Shown here piece after piece: positions 1-36,361 of a stretch of DNA of 36,361 nt. This stretch comes from a virus: positions 1 to 36,361 of the IMG/VR virus record IMGVR_UViG_3300023179_000005; one strand, given 5' to 3'. Position 1 is the stretch's first letter. Each line of letters opens with the position of its first letter. Both the position numbers and the translations under genes were made by a program. Below the pieces are notes generated by a model. It made no database searches and was not told where the DNA came from. It saw only the letters and a program-made list of their open reading frames with translations.

Positions 1-127
1 CGCTTTCAATTACTTGGTATTGTCCTTTCCAATTGTTTAAAAATTCCTGCTCGGCTTCTGTGAGCTTTCGCTGGCTTTGAGGCTTTAACCAGTCTTTGAT
101 TTCAACCAGAAAATTACTACCCTGATA
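1..127. repeat. Terminal direct repeat, left copy (circular join)
   Basis: The first 127 bases are identical to the last 127 bases (36235-36361). A coding frame reads smoothly through the join, so this is one locus seen twice, as expected when a circular or circularly permuted genome is assembled with a k-mer overlap. It is not evidence of a physical terminal repeat in the virion. Confidence 0.95.
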
Positions 128-253
128 TCCAACTACGATATCAGGAAAGCCACGGCCTAGGGTATGCGTATGCACCACGCTTGCACCATACTCCCGAAAT
201 GTTTTTACTATCTCCACTTGATTACGATCAATTCGCGCTTTGTATTTTGGCAT
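1..253 (-). CDS. VRR-NUC / PD-(D/E)xK nuclease, N-terminal 84 codons (continues at 36234)
   Basis: Frame opening at ATG 253 and running off the left edge of the window. Joined to 36173-36234 it gives a complete protein of 104 residues. The core is GRGFPDIVVG (residues 33-42) followed by LVEIK (49-53), the conserved Asp38 and Glu51-x-Lys53 of small PD-(D/E)xK nucleases of the VRR-NUC / Holliday-junction-resolvase-like group. About 100 residues is the usual size for the stand-alone phage form. Such enzymes cut branched or flapped DNA, and the position next to replication genes fits processing of replication or packaging intermediates. The start follows the previous stop by five bases; only a weak GGGG ribosome site precedes it. 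The substrate is inferred from the family. Confidence 0.85.
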   Translation of the reverse strand, partial: MPKYKARIDRNQVEIVKTFREYGASVVHTHTLGRGFPDIVVGYQGSNFLVEIKDWLKPQSQRKLTEAEQEFLNNWKGQYQVIES

Positions 254-258
254 CACGT

Positions 259-510
259 CTAACCCCATTGCACATCAAATAACCAGTGACTGATATCTAT
301 ACGTTTGTTATTTTCATCAACGCCAATCCACTCGAATCCCTCCGCACCTTTAATGCGCCTGACTCGCCAGTTCTTCTCTTGGTAATGCACGTAACCGACA
401 TAATCACCATCATTATTCACACGTATTGATTCGACAGTTACGCGCCATTTAACACGTGTCTTGTTGCTTAGAGTTACTTGCACTAATTGATGGCGTCTAA
501 AACTATTCAT
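259..510 (-). CDS. Small hypothetical protein
   Basis: An 83-residue protein of unknown function. Its ATG at 510 overlaps the stop of the upstream P-like gene (ATGA), so the two are translationally coupled. It is basic at the N-terminus and rich in Arg, Trp and Asp/Asn, with no membrane segment or cysteine pair. Alternating hydrophobic and charged residues suggest a small beta-rich fold, perhaps SH3-like, but no family was recognised. Position between the replication loader candidate and the nuclease suggests a DNA metabolism accessory; that is inference from context only. Confidence 0.7.
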   Translation of the reverse strand: MNSFRRHQLVQVTLSNKTRVKWRVTVESIRVNNDGDYVGYVHYQEKNWRVRRIKGAEGFEWIGVDENNKRIDISHWLFDVQWG

Positions 511-1112
511 TTGCGATATTTCCTAGCTCGGCAAAATCCACAACTGCACGGCGGTGAACTTGCTTCATCTTTTGGTTGCCAGTATCCGCGTTCGTTTCGT
601 TGCCAGTCGGCTGGTATAACAACAACTTGCCGTTGCGTGATTGGAGTTGCTGGACACTCACACGCATAGACTGGAATATGCCATTCCTTGCCAGCAGGGC
701 AATAGGTCTCAACGGGGATATAACCACGATCTCCACACCAGCGACAAGCGGTTGTTCCGTCGGTGCGGTAGCTTGTTTGCTTTTCTCTGGCTAAGTGCTC
801 GGCGATTAAAGTCTGGTACGCCGGAATTACTGACATTACCGGGAACCATTTTGACCAGTCATGATCTTGAGTGGCCTTCCGCCAGGATGGTGATAGCCAC
901 TGATCTGGTATATCGCATAAGGCTTCCGTCCAGGTTATCACGGCAAGTTTAAGCTCATCATCTTCACTTAGCGGCAGGGAGCTTAAGGTTCGAGTCTTCT
1001 GGATAAGCGTGATTATTGCCGCCGTCCTGGCCGGTGAGTTCTGCAATGAGGGCGAGAGTCTTCCGGGCTGCTCGCTGATTGTGGCTTTCGCGTACGGGTT
1101 TATTCTGTCCAT
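507..1112 (-). CDS. Lambda P-like replication protein with zinc-binding cysteines (putative helicase loader)
   Basis: A 201-residue protein directly downstream of the O-like initiator, where phages of this layout usually carry the helicase loader. The N-terminal part (about 45-110) is acidic and helical. The C-terminal half has a zinc-ribbon-like cluster: Cys123/Cys126, Cys138, Cys151/Cys153 and a second group Cys189/Cys191/Cys194. The start at 1112 is chosen because a strong site (AAGGAG, seven bases upstream) precedes it, although this makes the gene overlap the initiator by 149 bases in another frame. It may recruit the host replicative helicase to the origin. No Walker motif is visible, so it is not a DnaC-type ATPase. 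Function is inferred from position and size. Confidence 0.6.
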   Translation of the reverse strand: MDRINPYAKATISEQPGRLSPSLQNSPARTAAIITLIQKTRTLSSLPLSEDDELKLAVITWTEALCDIPDQWLSPSWRKATQDHDWSKWFPVMSVIPAYQTLIAEHLAREKQTSYRTDGTTACRWCGDRGYIPVETYCPAGKEWHIPVYACECPATPITQRQVVVIPADWQRNERGYWQPKDEASSPPCSCGFCRARKYRK

Positions 1113-1803
1113 TGTGATACTCCTTGTCTCGGTTGTGTTGTTTTTCCAGTCTATAGTAGCTGTCTATCAGGCCGGTAATATTGCGAAGCGAATAGCGATT
1201 GTCCCTCCAGTCTTCGCAGGCCTTGCGCCATAGGGCTAGATGATTGATGTCGCCATTGCTGATGATCTCCTGTTGCCATATACCCAGCGTTGCAAAGATC
1301 GTCAGAGCAATTGATACCGCGTCCTCCGTCTGTGGTGTGTGCGGGCTGGCGACGATCGCCGTCGCCGATTCACCACACTCGTTCTTTTTATGATTAGTCT
1401 TTTTATTATCAGTCTTTTTAGAAGTCCCACAGGGAACAACAATTGTTCCCTGTGGGAACTGCATTTGTTCCCTATGGGAACAACTGTCATTTGTTCCCTG
1501 AAGGACTGACTGAGGTCTGGTCAGCGTGTAAATGGTTGGGCCAGAGAACTGCTTCTGCCTGACAATCCATCCGCCTGATTCTAGCTCTTTGATCGCTTTG
1601 GCGATGGTCTTGTTCGTCCATCCCGTTCGATCCGTGATCACTGCATATGACGGAAACGCCTTGCCGCTGACGCCGTTAGTGTAGCGGCGCAGCAGGACAA
1701 AGAGCCATCGAGCCTGATCGGAATATCCCGCCGCATGGTCAATGAACTGGTGGGGGATGGTTACAAAAGCCCCCCACTCGTCATATATCTTTGCGTTGCT
1801 CAT
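964..1803 (-). CDS. Helix-turn-helix replication initiator (lambda O-like)
   Basis: A 279-residue protein. Residues about 25-85 form a winged-helix DNA-binding domain of the HTH_36/replisome-organiser kind; the recognition region is FPSYAVITDRTGWTNKTIAK, followed by KELESGGWIV. A low-complexity Lys/Asn linker follows, encoded by the iteron and AT-rich tract of the putative origin, then a helical C-terminal domain. This order (DNA-binding domain, origin within the linker, partner-binding C-terminus) is that of lambda O. ATG 1803 is preferred over the TTG at 1806: it overlaps the upstream stop (TGATG) and has GGAAGGA nine bases upstream. The protein would bind its own iterons and, with the P-like protein, load the host helicase. 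Confidence 0.8.
   Translation of the reverse strand: MSNAKIYDEWGAFVTIPHQFIDHAAGYSDQARWLFVLLRRYTNGVSGKAFPSYAVITDRTGWTNKTIAKAIKELESGGWIVRQKQFSGPTIYTLTRPQSVLQGTNDSCSHREQMQFPQGTIVVPCGTSKKTDNKKTNHKKNECGESATAIVASPHTPQTEDAVSIALTIFATLGIWQQEIISNGDINHLALWRKACEDWRDNRYSLRNITGLIDSYYRLEKQHNRDKEYHNGQNKPVRESHNQRAARKTLALIAELTGQDGGNNHAYPEDSNLKLPAAK
1381..1507. other. Putative replication origin: four iterons plus AT-rich unwinding region
   Basis: Four copies of an imperfect palindrome, consensus GTTCCC-TRT-GGGAAC, lie at 1423-1437, 1445-1459, 1467-1481 and 1493-1507 (the last is degenerate in its second half). Centres are 22, 22 and 26 bases apart, about two helical turns. Beside them is an AT-rich block with a 15-base period: GTTCTTTTTA at 1381 and AGTCTTTTTA at 1396 and 1411. 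Read along the initiator gene, iterons come first and the AT-rich part second, the same order as in the lambda origin within gene O. Function is inferred from architecture. Confidence 0.8.
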
Positions 1804-4004
1804 CAAAACAATCCTTCCTGCTTGATGGCGCTCTTGAGATTTTTGACTGCCAGTTTATAGTACGATTCTTTTAGCTCAATCCCTGTAAATCGGCGTCCAT
1901 GCTGCAAGCTCACGTAGCCTTCTGATCCGATACCAGCGAATGGCGAAAACACCATATCACCACGATTCGACCACAGCCGTACGCATCGCTCAATCGTTCC
2001 AAGCTGCAATGGGCAAATATGCCGCTCATCGGATGATTCCCTTGCTACGGCGTAATTCAATGTATCGCTCTCATCAATGCCGTACCAAATAGGACGTGCA
2101 AACTGAATCCACTCCTCGTTACTGACATCCGTCAAAATCGGCTCTTCATTGTCTCCGGGTGCACGAAACAGCAGAATGTAATCAGCCATAGCAGGACGTG
2201 ACCAAGCTGAGTCTTTATTCTTTTGCACGAACATTAGCGCTTTAGCTTTAGTGCGAATTGCCTGAGCCTGAGGATCTTTGTCAATGACAACCTCTCCATC
2301 ATATACCCATCCAGCCGTCACGAAATGCCGTACAACATCAGCACGAAAGTCGCGCCATCCGATTATTCCGTGAGCAACTTTGGTTGTCGTGAATTGCTGC
2401 ACGTGTACACAAGCCCTGCGACCGGGTTTAGTAATCCGTAAGATCTCAGGAATCAAATAATCAAAATGGTCAAAAAACTGATCATAGTCCTTGCTATTGC
2501 CCATATCACGATCGCTTGCGCTATAGGTATATAACGAAGCAAACGGCGGTGAAAATACGGAAAGCCCGACCGACTTGTCTGGCACGTTTGCTATTTGTTC
2601 AATGCAATCGCCCATATACATTGTCCACTTGTCACTTGATTCTGTGTTCACTTTATAAACATCCTTTCTTGTTAAGCCCTGATGAACATGGCTAATCTGT
2701 TGTTCCCTGATAGCTGCTACAATAGATTCAGCCATATCTCTGGCTTGCGATTCTTTGCGATTGATATTGGCGACGATCGTTGATTCTGCATCCGAAGTAA
2801 CAATCACTACATTGACTGATCGTTGTTGACCAAACCTCCAGCATCGACGCACTGACTGATAGTACTGCTCAAAACTATCATCCATACCTAAATACATCAC
2901 GTTTCGACAATGCTGCCAATTAAGGCCGAAACCGAACATTGACGGCTTGCTGATCAACGTCTTAACATTGCCAGACCTCCACGAATATTCACCGGCTATT
3001 TTCTGATCGTCAGGCGTTGCTCCCTCAATCAATACGACCTGATTACCGAGTTCCTTTGCCAACCGTCGTCCTTCATCGTTCAGCTTGCACCATATCAGCC
3101 ACTGCTCATCTGATGATTTAATAATTTCTGCTGCACGTTGCACACGCCCGTCAATGGTCAGCTTTCGCATTTCAGTCCGACCGGATATGCCGCCAGCCAT
3201 ACCAGGAAATAGTGATCCTGCAGGTTTATAATCAGCTTCAATAGTGTCACACGTAATATAAAGATCTGGCAGCTTGTATCCTTCGCATTGAAATCCAATA
3301 TCCTCAGGCGATCGCAAATACAGTGCCCACTGTGACATCCACCGCCAAAAATCCGTTTTTGCGTGACCCTTCAATCTCCAACCATCTGATCCGGACCGCT
3401 CTGAATCGTGCACAAAGAAGGTTGCCAGCATTTCTACACGGGACATTGCGCCAAGAAACTCGGAGTGATTGGCTAATTCGCTCAAATCATTTGGCGCTGG
3501 AGTTGCAGTACAGCATAGCCTGTACTTGATGCCGCTAAACTCGCTTAAAAGCAATGTACGAGTCTTGCCATCCAGAGATTTCAGGATGCTGGATTCATCC
3601 AGTACTATGGCATCGTAATGCGCTCCAATGAAATGGTGCAGCTTTTGGTAATTGGTGACCCAAATACCATCAACATCCTCAGGGCGAGAGCAATATCGGA
3701 TGTCTACGTCGATCCGTTTGGCCTCTTCGATTGTTTGCTCAGCAACTGACAGCGGCGCAACGATCAGCACTCGATTCCCGATCTGTCGTGCCCATTCAAT
3801 CTGCATTAAGGTTTTGCCCATCCCGCAATCGGCGAAGATTGCACACTGGCCCTTCTGAAGAGCCCATTGGACAATCTGCGCTTGCCAGTCGAACAGCATC
3901 GGGTGAACTGGGCCCGGCTCGATGCCTCGGCTATCAACCCGTGGCATCTTGCCTTGTAGGAATGCTTTGTATTTTTCTTCTTTCCGTTTGGCTTGAATCA
4001 TCAT
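1803..4004 (-). CDS. SNF2-type helicase fused to N4/N6 DNA methyltransferase
   Basis: A 733-residue two-domain protein. The N-terminal half is an SF2/SNF2-like ATPase: Walker A CGMGKT (60-65), DExx box VLDESS (134-139), motif III-like TAT (166-168) and a C-terminal RecA lobe ending in the arginine-finger motif QSVRRCWRFGQQ (383-394). The C-terminal third (about 460-733) is a class-beta amino-methyltransferase with catalytic motif IV SPPF (485-488) and the SAM-binding motif SPFAGIGSEG (687-696) after it. This would transfer methyl to N4-cytosine or N6-adenine, with the motor perhaps moving along or opening DNA. Start at 4004: GGAGG five bases before ATGATG; the upstream ATG at 4016 lies in front of that site. 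It sits in the early leftward operon and probably protects phage DNA. Target sequence unknown; no nuclease partner is visible. Confidence 0.85.
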   Translation of the reverse strand: MMIQAKRKEEKYKAFLQGKMPRVDSRGIEPGPVHPMLFDWQAQIVQWALQKGQCAIFADCGMGKTLMQIEWARQIGNRVLIVAPLSVAEQTIEEAKRIDVDIRYCSRPEDVDGIWVTNYQKLHHFIGAHYDAIVLDESSILKSLDGKTRTLLLSEFSGIKYRLCCTATPAPNDLSELANHSEFLGAMSRVEMLATFFVHDSERSGSDGWRLKGHAKTDFWRWMSQWALYLRSPEDIGFQCEGYKLPDLYITCDTIEADYKPAGSLFPGMAGGISGRTEMRKLTIDGRVQRAAEIIKSSDEQWLIWCKLNDEGRRLAKELGNQVVLIEGATPDDQKIAGEYSWRSGNVKTLISKPSMFGFGLNWQHCRNVMYLGMDDSFEQYYQSVRRCWRFGQQRSVNVVIVTSDAESTIVANINRKESQARDMAESIVAAIREQQISHVHQGLTRKDVYKVNTESSDKWTMYMGDCIEQIANVPDKSVGLSVFSPPFASLYTYSASDRDMGNSKDYDQFFDHFDYLIPEILRITKPGRRACVHVQQFTTTKVAHGIIGWRDFRADVVRHFVTAGWVYDGEVVIDKDPQAQAIRTKAKALMFVQKNKDSAWSRPAMADYILLFRAPGDNEEPILTDVSNEEWIQFARPIWYGIDESDTLNYAVARESSDERHICPLQLGTIERCVRLWSNRGDMVFSPFAGIGSEGYVSLQHGRRFTGIELKESYYKLAVKNLKSAIKQEGLF

Positions 4005-4046
4005 CGTATCCTCCATTGTGAGTCTAGCGTTGTTCCTACTAGCAGA

Positions 4047-4382
4047 TCACTTGCTTTCATTTGACACCTCAAATGGTCTTGCAACTATACCCGCAATTGA
4101 TTTCATAGCCTGATAGGCCACTTGTCTACGCTGTTCTACTGCCTTACCTTGTGCATTTGGGTGAAAATAGGCTGCGGGTTCCAGTTTGTGTTTTGGCAAA
4201 TAACCTAGTTTCCCTTCCTTTACGGCTCGGCTCAATTCAGATCTTACGTCTCGGGGCATCTTGCCTTGCACTAGTCGGACGCCCATAATACGTATGACCA
4301 ACACGTTTATTTCCTCTTGAGGCCACTCACCTAGTTCAACTGCTTGGCGTGCTTGTAGAATAGCTGCTTGTTGTCCAGTCAT
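4047..4382 (-). CDS. Hypothetical protein of the early leftward operon
   Basis: A 111-residue, mostly helical, basic protein with no cysteines and no membrane segment. GGAGA lies five bases before the ATG, so the start is secure. The middle carries a run of basic residues around KMPRDVRSELSRAVKEGKLG that could contact nucleic acid. It lies between the HTH regulator and the helicase-methyltransferase and would be co-transcribed with them. No family recognised; a regulatory or accessory DNA-binding role is a guess from context. Confidence 0.7.
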   Translation of the reverse strand: MTGQQAAILQARQAVELGEWPQEEINVLVIRIMGVRLVQGKMPRDVRSELSRAVKEGKLGYLPKHKLEPAAYFHPNAQGKAVEQRRQVAYQAMKSIAGIVARPFEVSNESK

Positions 4383-4397
4383 GTCGTTCTCCTATTA

Positions 4398-4661
4398 TTA
4401 TTTAGTGTCTTCTGTGATCTCTATAGCCTGAGTATTGTTAGCGTATTTCACCCGTAGATATTGCGGCATCAACTGTGCTCTACCTCGAGCCATCCTCTCA
4501 GGCCGATATGCCAATAAGGTTTCTCGGTCGATCAGCCAGCTGCGCCCTACTCGCTCAGCGTGCAGTTTGCCACTACGTATCCAGTTCATTACGCTCTGCC
4601 GTTGATAACCAATTATATGTGCAGCTTCCGTTACCGTGATCAGATTGTGCATTTTGTTCAT
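4398..4661 (-). CDS. Excisionase-family / MerR-like helix-turn-helix regulator
   Basis: An 87-residue protein with the standard excisionase-type DNA-binding domain at its N-terminus: ITVTEAAHIIGYQRQSVMNW (residues 8-27), then IRSGKLHAERVGRSWLID giving the wing. The last 30 residues are a basic tail. In temperate phages this fold serves as Xis or as a Cro/Cox-like repressor; no integrase is present here, so a regulatory role at the adjacent divergent promoters is more likely. It is the first gene leftward. The predicted transcription start falls on the A of its ATG (4661), which has no usable Shine-Dalgarno site, suggesting leaderless translation. A second ATG at 4652 is an alternative start. 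Confidence 0.8.
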   Translation of the reverse strand: MNKMHNLITVTEAAHIIGYQRQSVMNWIRSGKLHAERVGRSWLIDRETLLAYRPERMARGRAQLMPQYLRVKYANNTQAIEITEDTK

Positions 4662-4667
4662 TTCGCA

Positions 4668-4696
4668 AATATACCTTGCAATATCAAATTTGTCAA
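4668..4696 (-). promoter_or_regulatory. Leftward sigma70-like promoter
   Basis: On the minus strand, TTGACA (4696-4691), a 17-base spacer and TATATT (4673-4668) give a near-consensus promoter. The expected start seven bases on is position 4661, the first base of the HTH gene. It would drive the regulator, the helicase-methyltransferase and the replication genes. The CAAATTTG palindrome at 4685-4692 overlaps the -35 box and may be an operator. Confidence 0.85.
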
Positions 4697-4730
4697 AATG
4701 AAAATAATTGCATATTTTGATATTTTCCTA

Positions 4731-4759
4731 TTGACAAATAACCAGACGTAGAATATATT
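4731..4759 (+). promoter_or_regulatory. Rightward sigma70-like promoter
   Basis: TTGACA (4731-4736), 17-base spacer and TATATT (4754-4759). It diverges from the leftward promoter; 34 bases separate the two -35 boxes. That AT-rich spacer contains imperfect mirror elements (TTGTCAA..GAAAATA on one side, the matching TATTTTC..TTGACAA on the other), plausible sites for a regulator controlling both directions. Expected transcript start is near 4766. Confidence 0.85.
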
Positions 4760-4771
4760 CTCATCATCGAC

Positions 4772-4787
4772 AGAGCAATTAGGCTCT
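4772..4787 (+). promoter_or_regulatory. Hairpin in the rightward 5' leader
   Basis: AGAGC and GCTCT (4772-4776, 4783-4787) enclose a six-base loop just after the predicted transcript start and nine bases before the AAGGAG ribosome site (4796-4801). A short 5' hairpin of this kind may stabilise the early mRNA; no T-run follows, so it is not a terminator. Confidence 0.45.
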
Positions 4788-4809
4788 CGATTAACAAGGA
4801 GACAAGGCA

Positions 4810-5043
4810 ATGAGCTTTCAAACACGGATTGCAACATTAATCGAAAATGGTCAACTGCTAGTTTCGGAAGCTGGACGCGTTGAAGGTCCACGCTTTCGGG
4901 CAGAATATGCGATTGAAGGAAAACGATATCTAGAAGTGCTTTTTGACCCGTCAGCTGGCACTTCCGCTTATGGTCTGCCGTTGATTCTGGAATTTAAAAT
5001 TCTACAAACAAGAGCGAAGAATTGGCAAGTTGAGCTTTGCTAA
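4810..5043 (+). CDS. Small hypothetical early protein
   Basis: A 77-residue protein, first gene of the rightward operon, with AAGGAG eight bases before its ATG. It looks like a compact mixed alpha/beta fold with no membrane segment and a single C-terminal cysteine. No family recognised. First-expressed small phage proteins often act on host functions, but nothing in the sequence shows a target. Confidence 0.75.
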   Translation: MSFQTRIATLIENGQLLVSEAGRVEGPRFRAEYAIEGKRYLEVLFDPSAGTSAYGLPLILEFKILQTRAKNWQVELC

Positions 5044-5055
5044 TTTGGAGTCAAT

Positions 5056-5328
5056 ATGGGTTGCACCAATCGAGACTGCGAAAACGGACAGATAATGGTT
5101 AACCGATATTTTTCCGCTGGTGATGTGGGTGAGGACTATGCACCTTGCCACGATTGTCAGCCACCTTATGAAGGAGACAACATGGAACCAGATGATGATT
5201 ATTATTTGGAGCGCGCCATTTGGCCTTGGATTGACGATCCAAGTTACGACACGGATGATGAACTTTTCGCACAATCAAGATTTGAATATGATTGTGACGA
5301 TGATGAAGATTGGGAAGATTGGGAATAA
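5056..5328 (+). CDS. Small acidic protein with DnaJ-like cysteine pairs
   Basis: A 90-residue protein with GGAG five bases before the ATG. The N-terminus has CTNRDCENG (Cys3, Cys8) and CHDC (Cys31, Cys34) with intervening glycines, a zinc-ribbon-like pattern. The C-terminal half is extremely acidic, ending in a run of Asp, Glu and Trp, with net charge strongly negative. Such acidic tails are seen in DNA-mimic proteins and in phage inhibitors of host nucleases, but that is only an analogy. Second gene of the early operon, 12 bases after the first. Confidence 0.7.
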   Translation: MGCTNRDCENGQIMVNRYFSAGDVGEDYAPCHDCQPPYEGDNMEPDDDYYLERAIWPWIDDPSYDTDDELFAQSRFEYDCDDDEDWEDWE

Positions 5329-5345
5329 AAGAAAGGAAAAAGACA

Positions 5346-5573
5346 ATGACAAGCACAAGCAAAACTAAGGGAATGCTAGACGAAGAGGAATACATTGCTG
5401 CAATCGGAGCAAGTCGTTGCGCCAAGTGCTCAAACTACCATTTTGATGATACCGCAATCTGCTGGCACTGTCAGGATGATGATGTTTTCCGTCTATACTT
5501 TGAATGGATAGTACATAACAAGACGTTCAATGATCAGATTGTCAACACGATTGACGGAGATGTGGGACTATGA
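5346..5573 (+). CDS. Small zinc-ribbon protein
   Basis: A 75-residue protein starting at ATG 5346, chosen over an upstream in-frame ATG at 5310 because AAAGGAAA precedes 5346 and the longer form would overlap the previous gene. It carries CAKC...CWHC, two CxxC knuckles about ten residues apart, the pattern of a compact zinc ribbon. Its stop overlaps the next start (ATGA), indicating coupled translation. Function unknown. Confidence 0.7.
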   Translation: MTSTSKTKGMLDEEEYIAAIGASRCAKCSNYHFDDTAICWHCQDDDVFRLYFEWIVHNKTFNDQIVNTIDGDVGL

Positions 5574-5728
5574 CTGATGCTGATTGCCCAAACTGTGGTG
5601 GCGACAACCTGACAGATTACCCTGTCTGTCCAGGTTGCGCCGTGTTTCTACACTTCCCGGAACGCAAAATTTGCATACACTGTGAGAGGAAAGACAATGG
5701 TAAAAATGCATCTAACTATTGCATGTGA
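5570..5728 (+). CDS. Very small zinc-ribbon protein (52 residues)
   Basis: A short gene read directly from the sequence: ATG at 5570 overlaps the stop of the previous gene (ATGA) and the frame closes at TGA 5726-5728. The 52 residues contain three CxxC pairs: CPNC (6-9), CPGC (20-23) and CIHC (35-38), spaced as in zinc ribbons. Six paired cysteines in so short a frame argue that it is real. It overlaps the next gene by 32 bases in another frame. Function unknown; it belongs to a run of zinc-binding small proteins. Confidence 0.7.
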   Translation: MTDADCPNCGGDNLTDYPVCPGCAVFLHFPERKICIHCERKDNGKNASNYCM

Positions 5729-5933
5729 TGAGTATGGCTGCAACGCATTTGATTGTTTTCCGTTGCCAGAGTCGGAACCTGGCGATAATGATATAGACCA
5801 GATTGTTGGCCGCACTTGGCACAATATAGGCCAAGGAATGTATATCTGCGATGATTGCCTCGAGAAACGATATCGGGAGCATCAAGAATATCGCCAAGAA
5901 GTCATAGATCAGTATTATCACGACCGACTATAA
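5697..5933 (+). CDS. Small cysteine-containing early protein
   Basis: A 78-residue protein. Start at ATG 5697 is preferred over a GTG at 5682 because AGAGGAAA lies between them at proper spacing. Cysteines occur as a C-x4-C group (residues 10-15), one more at about 20 and a CDDC knuckle near residue 51, so zinc binding is likely. The C-terminus is a charged helix. Last gene before the second rightward promoter. No family recognised. Confidence 0.65.
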   Translation: MVKMHLTIACDEYGCNAFDCFPLPESEPGDNDIDQIVGRTWHNIGQGMYICDDCLEKRYREHQEYRQEVIDQYYHDRL

Positions 5934-5953
5934 AATTTTCAATTATTTTCCAA

Positions 5954-5992
5954 TTGACAAGGATACTGTAAAGCGTTATAGTGTCCTTGTCA
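5954..5992 (+). promoter_or_regulatory. Rightward promoter overlapped by an operator-like inverted repeat
   Basis: TTGACA (5954-5959), 17-base spacer and TATAGT (5977-5982) form a good sigma70-type promoter for the gene at 6018 (AAGGAG at 6007-6012). An inverted repeat overlaps it: TGACAAGGATACT at 5955-5967 and AGTGTCCTTGTCA at 5980-5992, matching at 12 of 13 positions around a 12-base centre. A protein dimer bound there would cover both -35 and -10. Confidence 0.85.
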
Positions 5993-6017
5993 GTTACACT
6001 TAAAACAAGGAGCAACA

Positions 6018-6365
6018 ATGGACAAAAAAACAGCTAGATATATTTACAATAGAGCTAACGACAATGGTGATGGATTCCCATTGACCGAGCATAAAGATGC
6101 CTTGGTTGTAGATGAAATCATTGAGGCTGAATTGCAAATCGTAGCCGATCACGGAGATGGCCTGATCGAGTGTCGAGAGGGGGACGCCGCCGAAGATGCT
6201 CATTACCTGGTTGGTGGCGACGCTATGGGGCGCAACGCTTGGGCTATTGAAGTGCCATCAGAATTGCTTAATCCCGGACTGCGTGTGGATATATATTCCG
6301 GCGCTCGTGCTTATTATGATCAGATTATTCATGGCGACGAAGACGAAACTATAGGAGAAGACTAA
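6018..6365 (+). CDS. Hypothetical acidic early protein
   Basis: A 115-residue acidic protein with an ideal AAGGAG site five bases before the ATG, and first gene after the second promoter. It has no cysteine pair or membrane segment. The stop overlaps the start of the annealing-protein gene (TAATG), so the two are coupled and may act together. No family recognised. Confidence 0.75.
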   Translation: MDKKTARYIYNRANDNGDGFPLTEHKDALVVDEIIEAELQIVADHGDGLIECREGDAAEDAHYLVGGDAMGRNAWAIEVPSELLNPGLRVDIYSGARAYYDQIIHGDEDETIGED

Positions 6366-7171
6366 TGTCAACAGAACTCATAACGTCACCAGGCCAGATC
6401 ATTGAAGCGGTGATAACCAAAGGTGATCTTGGCAAGCTTTCTCCAGAAGAGCGTACCCGCTACTATGGCGAAGTCTGCCGCTCAGTCGGGCTAAATCCAC
6501 TAACCAAGCCCTTCGAATATATCACCTTGAACGGCAAGCTAACGCTCTACGCTCGCAAGGATGCAACTGACCAGCTCCGCTCTCTGCGGGGCGTATCTGT
6601 CACTATCGTCAGCCGTGAGCAGGTAGGCGATGTGTATGTCGTCACGGCTCGAGCTACTACACCAGACGGCCGCACTGATGAGAGCATTGGAGCGGTGGCA
6701 ATCAGTAGCTTGAAGGGGGACGCATTAGCCAATGCTCTGATGAAGGCAGAAACGAAGGCCAAGAGACGGGTAACGCTGTCAATATGCGGGCTTGGTATCC
6801 TAGACGAAACAGAAATGGAGACTATACCCGGCGCACTACCAGTGACAGCTGGATCGATCACAGTGGAGGAAGAAACAGCTACTGACGAGCAGATTGACGC
6901 ATTGTGTCGTCTATTTGACCACCTCAATGAACTAGGCGTAAAAGACGATAAGATTCTCATTGCTGTCCGCAACCTGTCAGGCCGACCAGATATTTCTCTC
7001 GACGCTCCCGAGCTGTCGTTATTGCCATCTAGTATCGTGGAGAAAATTTACACAAAACTGGATGAACGTCGAAACAAGCTAATGGAAGAGCAGGCGGCAA
7101 AATTTGAACCACCAACTGGTCTAGATAGATCAGGACATCCAATAGATGATTTGGAAAACAGTTCGTTTTAA
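6365..7171 (+). CDS. Putative single-strand annealing recombinase (RecT/Erf/Sak-like)
   Basis: A 268-residue protein. Residues 25-150 contain the conserved block of a phage and bacterial family often labelled as recombination protein: VGLNPLTKPFEYITLNGKLT (41-60), ARKDATDQLR, then ALANALMKAETKAKRRVTL (120-138) leading to SICGLGILDE. The last segment, a basic helix after a glycine turn and before a hydrophobic strand, resembles the signature of Erf/RecT-type annealing proteins. The C-terminal third is variable and acidic, as in such proteins. Annealing proteins pair complementary single strands in phage recombination and replication. Assignment to this superfamily is from memory of related sequences and is not certain; no exonuclease partner is adjacent. 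Confidence 0.65.
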   Translation: MSTELITSPGQIIEAVITKGDLGKLSPEERTRYYGEVCRSVGLNPLTKPFEYITLNGKLTLYARKDATDQLRSLRGVSVTIVSREQVGDVYVVTARATTPDGRTDESIGAVAISSLKGDALANALMKAETKAKRRVTLSICGLGILDETEMETIPGALPVTAGSITVEEETATDEQIDALCRLFDHLNELGVKDDKILIAVRNLSGRPDISLDAPELSLLPSSIVEKIYTKLDERRNKLMEEQAAKFEPPTGLDRSGHPIDDLENSSF

Positions 7172-7185
7172 CTAAACACTGACAA

Positions 7186-7207
7186 GCCGCCGGGGTAACT
7201 CGGCGGC
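7186..7207 (+). promoter_or_regulatory. GC-rich hairpin before a ribosome binding site
   Basis: A perfect seven-base stem GCCGCCG / CGGCGGC (7186-7192, 7201-7207) with an eight-base loop. It is followed not by a T-run but by AATAACTAAGGAG (7208-7220), the ribosome site of the next gene, so it is an intercistronic mRNA hairpin, not a terminator. It may protect the mRNA or mark a processing site. Confidence 0.7.
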
Positions 7208-7228
7208 AATAACTAAGGAGATTGATGT

Positions 7229-7801
7229 ATGTACGTTTGCACCGTGTGTCGTAGACAATTTGATGGTGTGCCAGCTCGCATAGTAGGCGAAAAGCACAGA
7301 AATTATTGGTGTCCAGATTGCACCCGGCATAATAACGCAAAGTCAAAAGAGGCTACGCAATTGAGAAATCAGGCAATTGCGGCTAGAAATAAATGCAAGT
7401 GGTGTGATGAAAGGCTTTCCGAAAATAATCGAGCGAAAAAGAATGATAATAGTAAGCACAATTCCAATATGTGCAAAAAGTGCGAACAAAAAAGCACATA
7501 TAGACAACAGCTGATCAAATGGTTTACGGCGGTTGGAGTAAATGAACAACCAGAAATCGTAAATTATATCCACACGCATAAAGCACAATGGGAGAGCATA
7601 CGGCAACAGAAAATTTTAAAAGAGGATCAAGCGTTGAAACAAGCTGAATCCTTGCCGCCGCTATTCCAGGCAAGTCTCGAATCACAGAATAATCAAAGTG
7701 ATCAGTGGAAACTGATTCAGCAACAGATTGAGGAGTTTGAACAAAAGATAACAACATTGATCACTAAACTACAACAGTTGCAAGCGAGGAAAGGGGAATG
7801 A
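7229..7801 (+). CDS. Zinc-knuckle protein with C-terminal coiled coil
   Basis: A 190-residue protein. The N-terminal 90 residues hold four CxxC pairs: CTVC (4-7), CPDC (28-31), CKWC (56-59) and CKKC (81-84), enough for two zinc ribbons. The region after about 95 is helical and rich in Gln and Lys, ending in a predicted coiled coil (QQIEEFEQKITTLITKLQQL). AAGGAG stands eight bases before the ATG. The zinc module plus oligomerising tail suggests a nucleic-acid-binding or transcription-modulating factor; a related but shorter layout occurs in the gene at 8579. No named family was recognised. Confidence 0.7.
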   Translation: MYVCTVCRRQFDGVPARIVGEKHRNYWCPDCTRHNNAKSKEATQLRNQAIAARNKCKWCDERLSENNRAKKNDNSKHNSNMCKKCEQKSTYRQQLIKWFTAVGVNEQPEIVNYIHTHKAQWESIRQQKILKEDQALKQAESLPPLFQASLESQNNQSDQWKLIQQQIEEFEQKITTLITKLQQLQARKGE

Positions 7802-7803
7802 TA

Positions 7804-8040
7804 ATGGCTGCTAACTGGACAATTCGAGAGCTGACCCCAGACGAGTATCCCGACACGCAACTCCAGTATGAGGTGCGTGACGAGACTGGTGAAGTGGTGT
7901 CCCTGCATTACTGGGAAGAGGATGCCAAGCAAATGGCTGCTGTGCCGCTGTTACGGGAGGCTTTATCTGAAGTGGTGACATACATCGAAAAAGAAATAGT
8001 AGCCAATGTCACTAATTATTTGGAAAAGGAAGGCAAGTAA
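7804..8040 (+). CDS. Small hypothetical acidic protein
   Basis: A 78-residue acidic protein. ATG 7804 is preferred because AAAGGGG lies seven bases before it; an ATG at 7798 that overlaps the previous stop is too close to that site. The stop overlaps the next start (TAATG). It resembles other small phage proteins with a short beta region followed by an amphipathic helix, but no family was recognised. Confidence 0.65.
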   Translation: MAANWTIRELTPDEYPDTQLQYEVRDETGEVVSLHYWEEDAKQMAAVPLLREALSEVVTYIEKEIVANVTNYLEKEGK

Positions 8041-8579
8041 TGGAACATATCTATGCTAATATAAAGAACATATTCTTAGCGTTATTGTTTGGTGCTTTGT
8101 TTTTATTTCTGGTCGATATTGCTTATGGGCAGTTTCCAGTTCCAGACGTAATTACTTTTTCACCTTCGATTTGTATCTACCACCCACAGACACTATTGAC
8201 GGCCAACCCGGCGCAACGTCAAATAATAGTGCAGATCAGTGACAAGGGATATGTTGAGCCGGTTGATGGTCTGGCATATATCCGTACAGTGTACCGGTCA
8301 GATGATCCGCAAGTGAGGCGCCACGCTTTTCCTGCTGCAGTTCAATACTCAATCTACAAATGGGAGATGCTCGAGCAGGCAAGGCAAATAAACTTGCGCG
8401 CCTACTTCCCGTATATGATCCGCAAAGATATATCAGATAGAAGCATCACCTCTGCTTTGTTTCGCTACTGGTTTGGAGGTACGCTACAAATTCGATCTCA
8501 AGCTATTTATGATCTATCAGAAATTACGGAAAGTTTCGTTAACAAAGACTGTAATCTTCAGGAAGTCAAATTGAGGTAA
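8040..8579 (+). CDS. Membrane-anchored or secreted hypothetical protein
   Basis: A 179-residue protein with one strong hydrophobic segment at residues 11-29 (IFLALLFGALFLFLVDIAYG) after a short N-terminus with one lysine, a signal anchor or signal peptide. The rest is soluble and would lie outside the cytoplasmic membrane, with a few cysteines (Cys45, near Cys171). GGAAGG precedes the ATG, which overlaps the previous stop (TAATG). An early, surface-directed protein could alter the envelope or block other phages, but nothing identifies its role; no hydrolase motif is visible. Confidence 0.65.
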   Translation: MEHIYANIKNIFLALLFGALFLFLVDIAYGQFPVPDVITFSPSICIYHPQTLLTANPAQRQIIVQISDKGYVEPVDGLAYIRTVYRSDDPQVRRHAFPAAVQYSIYKWEMLEQARQINLRAYFPYMIRKDISDRSITSALFRYWFGGTLQIRSQAIYDLSEITESFVNKDCNLQEVKLR

Positions 8580-8857
8580 TGGGCTATTCGTCTCGAGACA
8601 AGCTGCGCATAGCTTTGGGTATTTGTGTAGACTGTAAAATTAACAATGCTGTGGAAGGAATTCAGCGTTGCCACAAGTGTCGTGCTAAAAAAAATAGAGA
8701 CAATCGAGAATATACTCGACAAAAAAAACAGCGCTCTACTTGTTCAGTTTGCTTACACCGTCTGGCGGAGGAGGATCAGAAGCTTTGCAAGCGTTGTGAC
8801 GATGAGCGACGGGAAAGACGCTGGCGAAAACATTGGACAAAACGAGGACGGCTGTAG
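8579..8857 (+). CDS. Basic double zinc-ribbon protein
   Basis: A 92-residue, very basic protein with four CxxC knuckles: CVDC (16-19), CHKC (31-34), CSVC (55-58) and CKRC (70-73), that is two consecutive zinc ribbons, followed by an Arg/Lys-rich tail. Start overlaps the previous stop (TAATG) with GAGG just upstream. The positive charge and zinc folds suggest nucleic-acid binding. Last gene of the rightward unit, followed by an intrinsic terminator. Spacing is reminiscent of HNH nucleases but the catalytic HNH residues are not seen. Confidence 0.7.
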   Translation: MGYSSRDKLRIALGICVDCKINNAVEGIQRCHKCRAKKNRDNREYTRQKKQRSTCSVCLHRLAEEDQKLCKRCDDERRERRWRKHWTKRGRL

Positions 8858-8902
8858 TATCGTCTAACCGTGTTTGTGGAAAAATTTCATGCTGAAGCTT
8901 GG

Positions 8903-8934
8903 AGACCAAAACTAAAAATCTTGGTCTTTTTTTT
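8903..8934 (+). terminator. Rightward intrinsic terminator
   Basis: AGACCAA (8903-8909) pairs with TTGGTCT (8921-8927) around an 11-base loop and is followed by eight consecutive T (8927-8934). It closes the rightward early unit 45 bases after the last stop. On the minus strand the hairpin is not followed by T, so it should not stop leftward transcription well. Confidence 0.85.
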
Positions 8935-9000
8935 GTTTTATATCGTCTGCTCAAATACCCCGTAATCGCTCACAATTGACCTAGAATCAATTTTTAGTCT

Positions 9001-9021
9001 CAACCCTATAGTTACCCCTAC
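9001..9021. repeat. 21-base intergenic repeat, copy 1
   Basis: These 21 bases (CAACCCTATAGTTACCCCT plus two) recur exactly at 20424-20444. Both copies lie between leftward genes, and the minus strand is G-rich with GGGG and GGG runs. This copy is in the 3' untranslated end of the late unit, ten bases beyond its last stop. Function unknown. Confidence 0.8.
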
Positions 9022-9031
9022 CCCCTATTAT

Positions 9032-9472
9032 TTAGGACGTTGCTGCGGTCACTCCCTGTTGAGGGCAAATTGTCCCAAGCTCGAGCGTATAGATCTGACC
9101 ATTGCTATCGATTACCTGGACATCATAGACATATTCCTGCCCCGGCGTCAGCGTCAGAGTCTCTGTATTTGTCGCCACAAAAGCCAATTCAACTGATCCA
9201 CCGTTAGTGTTGCCGTCAATTATCTGCCCTGCAGCGGTGGAAGATGAAGTGACACTGATCTGATACTTGGCATTGGCGTCAGTATCGGTTGCCAAAGCTT
9301 TCACAGTCCAATATGCTTTGGCAATTGTCACACCGGCAGTAAGGCCCGTATACGTGCGATGTAGTTCAAATGTATCACCCGCAACCATCCGCCAGATATA
9401 CACGCCGATTTTGGTCAACGGCGATAACGCAATCGTCCGCTTGTCTCCGTCTAGTGTCTGATCATGCGCCAT
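9032..9472 (-). CDS. Putative tail/virion accessory protein, last late gene
   Basis: A 146-residue protein with a very strong site (AGGAGG, nine bases before ATG). Sequence is Thr/Ala/Val-rich with alternating beta strands, like an immunoglobulin-like or fibronectin-like domain of tail-associated proteins, and has only one cysteine. It is the last gene of the leftward late unit, after the tail fiber and its two small accessory genes, and overlaps the XkdX-like gene by 11 bases. A virion or host-binding role is inferred from composition and position. Confidence 0.6.
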   Translation of the reverse strand: MAHDQTLDGDKRTIALSPLTKIGVYIWRMVAGDTFELHRTYTGLTAGVTIAKAYWTVKALATDTDANAKYQISVTSSSTAAGQIIDGNTNGGSVELAFVATNTETLTLTPGQEYVYDVQVIDSNGQIYTLELGTICPQQGVTAATS

Positions 9473-9695
9473 TCGCTGCTACCTCCTGTTCAATACTATA
9501 GGCTCTCTCTGGTGTGTACGGATCATCGAGAACCAACTGCGTTTTATTGCGTGGATAGGTATAGATCAGATCTGCTTGCTCTCGAGTCAGCCAGCCAGTC
9601 TTAACGAATAGCTCCACCTCTTGAATCGTAACACGCCCATCCTGCCATCGTCGCAGGATCAGCCGATATTGGGGAGTGAGTGTAATATCAGCCAT
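9462..9695 (-). CDS. XkdX-like small tail-associated protein
   Basis: A 77-residue protein. The segment VTIQEVELFVKTGWLTREQA (23-42) matches the XkdX pattern, in which a short region before Val-Phe-Val-x-x-Gly-x-Ile/Leu-Thr-x-Glu-Gln is found in small proteins encoded just after tail fiber genes of many phages. The family is longer here by about 30 C-terminal residues. The role of XkdX-like proteins is not well established. GGGGAA precedes the ATG, somewhat far upstream. Confidence 0.65.
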   Translation of the reverse strand: MADITLTPQYRLILRRWQDGRVTIQEVELFVKTGWLTREQADLIYTYPRNKTQLVLDDPYTPERAYSIEQEVAANGA

Positions 9696-9939
9696 TTGTT
9701 ATTTCTTCCCCTGCTTCAAGAATCATATCAATCAGGGCTTCTGCAGCTTCAAGCCGCTCTTCTACACTCGGCCCCGGTGGCGGTGGCGGTAGCGGTAGAT
9801 CGGCCGGTAAGGGTGTATTGCCATCTGCGAGCCACGCCAAATATTCTTGATAGTCGATATTGTCTGGATCTGTTGGAATTTGCGCATAATCCCGCATTCT
9901 GATAATTGTATTGCTGATTGAATTACTTAATTTAAACAT
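9688..9939 (-). CDS. Small tail-fiber-associated protein (fiber assembly-like)
   Basis: An 83-residue protein. The core DPDNIDYQEYLAWLADGNTP is the common short motif (Asp-Tyr-x-x-Tyr-Leu-x-Trp-x-x-x-Gly-Asn) found in small proteins and C-termini encoded next to phage tail fibers, some of them fiber assembly chaperones. A proline run (PLPPPPPGP, about 50-58) and an acidic helix follow. It lies directly downstream of the fiber gene, ten bases after its stop. Role as fiber chaperone is by family analogy. Confidence 0.65.
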   Translation of the reverse strand: MFKLSNSISNTIIRMRDYAQIPTDPDNIDYQEYLAWLADGNTPLPADLPLPPPPPGPSVEERLEAAEALIDMILEAGEEITNG

Positions 9940-9948
9940 TGACGTTGC

Positions 9949-11745
9949 TCATAATTCTATAGCGAATGCAAATGTAGTAGCAATAAGATTGGTTGGACTC
10001 ACATCGACCGCATCAAACCATGTTGCTCTTCCTGCAGTCAAAAGTCCTTTGGGGAACTGAACTCGTCCTCTCGAAGCTCCTAGATATGCACTAAGGTTGG
10101 CTGATGTTTCTGTAACGGTATTAGCACTTCCGTCATACAACGTAATTTTACCCGTCATGGTCAAGGTCGGAGTTGCGCGCATTGCCACTGGGTACAAAAT
10201 TAAATACAAAGCGTCCGCGCTTGAGATAGCTCCAAAAGCCCAAGTAAATTGCCCAGCGTTGGCTTGAGTAAGCTTAAAAAAATATCGTTGGCACTGTAAC
10301 GTGGCCGTGGTAATTGACACACGTTCGAACTCAGTTGCCGTTATGCCCAGTTCAAGTTGCACGCCTGTGATTTGCCAGTAATTTGTGCCGGCTACCTGTC
10401 CGGCTGATAAATTAACTTGCGCTGGAGAGCTTGCTGCACGATTTGCGGTTGTAGTATGCCAACCCGACTGCAAAGAGCCAGAAGTAAAACTACTGCCAGC
10501 TACTAGCCAAAAATTGATAGATAAACTATATGCATTATCATTATCCAGTGCTCCCGTGGTATCAGCAGGAAATGTAAGTGTTTTTCGCTCCCAAGTGTTT
10601 GCACTGTCGATTGTATATGTTTTACTTGCGAATCGTGAATTATCATTGTCTTGTAACTCTGCGATATAAGTACCTGTAGTACCCGACTTGACCCAAAAAG
10701 AGACAGTGACTTGTTTTGCGTTTGAAGTACCTTTTAATATGCCCTGTACGTTTTGGCCTTCAAGGCGTTGCTGAATCACGAGTTGATCTGTAGATTCAAG
10801 CGAGGCATTTGATGTTGTACAAGTCATCTTGAGACTAAGAGGGAAGCCTTGTCCGTTTGGCCCATCACTCTCACTTGTTTGAGTCCATGTTCCAACTGTA
10901 CCTGTAATTAACGTGTTCCATCGATCAACCGTATAATATCCACTTAACGTAATGCCTGTCACACTGGTTTCACGTTGCCTAATTCCCATATTACCATTGA
11001 TCAAGAAATTGCGAAAGCTCAATGCCTGTGCCGTTGTAGAAAGCTTGGCAGGAGTGACTGAGGCATCGGCGAGTTTGGCCGTGGTTACTCCTGTGTCAGC
11101 AAGTTTCGCTGTAGTAACGGAGGCGTCAGTCAAAGTTAACGATGTTCCACCAGCAGCCTTGGAGACGTCGCCAGAAAATGAAGTTGTTCTGATATTACCA
11201 GCACCATCAAACTCAATGCCGCCTGTAACTCCAATGTACTCAGGATTGCCGGTTGAAACGGAGTCTCGACCAATTAACTTATCGCTTGCCATTTCGGCAA
11301 GTTTGGCCAACGTTATAGCATCATCTACAATCGTCCAGGTAGCACCGCCGCTACTAACGTTTATATCTCCCTTTGATCCGTCAGTCACCGCACCGCCAAC
11401 GTTTACGCCAGTCTGATCATCACTTGCCCAACTAGCCCCAGATGGCAAAGTAACTGTCACAAATGGGTAACTGCCACCATTATCGTATAAATAAAGGTTG
11501 ACTGTTTGAGTAGTAGCATCAGCGTTGTATAGCATTATCGACTTTACAACACGTCTAGTGTTGGCCGCAGGAGCTGACAAAATATCTGTTACGTTTACGC
11601 CGTTCAATGACGTCGGGTCTATACCTTCCACGAAAGTCGTTATTGTTGTATCTGCGTATGTAACGATCACAGAAACATTAGTTGAGTTACCCGAGCTTAG
11701 GTTAGCTTGTAATTTTCGTGTTGTAGTATCAAGAACAACTAACAT
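9949..11745 (-). CDS. Tail fiber / receptor-binding protein
   Basis: A 598-residue beta-rich protein. Residues 1-120 form a virion-attached beta domain. Next come short repeats of the type D-A-x-V-T-T-A-K-L-A (141-150 and three in a row at 208-235), usual in trimeric phage fibers. From about 243, FRNFLINGNMGIRQRE and YYTVDRWN mark the carbohydrate-binding jelly-roll domain common in phage fibers (Arg-Asn-x-Ile-Asn-Gly-x-Met ... Asp-Arg-Trp), ending near 490. The last 110 residues are a separate C-terminal domain, perhaps the receptor tip. AAAGG lies nine bases before the ATG. It would recognise a surface glycan. Confidence 0.8.
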   Translation of the reverse strand: MLVVLDTTTRKLQANLSSGNSTNVSVIVTYADTTITTFVEGIDPTSLNGVNVTDILSAPAANTRRVVKSIMLYNADATTQTVNLYLYDNGGSYPFVTVTLPSGASWASDDQTGVNVGGAVTDGSKGDINVSSGGATWTIVDDAITLAKLAEMASDKLIGRDSVSTGNPEYIGVTGGIEFDGAGNIRTTSFSGDVSKAAGGTSLTLTDASVTTAKLADTGVTTAKLADASVTPAKLSTTAQALSFRNFLINGNMGIRQRETSVTGITLSGYYTVDRWNTLITGTVGTWTQTSESDGPNGQGFPLSLKMTCTTSNASLESTDQLVIQQRLEGQNVQGILKGTSNAKQVTVSFWVKSGTTGTYIAELQDNDNSRFASKTYTIDSANTWERKTLTFPADTTGALDNDNAYSLSINFWLVAGSSFTSGSLQSGWHTTTANRAASSPAQVNLSAGQVAGTNYWQITGVQLELGITATEFERVSITTATLQCQRYFFKLTQANAGQFTWAFGAISSADALYLILYPVAMRATPTLTMTGKITLYDGSANTVTETSANLSAYLGASRGRVQFPKGLLTAGRATWFDAVDVSPTNLIATTFAFAIEL

Positions 11746-11757
11746 AAATTAGTACCT

Positions 11758-14700
11758 TTACGAAATAAACCAAGCGTATTTTCTGCCGTCTACAATGTCA
11801 GCTGCACCGCCACCAATTTGTGGTTCCCAAGTCAATACTCCTGCCGTTGTAGAAGATAACACGTAGCCACTAACTGGCGGATATGATGTCGGCCATTGAT
11901 ATAAAGGATTCGTTACTGTTACAATGGTTGGAGTGCCAGCAATTCCAGTTGAGCTAATTGGGGTTATTCTGATCTGCGTTCCAACAACAAGGCCAGGTAG
12001 CTCAACGGCTCCACGCCCTAGCCCGTCTGGGACTGCATCAAGCACTGGCAACCAATCACCATCTTGCGGCCGTTGTATTTCTATTCGTGCTGTTTGACCA
12101 CCAACAAAATTCCCAAAACTAAAAGTTATACGGCCATTGTCTACAGTCGTAAAACTTACGGTTATGCCTGTCACAGCCGGCGGTGTCCCTGCTATCCATA
12201 CACTAGCAGTATTTAGGCCCACTGTGCGGACTGTGGCGGCACTTGGAAATTGCAAGTCTGAATATTGTCTCGCAATAATATCTACTACATGTTCTTGTGA
12301 AATCTTTAATTCTTCAATACGGAATAACTGATTACGGAGACCATAAAGTGTATTATGGTTGACACAAATTATGTCGCCCTCTTCCAGTAATAATGCCTCA
12401 CCAGTTGCTTGAAAAGTGCAGAAAAAATCGTTGTTACGATACTTATATCTTGCCGCTTGCACTAGCCTGTCGGCTTGATGATAGTTATCTACACAAGCCC
12501 CACTTATATCCATCTTATTTATTTTGTTGATTTGCTCTTGATGGTCATAATCATTTTCTCTTAATTCTGTTTGTTGAAAGTCTTGTGTACTATCGGTATA
12601 TGTAATAACAAACTGGTTTAAGCTTGATTGTCTTTCACCCAGTGGCCACTTGAATGTATCTCTGATTATGTTACTTCGTGACAGTGCTCCAAAAGCAGAA
12701 TCGGCAAAAACAGCATGAACGTGAACAACCTGTTCAAGTGCAGCGTGTGAGTAGGTTAGACCTTGTTCTAAAATCAAGTTACCAAGTTTTGATCTTAGTA
12801 ACACAATATTGGCGTTGTTCTTATTCCATAACGCCTCAATATAGCGATTAAGTGTAGCGTTAGCATTTATTCTAGTTGCCAGTTCTGCCGCAACTGCTCC
12901 GTTTGTTGGATTGTTTCCAGTCGCGTCTAACCCCCCGCCTGTTATGGTTACGCCATCAACTACAACAATAGCAGGGATTCCAGTTTGAGCATTCTCGATT
13001 GTGAAATAGTTCCAGGCTGGTGTGTCGACTGTCCCTTCAACAAATGTTGGAGAATAACGCGTTCCCCCTTGTGTGATGGCTAGAGTTAAGTTGTTTGCGC
13101 TTGTTGAATATTCGATGCCAGAGATTGTTCTAGTTTCACTAAAATCTGTTCCAGCACCAATAACTGCATAGATCTCATTAACAGCTAAGCGTTGCCACGC
13201 AGTCACGTCTTCTATTGCGATCGTTGTCGCCGTTGGAGTAGTGGCGGATCTCAACAAACTAGTTACTGCTTGACGTTCTGATTTTATCTGTAACTTACCG
13301 TCTGCACCTGTCACTAAGTAGCCACGGAAGGACGGTAAAAGATGCTTAAAAATAAAATCAGTGATCTTAATAGGTTCTTTAATATGCCAGTTACTTGTGT
13401 ATCGTTTGCGGTAAAAAGTTGTGGCTACTATTGATGTCGGCGGATTTTCTGGATCATAAGCGTTATAATCAGCCCCTAATTTTTGCGGTCGATTCGCATC
13501 AATAGGATTCAAGATATATTTATAATATGCAGTATCTAAGATGCCTGTTGATCTGTATCGCTTCCAGTCCGTTCCGGCTGTCCCTTGATTTTGATCATAC
13601 CAGAATTCCTCACAACCGGAATCGTCTCTTAATGGCTCATTACAATACTCAGCAGTCTGGTATGCCGTAATATCATCAATCCAGGTTGCGTCATAGTTCA
13701 GACCTCGACTATCAGTAAGCAGGTAGCGTAATTGCTCAACTGGATTGTCTGACCAATCATTACCATCAAAGCTAGATGTGTTTATCGTTGGAATTTTATT
13801 CCACAGCACAAGTGCCGCAATTGTTGGTGCTGGATCTCCAGTATCTGGATTATTGCCCTCAATAGTAGCTTCTACATACGCACGATGTGAGTAATACTCT
13901 TCACCTAATAACAATGACGTAGTCTGTTGACCTGAAACAAAGCCATATTCTCCCGTGTGCTCATACTTAGCTTGAAACGTAGTAGCCCAACCGGCTGTTG
14001 TATTTCTTACGTCAGCAAACTGAGTAATAACACCTTCTCCAGCAATAAAATGTCCGTAGAGATACTGGCCAGTGTCAGCATAAAGAATAGGAATCAGATC
14101 GATCTGTGTACGTCCTAGTCCAACTGGTACACTCTGGCCTAATGGTAAGTTATCCGCGCTTGACCATTGTTTAGTAGCTCGACGAGACCCAAACAAGGAT
14201 GAGACGCCAGCAGGACGTGAGTTAACTTTAAACGAGCCAATAACAGCCTTATATCTAAACCCCTGGAATGCTTTTTGATTGCCGTATTCTACGCACTGAG
14301 TATATGACTTATTGCATACACTGGCTTGTCGGTAACTTTGCGCTTTGTCTGCTATCTGTTGCCCGGCCAAACATTCTATACCTTTAAATTTCAAGGGACA
14401 CTTAACATCAAACTTTTTGAACGGTATTTCATTATCTATAGAGCCAAGATCTTGCTTGGCTGTTATGGTGACAGATTCATTGCTTATATCGCCAGGTTTA
14501 GCACAACGGCCAACAAAAAGAATTAAAGAATCTTCGTCAAGTCTACGGCTAATGCTTCGGACTAATACCCGATATCCTTCAAGATTTATTTTGTTCAGCC
14601 ACTGACTAACAGTCTTGTCAACGTTACTTAAATTGATTGTGACGCTATTAAACTTATCTGCAAAATATCTTGTGATGTTGCTTCGACTGATTACTTGCTG

Positions 14701-14871
14701 ATCATATAACCACCCATACCAAACCACAGCACTGGCCGCGAAACGTCGCTCTGCATTACTTGGAATCAGGTCAGTTACAGACGGCGGATAAAACTCGAAT
14801 AGATCAACCGGCATTAAATCACGGTTCGGTGATACTAATATTCCGTAAAGTGTATTACTGACAGTCTGCAT
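11758..14871 (-). CDS. Tail-tip hub protein combining gpL-like and gpJ-like parts
   Basis: A 1037-residue protein. Residues 1-200 resemble the lambda gpL / phage BR0599 group: Cys158, Cys167, Cys186 and Cys193 follow the pattern C-x8-C-x18-C-x6-C, close to the four iron-sulfur-binding cysteines of lambda gpL. Residues about 200-900 form the long hub body, with KEPIKITDFIFKHLLPSFRG typical of gpJ-type central hub proteins, and about 920-1000 is a fibronectin-like domain. The protein would close the tail tip, cover the end of the tape measure and carry the fiber. Fusion of a gpL-like part and the J-like part in one chain is unlike lambda, where they are separate. Start ATG two bases after the previous stop, with a weak ribosome site. 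Confidence 0.75.
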   Translation of the reverse strand: MQTVSNTLYGILVSPNRDLMPVDLFEFYPPSVTDLIPSNAERRFAASAVVWYGWLYDQQVISRSNITRYFADKFNSVTINLSNVDKTVSQWLNKINLEGYRVLVRSISRRLDEDSLILFVGRCAKPGDISNESVTITAKQDLGSIDNEIPFKKFDVKCPLKFKGIECLAGQQIADKAQSYRQASVCNKSYTQCVEYGNQKAFQGFRYKAVIGSFKVNSRPAGVSSLFGSRRATKQWSSADNLPLGQSVPVGLGRTQIDLIPILYADTGQYLYGHFIAGEGVITQFADVRNTTAGWATTFQAKYEHTGEYGFVSGQQTTSLLLGEEYYSHRAYVEATIEGNNPDTGDPAPTIAALVLWNKIPTINTSSFDGNDWSDNPVEQLRYLLTDSRGLNYDATWIDDITAYQTAEYCNEPLRDDSGCEEFWYDQNQGTAGTDWKRYRSTGILDTAYYKYILNPIDANRPQKLGADYNAYDPENPPTSIVATTFYRKRYTSNWHIKEPIKITDFIFKHLLPSFRGYLVTGADGKLQIKSERQAVTSLLRSATTPTATTIAIEDVTAWQRLAVNEIYAVIGAGTDFSETRTISGIEYSTSANNLTLAITQGGTRYSPTFVEGTVDTPAWNYFTIENAQTGIPAIVVVDGVTITGGGLDATGNNPTNGAVAAELATRINANATLNRYIEALWNKNNANIVLLRSKLGNLILEQGLTYSHAALEQVVHVHAVFADSAFGALSRSNIIRDTFKWPLGERQSSLNQFVITYTDSTQDFQQTELRENDYDHQEQINKINKMDISGACVDNYHQADRLVQAARYKYRNNDFFCTFQATGEALLLEEGDIICVNHNTLYGLRNQLFRIEELKISQEHVVDIIARQYSDLQFPSAATVRTVGLNTASVWIAGTPPAVTGITVSFTTVDNGRITFSFGNFVGGQTARIEIQRPQDGDWLPVLDAVPDGLGRGAVELPGLVVGTQIRITPISSTGIAGTPTIVTVTNPLYQWPTSYPPVSGYVLSSTTAGVLTWEPQIGGGAADIVDGRKYAWFIS

Positions 14872-14872
14872 G

Positions 14873-15928
14873 TTAGTCCGGATATTTTATTATTCGCGCC
14901 TGTCTACTTTGTGACCAATAACGTGAGTGACTGCTTCTAGAATATGAACTGTAACGACAATTGCTAAGTGTCTCTCCAGTGTGTGGATACACCATCGAAA
15001 AAGAAATACCGCCACGGGTCGATGCATAGTGCTGATCTAAGATTGTTGCTTGTTCTAGAGATAACCCGTCCCACACAATTTCAAACTGTCTAATGGGTGT
15101 GCTAAGCGTTGTGTTACCTACTGTCAACGTATCATCAAAAGTAACTTGATGGTTACGCCAATCGTTCATTATTTCTTGAAAAGTTACATGTAGTGGCGCA
15201 CTAGAATTGTTGGACGGCTGAGGGAGTGGCACCGGCGAAGTAAACTGCCACAGAGATGAACCCGTTGGCCCAGTTTGTGTGCCTGGCGATATTTGTCCTG
15301 TACCCGCGCCGACATTTGGCCCGTAGATAACTTCCGCCTCAATTCGTTGGTTGTGACAACACATGGACACAACTGCCTCGAGTGGATAGGTGACTACTTT
15401 TTTTGATCTGTAAATTATCTTGTCGTCAATCAAATATGTGATGAAGTCACCAATTTGACGGAAGATAATTTTTTGACCACTGTTCGTCCAGAGGCCATCA
15501 TACCAGACTTGCGGAAAGTTACCTGACCCGTCATACACATATACACCGTTAGCCGGTCTTGGTGGCGAACCTGTCGTCCAGGTTCCACTTGTTATGTATA
15601 CACAATGACGCCAGTTGTAGAAGTTACGCGGTGCTATGGCACCAGGGTTTCCATCAATCAAACCAAAATACGCGCGGCCATTTGGGTTCCTACCGCTGAT
15701 GGTGTAAACCAACTCCCAGGATTGATCAACTAGCTCTTTGAATGCGTTTTTAGTATACGCGACAGAATTACCAATTGACATTGCGTCTGTACCGCAATCA
15801 TCTAGACGAGTGTTAGCGTTTAAAATAGAAAAGCCATCAATAGTTGCATTAATAGAAACAATCCACTGCGGCGGCGCAGCATCACCAGTTGATGGCCCAA
15901 AATATTCGATAAATTTTCTTACTGGCAT
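14873..15928 (-). CDS. Minor tail protein with gpM-like C-terminal domain
   Basis: A 351-residue protein. The N-terminal 230 residues are a beta-rich lectin-like domain (lines such as GQKIIFRQIGDFITYLIDDK), then a Pro/Ser/Thr-rich linker (about 230-255). The last 70 residues (282-351), starting FEIVWDGLSLEQATILDQHY, match a small domain at the end of the neighbouring 599-residue protein and resemble lambda gpM-like tail-tip proteins. The ATG overlaps the previous stop (TAATG). It probably sits in the tail tip ring with an added surface-binding domain. Confidence 0.65.
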   Translation of the reverse strand: MPVRKFIEYFGPSTGDAAPPQWIVSINATIDGFSILNANTRLDDCGTDAMSIGNSVAYTKNAFKELVDQSWELVYTISGRNPNGRAYFGLIDGNPGAIAPRNFYNWRHCVYITSGTWTTGSPPRPANGVYVYDGSGNFPQVWYDGLWTNSGQKIIFRQIGDFITYLIDDKIIYRSKKVVTYPLEAVVSMCCHNQRIEAEVIYGPNVGAGTGQISPGTQTGPTGSSLWQFTSPVPLPQPSNNSSAPLHVTFQEIMNDWRNHQVTFDDTLTVGNTTLSTPIRQFEIVWDGLSLEQATILDQHYASTRGGISFSMVYPHTGETLSNCRYSSYSRSSHSRYWSQSRQARIIKYPD

Positions 15929-17727
15929 TATTGTCGCTTTTCAAGAATAACAGTCATGGAATTATTCCAGGCTCGCAACCTGTTGTTAATAGTAGCCGAT
16001 AAGTAACGAACGTTCTCATAAAGCACACGATCACGGCGATGATAAAAATCAAAGCTGGTTGTCGATCCACGCATTGAGTTATAATGCTTGGTTATTTGGT
16101 TAACTTCTGCTTGTGTTATTCCGTCGTAACTTAGTTCCCAGCGTTTAGCCCCGGTAACATGTACGTTGCTTGTCGTAGTGCCGTCTTCAAATTCAAATAA
16201 CTTTGCGGCATAACTAATTGGTTGATCAACCAAAATAGATATATATGGCCCAGTGTATAAAATGCCGTCTGGATAGGGACTGGTTAATTTAGGGATACCA
16301 AACGTAGTAGTTAAAACTATTCCTGTCGGTGAAACTTCCCAATCACGAGGCCCAACATCAGGCAAGCCAAACGTAAACGTTGGACTAAATGCAGCTAGTT
16401 GTATCACTCGACCACGTGTTACTGCTGGTTCAGAAAACGTTGCTGATAACAGAAATCCTATAGCTTGAATAATTGGAATCTGGGGATATCCAAAATAGAC
16501 TTGGAAGATTGCGGGTATAGTTTGAATTATTGGGATTTGTGGAGTACCAACAATAATTGAAGGTGTAAAGCCAGTGGGGCGGATGATCTGACTTTGGCCA
16601 CTAAGAATCGGCAAGCCAAACGATGTAGTAACTACAAAGCCTGGCGGAGTAACGTTAGGATTGCCCTGGGATAATGTCGGTTGTCCAAAGTATGCATTAA
16701 CTATAAAGCCAATTGGAAGAATTGCTCGAACATAAGTGATTTCTATAAACGGCCTGAGTCCAGTCCAGACTCCTGCTATTGTTGTGAAATATTCTGCAGC
16801 AGCAAATGACGCACTATTGCTTTGGTTTGTTGTGCTTGGCGTTCCACCAGATACATCACGGCTATGCCTAAGAACAAGCCCCGGATAACCGCCACCTTTA
16901 GTTGCAAGGTATGTGCGCCCAGTAGAGTTAAGTGTTAACGTTGTGTAATCAGGCGGTGATACTAAGTTAAAACTTGCAAAAGAGGTTGTGTTAAATACTA
17001 CGCTAGTACTTGAAGTTGTCAGGTTACTGCTTGCCCATACAGCATTAGGGTTGTTTGTAAAATAATTTATTTGATCTGGTACATCAAAGTTATGTACTTG
17101 CAAGTTAAAACCACCCGTATTGATTCGCGAGGTCATAGCAAGATACAAAACAGCTTGTTGCACCAGTATCGCTGTCGGTATACTGGTAAAGTCAAACTTG
17201 ATATACCCACGGCTAACCGTGAAGTCGTTACTGGCAAGCCTGCTTGATTCAGCCGTTAATATTGCATCAGTATTGAGAGCAAATCCGATAGCAACGGATA
17301 ACGTACCATTGGCATTCCTTGCGTCAAAATAATTTGTTGCAGAACTTGTAATAGTGCCATCAAAATCAATAGTGTTACCAAATGCCTGAGCATAATCGGT
17401 CAAAGTATCAAAGCCGTATGAGAGGGCTGGAATATAACGATCTGCAATAAATTCATCCCAGTAATGCAAAAGCCACCACAACGGTTTAAATGCTTCATAA
17501 ATTGTTTGTGCATACTTGGGGAAGGAATAAACAACTGCGACGCACTCAAGGCCGTTTAAACGATAATGAGCGGCATTTGGTGTCAGCTTTTCAATGCAAA
17601 GTTTTGATTTAAGATCTAGTTTCTTGCGAAACCATTGACCGAGTATGGGCGTGTTAGCAAGTCCAACAATAATTGCTTGATGTTTTTCAAACCAGTCTTT
17701 TGTGAACGCTTGCCAATAGCCAACCAT
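15928..17727 (-). CDS. Minor tail protein: DNRLRE-like domain, tandem repeats, gpM-like end
   Basis: A 599-residue protein. Residues 1-115 are an unusual Trp/Tyr-rich helical start. About 130-332 is a beta domain with RGYIKFDFTSIPTAILVQQA, typical of DNRLRE-like adhesive domains of surface proteins. Residues 336-481 are seven tandem repeats of 19-25 residues of the form P-x-G-F-hydrophobic-x4-F-G-x-P. Residues 528-599 (WELSYDGITQAEVNQITKHY onward) are a gpM-like domain shared with the next gene. The ribosome site is weak. It is placed after the tape measure, where lambda has M and L, so it is likely a tail-tip ring subunit with extended decorations. Confidence 0.65.
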   Translation of the reverse strand: MVGYWQAFTKDWFEKHQAIIVGLANTPILGQWFRKKLDLKSKLCIEKLTPNAAHYRLNGLECVAVVYSFPKYAQTIYEAFKPLWWLLHYWDEFIADRYIPALSYGFDTLTDYAQAFGNTIDFDGTITSSATNYFDARNANGTLSVAIGFALNTDAILTAESSRLASNDFTVSRGYIKFDFTSIPTAILVQQAVLYLAMTSRINTGGFNLQVHNFDVPDQINYFTNNPNAVWASSNLTTSSTSVVFNTTSFASFNLVSPPDYTTLTLNSTGRTYLATKGGGYPGLVLRHSRDVSGGTPSTTNQSNSASFAAAEYFTTIAGVWTGLRPFIEITYVRAILPIGFIVNAYFGQPTLSQGNPNVTPPGFVVTTSFGLPILSGQSQIIRPTGFTPSIIVGTPQIPIIQTIPAIFQVYFGYPQIPIIQAIGFLLSATFSEPAVTRGRVIQLAAFSPTFTFGLPDVGPRDWEVSPTGIVLTTTFGIPKLTSPYPDGILYTGPYISILVDQPISYAAKLFEFEDGTTTSNVHVTGAKRWELSYDGITQAEVNQITKHYNSMRGSTTSFDFYHRRDRVLYENVRYLSATINNRLRAWNNSMTVILEKRQ

Positions 17728-17733
17728 AGCATA

Positions 17734-18156
17734 CTAGACTAACCTAAATATTTTGTTTGTTCCGTTGTCAAAACTGACTGTAATGTCTCCACCGTTTGGC
17801 GTAATCGGCAGACCAGTTGTGGCCGTGTCGATTATGCAAATTAAAGGGGAACTTGCGCTTGTTCCAGTGTCTTTGTAGATTACCAGTTGCGTTACGCTGC
17901 CAGAGTTTGTTACCGCTGAAAAAGTAACATCCGCAGCGTCAAAGATACCACCCGTGACGGTCTTTGAGGTTAGCGTCTGCGGTGTACCAAAGACGTTAGT
18001 TCCTAGATCTGAATAATATTGATGTCCGTTAGTCGCTGTGTTTCTAGTATAGCCTGAACCAACCAAAGCAATTTTGATTGTGTCCGTGTCTAAATCAATC
18101 GATGGCGATTGCGACAACAAACTTTGACGCGCTAAACCATATAGCTCACTTGCCAT
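17734..18156 (-). CDS. Tail-associated structural protein
   Basis: A 140-residue protein starting at ATG 18156 with GGAGAG seven bases upstream; a longer frame from 18228 lies inside the tape-measure gene and is rejected. Sequence includes TIKIALVGSGYT, TGGIFDAADVTFSAV and GLPITPNGGDITVSFDNGTN, a pattern seen in a widespread phage virion protein of unknown exact role. It would be a compact beta protein. Position right after the tape measure suggests a tail or tail-tip component. Confidence 0.65.
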   Translation of the reverse strand: MASELYGLARQSLLSQSPSIDLDTDTIKIALVGSGYTRNTATNGHQYYSDLGTNVFGTPQTLTSKTVTGGIFDAADVTFSAVTNSGSVTQLVIYKDTGTSASSPLICIIDTATTGLPITPNGGDITVSFDNGTNKIFRLV

Positions 18157-18157
18157 T

Positions 18158-20386
18158 TTAAAACTCTCCAAGTAAGTCACGCCGAAGCATTGAGCGTGCT
18201 TCGCCGTTACTTTTATAATCCTGAACAAATTTGTTGATTACAACTCCGGGTTCCGTCTCAGCCCTGATAATAATTACAGTTGGCTCTACAGAACGCCTTG
18301 CACCTTGCTCCACGACAGTGGATCCTGATTGCCTGTCTTGCGCCAAGAATGAACCGCCATTGTTAGCATTACCACCGGCACCGATTGCGGATAACCCAAT
18401 CGAAGCAGCAGCGGCCACACCAGCAACTGCCCCATAAAACTTAGCCGCCGCAAAGTGTGAGGCTGCACTTTTGGCATTTCCTAGTGCAGCAGCTGCGAAT
18501 CCTTCCGCCAGGTTGAATAGAGCTTTGACTGCCGCCTGCGAAGCTAGAGCACTAATTATCTGTGCGGCCATTTGCTTGAACGCCTGACCACTTAACTTGC
18601 CAGTCAACAAGAACCCTTGCAACATATTTTGCAACCCATTCGCAACGCTACCAAACACATCAAGCATCATTGTTTGGAAGTTACCCATTTGACCAGATAT
18701 CACGGACAAAGCTTCACTTGCCGAAATCTTTAGTTGATCAAACAGGCTCACACCTTTATCTGCAGCTTCCTGCGCTTGTGAGCCTAACATTGAGAGAGCG
18801 GAAGACGGATCCGCAGCCAATGCTTCCATTCTTTGCCTTTCAGCTTCGATCATCATATTTTGCAAAGCTTGTGATAGTCTCAATCTTTCGTCGAATGTCT
18901 TCTTTGCTTCCTCTCTGATCTTCTCTTCACTCTGCGTTATCCTGTCTTGCCGTTGAATTTCAAACTGTTCTTCCGCTTCGACTCGTCTACTTTGCACGTC
19001 CAGCAATTGTCGGTTTGTTTGAGTAGCTAGTGCTGAGAGTGTACTTAATTCCAACTCAATTACACGTTGCTTAATAACGTCAGCCCCTGCCGTTATTTGA
19101 TCTAATCGAGCTTGTGTTATTTTCTTTTCTATCTGTTGCGCTTGATCAATTAGCTTGCTCTCTTCATCACCTAATGCGGCAATACGTAATCGTTCCTGCT
19201 CGGCCGTAAGGCGTGCAAAGCGTTGTAAGGTGTTATCGGAAAAATCACCGAATAAGGTTGTGCTTGTTGGTCTAGTTGCCGCTGATTTGGCTGCTTGTGT
19301 AGTCGTCTTTTTTGCTGCTTCACGTTGCGCTTGTAGAGCTTTCTTTCTTGCTTCTACGTTTGCGGCTGTTGTGATTGGCTGGTCAACTTGCTCGAGCCTA
19401 GCAATGGCAGCTGCTTGCGCTTGATTTTTCTTGTCTTCTTCTAGCTTTGTGGCGAGAGCTGGATCGAAAGCTTCAACGCTTAAATCACCCAAAGCATTTA
19501 GTGCGTTGATCAACCTTGTGCCAATTGAGAATGCTAGACCCTCAGCCTTAATCGCTAAGATATCTAATTGCTTTCCAAACTTGTCAGCCGCTTCAATTTC
19601 TTGCGTTGTCAACAACACACCAAACTCATCAGCCTTTTTTATCAGGTTGCTAAAATTGCCGTCCATTTCTCCCATAATTTTGAGCAGGGTTGTGGCTTGT
19701 TTTCCAAACAACTCAACAGCCAGAGCAGTCTTTGCGGAACCATTTTCCATATTCGCCAAACGTTCGATGGCTTGACGAAAGGCATCATCAACAGATCCGC
19801 TAATATCTATTCCCAGTGCAGTAAAGGTGTCACGCAATTCATTGTTGCCATCTTTGGCCGCTTCGATCTGCTTCTGGAAAATTACGGTTGATGTTGTCAG
19901 CGTCTCGAAGGATTCGCCGACTAAACCAGCTCCAGCTTTGAGAGCTTGAAGCGTTTCCAATTCTAAATTGCTGACGTCCTTTAGATCGTTTAGACTGCCA
20001 GCATATTCAGCCGTTTTCATCGTAGCGGCCCCAGCCGCTACACCAACCGCAACGAGTCCCCCGGCTACACCAGCCATTGCAGCAGCGTTGCCGCTAAGGT
20101 TTGGTATCATCGAAGCGACGGCATCACCAAACAACCCAAACTGTGAGACGTAGCCTTGCAGTTGTGATCTTGCCGAGTCCCCAAAGCTTTCACGAAATTG
20201 ACGGCCTGAATTGTTGACTTGTGTGCCTAGAGTCTCAAAGCGTTGGCCAAGTCTTCTTAACTGGTCTCCAGTCTCGGCCGCCATTCCTTCCACGACACCG
20301 CGCAACACCTGGAAAGCTTGCACGGCATCGCTAGTGTCGGCATTAACCTTGAATAGCAGTCCAATTTGATCTCTATCTAGTGCCAC
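18158..20386 (-). CDS. Tail tape measure protein
   Basis: A 742-residue, alanine-rich protein. It has long coiled-coil segments (about 320-530, many Gln/Glu/Arg), a hydrophobic region at about 85-120 and a strongly hydrophobic stretch near the C-terminus (Ala-rich, about 600-665), the classic tape-measure profile. Position just downstream of the G/GT frameshift genes confirms it. At about 1.5 angstrom per residue the tail tube would be about 110 nm. Translation starts at GTG 20386 with only a weak AGGCG site, and three imperfect direct repeats of ATTGTAG precede it. It sets tail length and is ejected or reorganised on DNA delivery. Confidence 0.9.
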   Translation of the reverse strand: MALDRDQIGLLFKVNADTSDAVQAFQVLRGVVEGMAAETGDQLRRLGQRFETLGTQVNNSGRQFRESFGDSARSQLQGYVSQFGLFGDAVASMIPNLSGNAAAMAGVAGGLVAVGVAAGAATMKTAEYAGSLNDLKDVSNLELETLQALKAGAGLVGESFETLTTSTVIFQKQIEAAKDGNNELRDTFTALGIDISGSVDDAFRQAIERLANMENGSAKTALAVELFGKQATTLLKIMGEMDGNFSNLIKKADEFGVLLTTQEIEAADKFGKQLDILAIKAEGLAFSIGTRLINALNALGDLSVEAFDPALATKLEEDKKNQAQAAAIARLEQVDQPITTAANVEARKKALQAQREAAKKTTTQAAKSAATRPTSTTLFGDFSDNTLQRFARLTAEQERLRIAALGDEESKLIDQAQQIEKKITQARLDQITAGADVIKQRVIELELSTLSALATQTNRQLLDVQSRRVEAEEQFEIQRQDRITQSEEKIREEAKKTFDERLRLSQALQNMMIEAERQRMEALAADPSSALSMLGSQAQEAADKGVSLFDQLKISASEALSVISGQMGNFQTMMLDVFGSVANGLQNMLQGFLLTGKLSGQAFKQMAAQIISALASQAAVKALFNLAEGFAAAALGNAKSAASHFAAAKFYGAVAGVAAAASIGLSAIGAGGNANNGGSFLAQDRQSGSTVVEQGARRSVEPTVIIIRAETEPGVVINKFVQDYKSNGEARSMLRRDLLGEF

Positions 20387-20423
20387 AATCGCCTACAATC
20401 ACGCTACAATGCGTTTTTATTGG

Positions 20424-20444
20424 CAACCCTATAGTTACCCCTAC
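20424..20444. repeat. 21-base intergenic repeat, copy 2
   Basis: Exact copy of 9001-9021. It starts one base downstream (in leftward sense) of the stop of the GT frame (20446-20448) and lies in the 59-base gap before the tape measure gene. Having the same position relative to a stop codon and a leftward gene block suggests a regulatory or RNA-level element, not chance. Function unknown. Confidence 0.8.
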
Positions 20445-20445
20445 A

Positions 20446-21079
20446 CTAGGATCTTAAGACGATTTGACGGTCATTTGCGCCCCAAATAGCCGCAGCTCGT
20501 TCGTCTTCCCATTGTTGCAATCTAAATGCCGCCGCATTGTCGAAGTCAAAACTAACTGCGGTATCAACCAGGCCGAGCAACTTGCTCGGCCGTGTCCCAA
20601 ACTTGGCCGCCGTCAGTGCTATCGTCAGCAGGTCGCCCCCCTGCTCGTTTCTGACGAAATCGCTGCAGCTTTTCCGGCTGCACCTCCCCGGATGTTGTTT
20701 TCACTGGCACACCCGGAGAGCCAGCTTGCACCCAAGCAGTTAAGAATCGAAAGTCCTCGGCGTCTAACTCCGACAAGGCAAGCACGTCCTGACCATCTCC
20801 AGTAATAGACACTTGCGGTTCAACGCAAGAATAAATAACAGCTTCAGCAAGAAATGATAAACCATCAATAGTTTCATCTGCAGAAAACTGCACACTAGGA
20901 TTGACACCACCTTGCTGTGATTCCAACATAGCCCGCAAAAAAGATTGTGGGATTTTACCGGCAGCAATCCAGAGATCTAGCGGTGGCCGACGCATTGTAA
21001 AAACTGCGCCAGACGGCAGTGTAATCTGTCCAGTCAATTCTACCGCCTGACGCTGTTGCCTGTAGTCGCTTGCTTTCAT
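20446..21079 (-). CDS. Tail assembly chaperone GT (frameshift product)
   Basis: After the G-tract at 20636-20641 a second frame without its own start continues to TAG 20446-20448. It encodes 63 residues with the typical gpT look: TRPSKLLGLVDTAVSFDFDN, then LQQWEDERAAAIW. A shift of -2 (or +1) at the G-tract joins it to the upstream gene to give about 211 residues. In lambda and most siphoviruses the rare GT form binds the tape measure and the major tail protein during tail assembly. The downstream frame has no plausible start, so expression by frameshift is strongly suggested. Confidence 0.8.
20564..21079 (-). CDS. Tail assembly chaperone G
   Basis: A 171-residue protein between the major tail protein and tape measure genes, the standard position for lambda gpG-like chaperones. 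It is acidic in the middle (ALSELDAEDFRFLTAWVQAG) and ends with a basic region encoded around the slippery site. The ATG follows the major tail protein stop by two bases. It would coat the tape measure before the tube polymerises and is absent from mature virions. Residues after the G-tract (about 148) are read only when no frameshift happens. Confidence 0.8.
   Translation of the reverse strand: MKASDYRQQRQAVELTGQITLPSGAVFTMRRPPLDLWIAAGKIPQSFLRAMLESQQGGVNPSVQFSADETIDGLSFLAEAVIYSCVEPQVSITGDGQDVLALSELDAEDFRFLTAWVQAGSPGVPVKTTSGEVQPEKLQRFRQKRAGGRPADDSTDGGQVWDTAEQVARPG
20633..20641 (-). promoter_or_regulatory. Programmed frameshift site GGGGGGCGA
   Basis: On the coding strand the zero frame reads GCA GGG GGG CGA. 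The GT frame is entered by -2 (or +1); a -1 shift meets TGA after five codons. GGGGGGCGA is, from memory, the string reported for the -2 frameshift in the tail genes of phage Mu, so -2 is the more likely mechanism. Confidence 0.7.
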
Positions 21080-21081
21080 TG

Positions 21082-21699
21082 TTAGTTTGCCGCGCCTTGA
21101 TGCCAGAAGTTTCCAATCTGATCACCGGCCGTACGCGTAGTAATAGCTAGCCCATTGAACTCAAATGGCGCTCTGCTCTGATCTTTGCGAGTAACCGTGA
21201 AATTGAAGCCCGCCCTGTTAAAGGTCTTGTAGAGCTGGACTACCCACCACTGGTTAGTTCCCAAAATATCCTGTCCAATCAGAGCAACGCTATAAGTGCT
21301 GATTGTGGACAGGCCGCCCATAGTAAGCTGCTCGTATCCGGTAGACGTGTTAGTGTCAACACTTCTCGTGCCACCGACAGTCATTTTCTCCAGCAGTGAC
21401 CAATTGAAGACCTGCAAAAATTCGCCCTTTACCGTTGCACGCTCGCTTATAATTCGTGACAAGTGGGGCGCTGTAAGTTCATCCGAAGTAAAATCTTGAA
21501 TTTCTGGAACATATTCAAATGTAGTACCGCCAACGGTCATACCTAAATGGATTGTGTTTGGGTTGGCTGTATCGTCAGGCGTTCCGTCAGTATGCAGTGT
21601 GAGCCGTGAGCTTGCTGCTGGAACGGCAACGTTAACCCATACGTCAGCCGGGCCTAAAATGATTTCATTTGCATCGTAATTTTTTGCCGTTCCGGCCAT
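21082..21699 (-). CDS. Major tail protein (tube)
   Basis: A 205-residue beta-rich protein in the standard position before the G/GT chaperones. It contains a tail-tube-like pattern: an N-terminal strand with LGPADVWVNVAVPAA, then TVGGTTFEYVPEIQDFTSDE (the usual beta-hairpin with a target-value comparison region) and C-terminal LYKTFNRAGFNFTVTRKDQS. GGAGA sits six bases before the ATG. Hexameric rings of this protein form the tail tube. No Ig-like C-terminal extension is present. Confidence 0.85.
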   Translation of the reverse strand: MAGTAKNYDANEIILGPADVWVNVAVPAASSRLTLHTDGTPDDTANPNTIHLGMTVGGTTFEYVPEIQDFTSDELTAPHLSRIISERATVKGEFLQVFNWSLLEKMTVGGTRSVDTNTSTGYEQLTMGGLSTISTYSVALIGQDILGTNQWWVVQLYKTFNRAGFNFTVTRKDQSRAPFEFNGLAITTRTAGDQIGNFWHQGAAN

Positions 21700-21700
21700 G

Positions 21701-21904
21701 TTACTTCTCCTTCTTTGCTACTTGCTTTATCAAGTCTTTGTACGGTGTCGGGTCTAAAGATGGACGATAATCTTTTGTCTCCGCTTTTGGATCGAAATAA
21801 CCAAGTGTTAGGGCGATATAACAATAACGCTCCTCACCTAATGCTTCATGTGTCCAGGGTAGTGGAGGCAAGTTAATTGTTTCTGCGATTTTTCGATAAT
21901 CCAT
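21701..21904 (-). CDS. Small hypothetical protein of the head-tail block
   Basis: A 67-residue protein with GGAGAG six bases before the ATG. It contains Pro/Tyr-rich segments (LPPLPWTHEALGEERYCYIA) and a basic C-terminus. It stands between the putative tail terminator and the major tail protein, a place where small proteins of unknown role are common. No family recognised. Confidence 0.65.
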   Translation of the reverse strand: MDYRKIAETINLPPLPWTHEALGEERYCYIALTLGYFDPKAETKDYRPSLDPTPYKDLIKQVAKKEK

Positions 21905-21905
21905 G

Positions 21906-22400
21906 TTATCTCTCCAATAGTTGCACGTTGAGGATTATACGCGAATCGGTACGGTATATTGTATCGTTCTGCCTTAATATCCCGAATTGATGCTCAGTTA
22001 CTTCCCATACTGGTTCCGTTACGGTGTTACTTGTAGCACCAATTAGGTCACTGATTGCCATTGTTCTCAATACTCTATCGACTGCTAGAGTGTACTTTAA
22101 AATTGATCGTTGCAACGTATATGCGTCTATACCATCGATTGCGATGTCAATATAAATTTCAATATTGCTTTTGATATAGGCATCATCATCACTTTGCTCT
22201 AACTGTTGACCAGCAGAAGAAACAAACAAAGCAGGAAAGTTAAGCGTTATGGGCGTTGGTGTCCGATATTCTACAAAGTTGTTTAAACTTGCATCAATCT
22301 CAGCAAGTGAGGTAACGGTTGAAGCTTCTAAATAAACTTGAATATTATTTAGAATCCGCAAGCCAAACTCAGCCGAATATTTAGAAGTAATATATGCCAC
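21906..22400 (-). CDS. Putative tail terminator / minor tail protein
   Basis: A 164-residue protein starting at GTG 22400 with AAGGG eight bases upstream. It follows the Mu gpG-like protein, the normal slot of the tail terminator in HK97/lambda-like phages, has the right length, and shows a mixed alpha/beta pattern with repeated Ile/Asp strands (NIEIYIDIAIDGIDAYTLQR). The tail terminator would cap the tube and join it to the head. Assignment is mainly positional. Confidence 0.6.
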   Translation of the reverse strand: MAYITSKYSAEFGLRILNNIQVYLEASTVTSLAEIDASLNNFVEYRTPTPITLNFPALFVSSAGQQLEQSDDDAYIKSNIEIYIDIAIDGIDAYTLQRSILKYTLAVDRVLRTMAISDLIGATSNTVTEPVWEVTEHQFGILRQNDTIYRTDSRIILNVQLLER

Positions 22401-22415
22401 TATTTGAACCCTTAG

Positions 22416-22916
22416 TTATCGTCTACCCGTTTGGAGATTGAAGCCCGCATCTCTAGCACCACGTTGTATAAAACGATATAACCTAGAAACAATCCTATCG
22501 ACGTCTTTTGCCGTAGGTTGAATTATTGGCCGAGCAGCCATTCTTTTTGTACCTCGCTGGTGATAACGTGCATAGTAAACAGCAGAACCCATTGTTACGC
22601 TTAGCGGAGTCTCTTCATAAATTTGATCAACGCCTTTTCTGCCAGCTACAGAAAAAGAACGACGTAAACGCTCAGTCAGAACTAAGATTGGTTTGCCTGG
22701 ATATTTTTTTTCTTTCCAGGCTTTGTAGCGTGGTGATAACGGTGTCCAAGTTGTACCACCTCGAGATCCTTGTGCATCAAACTCTTCTAAGGTAGCCCGT
22801 AGAAAGTACATGTGAATTTCTGGCCACACTTCTCTAAAGTCTCGAACAAGACTTGATAGATTTTTGAAACCTCGACTGGCTCTCTCTGTACCATCCACGC
22901 GGATCGAAAAATTCAC
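22416..22916 (-). CDS. Phage virion morphogenesis protein (Mu gpG-like tail completion)
   Basis: A 166-residue protein with the family signature TWTPLSPRYKAWKEKKYPGK followed by ILVLTERLRRSF, as in the phage virion morphogenesis (Mu gpG) group; a later YYARYHQRGTKRMAARP is equally typical. In Mu gpG is a tail completion protein. The start is GTG 22916 overlapping the upstream stop (GTGA), with GAGGA at good spacing. It would act at the head-tail interface. Confidence 0.8.
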   Translation of the reverse strand: MNFSIRVDGTERASRGFKNLSSLVRDFREVWPEIHMYFLRATLEEFDAQGSRGGTTWTPLSPRYKAWKEKKYPGKPILVLTERLRRSFSVAGRKGVDQIYEETPLSVTMGSAVYYARYHQRGTKRMAARPIIQPTAKDVDRIVSRLYRFIQRGARDAGFNLQTGRR

Positions 22917-23584
22917 GCGAACATTCCTCTTCCGTTGCGATAACTATCGGCTACCATTTGTGCCCTTGGCGGCAACGGTTGATTGATTACGGCTATGCCA
23001 TCAATCGCAACTGCACGCGCAAAAGCTTGATCTTTGCTACGCCATAGGTTTGCAATAGTTTCAAGCACAGCCTCTTGAACCTCTTCAGGTGTTTTGTCGT
23101 AGCCCCACTTGGCTGTGACTCCTACTCGAATGCCAGCAGGCCAACCAACATAGTCAACTTGATTAGAGAACTCTGCAAAGAAAAAGTCTCGCCGTTCGTT
23201 CAAGGCCTCAAACGTGCTGTAATTTTCACCGTATCGGCGCGACAAGAAAAATTCACCTGGCGTATTCTGTTGAGCATTCTTGTATGGATTCACCTCAATC
23301 CAATTTAGAACGGCAAAGCCTGTCGGCATTGTCACGATTGGCGTTGGCGTAGAAAGGTATGGATCAACTTTTAGATAGTCCGTACCCGTGCCCCAGTAAT
23401 AACGTAAACTGGCCGTCTGTCCACTTGAGCCTTGTGCAAAGTAACCGTCTGGTAGAGAGCACGCCGCATCAAAAATCCTTGCAGCTCGAGGAATCATACG
23501 GATAAGCAAGTCTTCATCGCTATCCTGAGACTGATAAACGTATGCTCTAACTTGCTCGAGGCTAACATAATCACTTGCGGCCAC
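22913..23584 (-). CDS. Head-tail connector protein (HK97 gp6-like)
   Basis: A 223-residue protein. The N-terminal helical part (SLEQVRAYVYQSQDSDEDLL) and the C-terminal TPEEVQEAVLETIANLWRSK are typical of gp6/gp15-type connector subunits, which form a ring below the portal; a beta insertion between them is longer than usual. GTG 23584 start with AGAGG upstream. Position between capsid genes and tail completion genes supports it. Confidence 0.75.
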   Translation of the reverse strand: MAASDYVSLEQVRAYVYQSQDSDEDLLIRMIPRAARIFDAACSLPDGYFAQGSSGQTASLRYYWGTGTDYLKVDPYLSTPTPIVTMPTGFAVLNWIEVNPYKNAQQNTPGEFFLSRRYGENYSTFEALNERRDFFFAEFSNQVDYVGWPAGIRVGVTAKWGYDKTPEEVQEAVLETIANLWRSKDQAFARAVAIDGIAVINQPLPPRAQMVADSYRNGRGMFA

Positions 23585-23762
23585 TTTGTTTTTTCCTCTC
23601 TAACGGTGGACGTCTTATCCGTTTATTCCAATCGTTTCGATAATCATCATCATAGGGCGTTGCAATTTGGCGTTGAATTAGTAGCTGTGCAACACTGGCC
23701 GGTATATCTACTATGTCACCAACAATGAGCAGGCCAAAAGGCTTGACTAGCTTAATCTTCAT
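23571..23762 (-). CDS. Small basic hypothetical protein of the connector block
   Basis: A 63-residue protein starting at ATG 23762, with GCGGAG seven bases upstream; a longer frame from 23801 would overlap the upstream gene without a ribosome site. Sequence (KPFGLLIVGDIVDIPASVAQ, then RPPLERKKQSGRK) resembles short head-region proteins with an SH3-like strand pair and a basic tail found next to connectors. It overlaps both neighbours slightly, so translation is coupled. Confidence 0.6.
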   Translation of the reverse strand: MKIKLVKPFGLLIVGDIVDIPASVAQLLIQRQIATPYDDDYRNDWNKRIRRPPLERKKQSGRK

Positions 23763-24939
23763 TTTTGCACTCCGCTGGCTTGCCACTTGTAGCCCAGTCA
23801 TTTAGATATTGATGCTTGATCTTCCAGTCATTTGTTGGCCAAGTTGAAACAACTTGCAAGTGACCAAGTTTAATATGGTTGGCTTGATATATACTTTTAT
23901 TATATTGTCTCCATTTTTTCCAGAAATAGATATCGGCATCTATCCTGTCATCGCTCCAATCGCCATTGGTATCAGGTTGCGACCATAGCCACGGTTTCGG
24001 TATTTCTTGCAATGCTTTTAGTTTAATCAAAGTCATGCCAAAATGGCCTGTCTCAATGGGGGTTATGTCGGGCGCAAAGTCGTCTAACGTGGCTGACTTT
24101 TTCAAGTCACCAAACTCATCACGCATTGTGAAAAGGAATTGTTCATTGTTTCGCCTCACTTGAACGGGAACAATAGCATCGGCGTAGGAATATTGAGCTG
24201 CAAGCGTTAGCAATTCCTTTACGTCATCAGCCGTAAATAAGGTATCGTAATCTAAAGCAATTGCCCACTCGATGTTATTCTCTATTAAATGACTTAATGC
24301 TCGTTGCGTTCCCTGTTCCCAAAATGCGCCACCATATTTATAGAGTGGAATATTGAATTCTGCAGATCTTAACGCCTGCCAAGCGCAACCCCAGTGGTCA
24401 TTCCACCCGAGTCTAGGGACACTCATAAAGGCCGACACTCGAGCTTTTACTTCAATTCTATTCTCGAGTTGTTTCGTGTTCGATCGTTTGTAGCCTTGCA
24501 GATTCAGGCTCACGGGTAATGACGAACAATCCTTTATGTCTGATACCCATGTTGTGATATCGGACAAACCCACAAAGCTCAACATCTCTGTTAGTTTTTT
24601 TGTGGTGTATATGCTTTTATGGTAATCGTTGTCATCAACTTGGCCACCCATAACATAGCCCTCAATAGGTAAGTTATGAATGTTATAATTATTAACTATC
24701 CATTCAAAGTTAGGAACAGAAATTCTAATTAATCCATCCGGCTGTAAAACTCTCACCCACTCTTTAAGTACCTCCACCGCTTCACGGTGTCCAAAGTGTT
24801 CCAGGATATGTGATGCTCGGATTTCTTCGATGCTATTGTCTGCATAACCAGGAAGAGGGAAAACTTCCTCGTTATGCAGACGATCAATAGTTTTGAACCC
24901 GGCTATTTTTTGCAAGCCTCCGCCTAGATTCAGCTTCAT
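23752..24939 (-). CDS. SAM methyltransferase-glycosyltransferase fusion
   Basis: A 395-residue two-domain enzyme inside the head genes. Residues 1-150 form a class I SAM methyltransferase of the type 11 group: LNLGGGLQKIAGFKTIDR (3-20), SHILEHF (43-49) and WVRVLQPDGLIRISVPNFEW (61-80). Residues about 165-395 resemble a GT-A fold glycosyltransferase: IEWAIALDYDTLF with Asp230-x-Asp232 as the candidate metal-binding DxD and VPVQVRRNN downstream. AAAGGAAC precedes the ATG. The linked activities would modify a sugar or protein, perhaps on the capsid or decoration protein. Substrate unknown; the position between capsid and connector genes points to virion modification. Confidence 0.75.
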   Translation of the reverse strand: MKLNLGGGLQKIAGFKTIDRLHNEEVFPLPGYADNSIEEIRASHILEHFGHREAVEVLKEWVRVLQPDGLIRISVPNFEWIVNNYNIHNLPIEGYVMGGQVDDNDYHKSIYTTKKLTEMLSFVGLSDITTWVSDIKDCSSLPVSLNLQGYKRSNTKQLENRIEVKARVSAFMSVPRLGWNDHWGCAWQALRSAEFNIPLYKYGGAFWEQGTQRALSHLIENNIEWAIALDYDTLFTADDVKELLTLAAQYSYADAIVPVQVRRNNEQFLFTMRDEFGDLKKSATLDDFAPDITPIETGHFGMTLIKLKALQEIPKPWLWSQPDTNGDWSDDRIDADIYFWKKWRQYNKSIYQANHIKLGHLQVVSTWPTNDWKIKHQYLNDWATSGKPAECKNED

Positions 24940-24942
24940 TGT

Positions 24943-25383
24943 TTAAAGTTCCTTTACTACGGTGCTGCCGTATTCCGCAGTTCCTGATGGTGATTCATCG
25001 AGCTTGTCTAAAAACCCGATTGCGGCAACTGGTATATTTGAGTTAGTGGAACCAGACGGCACAGTCAATGCTACTCGCAAGTATCGTTTTCTGTTTCCAT
25101 TTGAACGATCGACAAAGAATCGCACTGATTCAGAAGCACCTACTGCAGCAGCACCCGTTGAGAGGGCTGTTAGTTCAGCGAAGTTTGTAACAACTGTGTC
25201 GTCGCTTTCAAATATCTTGATTGAACTTGGCGCAGTACCAGCTCCGGCTAAAGCTCCAAGAGTAACCATGATCTCAGCAGATCCAGAGTCCAAGCAGTCC
25301 AAGTTAGCCGTTACCGTTGCCCCGTGTGTTACGGTAGCAGGCACCAACAAGACAGTTGATTTTATATTTTTTTGATTATTCAT
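24943..25383 (-). CDS. Putative capsid decoration protein
   Basis: A 146-residue, Ser/Thr/Ala-rich beta protein immediately downstream of the capsid gene, 13 bases after its stop. The sequence (LVPATVTHGATVTANLDCLD, KRYLRVALTVPSGSTNSNIP) resembles small head-associated proteins of phages, in which such jelly-roll-like folds bind the capsid surface. Its Shine-Dalgarno region is exceptionally strong (25387-25399), implying very high expression as expected for a protein made in similar amounts to the capsid. The assignment is inferred from position, composition and expression signal. Confidence 0.6.
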   Translation of the reverse strand: MNNQKNIKSTVLLVPATVTHGATVTANLDCLDSGSAEIMVTLGALAGAGTAPSSIKIFESDDTVVTNFAELTALSTGAAAVGASESVRFFVDRSNGNRKRYLRVALTVPSGSTNSNIPVAAIGFLDKLDESPSGTAEYGSTVVKEL

Positions 25384-25386
25384 TTA

Positions 25387-25399
25387 GATCACCTCCTTA
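25387..25399 (-). promoter_or_regulatory. Full-length Shine-Dalgarno match (13 nt)
   Basis: On the coding strand TAAGGAGGTGATC is the full complement of the 3' end of bacterial 16S rRNA (GATCACCTCCTTA). Its first three bases are the capsid stop codon. GGAGG is eight bases before the ATG at 25383. Confidence 0.85.
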
Positions 25400-26740
25400 G
25401 CTAGCAGCCGTAATGAGTCCAACAATCGGCCCGGCAGCAGTTGTGTTGCCAACGTCATGTATGTTGATGTCGAACCGCTCGGTGCCACGAATGGCAAGTT
25501 GATCCTCAGCGAACTTGTACTCGCTCGAGAGTGCCAGCGAGAGCAAGCGGCGATCGCCAAAGGTAGAGCCAAGCCGGAAGTTGCCGAGCAGCGCGCAAAT
25601 TTGCGAGTTTGCTTCTGTGGTTGGCATTACTTGTGACAGTACAACAGGATAACCAAGGAAGCGAGCAACGCCACCATTGGCAATATCCGCTATCACGTTG
25701 CCGCCGGCCGCAGTCTGGAGTTTGTGTGCAACAGTATCAAAGAACGTTGCCGACATAATCCACACTGCACCATTGCGAGCGTAGAGCGGTAGTTTACCAA
25801 GCACGCCGTGAAAGTCTCCCAATATGATGCCGCTATAGATGTTATCGCTTGCTACCTGTAGCCCCTTTATGTTAGCGATTGTGTTATCTACATTGCGCAG
25901 TTTTGTGCGAACGCCAGTGATACCACCGTATGTGCTAGTACCATCGCCGTTGAAATAACACTCGTCTTCTTTTTGTGAGAAGGCATAAGCGATCTCACCA
26001 GCAAGGTCGTCACCAATGCTGATCATTGCGTCTTCATTCAGCTCACTAGACCAGAGAGTTAATGCGGCCAGCTTCTTCGCAACTAGGTTGACTTGATCGA
26101 AATTCTTGTCACTGGTTGTAATTGTGGAAGCTTCGCCAACAAAGTACGCTGTAAGTCCACCTGTTCGACGAGGTATGGTCAGCGTATCTGACGACATGGG
26201 CACGACTCGCGCCACCTGACGGGCAACGCCGTAGGTTTCTCGCAGGTCGATGATGTCGGTCGAGAACTCTGGTGGAACCAGGTATCCGCCTAGATAATTG
26301 GTTCCGTCGCTCATTGCCTTGGTCTGGATGCCGTTAGCATCGCACCATTGCTTACTAGCCTGATCTCCAACGACTGCGCCCTTGAACCACTTGCCGAAGC
26401 GATAGGCGCGCTCATCAGCAGACTTACCCGCCACAGTACCTTTAAAATTCTTCACCTTGCTGACACGTGAAAACTCAATTGCCGGGGCAGGAATGACGGC
26501 ATCCGCTTTCGTAGTCGGCGTTACGCTGTGATTATAGGTGATTGCCGCACTCTTCAATGCTTCGATCTCCTCAAGTTGCTTAACTTCAGTTTGAAGTGTA
26601 GCAATCTGTTCATTACGTGTTTTGATCTCTGTAAGTTTTTCTGAAGGAATAGTGGCCACGTCTGAATGCGTATCAAATACGCTCTTTTGTGTAGCCTTCA
26701 AATTATTCAGCTCGATTATTTTCTCTTGAAGTTTAGTCAT
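25397..26740 (-). CDS. Major capsid protein (HK97 fold)
   Basis: A 447-residue protein. Residues 1-75 are a charged coiled coil (LNNLKATQKSVF, EKLTEIKTRNEQIATLQTEV), the delta/scaffold domain cleaved by the protease in HK97-like phages; the linker then leads to the shell domain: GGYLVPPEFSTDIIDLRETY, TLTIPRRTGGLTAYFVGEAS, AALTLWSSELNEDAMISIGD and FLGYPVVLSQVMP near the end, all typical of HK97-type capsid proteins. The protease gene directly precedes it. Capsid of T=7 type likely. No sign of the HK97 crosslink can be judged. Confidence 0.9.
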   Translation of the reverse strand: MTKLQEKIIELNNLKATQKSVFDTHSDVATIPSEKLTEIKTRNEQIATLQTEVKQLEEIEALKSAAITYNHSVTPTTKADAVIPAPAIEFSRVSKVKNFKGTVAGKSADERAYRFGKWFKGAVVGDQASKQWCDANGIQTKAMSDGTNYLGGYLVPPEFSTDIIDLRETYGVARQVARVVPMSSDTLTIPRRTGGLTAYFVGEASTITTSDKNFDQVNLVAKKLAALTLWSSELNEDAMISIGDDLAGEIAYAFSQKEDECYFNGDGTSTYGGITGVRTKLRNVDNTIANIKGLQVASDNIYSGIILGDFHGVLGKLPLYARNGAVWIMSATFFDTVAHKLQTAAGGNVIADIANGGVARFLGYPVVLSQVMPTTEANSQICALLGNFRLGSTFGDRRLLSLALSSEYKFAEDQLAIRGTERFDINIHDVGNTTAAGPIVGLITAAS

Positions 26741-26747
26741 ATAACCT

Positions 26748-27605
26748 CTATATGTTGGCTTGTAATTTCAAAAAGTCATAATAAATAGCTTTGACATCTT
26801 CCGTTGACGTTGTTTCATTTTCGGGTGTATAGCCGAGCTCCTCAGCCATTTTCCGTAATCTGTCGCAAGCCTTTTGAAGATCATCGGCCATTGTTTGGCA
26901 AGTCTTACCGTGTTCTAGACTGCCTTTTCTTTTTTGTGATTTTCGGATTGAATCAATTTCTTTGATTCGCGTCATAAGTGACTCAACAGCGTTATGCGCT
27001 AGTTGATAGTGGTTTTGAAACGTCAAGCCGGTAAGCGACTTAGAATCTGTAATAATAGCGTTATTATTGGCTGGAACAGTAACAGGAGAAAACTCATATA
27101 ATTTGATCTGTTTTAGCAAGTACACTTTATCTAAATTCATTTCGTCGTAACTTGTCATTGCTTGCTGCTGTTTATCAATAGGCATATTATATTCAGCCAT
27201 TTTATTGATCATACCTAGCTTGTCAGTTACTTCATAATCTAGCACTTGATATCCGATTGATAACTTTTTTATCACACCGTCGCGAATGAGTGTCATTGCC
27301 TCAAGACCTTTTTGTGTCCTGCTTATTCGTGACTTTGTTATTAACCCATAATTATCTTCATTCGCTTCTAGCGGAATACCAATCGGCGACATCCAATCAT
27401 GCTGGTAACACACAACACCTTCTTTCAAGAAACGTGGTATATCACTCAAAAATGCGCCAGGTAGAATCATATCGCCAGCATTGTCTAAGTTGAGCAATGC
27501 CGCAGCATATCCAGTAAACTCTCCAGCAAATTGGCCAGACTCAATAATCTTTGATTCTTTGACGTCAAAAGAAAACGTTTTGCGTTGCAATGTGTTGTTA
27601 TCCAT
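26748..27605 (-). CDS. Prohead protease (HK97-type, S78/U35)
   Basis: A 285-residue protein with the family core at residues 25-190: GEFTGYAAALLNLDNAGDMI, catalytic His69 in CYQHDW, catalytic Ser116 in KLSIGYQV and a late ACTIVE-region strand LYEFSPVTVPANNNA. It cleaves scaffold domains in the prohead. The C-terminal 80 residues are a charged helical extension that may serve as scaffold. The ATG overlaps the portal stop (TAATG). Confidence 0.9.
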   Translation of the reverse strand: MDNNTLQRKTFSFDVKESKIIESGQFAGEFTGYAAALLNLDNAGDMILPGAFLSDIPRFLKEGVVCYQHDWMSPIGIPLEANEDNYGLITKSRISRTQKGLEAMTLIRDGVIKKLSIGYQVLDYEVTDKLGMINKMAEYNMPIDKQQQAMTSYDEMNLDKVYLLKQIKLYEFSPVTVPANNNAIITDSKSLTGLTFQNHYQLAHNAVESLMTRIKEIDSIRKSQKRKGSLEHGKTCQTMADDLQKACDRLRKMAEELGYTPENETTSTEDVKAIYYDFLKLQANI

Positions 27606-30001
27606 TATGATTCCTCATCAATTGTATTGAGTCTTTTCACTTTTGCTTTAGCCCATGAATAGCCCGGATCTCCCCCCCATAAAGCCCACGCAATGCGCCC
27701 TGCGGAAGGGTAGCCGTCTTCACCAGGGCTAAACCCTTGCCCCTGCTTGTCGACTTCGTGGCGGGAAAAATAACTAAACATCCGGCGTACCGTTCGCGGT
27801 GATAATTCTACACCGTTGCTTATATCTCTAGCCCTTGCAACTCCAACGGCAGTCCCACCTCGGTTATATTCTTTTCTCCAGGCAAGGCCACGTTCAGCTT
27901 CCTGTTTCATTGCAGCCGTTGGTTTAAGATCTATTTCTATTCCACGATACTGTGCTTTAAATTCTGTGGCTACAACCGGAATGTGTACGCAACGGCACGA
28001 GGCTCCTCCAGCACATTGAGGATTTGGCACGTCTGGAATTTCGCCAAGTTGTCCACTGGCTCCATCAGCGGATGCACAAGGCCCACAAGTTACGTTGTCC
28101 AACACGGCGGAATAAATCAAGTAATCGATTTCATCCGCTTTCTCAACAATCTCCGCATCACGTCCTTGTGACAGTGCCCAGTTTGTCGCTTCTGCTGCCG
28201 CTCTAGTAACGCTTGCCGTGGAACCGTTGACCAACGTGTCACGCACTGCTTCTGGTACTGGTTGATTAAGTAGCGTCGCAGATATGGCCGCACCTGTCCC
28301 ACGTGCTTGCACGTCATTGGCTACCCTCGAGACGATTGCGCCTGACATTGTGGTAAAAAGTTCATCGTTCAGCTTTGCACTTGAATCACCTATATCTGTC
28401 TTTCCTTGATTCCTGATTTCATCAATCACGAGCTTTGCACCACGAACAAACAAAGCCGCCAGCAAGAGATAAATACTACGATTGTCACGTTCGGTAGGTG
28501 TCACGGTAGCGGTGTAATACTCAGACGGCTCGAGGTTGTCAAGCGTGTCTTCTAGCTCATTGTAATACTTTTGCCGTAGTGACAATAAAGTGCCATCCAG
28601 TTGCGCTTTACCTTGGCGATAAGCCTCTTCAAGCTGTTTGAGCATTCTTGCTTCTAGTTGCGTTGGCTCTCGACTTAAAAACAACCCATTCCACTCAATT
28701 GATTTGGTTATACGTGAAGAGTCAATTGACTTAGATTTTAGTTCTGATTCGTTGCTTGTGACTTCTGGTTGGTTTGTGTTACCCATTGGAATCAAGTTAG
28801 CCGGTAACACAAAATATTCCCCGTTTGACACTGGGTCATAACCGAACTGCTCGCGGCACTCGTTTAGCGTAGTTACTCCACTTGTAAATGCTGCAATAGC
28901 TCTCGCCTCTTTTTCACTTTGATTTTCCTGTAGTGCGCGGATCTCGCTAGTATCAAACTCACATTCAATCTGGCTTGTGTCCCGCTCAAAATCTATCAAC
29001 AATTGACGAGTTATTACTTGCTCAAAATTTTTCCAAGTTGGAATCAGGCATTCTTCGAAGGCACTTTTCTTCAGGTTGGCTAGATTATTGTAGGTTGACG
29101 AATCCAGCCCCGCCGACAGGCCTGCAACAATAGCCGGGATACCAAGTGCGCCGGATATGCGTGACTCTGCCAAGTTTGTCAATGCGGCAAAGTCCATTTG
29201 TTTTGGATCATAGCCCAGTGTTTCAATTGACGCCTGGAAGTCTAATATCAGGGGTTCACCCCTATTGTCGCCACCAAATTTCCGCTTCCAGGTTTGCTTA
29301 ATTTGTTGCGCTTTTTCACTTGTCAACCCTATAGGTTCTGATGGAGACACAATCACGCCAGGAATCGCCATATTGCGACATAAAGCGGCTACCCATAGTG
29401 AGACCTCCATGTCTGTGAAAACTTGCAGCATAGCGGCTTTTAAGGGCGCTAGACCGTATCTAGGATTGGCGGGATTGAGGCCATTCCGGAAATGGACAAC
29501 GTTTTCGATTGGTATCCGTTCAATAGTGCCATTGATACGCCGCTCGTAGTAGTCAATAAAGGCGCTGCCGTTGTCTGGCCAATGAGGTTTGATCGACCAA
29601 TGCGGCTCATACCAGATAGCTGTAGGGACTCCAAAGCCTCGAGCATTGCGCTCCTTGATCCAGTAACTATTGCCGTCTAAATGGTAACTCAATAAAGTTG
29701 CAGCCCATAGTGACTGAGTGTCATAGCCGACGTTCGGATTCTCGAGCAGCCGTTCGAGGGGATGGCCATCAATCGTCTCGTCACCTTTGGATGTTTCCCT
29801 ATAGACTTCAAAGTTTGCTTGAATAAAATTGCGCTGGATCCAGGCCAGTGTATTTATCACTGCACTATTGGCAATTGGGTCAGTATTCTCATAAGGGAAT
29901 GTACGTGGAGCCATCGACAAGAATGAACCGCCACGATGCGTCATATTTGACGGGTAGCGAAATGCGGTGCTAGCTGCTTTTATGCGGTCGATTAGTCCCA
30001 T
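27605..30001 (-). CDS. Portal protein fused to MuF-like and C-terminal phage domain
   Basis: A 798-residue protein, about twice a normal HK97-type portal. Residues 1-410 are a portal: NSAVINTLAWIQRNFIQANF, VVHFRNGLNPANPRYGLAPL and a C-terminal crown. Residues about 430-680 match the MuF head morphogenesis pattern, with VTCGPCASADG (near 636) and ASCRCVHIPVV (near 670), i.e. Cys-x2-Cys ... Cys-x-Cys. Residues about 685-798 (TAAMKQEAERGLAWRKEYNR, GYPSAGRIAWALWGGDPGYS) form a further small domain also found at the ends of other phage head proteins. The chain forms the DNA channel and probably carries the MuF part into the head. Ribosome site is weak (TTAGATC before ATG). Confidence 0.85.
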   Translation of the reverse strand: MGLIDRIKAASTAFRYPSNMTHRGGSFLSMAPRTFPYENTDPIANSAVINTLAWIQRNFIQANFEVYRETSKGDETIDGHPLERLLENPNVGYDTQSLWAATLLSYHLDGNSYWIKERNARGFGVPTAIWYEPHWSIKPHWPDNGSAFIDYYERRINGTIERIPIENVVHFRNGLNPANPRYGLAPLKAAMLQVFTDMEVSLWVAALCRNMAIPGVIVSPSEPIGLTSEKAQQIKQTWKRKFGGDNRGEPLILDFQASIETLGYDPKQMDFAALTNLAESRISGALGIPAIVAGLSAGLDSSTYNNLANLKKSAFEECLIPTWKNFEQVITRQLLIDFERDTSQIECEFDTSEIRALQENQSEKEARAIAAFTSGVTTLNECREQFGYDPVSNGEYFVLPANLIPMGNTNQPEVTSNESELKSKSIDSSRITKSIEWNGLFLSREPTQLEARMLKQLEEAYRQGKAQLDGTLLSLRQKYYNELEDTLDNLEPSEYYTATVTPTERDNRSIYLLLAALFVRGAKLVIDEIRNQGKTDIGDSSAKLNDELFTTMSGAIVSRVANDVQARGTGAAISATLLNQPVPEAVRDTLVNGSTASVTRAAAEATNWALSQGRDAEIVEKADEIDYLIYSAVLDNVTCGPCASADGASGQLGEIPDVPNPQCAGGASCRCVHIPVVATEFKAQYRGIEIDLKPTAAMKQEAERGLAWRKEYNRGGTAVGVARARDISNGVELSPRTVRRMFSYFSRHEVDKQGQGFSPGEDGYPSAGRIAWALWGGDPGYSWAKAKVKRLNTIDEES

Positions 30002-30004
30002 GAT

Positions 30005-31219
30005 CTAATATGCTTTGCCATAATTGCCACGGTGCAAGCACTCCAATGCCAGTGCTCTAGCCATCACCGTGTCGTCGTGCCCTCCAACTGGAGCACTGTA
30101 ACTTATCCTTCCAGTCGACAGATTAACACGACTCTCGTAACTTACTAGCTCCATCTCAGCCACTTTATCCGGTAGAAAGTAACATTCGTTACGTTCCAAA
30201 CATAAAGCTAGAGATTGAATTAGTGGCGCCTTAGAACTTGCTGTTGTTTCAAAGCCACGTACTGGATAGCCTTCAAGTTGCAGAGCTTCTAAGTTAGGCG
30301 AACCGATTGCGTTACTTTCGACCAGTATTGATTGCACGTTATGTCGTTCGATAATTGTTTTTAAACGTGCCCGTTGAAAGGCCCATTCGATTTTATTGAA
30401 TCGGTCAAGCTCTACTTCCTGCTTGCACGTCTGACAGATTACACTGATAGCGGTGAAGTCGTTTTTTTGTCCCCAGTCAACGCCAGCAACTAAATAGTGC
30501 CCAATGTGATTTGTTGAGTCTTCACGCAAGCAGGCAGAAATATTTCGAAACACTGCTCCGTCTTTTTGAAGAAACTCGGCTAGGTATTCTTGCTTGAAAA
30601 TATTTTCCGGTAACTCGAGCTTTGCAAGCTGGATCTCATTCGTCGGAATAAATGGATTGGTCTCGGTTGCAAATTGCCAGCTTTGCCAATCCTCTTTAGT
30701 TTTATCAACTCCATTGGTAAAGCACTCATAAAAAAAGTTGACGCCTTTTGGAGTTGAAAGGAAGAAAGCATCGCTACCAACGTAATCGGTTAGTGTTGGC
30801 CGTATTGCAGCTTGCCAGCTGTCGCTTAAATCCGGAACCATTGCTGCTTCGTCTAAAATGACTCGAGCATACTTGCGGCCACGTACAGAATCAGCCGCGT
30901 CAAGTGACCAGCAATCAATCACGCCACCAGTGATCAGCTCAATACGGTGTTCTTGCTTTGACACTCGAGTCTGCAGAGGCTTTGTTATTTCAACAATCTC
31001 TTTCCATACCTCATTCAGCATGCGATATGTGGGACTGAACCAGCCAACTGGATAGCCATCAAGAGCCTTGTCGATAATAAGATCAATGCCAAGCGTGGTC
31101 TTTCCAAAGCGTCTGCCACAAGCAAGAACGTTGAACCGGCGTGCCTCATTTATAATCTGCTGTTGAGCGGGATGAAGCGAAGGTAGGACTAATTCAATTG
31201 TTTGGCTTGCGGTCTTCAC
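30005..31219 (-). CDS. Terminase large subunit
   Basis: A 404-residue packaging motor. Walker A CGRRFGKTT (34-42), Walker B RVILDEAA (119-126), then a nuclease domain with VAGVDWG (Asp248), SILVESNA (Glu301) and GGHDDTV (Asp382/Asp383), the three acidic positions of the RNase H-like fold. Translation starts at GTG 31219 inside the small subunit gene (26-base overlap), without a clear ribosome site, so coupled translation is probable. Size is typical of small HK97/P22-like terminases; the sequence resembles those that package from pac or cos is not decidable. It drives DNA into the portal and cuts the concatemer. Confidence 0.9.
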   Translation of the reverse strand: MKTASQTIELVLPSLHPAQQQIINEARRFNVLACGRRFGKTTLGIDLIIDKALDGYPVGWFSPTYRMLNEVWKEIVEITKPLQTRVSKQEHRIELITGGVIDCWSLDAADSVRGRKYARVILDEAAMVPDLSDSWQAAIRPTLTDYVGSDAFFLSTPKGVNFFYECFTNGVDKTKEDWQSWQFATETNPFIPTNEIQLAKLELPENIFKQEYLAEFLQKDGAVFRNISACLREDSTNHIGHYLVAGVDWGQKNDFTAISVICQTCKQEVELDRFNKIEWAFQRARLKTIIERHNVQSILVESNAIGSPNLEALQLEGYPVRGFETTASSKAPLIQSLALCLERNECYFLPDKVAEMELVSYESRVNLSTGRISYSAPVGGHDDTVMARALALECLHRGNYGKAY

Positions 31220-31562
31220 GGCGGATTACAACCTCAATAGCACCAGCCTGCTGGACTATTTGTGTTTCCACGTATCCCCTATTTTTGCCCAAACATTTTA
31301 AGGCAAAGCATACTGCCCACGCTTGCTTCTCGGTCACGGCTGCTAGTAGAGCATTTTCTGCACGGTCAACTATGGCCTCACGTGCGTCGACTAAGATCTG
31401 CTGAAGGTCAGGATCATTCTTGATCCGCAGGTGAAGAGCAGCTCTAGAAACGCCAAGCCGACTAGCGGCCACACTGACGTTACCAAGAGCACCGAGAAGC
31501 TCCCGACTGATGTCCTCCGTTTTCATTTTGGGCGTCGATCGCCTTTTCTTTTCTGTTGTCAT
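31194..31562 (-). CDS. Terminase small subunit
   Basis: A 122-residue protein starting at ATG 31562, which overlaps the glycosyltransferase stop (ATGA); an upstream TTG at 31586 is less likely. Contains a helix-turn-helix: ALGNVSVAASRLGVSRAALH (residues about 25-44), followed by a helical oligomerisation region (IVDRAENALLAAVTEKQAWA) and a short C-terminal tail. It would recognise the packaging site and deliver DNA to the large subunit encoded next. The HTH and the position are strong indicators. Confidence 0.8.
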   Translation of the reverse strand: MTTEKKRRSTPKMKTEDISRELLGALGNVSVAASRLGVSRAALHLRIKNDPDLQQILVDAREAIVDRAENALLAAVTEKQAWAVCFALKCLGKNRGYVETQIVQQAGAIEVVIRREDRKPNN

Positions 31563-32398
31563 ACTTGACAAGGATGCTTTTTGCAAAGCACCATCCCGAA
31601 GTTGTTAATTTCAGGCATGATAGTTATGCCCTGCTTTAAGATGAGCTTGTTTGATCTGAACGGCCTATAGTCAACTGAGTGTTGCCATCTGTTCCACTTT
31701 CTCTTTATTTTCGTGACGTCAGGATGTTGGTTCTTTAATGACATCGCCATTTTTAATCGACCATCTCCCTTGTAAAGATCGTCGGTATTGCCACCCTTCA
31801 TTTTGAGCGTCGCTATCTTCATAGCAAGAAAAGCCTGGAACAGAACCGTACAAAGCCCATACTTCAAACATCGCAAGGAAAGATCCGTATCTTCATTATA
31901 TTTACCTCTCCAACGAAAAGGCGTTGAATTTTCAATCAATATGCAAGAATAGATTCTCGTGTTCAGTGTCATTGGCATCCGCTTGTGCTTTCTTGGTACG
32001 AACATTTCATACTGCATTCCAGCCATCGCAATATTCTGGTAGCGATCAACAAAGTCTTCAATGACGGCGAATGTAGTGCCGTCGGTTGTTCGGTATTTGA
32101 TATTGTTTGTGAGTCTGTAAAATGCTCTGATGTTGTCATCAAGGATCCAATGTCGATCGAATCCGCATGATATTGAATGATCCCACACCCAGTTTCTTGC
32201 CGGAATTGACCCTTGCCCAAGGTTACTGAAGGGCAAGGTCAGGATCTTTGTCTTGTCAATAACAGAAGCGTATTGATCAAATTCTTGCGGCTCAATCACG
32301 ACATTATATGGAATCTTGCGTTCCTCTAGTGCTTTCACAGTAAGCCGCGAATTCCATCTTCCCTTTGAAATCACATAAACAGGATACTTAGGATTCAT
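31559..32398 (-). CDS. TET-associated glycosyltransferase-like protein (TAGT family)
   Basis: A 279-residue protein with the TAGT pattern: YPVYVISKGRWNSRLTVKAL (5-24), YNVVIEPQEFDQYA, IPARNWVWDHS (65-75), HWILDDNIRAFY (83-94; Asp87-Asp88-Asn89 as sugar/metal site) and GKYNEDTDLSLRCLKYG (about 165-181). In this family, first described with TET/JBP oxygenases, the enzymes are proposed to add sugars to hydroxymethylated bases of phage DNA. No TET-like oxygenase is encoded here. Many phages place such a gene between ParB-like and terminase genes, as here. Start ATG 32398 overlaps the ParB-like gene, with a weak ribosome site. Confidence 0.75.
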   Translation of the reverse strand: MNPKYPVYVISKGRWNSRLTVKALEERKIPYNVVIEPQEFDQYASVIDKTKILTLPFSNLGQGSIPARNWVWDHSISCGFDRHWILDDNIRAFYRLTNNIKYRTTDGTTFAVIEDFVDRYQNIAMAGMQYEMFVPRKHKRMPMTLNTRIYSCILIENSTPFRWRGKYNEDTDLSLRCLKYGLCTVLFQAFLAMKIATLKMKGGNTDDLYKGDGRLKMAMSLKNQHPDVTKIKRKWNRWQHSVDYRPFRSNKLILKQGITIMPEINNFGMVLCKKHPCQV

Positions 32399-33035
32399 TT
32401 TCGACCACGTATTGCTTCAGATCCACTGGTTCAATAAATGGAAAATTGATAAATTTCGTTTTATCAGTGATTTTTTGATCGATTAGATCAGCGAACGCAT
32501 CCACGTCTTCTTGGGAGTGCAAGTGAACGATTAAAGACCTAAACGGCTTTTCATCTTGTTGGTTAAATTCTGGCATATTTTGCCATAGTTCATTAGGATC
32601 ATCAGCAGGTATCAGCCCTTCTTTTGCTGCTAATCCTGTTAACATCTCTTGAAGTGCAGCATCACCCGTACTTACTTCACGCAAAAGAGCGTCAAGAGCT
32701 TCGCGGTCATAGGTAGCAAGCCCTGTAATAGGATCAAACGTAGCTAGAATCGTACGTTCTTCATTTTCTGTAACTTGCACTTTTACAAATGGTACAAGCG
32801 AGTTCTCGTCTTTAGATAGCGCTTCCTCAACTCTAGCGTGGCCGTCTAGTATTTTGTCAGTGCTCGCGCTAACAATAACAGGAGCAATCCACCCAACCGC
32901 ATTTAGTGATCCGATTAAAGCTTCTCGTTGTTTTCCAGGGTGACGCCGAGCATTGAGTTCGTGTGCTAAAAACTGATTCGCTGGTAGCTCACCATATTCG
33001 ACAATTCTATTTTGCCATTTGTCTACTTGTTTCAT
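32388..33035 (-). CDS. ParB/Srx-like N-terminal domain protein
   Basis: A 215-residue protein. Residues 10-100 form the ParB N-terminal fold: YGELPANQFLAHELNARRHP, QREALIGSLNAVGWIAPVIV and the diagnostic KILDGHARVEEAL (61-73). Phage members lie beside terminase genes and carry nuclease or regulatory functions; no ParB helix-turn-helix core follows, so chromosome partitioning is unlikely. The remaining 110 residues are acidic and helical. The start has no good Shine-Dalgarno site; upstream lies a 4-copy nine-base repeat. It could prepare DNA for the glycosyltransferase or packaging; this is inference. Confidence 0.75.
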   Translation of the reverse strand: MKQVDKWQNRIVEYGELPANQFLAHELNARRHPGKQREALIGSLNAVGWIAPVIVSASTDKILDGHARVEEALSKDENSLVPFVKVQVTENEERTILATFDPITGLATYDREALDALLREVSTGDAALQEMLTGLAAKEGLIPADDPNELWQNMPEFNQQDEKPFRSLIVHLHSQEDVDAFADLIDQKITDKTKFINFPFIEPVDLKQYVVENES

Positions 33036-33055
33036 TAAGTTACTTTATACTTGTT

Positions 33056-33091
33056 ATGTTACTTATGTTACTTATGTTACTTATGTTACTT
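33056..33091 (-). repeat. Four tandem 9-base repeats
   Basis: ATGTTACTT is repeated four times without change (33056-33064, 33065-33073, 33074-33082, 33083-33091); on the minus strand the unit is AAGTAACAT. The tract begins in the last codons of the gene at 33086-33307 and extends to 21 bases before the ParB-like gene. One unit contains the stop TAA of the upstream gene; the others repeat it in frame. Confidence 0.9.
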
Positions 33092-33307
33092 TTCCATCAT
33101 CTTATCAATCTTGTCTTCGATTCGATCAAGCCGAGACTGTAAACTTTGCAGTTCTTTGTCGAAATTGCGCGTAGTAACAAAGTGTCGCAATTCTTGCCTG
33201 ATCTCTTCAACCTCTTTTCGACTTGCCGACGTGACAGATTTTACAAGCCAACCAGTTATTAAGGCAATGATGCTTGAGACTGTAATATCAATGTAATCTT
33301 TATCCAT
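33086..33307 (-). CDS. Membrane protein with coiled coil (XhlA/holin accessory-like)
   Basis: A 73-residue protein from ATG 33307 (upstream starts at 33322 and at a TTG at 33358 are possible). One transmembrane segment near the N-terminus (about 5-24: ITVSSIIALITGWLV) is followed by a charged coiled coil (KEVEEIRQELRHFV, KELQSLQSRLDRIEDKIDKM). This is the profile of small membrane-anchored phage proteins such as XhlA-type holin partners, though with the order of parts reversed. It lies in the lysis region. The exact start and role remain uncertain. Confidence 0.6.
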   Translation of the reverse strand: MDKDYIDITVSSIIALITGWLVKSVTSASRKEVEEIRQELRHFVTTRNFDKELQSLQSRLDRIEDKIDKMMEK

Positions 33308-33347
33308 ACTATACTTTCGCATTGTTAACTGGTGGCTGTTAAATGGA

Positions 33348-33416
33348 GAGCTGGCCAATCATTGTTCCCTGGCGAGAGGCTTATTTCGCTCTATGACCAG
33401 CCAGCTCACAATTGTG
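33348..33416 (-). other. Structured intergenic region with nested inverted repeats
   Basis: GAGCTGGC (33348-33355) is mirrored by GCCAGCTC (33400-33407), with smaller complementary pieces (CTGG/CCAG, AGAG/TCTC) between them and a ten-base palindrome CACAATTGTG at 33407-33416. A leftward transcript could fold into a branched stem. No known RNA family was recognised, and it has no T-run. Confidence 0.35.
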
Positions 33417-33417
33417 G

Positions 33418-33597
33418 TTAGGCTCTCAATCGGGCAAGTAATTCCTTCGCCTTGTCTTCGTTCTCAGCTGTTTTAATTCCAGCGTCATTTAGTAACTGCT
33501 CAGGAGTCTTACCAGTCCGTGCCGATTCTTTCATGATTTCCTGAATAATAAGTAAAATCACAGACGGCAGTGAACTTAGTATTGAAATAAAATTCAT
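33418..33597 (-). CDS. Small membrane-anchored hypothetical protein (59 residues)
   Basis: Read directly from the sequence: ATG 33597 preceded by GAGG at seven bases, closing at TAA 33418-33420. The N-terminus MNFISILSSLPSVILLIIQE is hydrophobic, long enough for one membrane segment; the rest is a charged amphipathic helix (KTAENEDKAKELLARLRA). A gap of 180 bases in an otherwise tightly packed block and a good ribosome site support it. It may belong to the lysis functions (pinholin or antiholin-like) but no family was recognised. Confidence 0.65.
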   Translation of the reverse strand: MNFISILSSLPSVILLIIQEIMKESARTGKTPEQLLNDAGIKTAENEDKAKELLARLRA

Positions 33598-33601
33598 TAT
33601 G

Positions 33602-34069
33602 TTACCTCACCAGCTTTATTGTTTTGATAAGTTGATCCAGAGCGATCAACGTCTGTTTAAGGTTGATTGAAAACGCATTTATTTGTTTGCGTTGTGTTTC
33701 TGGTAGATTAACAACGCGTGAATCATTAAGCAGGTTGGTGACAAGCGAGTTTGCGCTGGAGACCAAAGTTAGAATCTTCTGCTGACCATCGCCAGTTAAA
33801 GCAAGTGTGCCGTCTGGACGAACGTACTTTTTTGCCTCAACAATTACCTGGCCGTTAATTGTGTTTACCTGGCGGAGTACGGTAACAATAGTCGTAGCCG
33901 TTTCTGGTGAGATCTGTTCAGTGGTAGAAAGCTGATCAACTACCACCAGCCCGGTGCCAACATAACCAGCGATGCGATCAGTTGTGGCAGCGAACTGCTT
34001 GCCTTGATCAGAACAAGCAGAGATACCGAGCACGCCAATAAACAACGCTACAAGTCCAATATTACGCAT
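33602..34069 (-). CDS. Phage lipoprotein (possible outer spanin-like or exclusion protein)
   Basis: A 155-residue protein from ATG 34069, with GAGGG eight bases upstream; a longer frame reaching 34129 lies inside the holin-like gene. A classic lipoprotein signal is visible: MRNIGLVALFIGVLGISACS, cleavage before Cys19 of the lipobox ISAC, with Ser at +2, which in enterobacteria sends the lipoprotein to the outer membrane. The mature part is helical, about 135 residues, with many Val/Thr/Gln, longer than typical Rz1. Beside holin-like genes, so a lysis role is possible; superinfection exclusion is an alternative. Confidence 0.65.
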   Translation of the reverse strand: MRNIGLVALFIGVLGISACSDQGKQFAATTDRIAGYVGTGLVVVDQLSTTEQISPETATTIVTVLRQVNTINGQVIVEAKKYVRPDGTLALTGDGQQKILTLVSSANSLVTNLLNDSRVVNLPETQRKQINAFSINLKQTLIALDQLIKTIKLVR

Positions 34070-34271
34070 GCGTGTTACCCTCTGGAATTGGAGACTGTTT
34101 AAGGTACATGGCCGCAGATACAATGGCACTTGTGAGTGCTACCGTAACCAACTTGCGTGAACCATCATTCAAGTTAAAGGTAAGTGGATCTGCTATCATC
34201 AACGTGATTGTGTTGGCGATTCCACCCACTATAGCGGCCGCCAATCCTTTAAGCCAAACTGTTATATTCAT
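34062..34271 (-). CDS. Holin-like small membrane protein
   Basis: A 69-residue protein with two hydrophobic segments (WLKGLAAAIVGGIANTITLM, about 6-25, and VTVALTSAIVSAAMYL, about 42-57), a short loop between and a C-terminal KQSPIPE. Two-segment size and the segment GIANTITLMIADP-x7-DG resemble small phage holins of class II type. GAGG sits seven bases before the ATG. It would perforate the inner membrane at the end of infection. It is the first gene after the leftward terminator, as expected of a lysis cassette. Confidence 0.65.
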   Translation of the reverse strand: MNITVWLKGLAAAIVGGIANTITLMIADPLTFNLNDGSRKLVTVALTSAIVSAAMYLKQSPIPEGNTHA

Positions 34272-34282
34272 TTAGTTACCTC

Positions 34283-34309
34283 AAAAAAATAGGGCGACGT
34301 TTGCCGCCC
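34283..34309 (-). terminator. Leftward intrinsic terminator between early and late genes
   Basis: On the minus strand GGGCGGCAAACGTCGCCC folds into a seven-base stem (one G-U pair) with an AAAC loop, followed by TATTTTTTT (34291-34283). It stops leftward transcripts 12 bases before the holin-like gene. Late genes would therefore need read-through, antitermination or a promoter of their own. Confidence 0.8.
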
Positions 34310-34327
34310 AATAACTAGGAGTTGACA

Positions 34328-34357
34328 ATGTACAAACAACTAACACGCAAAGAATAA
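34328..34357 (+). CDS. Possible 9-residue leader peptide (opposite strand)
   Basis: After the hairpin at 34292-34309 the plus strand reads AATAACTAGGAG (34310-34321) and, six bases later, ATG opening a frame of nine codons (MYKQLTRKE) closed by TAA. The layout copies that before the gene at 7229. No rightward promoter was found, so expression is doubtful. Confidence 0.25.
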   Translation: MYKQLTRKE

Positions 34358-34361
34358 CACA

Positions 34362-34601
34362 TTATTTTTCAGACTGTATTAAATCTGCATTTTTTAGCTT
34401 TTGCCATAGGTTAGTTTCACCTGTGGCAACAGTGACAATTGACTGTAATAGGTCGACTAGAGTTTGATCTGGAGTCTGTTGACGTTGTGCAAGATTTAAA
34501 GCCTCATAAAGGCTTGCTGGAATTTCCCACACCTGAGTTATAGGCTCATAAGGCTTTCTTGTTACTAAATTCTGATAAGACGCTTTCTTTATATTTTGCA
34601 T
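34362..34601 (-). CDS. Small hypothetical protein before the terminator
   Basis: A 79-residue protein from ATG 34601, with AAAGGA about 11 bases upstream; a TTG at 34622 is an alternative start. It overlaps the end of the upstream gene by 56 bases in another frame. Its middle, PITQVWEIPASLYEALNLAQ, is amphipathic, and the C-terminus is a helix. No family recognised; last gene of the early leftward block. Confidence 0.6.
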   Translation of the reverse strand: MQNIKKASYQNLVTRKPYEPITQVWEIPASLYEALNLAQRQQTPDQTLVDLLQSIVTVATGETNLWQKLKNADLIQSEK

Positions 34602-34923
34602 AGTTTTGTTTGTCCTTTGCAATTAACTCAAATACAGACTTGTGAACGTATTGATAATAAATGGCTGGTCGTTTTGGTGTATGTCCATGAGGATTCGACC
34701 AGCGTAATCTAAATGCATAAATGTTTTCACTTACGCGAACGTGATCAATAGACAGTGGCACTCCCTCAGGGGGAAGCTGTATAACTGTTTTTGCTTGTGC
34801 CACGGGTGGAATTTCTTCAAGCTCTAACGGCCATTCTACGTCTTCAAATGTATCAGAAGCATTATGTAAGTTATCTGTTTTTAGTTTGTTGGTTGCCACT
34901 GGTGAACTGCCACCAGTGGCCAT
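34546..34923 (-). CDS. Hypothetical protein
   Basis: A 125-residue protein. Residues 40-105 look like a beta domain with SENIYAFRLRWSNPHGHTPK and YYQYVHKSVFELI near its end; the N-terminus is flexible, acidic. There are no cysteines, no membrane segment. No good ribosome site precedes the ATG at 34923, though a hairpin (34953-34970) does, so expression may depend on coupling with the upstream gene. Function unknown. Confidence 0.6.
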   Translation of the reverse strand: MATGGSSPVATNKLKTDNLHNASDTFEDVEWPLELEEIPPVAQAKTVIQLPPEGVPLSIDHVRVSENIYAFRLRWSNPHGHTPKRPAIYYQYVHKSVFELIAKDKQNYAKYKESVLSEFSNKKAL

Positions 34924-34952
34924 TAACGCAATATAGTTGAGATCTAACTTAT

Positions 34953-34970
34953 CCCCGGCTAAGTCCGGGG
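34953..34970 (-). promoter_or_regulatory. Intercistronic hairpin
   Basis: CCCCGG (34953-34958) pairs with CCGGGG (34965-34970), loop of six bases. It starts directly at the stop of the membrane-protein gene. No T-run follows leftward, so it is more likely a processing or stability hairpin than a terminator. Confidence 0.5.
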
Positions 34971-35597
34971 TTATTCTTTTGGGTCGCTGTTGTTTTCTTT
35001 GACCACGTAGTTACTGAATCCCATAGCAGGACGAGCCACGGGTGGCGATGCTAAGAATTGGCTATGCGGTGAGTCTCTTGTTACATTGTTGCCACGTGTG
35101 GCGTTAGTTCGTTGGCTTGCCATAGCAAAGAAAATAATAGCCAATGCCATTTCAATGAAAGCAAGAACTGCTGCCACAGTTGAGACGCCATCACCAAACG
35201 TCTTTTGAAGTTCTGTTGCCTCTCTGACACTAGTGCCAAGTGACAACGCTATGCGTCGAGTTGTAGCTCCTGCTGCCGCAGCCATTCCTGCTTCGTATTT
35301 GCGAATTTGTTGATCATTGTAGTTTGTTATGCCGATACTCTTTGCGCCGTTATGCACCATATAAGCGGCGTTTGCGGCAACTGACAAACCTAGTAACACC
35401 TTCATCAAGGTTTCGCCAGGGACAATCTTTGCATACAGGTATGCGCTTGTTACTCCTGCCACAGTGGCGGAAGCCGCCACCCACACACCAAGTCGGTTGC
35501 CATATATAGAAAAGCCAGCATAACTAATTCCACCAACTAGAATAAGGTGAATAAAAAGAAACATAATCCAATCAAACGCGCTTCTATTCTCAGTCAT
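34971..35597 (-). CDS. Multi-pass membrane protein
   Basis: A 208-residue protein with four or five transmembrane segments: about 10-32 (WIMFLFIHLILVGGISYAGF), 36-56, 63-83 and 136-160 (VAAVLAFIEMALAIIFFAMA). The C-terminal 45 residues are hydrophilic and cytosolic or exposed. AAGGAG lies eight bases before the ATG. The stop of the dCTP deaminase gene overlaps this start. No enzymatic motif is visible. An early membrane protein may alter host envelope or shield against other phages; lineage unknown. Confidence 0.65.
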   Translation of the reverse strand: MTENRSAFDWIMFLFIHLILVGGISYAGFSIYGNRLGVWVAASATVAGVTSAYLYAKIVPGETLMKVLLGLSVAANAAYMVHNGAKSIGITNYNDQQIRKYEAGMAAAAGATTRRIALSLGTSVREATELQKTFGDGVSTVAAVLAFIEMALAIIFFAMASQRTNATRGNNVTRDSPHSQFLASPPVARPAMGFSNYVVKENNSDPKE

Positions 35598-36186
35598 TGT
35601 TATAACTCCTTACTTTGGCTGTCGTAATTCCTGATTGATGTTGATACTTCCCTTCCCTGTCTGAATAAGTCACTTGTGGCGTGAGATCAACGCAAAAAAG
35701 TAACAACTGAGCTATGCCTTCATTCGCATAAACGCGCAACGGGTACGGTGTACAGTTTTGAAGTTCTAAGACAAGCTGACCCTTCCAAGCAGGCTCAAGC
35801 GGGGTCGTGTTAACGTGTAGGCCACAACGGGCATAAGTAGACTTGCCCACAACTAAGCCGATATGATCAACAGGCATTGTTATAATTTCTTGAGTGGTAG
35901 TTAGAGCATAACTATAAGGTGGCAATGTGTAATACGAGCCTTGCAAGCTATGTTGTAAAGGAATTGAATCGATAGTTGATCTGTCAAAATTTTTCGGGTC
36001 GATCTCTTTGCTAAAATCATCAACAAAAATTTTAAGGTCAACATCTGTAAGGCGTAAGTCATAACCTGCCGAGCTTAGTCCGTAACTTAATCTTGATATG
36101 TTGTCGGTACAAGTAACTTGTTGAGGTCGAAAGTCTGTTACTATTTTGGGGCCGTAGAATAGCCACCATCTGTCAGAACGTACCAT
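35590..36186 (-). CDS. dcd: dCTP deaminase / dUTPase-family protein
   Basis: A 198-residue protein of the dCTP deaminase-dUTPase superfamily. Motifs: SYGLSSAGYDLRL (34-46), GKSTYARCGLHVN (114-126), TPLEPAWKGQLVLEL (128-142, with Glu131 or Glu141 in the catalytic role of deaminases) and a C-terminal YSDREGKYQHQSGIT. The EPAWKG motif is more like dCTP deaminase than dUTPase. It makes dUTP (or dUMP) from dCTP and so raises thymidylate supply for phage DNA. AAGGAG before the ATG is ideal. The start overlaps the end of the nuclease gene. Confidence 0.85.
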   Translation of the reverse strand: MVRSDRWWLFYGPKIVTDFRPQQVTCTDNISRLSYGLSSAGYDLRLTDVDLKIFVDDFSKEIDPKNFDRSTIDSIPLQHSLQGSYYTLPPYSYALTTTQEIITMPVDHIGLVVGKSTYARCGLHVNTTPLEPAWKGQLVLELQNCTPYPLRVYANEGIAQLLLFCVDLTPQVTYSDREGKYQHQSGITTAKVRSYNND

Positions 36187-36361
36187 TGTTTTTTCTCCTT
36201 GTTATTGTTTCCATAAAGGCGACGACATCACCAACGCTTTCAATTACTTGGTATTGTCCTTTCCAATTGTTTAAAAATTCCTGCTCGGCTTCTGTGAGCT
36301 TTCGCTGGCTTTGAGGCTTTAACCAGTCTTTGATTTCAACCAGAAAATTACTACCCTGATA
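36173..36361 (-). CDS. VRR-NUC / PD-(D/E)xK nuclease, C-terminal part (joins 1-253)
   Basis: The downstream end of the nuclease whose start is at 253; in the circle the gene is 253 to 1, then 36234 to 36173. Residues 85-104 come from 36173-36234; 36235-36361 repeats bases 1-127. The catalytic motifs lie in the left portion. It ends at TGA 36175-36173, overlapping the deaminase start by 14 bases. Confidence 0.85.
   Translation of the reverse strand, partial: YQGSNFLVEIKDWLKPQSQRKLTEAEQEFLNNWKGQYQVIESVGDVVAFMETITRRKNNGTF
36235..36361. repeat. Terminal direct repeat, right copy (circular join)
   Basis: Identical to bases 1-127. Removing one copy leaves 36,234 bases. The exact length of 127 is a common k-mer size in short-read assembly, which supports assembly overlap rather than a biological terminal repeat. 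Confidence 0.95.

Follow-up and report, generated by a model that had tools for sequence, protein, structure and literature searches.

Four inverted-repeat iterons and an adjoining A+T-rich tract lie inside an O-like replication initiator gene in a 36,361-nucleotide stretch of viral DNA (IMG/VR record IMGVR_UViG_3300023179_000005), which we will call the window. Very probably, this array and tract are the replication origin of the phage, built like oriLambda; we infer origin activity from the sequences of the window and its relatives. The lambda-like arrangement within the initiator gene, proposed in a preliminary description of this DNA, has been borne out. Iterons and tract both lie within 964–1803 on the minus strand, in the lambda order, and in a check for relatives in which this protein occurs without the palindromes, the one close relative, L015, proved to retain them. 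Embedded origins of the lambda type are an already known class, of which the window is a new example, and the class is extended here to uncultured phages that have no close relatives in culture.

By analogy with lambda, dimers of the initiator would bind the four iterons through the N-terminal winged helix, and wrapping or bending of the array would melt the adjoining A+T tract. The C-terminal domain, which presumably contacts a helicase loader or the helicase, would recruit the helicase through a loader. This loader could perhaps be the product of the overlapping downstream gene.

The initiator gene and its neighbourhood

The initiator gene (964–1803, minus strand) is an open reading frame encoding 279 residues, and its ATG start at 1803–1801 agrees with the start in L015. 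The protein matches Pfam HTH_36 (4.5e-9) and PHROG 678, "replication initiation O-like" (1.1e-13), as well as other initiator families. A winged-helix DNA-binding domain has been assigned to residues 18–95 (1519–1752, minus strand) from the AlphaFold2 secondary structure and the HTH_36 match, and its recognition helix spans about residues 64–76 (1576–1614). The AlphaFold2 model is poor as a whole (pLDDT 47.7), with values of 48–76 in the winged-helix domain and very low confidence in the linker at residues 97–160. The linker is the part of the protein encoded by the iterons and the A+T tract. It is followed by a C-terminal helical domain (residues 162–257; 1033–1320, minus strand), which is common to relatives with different N-terminal cassettes. 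Sequence searches of the PDB have given no matches for the window initiator and none for lambda O. In fold searches, the initiator model matches replication initiators of phages as well as HTH proteins, and one match is named "lambda GpO, N-terminal", but the TM-scores are low (0.2–0.3) and these matches have not been used as evidence.

The downstream gene (507–1112, minus strand) encodes a Cys-rich protein of 201 residues and occupies the place of lambda P. Read in another frame, it shares 149 bp with the 3' end of the initiator gene, and a long overlap of about 150–165 bp is also present in six relatives. No convincing family match has been obtained for this protein, and a PDB fold search has given nothing credible. 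Its helical N-terminal domain has weak structural matches, one of which is named helicase inhibitor/loader G39P; identification of the protein as a helicase loader is only a guess.

Upstream of the initiator gene, a single frame of 737 residues (1803–4016, minus strand) combines an SNF2-type helicase with an N6/N4 DNA methyltransferase. In the relatives L001, L015, and L017–L020, a conserved leader with the inverted repeat AGCCTTCAGTGAAGGCGGG ... CCCGTTTTCACTGAGGGCT (loop of about 45 nt) lies about 15–150 bp upstream of the initiator start. This leader has no alignment upstream of the window initiator, where the helicase-methyltransferase gene abuts. Elsewhere in the window, a frame of 395 residues (23752–24939, minus strand) appears to encode two domains, the first of them of methyltransferase type.

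Iterons and A+T-rich tract

The iteron closest to the A+T tract is AGTCCCACAGGGAAC (1423–1437) and has a degraded outer arm. It is followed by two perfect palindromes, GTTCCCTGTGGGAAC (1445–1459) and GTTCCCTATGGGAAC (1467–1481), and by the most distant iteron, GTTCCCTGAAGGACT (1493–1507), the outer arm of which is also degraded (all sequences are given for the plus strand). The start-to-start spacings are 22, 22, and 26 bp. Four GTTCCC palindromes had been described beforehand; their positions and spacing stand, but only the middle two are perfect, and the outer two depart from GTTCCC-N3-GGGAAC at 2 and 3 positions, most of them in the arms that face outward. In 300 dinucleotide shuffles of the window, a pair of perfect 6-3-6 palindromes that share their arm and lie within 100 bp never arises. 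No other site in the window fits the iteron consensus with up to 2 mismatches, and there is no second array in the 36 kb.

The iterons start at gene offsets 295, 321, 343, and 365 and fall in reading frames 1, 0, 1, and 2. Since all three reading frames are represented, the array is not a protein repeat. This is accompanied by the result of a synonymous-shuffle test, in which the protein and the codon usage are preserved: the repeat cluster of the initiator gene is reached by 0 of 200 shuffles.

The A+T tract (1382–1421, 80% A+T) is the presumed DNA unwinding element. It contains the 15-bp repeats TCTTTTTATGATTAG (1383–1397) and TCTTTTTATTATCAG (1398–1412), with a partial third copy at 1413–1420. 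It is the least stable 40-mer in the initiator gene; in the whole window, just 22 of 36,322 such segments have a lower stability. The corresponding A+T tract of lambda gene O is likewise the least stable and has the same position, and the order of DNA-binding domain, iterons, and A+T tract is the same in both genes. The GC skew of the window tracks gene orientation and gives no origin signal at 1.4 kb.

The palindromes could also be read as hairpins in the initiator mRNA, acting in attenuation or stability. The transcript does fold strongly (z-scores of −8.1 for the window and −7.6 for L015), as that of any palindrome array would, but Vibrio phages have direct-repeat iterons at the corresponding place, and folding there is weak (z −2.2). 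An Rfam search has given no match, and RNA hairpins would leave the A+T tract and its joint exchange with the repeats, described below, unexplained. We consider this explanation extremely improbable.

Codon constraint and cassette exchange among relatives

Searching IMG/VR with the C-terminal domain as query has yielded eight loci. The N-terminal half alone finds no close relative there, a distant alignment finds only Vibrio-type loci, and a scan of genome contigs has revealed no prophage relative. The pattern GTTCCC-N3-GGGAAC plus another half-site has retrieved five loci from IMG/VR (L008–L012), in which no evident O-like initiator frame surrounds the match, as judged by eye from the translations; these have been set aside.

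Among the relatives, only L015 closely shares the DNA-binding domain of the window, with 76% identity over residues 1–98. It has four iterons at gene offsets identical to those of the window. The half-site is ACTTCCC in 8 of 8 cases in L015 and mostly TGTTCCC in the window, the TCCC core being nearly fixed. Over the iteron stretch, amino acid identity between the two proteins is only 43%, yet all 13 conserved residues use the same codon. When the A+T tract is included, the codons are identical at 25 of 25 conserved residues, as opposed to 79 of 144 in the parts used for comparison, which are the N-terminal part and the middle of the C-terminal part (Fisher p 2e-6). This comparison omits the end of the gene that overlaps the downstream gene, which is also constrained (17/23). 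Retention of codons despite such low amino acid identity points to selection on the DNA, with the site altered in all copies together. We take this comparison to show that the iteron motif is under nucleotide-level selection and that its copies change in concert. As for the protein side of the change, T63 and N64 are only a lead to the seat of altered specificity, as about 22 further residues of the DNA-binding domain differ between the window and L015.

The other relatives carry different versions of the same region. In L001 and L017–L021, a different N-terminal domain is found together with different repeats (23-bp spacing where clear) and a different repeat tract, CAGAGACTAC, and L016 has a third set of N-terminal domain and repeats. 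In these relatives, the replaced block begins at the start codon and extends through the A+T tract, while the C-terminal domain and the flanking DNA are common. The borders are visible in the comparison of L001 with L016: the 87% identity of their DNA upstream of the initiator resumes at nucleotide +479/+461, just beyond the A+T or repeat tract. Between these flanks, where the two have different DNA-binding domains and repeats, nothing can be aligned. L015 and L001 show a similar pattern, at 79%. To judge from these alignments, the exchanged unit is shown to be a DNA-binding domain with its own iterons and melting tract, and its border lies just 3' of the A+T tract.

Such joint exchange would be expected for an origin of the lambda type and would be explained less well by an operator or an RNA element. 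It has been considered whether the palindromes are operators through which the winged-helix protein represses its own operon, replication starting elsewhere. A winged helix and palindromes are also the anatomy of a repressor, and autoregulation could coexist with origin function. On the other hand, the sites are located mid-gene and not at the gene start, they adjoin the least stable tract, the A+T tract is exchanged together with them, and the profile families of the relatives are those of replication initiators. An operator with replication initiated elsewhere is thus, in our judgement, very unlikely, and the embedded origin is the preferred reading.

A further proposal, which is plausible but which we hold only tentatively, is that the DNA-binding domain, the iterons, and the unwinding tract make up a self-contained "origin cassette" that is freely exchanged in a group of uncultured phages. 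In one type of cassette, a switch of the recognition code at half-site positions −7/−6 (TG to AC) would have been accompanied by few changes close to the recognition helix (T63-N64 to S63-P64). If this is true, the specificity code of O-like initiators becomes directly testable. These loci also offer a natural experiment in the joint change of specificity of an initiator and its origin.

Probable distant kinship with lambda O and comparison with known origins

Of 21 O-like initiator genes, 19 have a repeat cluster at about residues 82–152 that exceeds all 200 synonymous shuffles; of 20 other genes of the window, taken as controls, none does. The positives include lambda, P22, HK97, HK225, MPK9, Pam5, Vibrio phages, a Clostridioides phage, and the window relatives; Spoks and LE3 have no significant cluster in this test. 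The 21 initiators are a biased sample: they were chosen for their relation to lambda O or to the window protein, and several of them resemble one another closely. In most of the genes tested, the sequence of the initiator gene is enough to reveal the cluster, so that sequence data could serve to locate origins in many uncultured phages. In Pseudanabaena phage Pam5 (L003), positions 2001–2309 belong to an unannotated O-like initiator, the linker of which has three copies of GGGGTCAGAATGTGACCCC; no gene is annotated under the match.

The initiator had been described as not evidently homologous to lambda O, with the same solution perhaps having arisen separately. This view has not been supported, since both DNA-binding domains match PHROG 678: residues 1–98 of the window initiator at 2.2e-10, and residues 1–115 of lambda O, in the same profile region, at 1.7e-33. 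Profile-profile comparison (hhalign) of the alignments of the two groups gives 84% probability and an E-value of 7e-6. These matches are evidence of distant kinship between the two domains, although not proof, winged helices being common. Independent evolution of a lambda-like origin in an unrelated initiator would agree with the absence of direct sequence similarity to lambda O and with the different Pfam models: the window initiator has no match to Phage_rep_O (PF04492) at E-values up to 1, while lambda O matches it at 5.7e-36. It would also agree with the C-terminal domain, which has no detectable relation to lambda O; residues 162–279 have no PHROG match, whereas the lambda O C-terminus has many. 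Against it stand the shared stretch of PHROG 678, the profile-profile match, and a layout common to HK225, MPK9, Pam5, and Vibrio phages. Other O-like families share this layout as well; together with the profile kinship, this makes separate invention the less convincing reading, and we regard it as highly unlikely.

OriLambda consists of four inverted-repeat iterons and about 40 bp of A+T-rich DNA inside gene O (PMC6022878, PMC5043065). The iterons of the window had been thought to differ from those of lambda in sequence and symmetry. The difference in symmetry was mistaken, as the lambda iterons are also hyphenated inverted repeats (PMC6022878, PMC5043065). The difference in sequence is real, but the sequence differs between close relatives here too. 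The window, where the origin is a predicted one, resembles lambda, and also P22 gp18 and HK97 O, in the location of the origin inside the initiator gene and in its four inverted repeats with a spacing of ~20–26 bp, followed by ~40 bp of A+T-rich DNA. The array also lies in the linker between the DNA-binding and C-terminal domains in these systems, and PHROG 678 is common to the N-terminal domains. It differs from lambda in the half-site (TGTTCCC here, ATCCCTC in lambda), in the spacer (3 bp here, about 5 bp in lambda), in the Pfam family (HTH_36 here, Phage_rep_O in lambda O), and in the C-terminal domain and downstream gene, which are not detectably related to those of lambda.

In SPP1, oriL consists of initiator-binding repeats and an AT-rich unwinding element within gene 38, and a separate helicase loader is present (PMC6316719). 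By this description, oriL and gp38 resemble the window in having repeats and an AT-rich element inside the initiator gene (PMC6316719). SPP1 differs in having direct repeats and a second origin, oriR, whereas the window has no second array of its motif.

In the type specificity of the lambdoid O proteins (lambda, phi80, 82, and P22), the DNA-binding half and the iterons change together and the C-terminal half is retained; this exchange of type specificity was reportedly described in 1979 by Moore et al., whose work is cited in PMC6022878. The relatives of the window show the same pattern, with the DNA-binding half and iterons changing together and the C-terminal half retained. The present case differs from the lambdoid exchange in that the phages are uncultured and the cassette borders are visible between genomes that are 87% identical on both sides.
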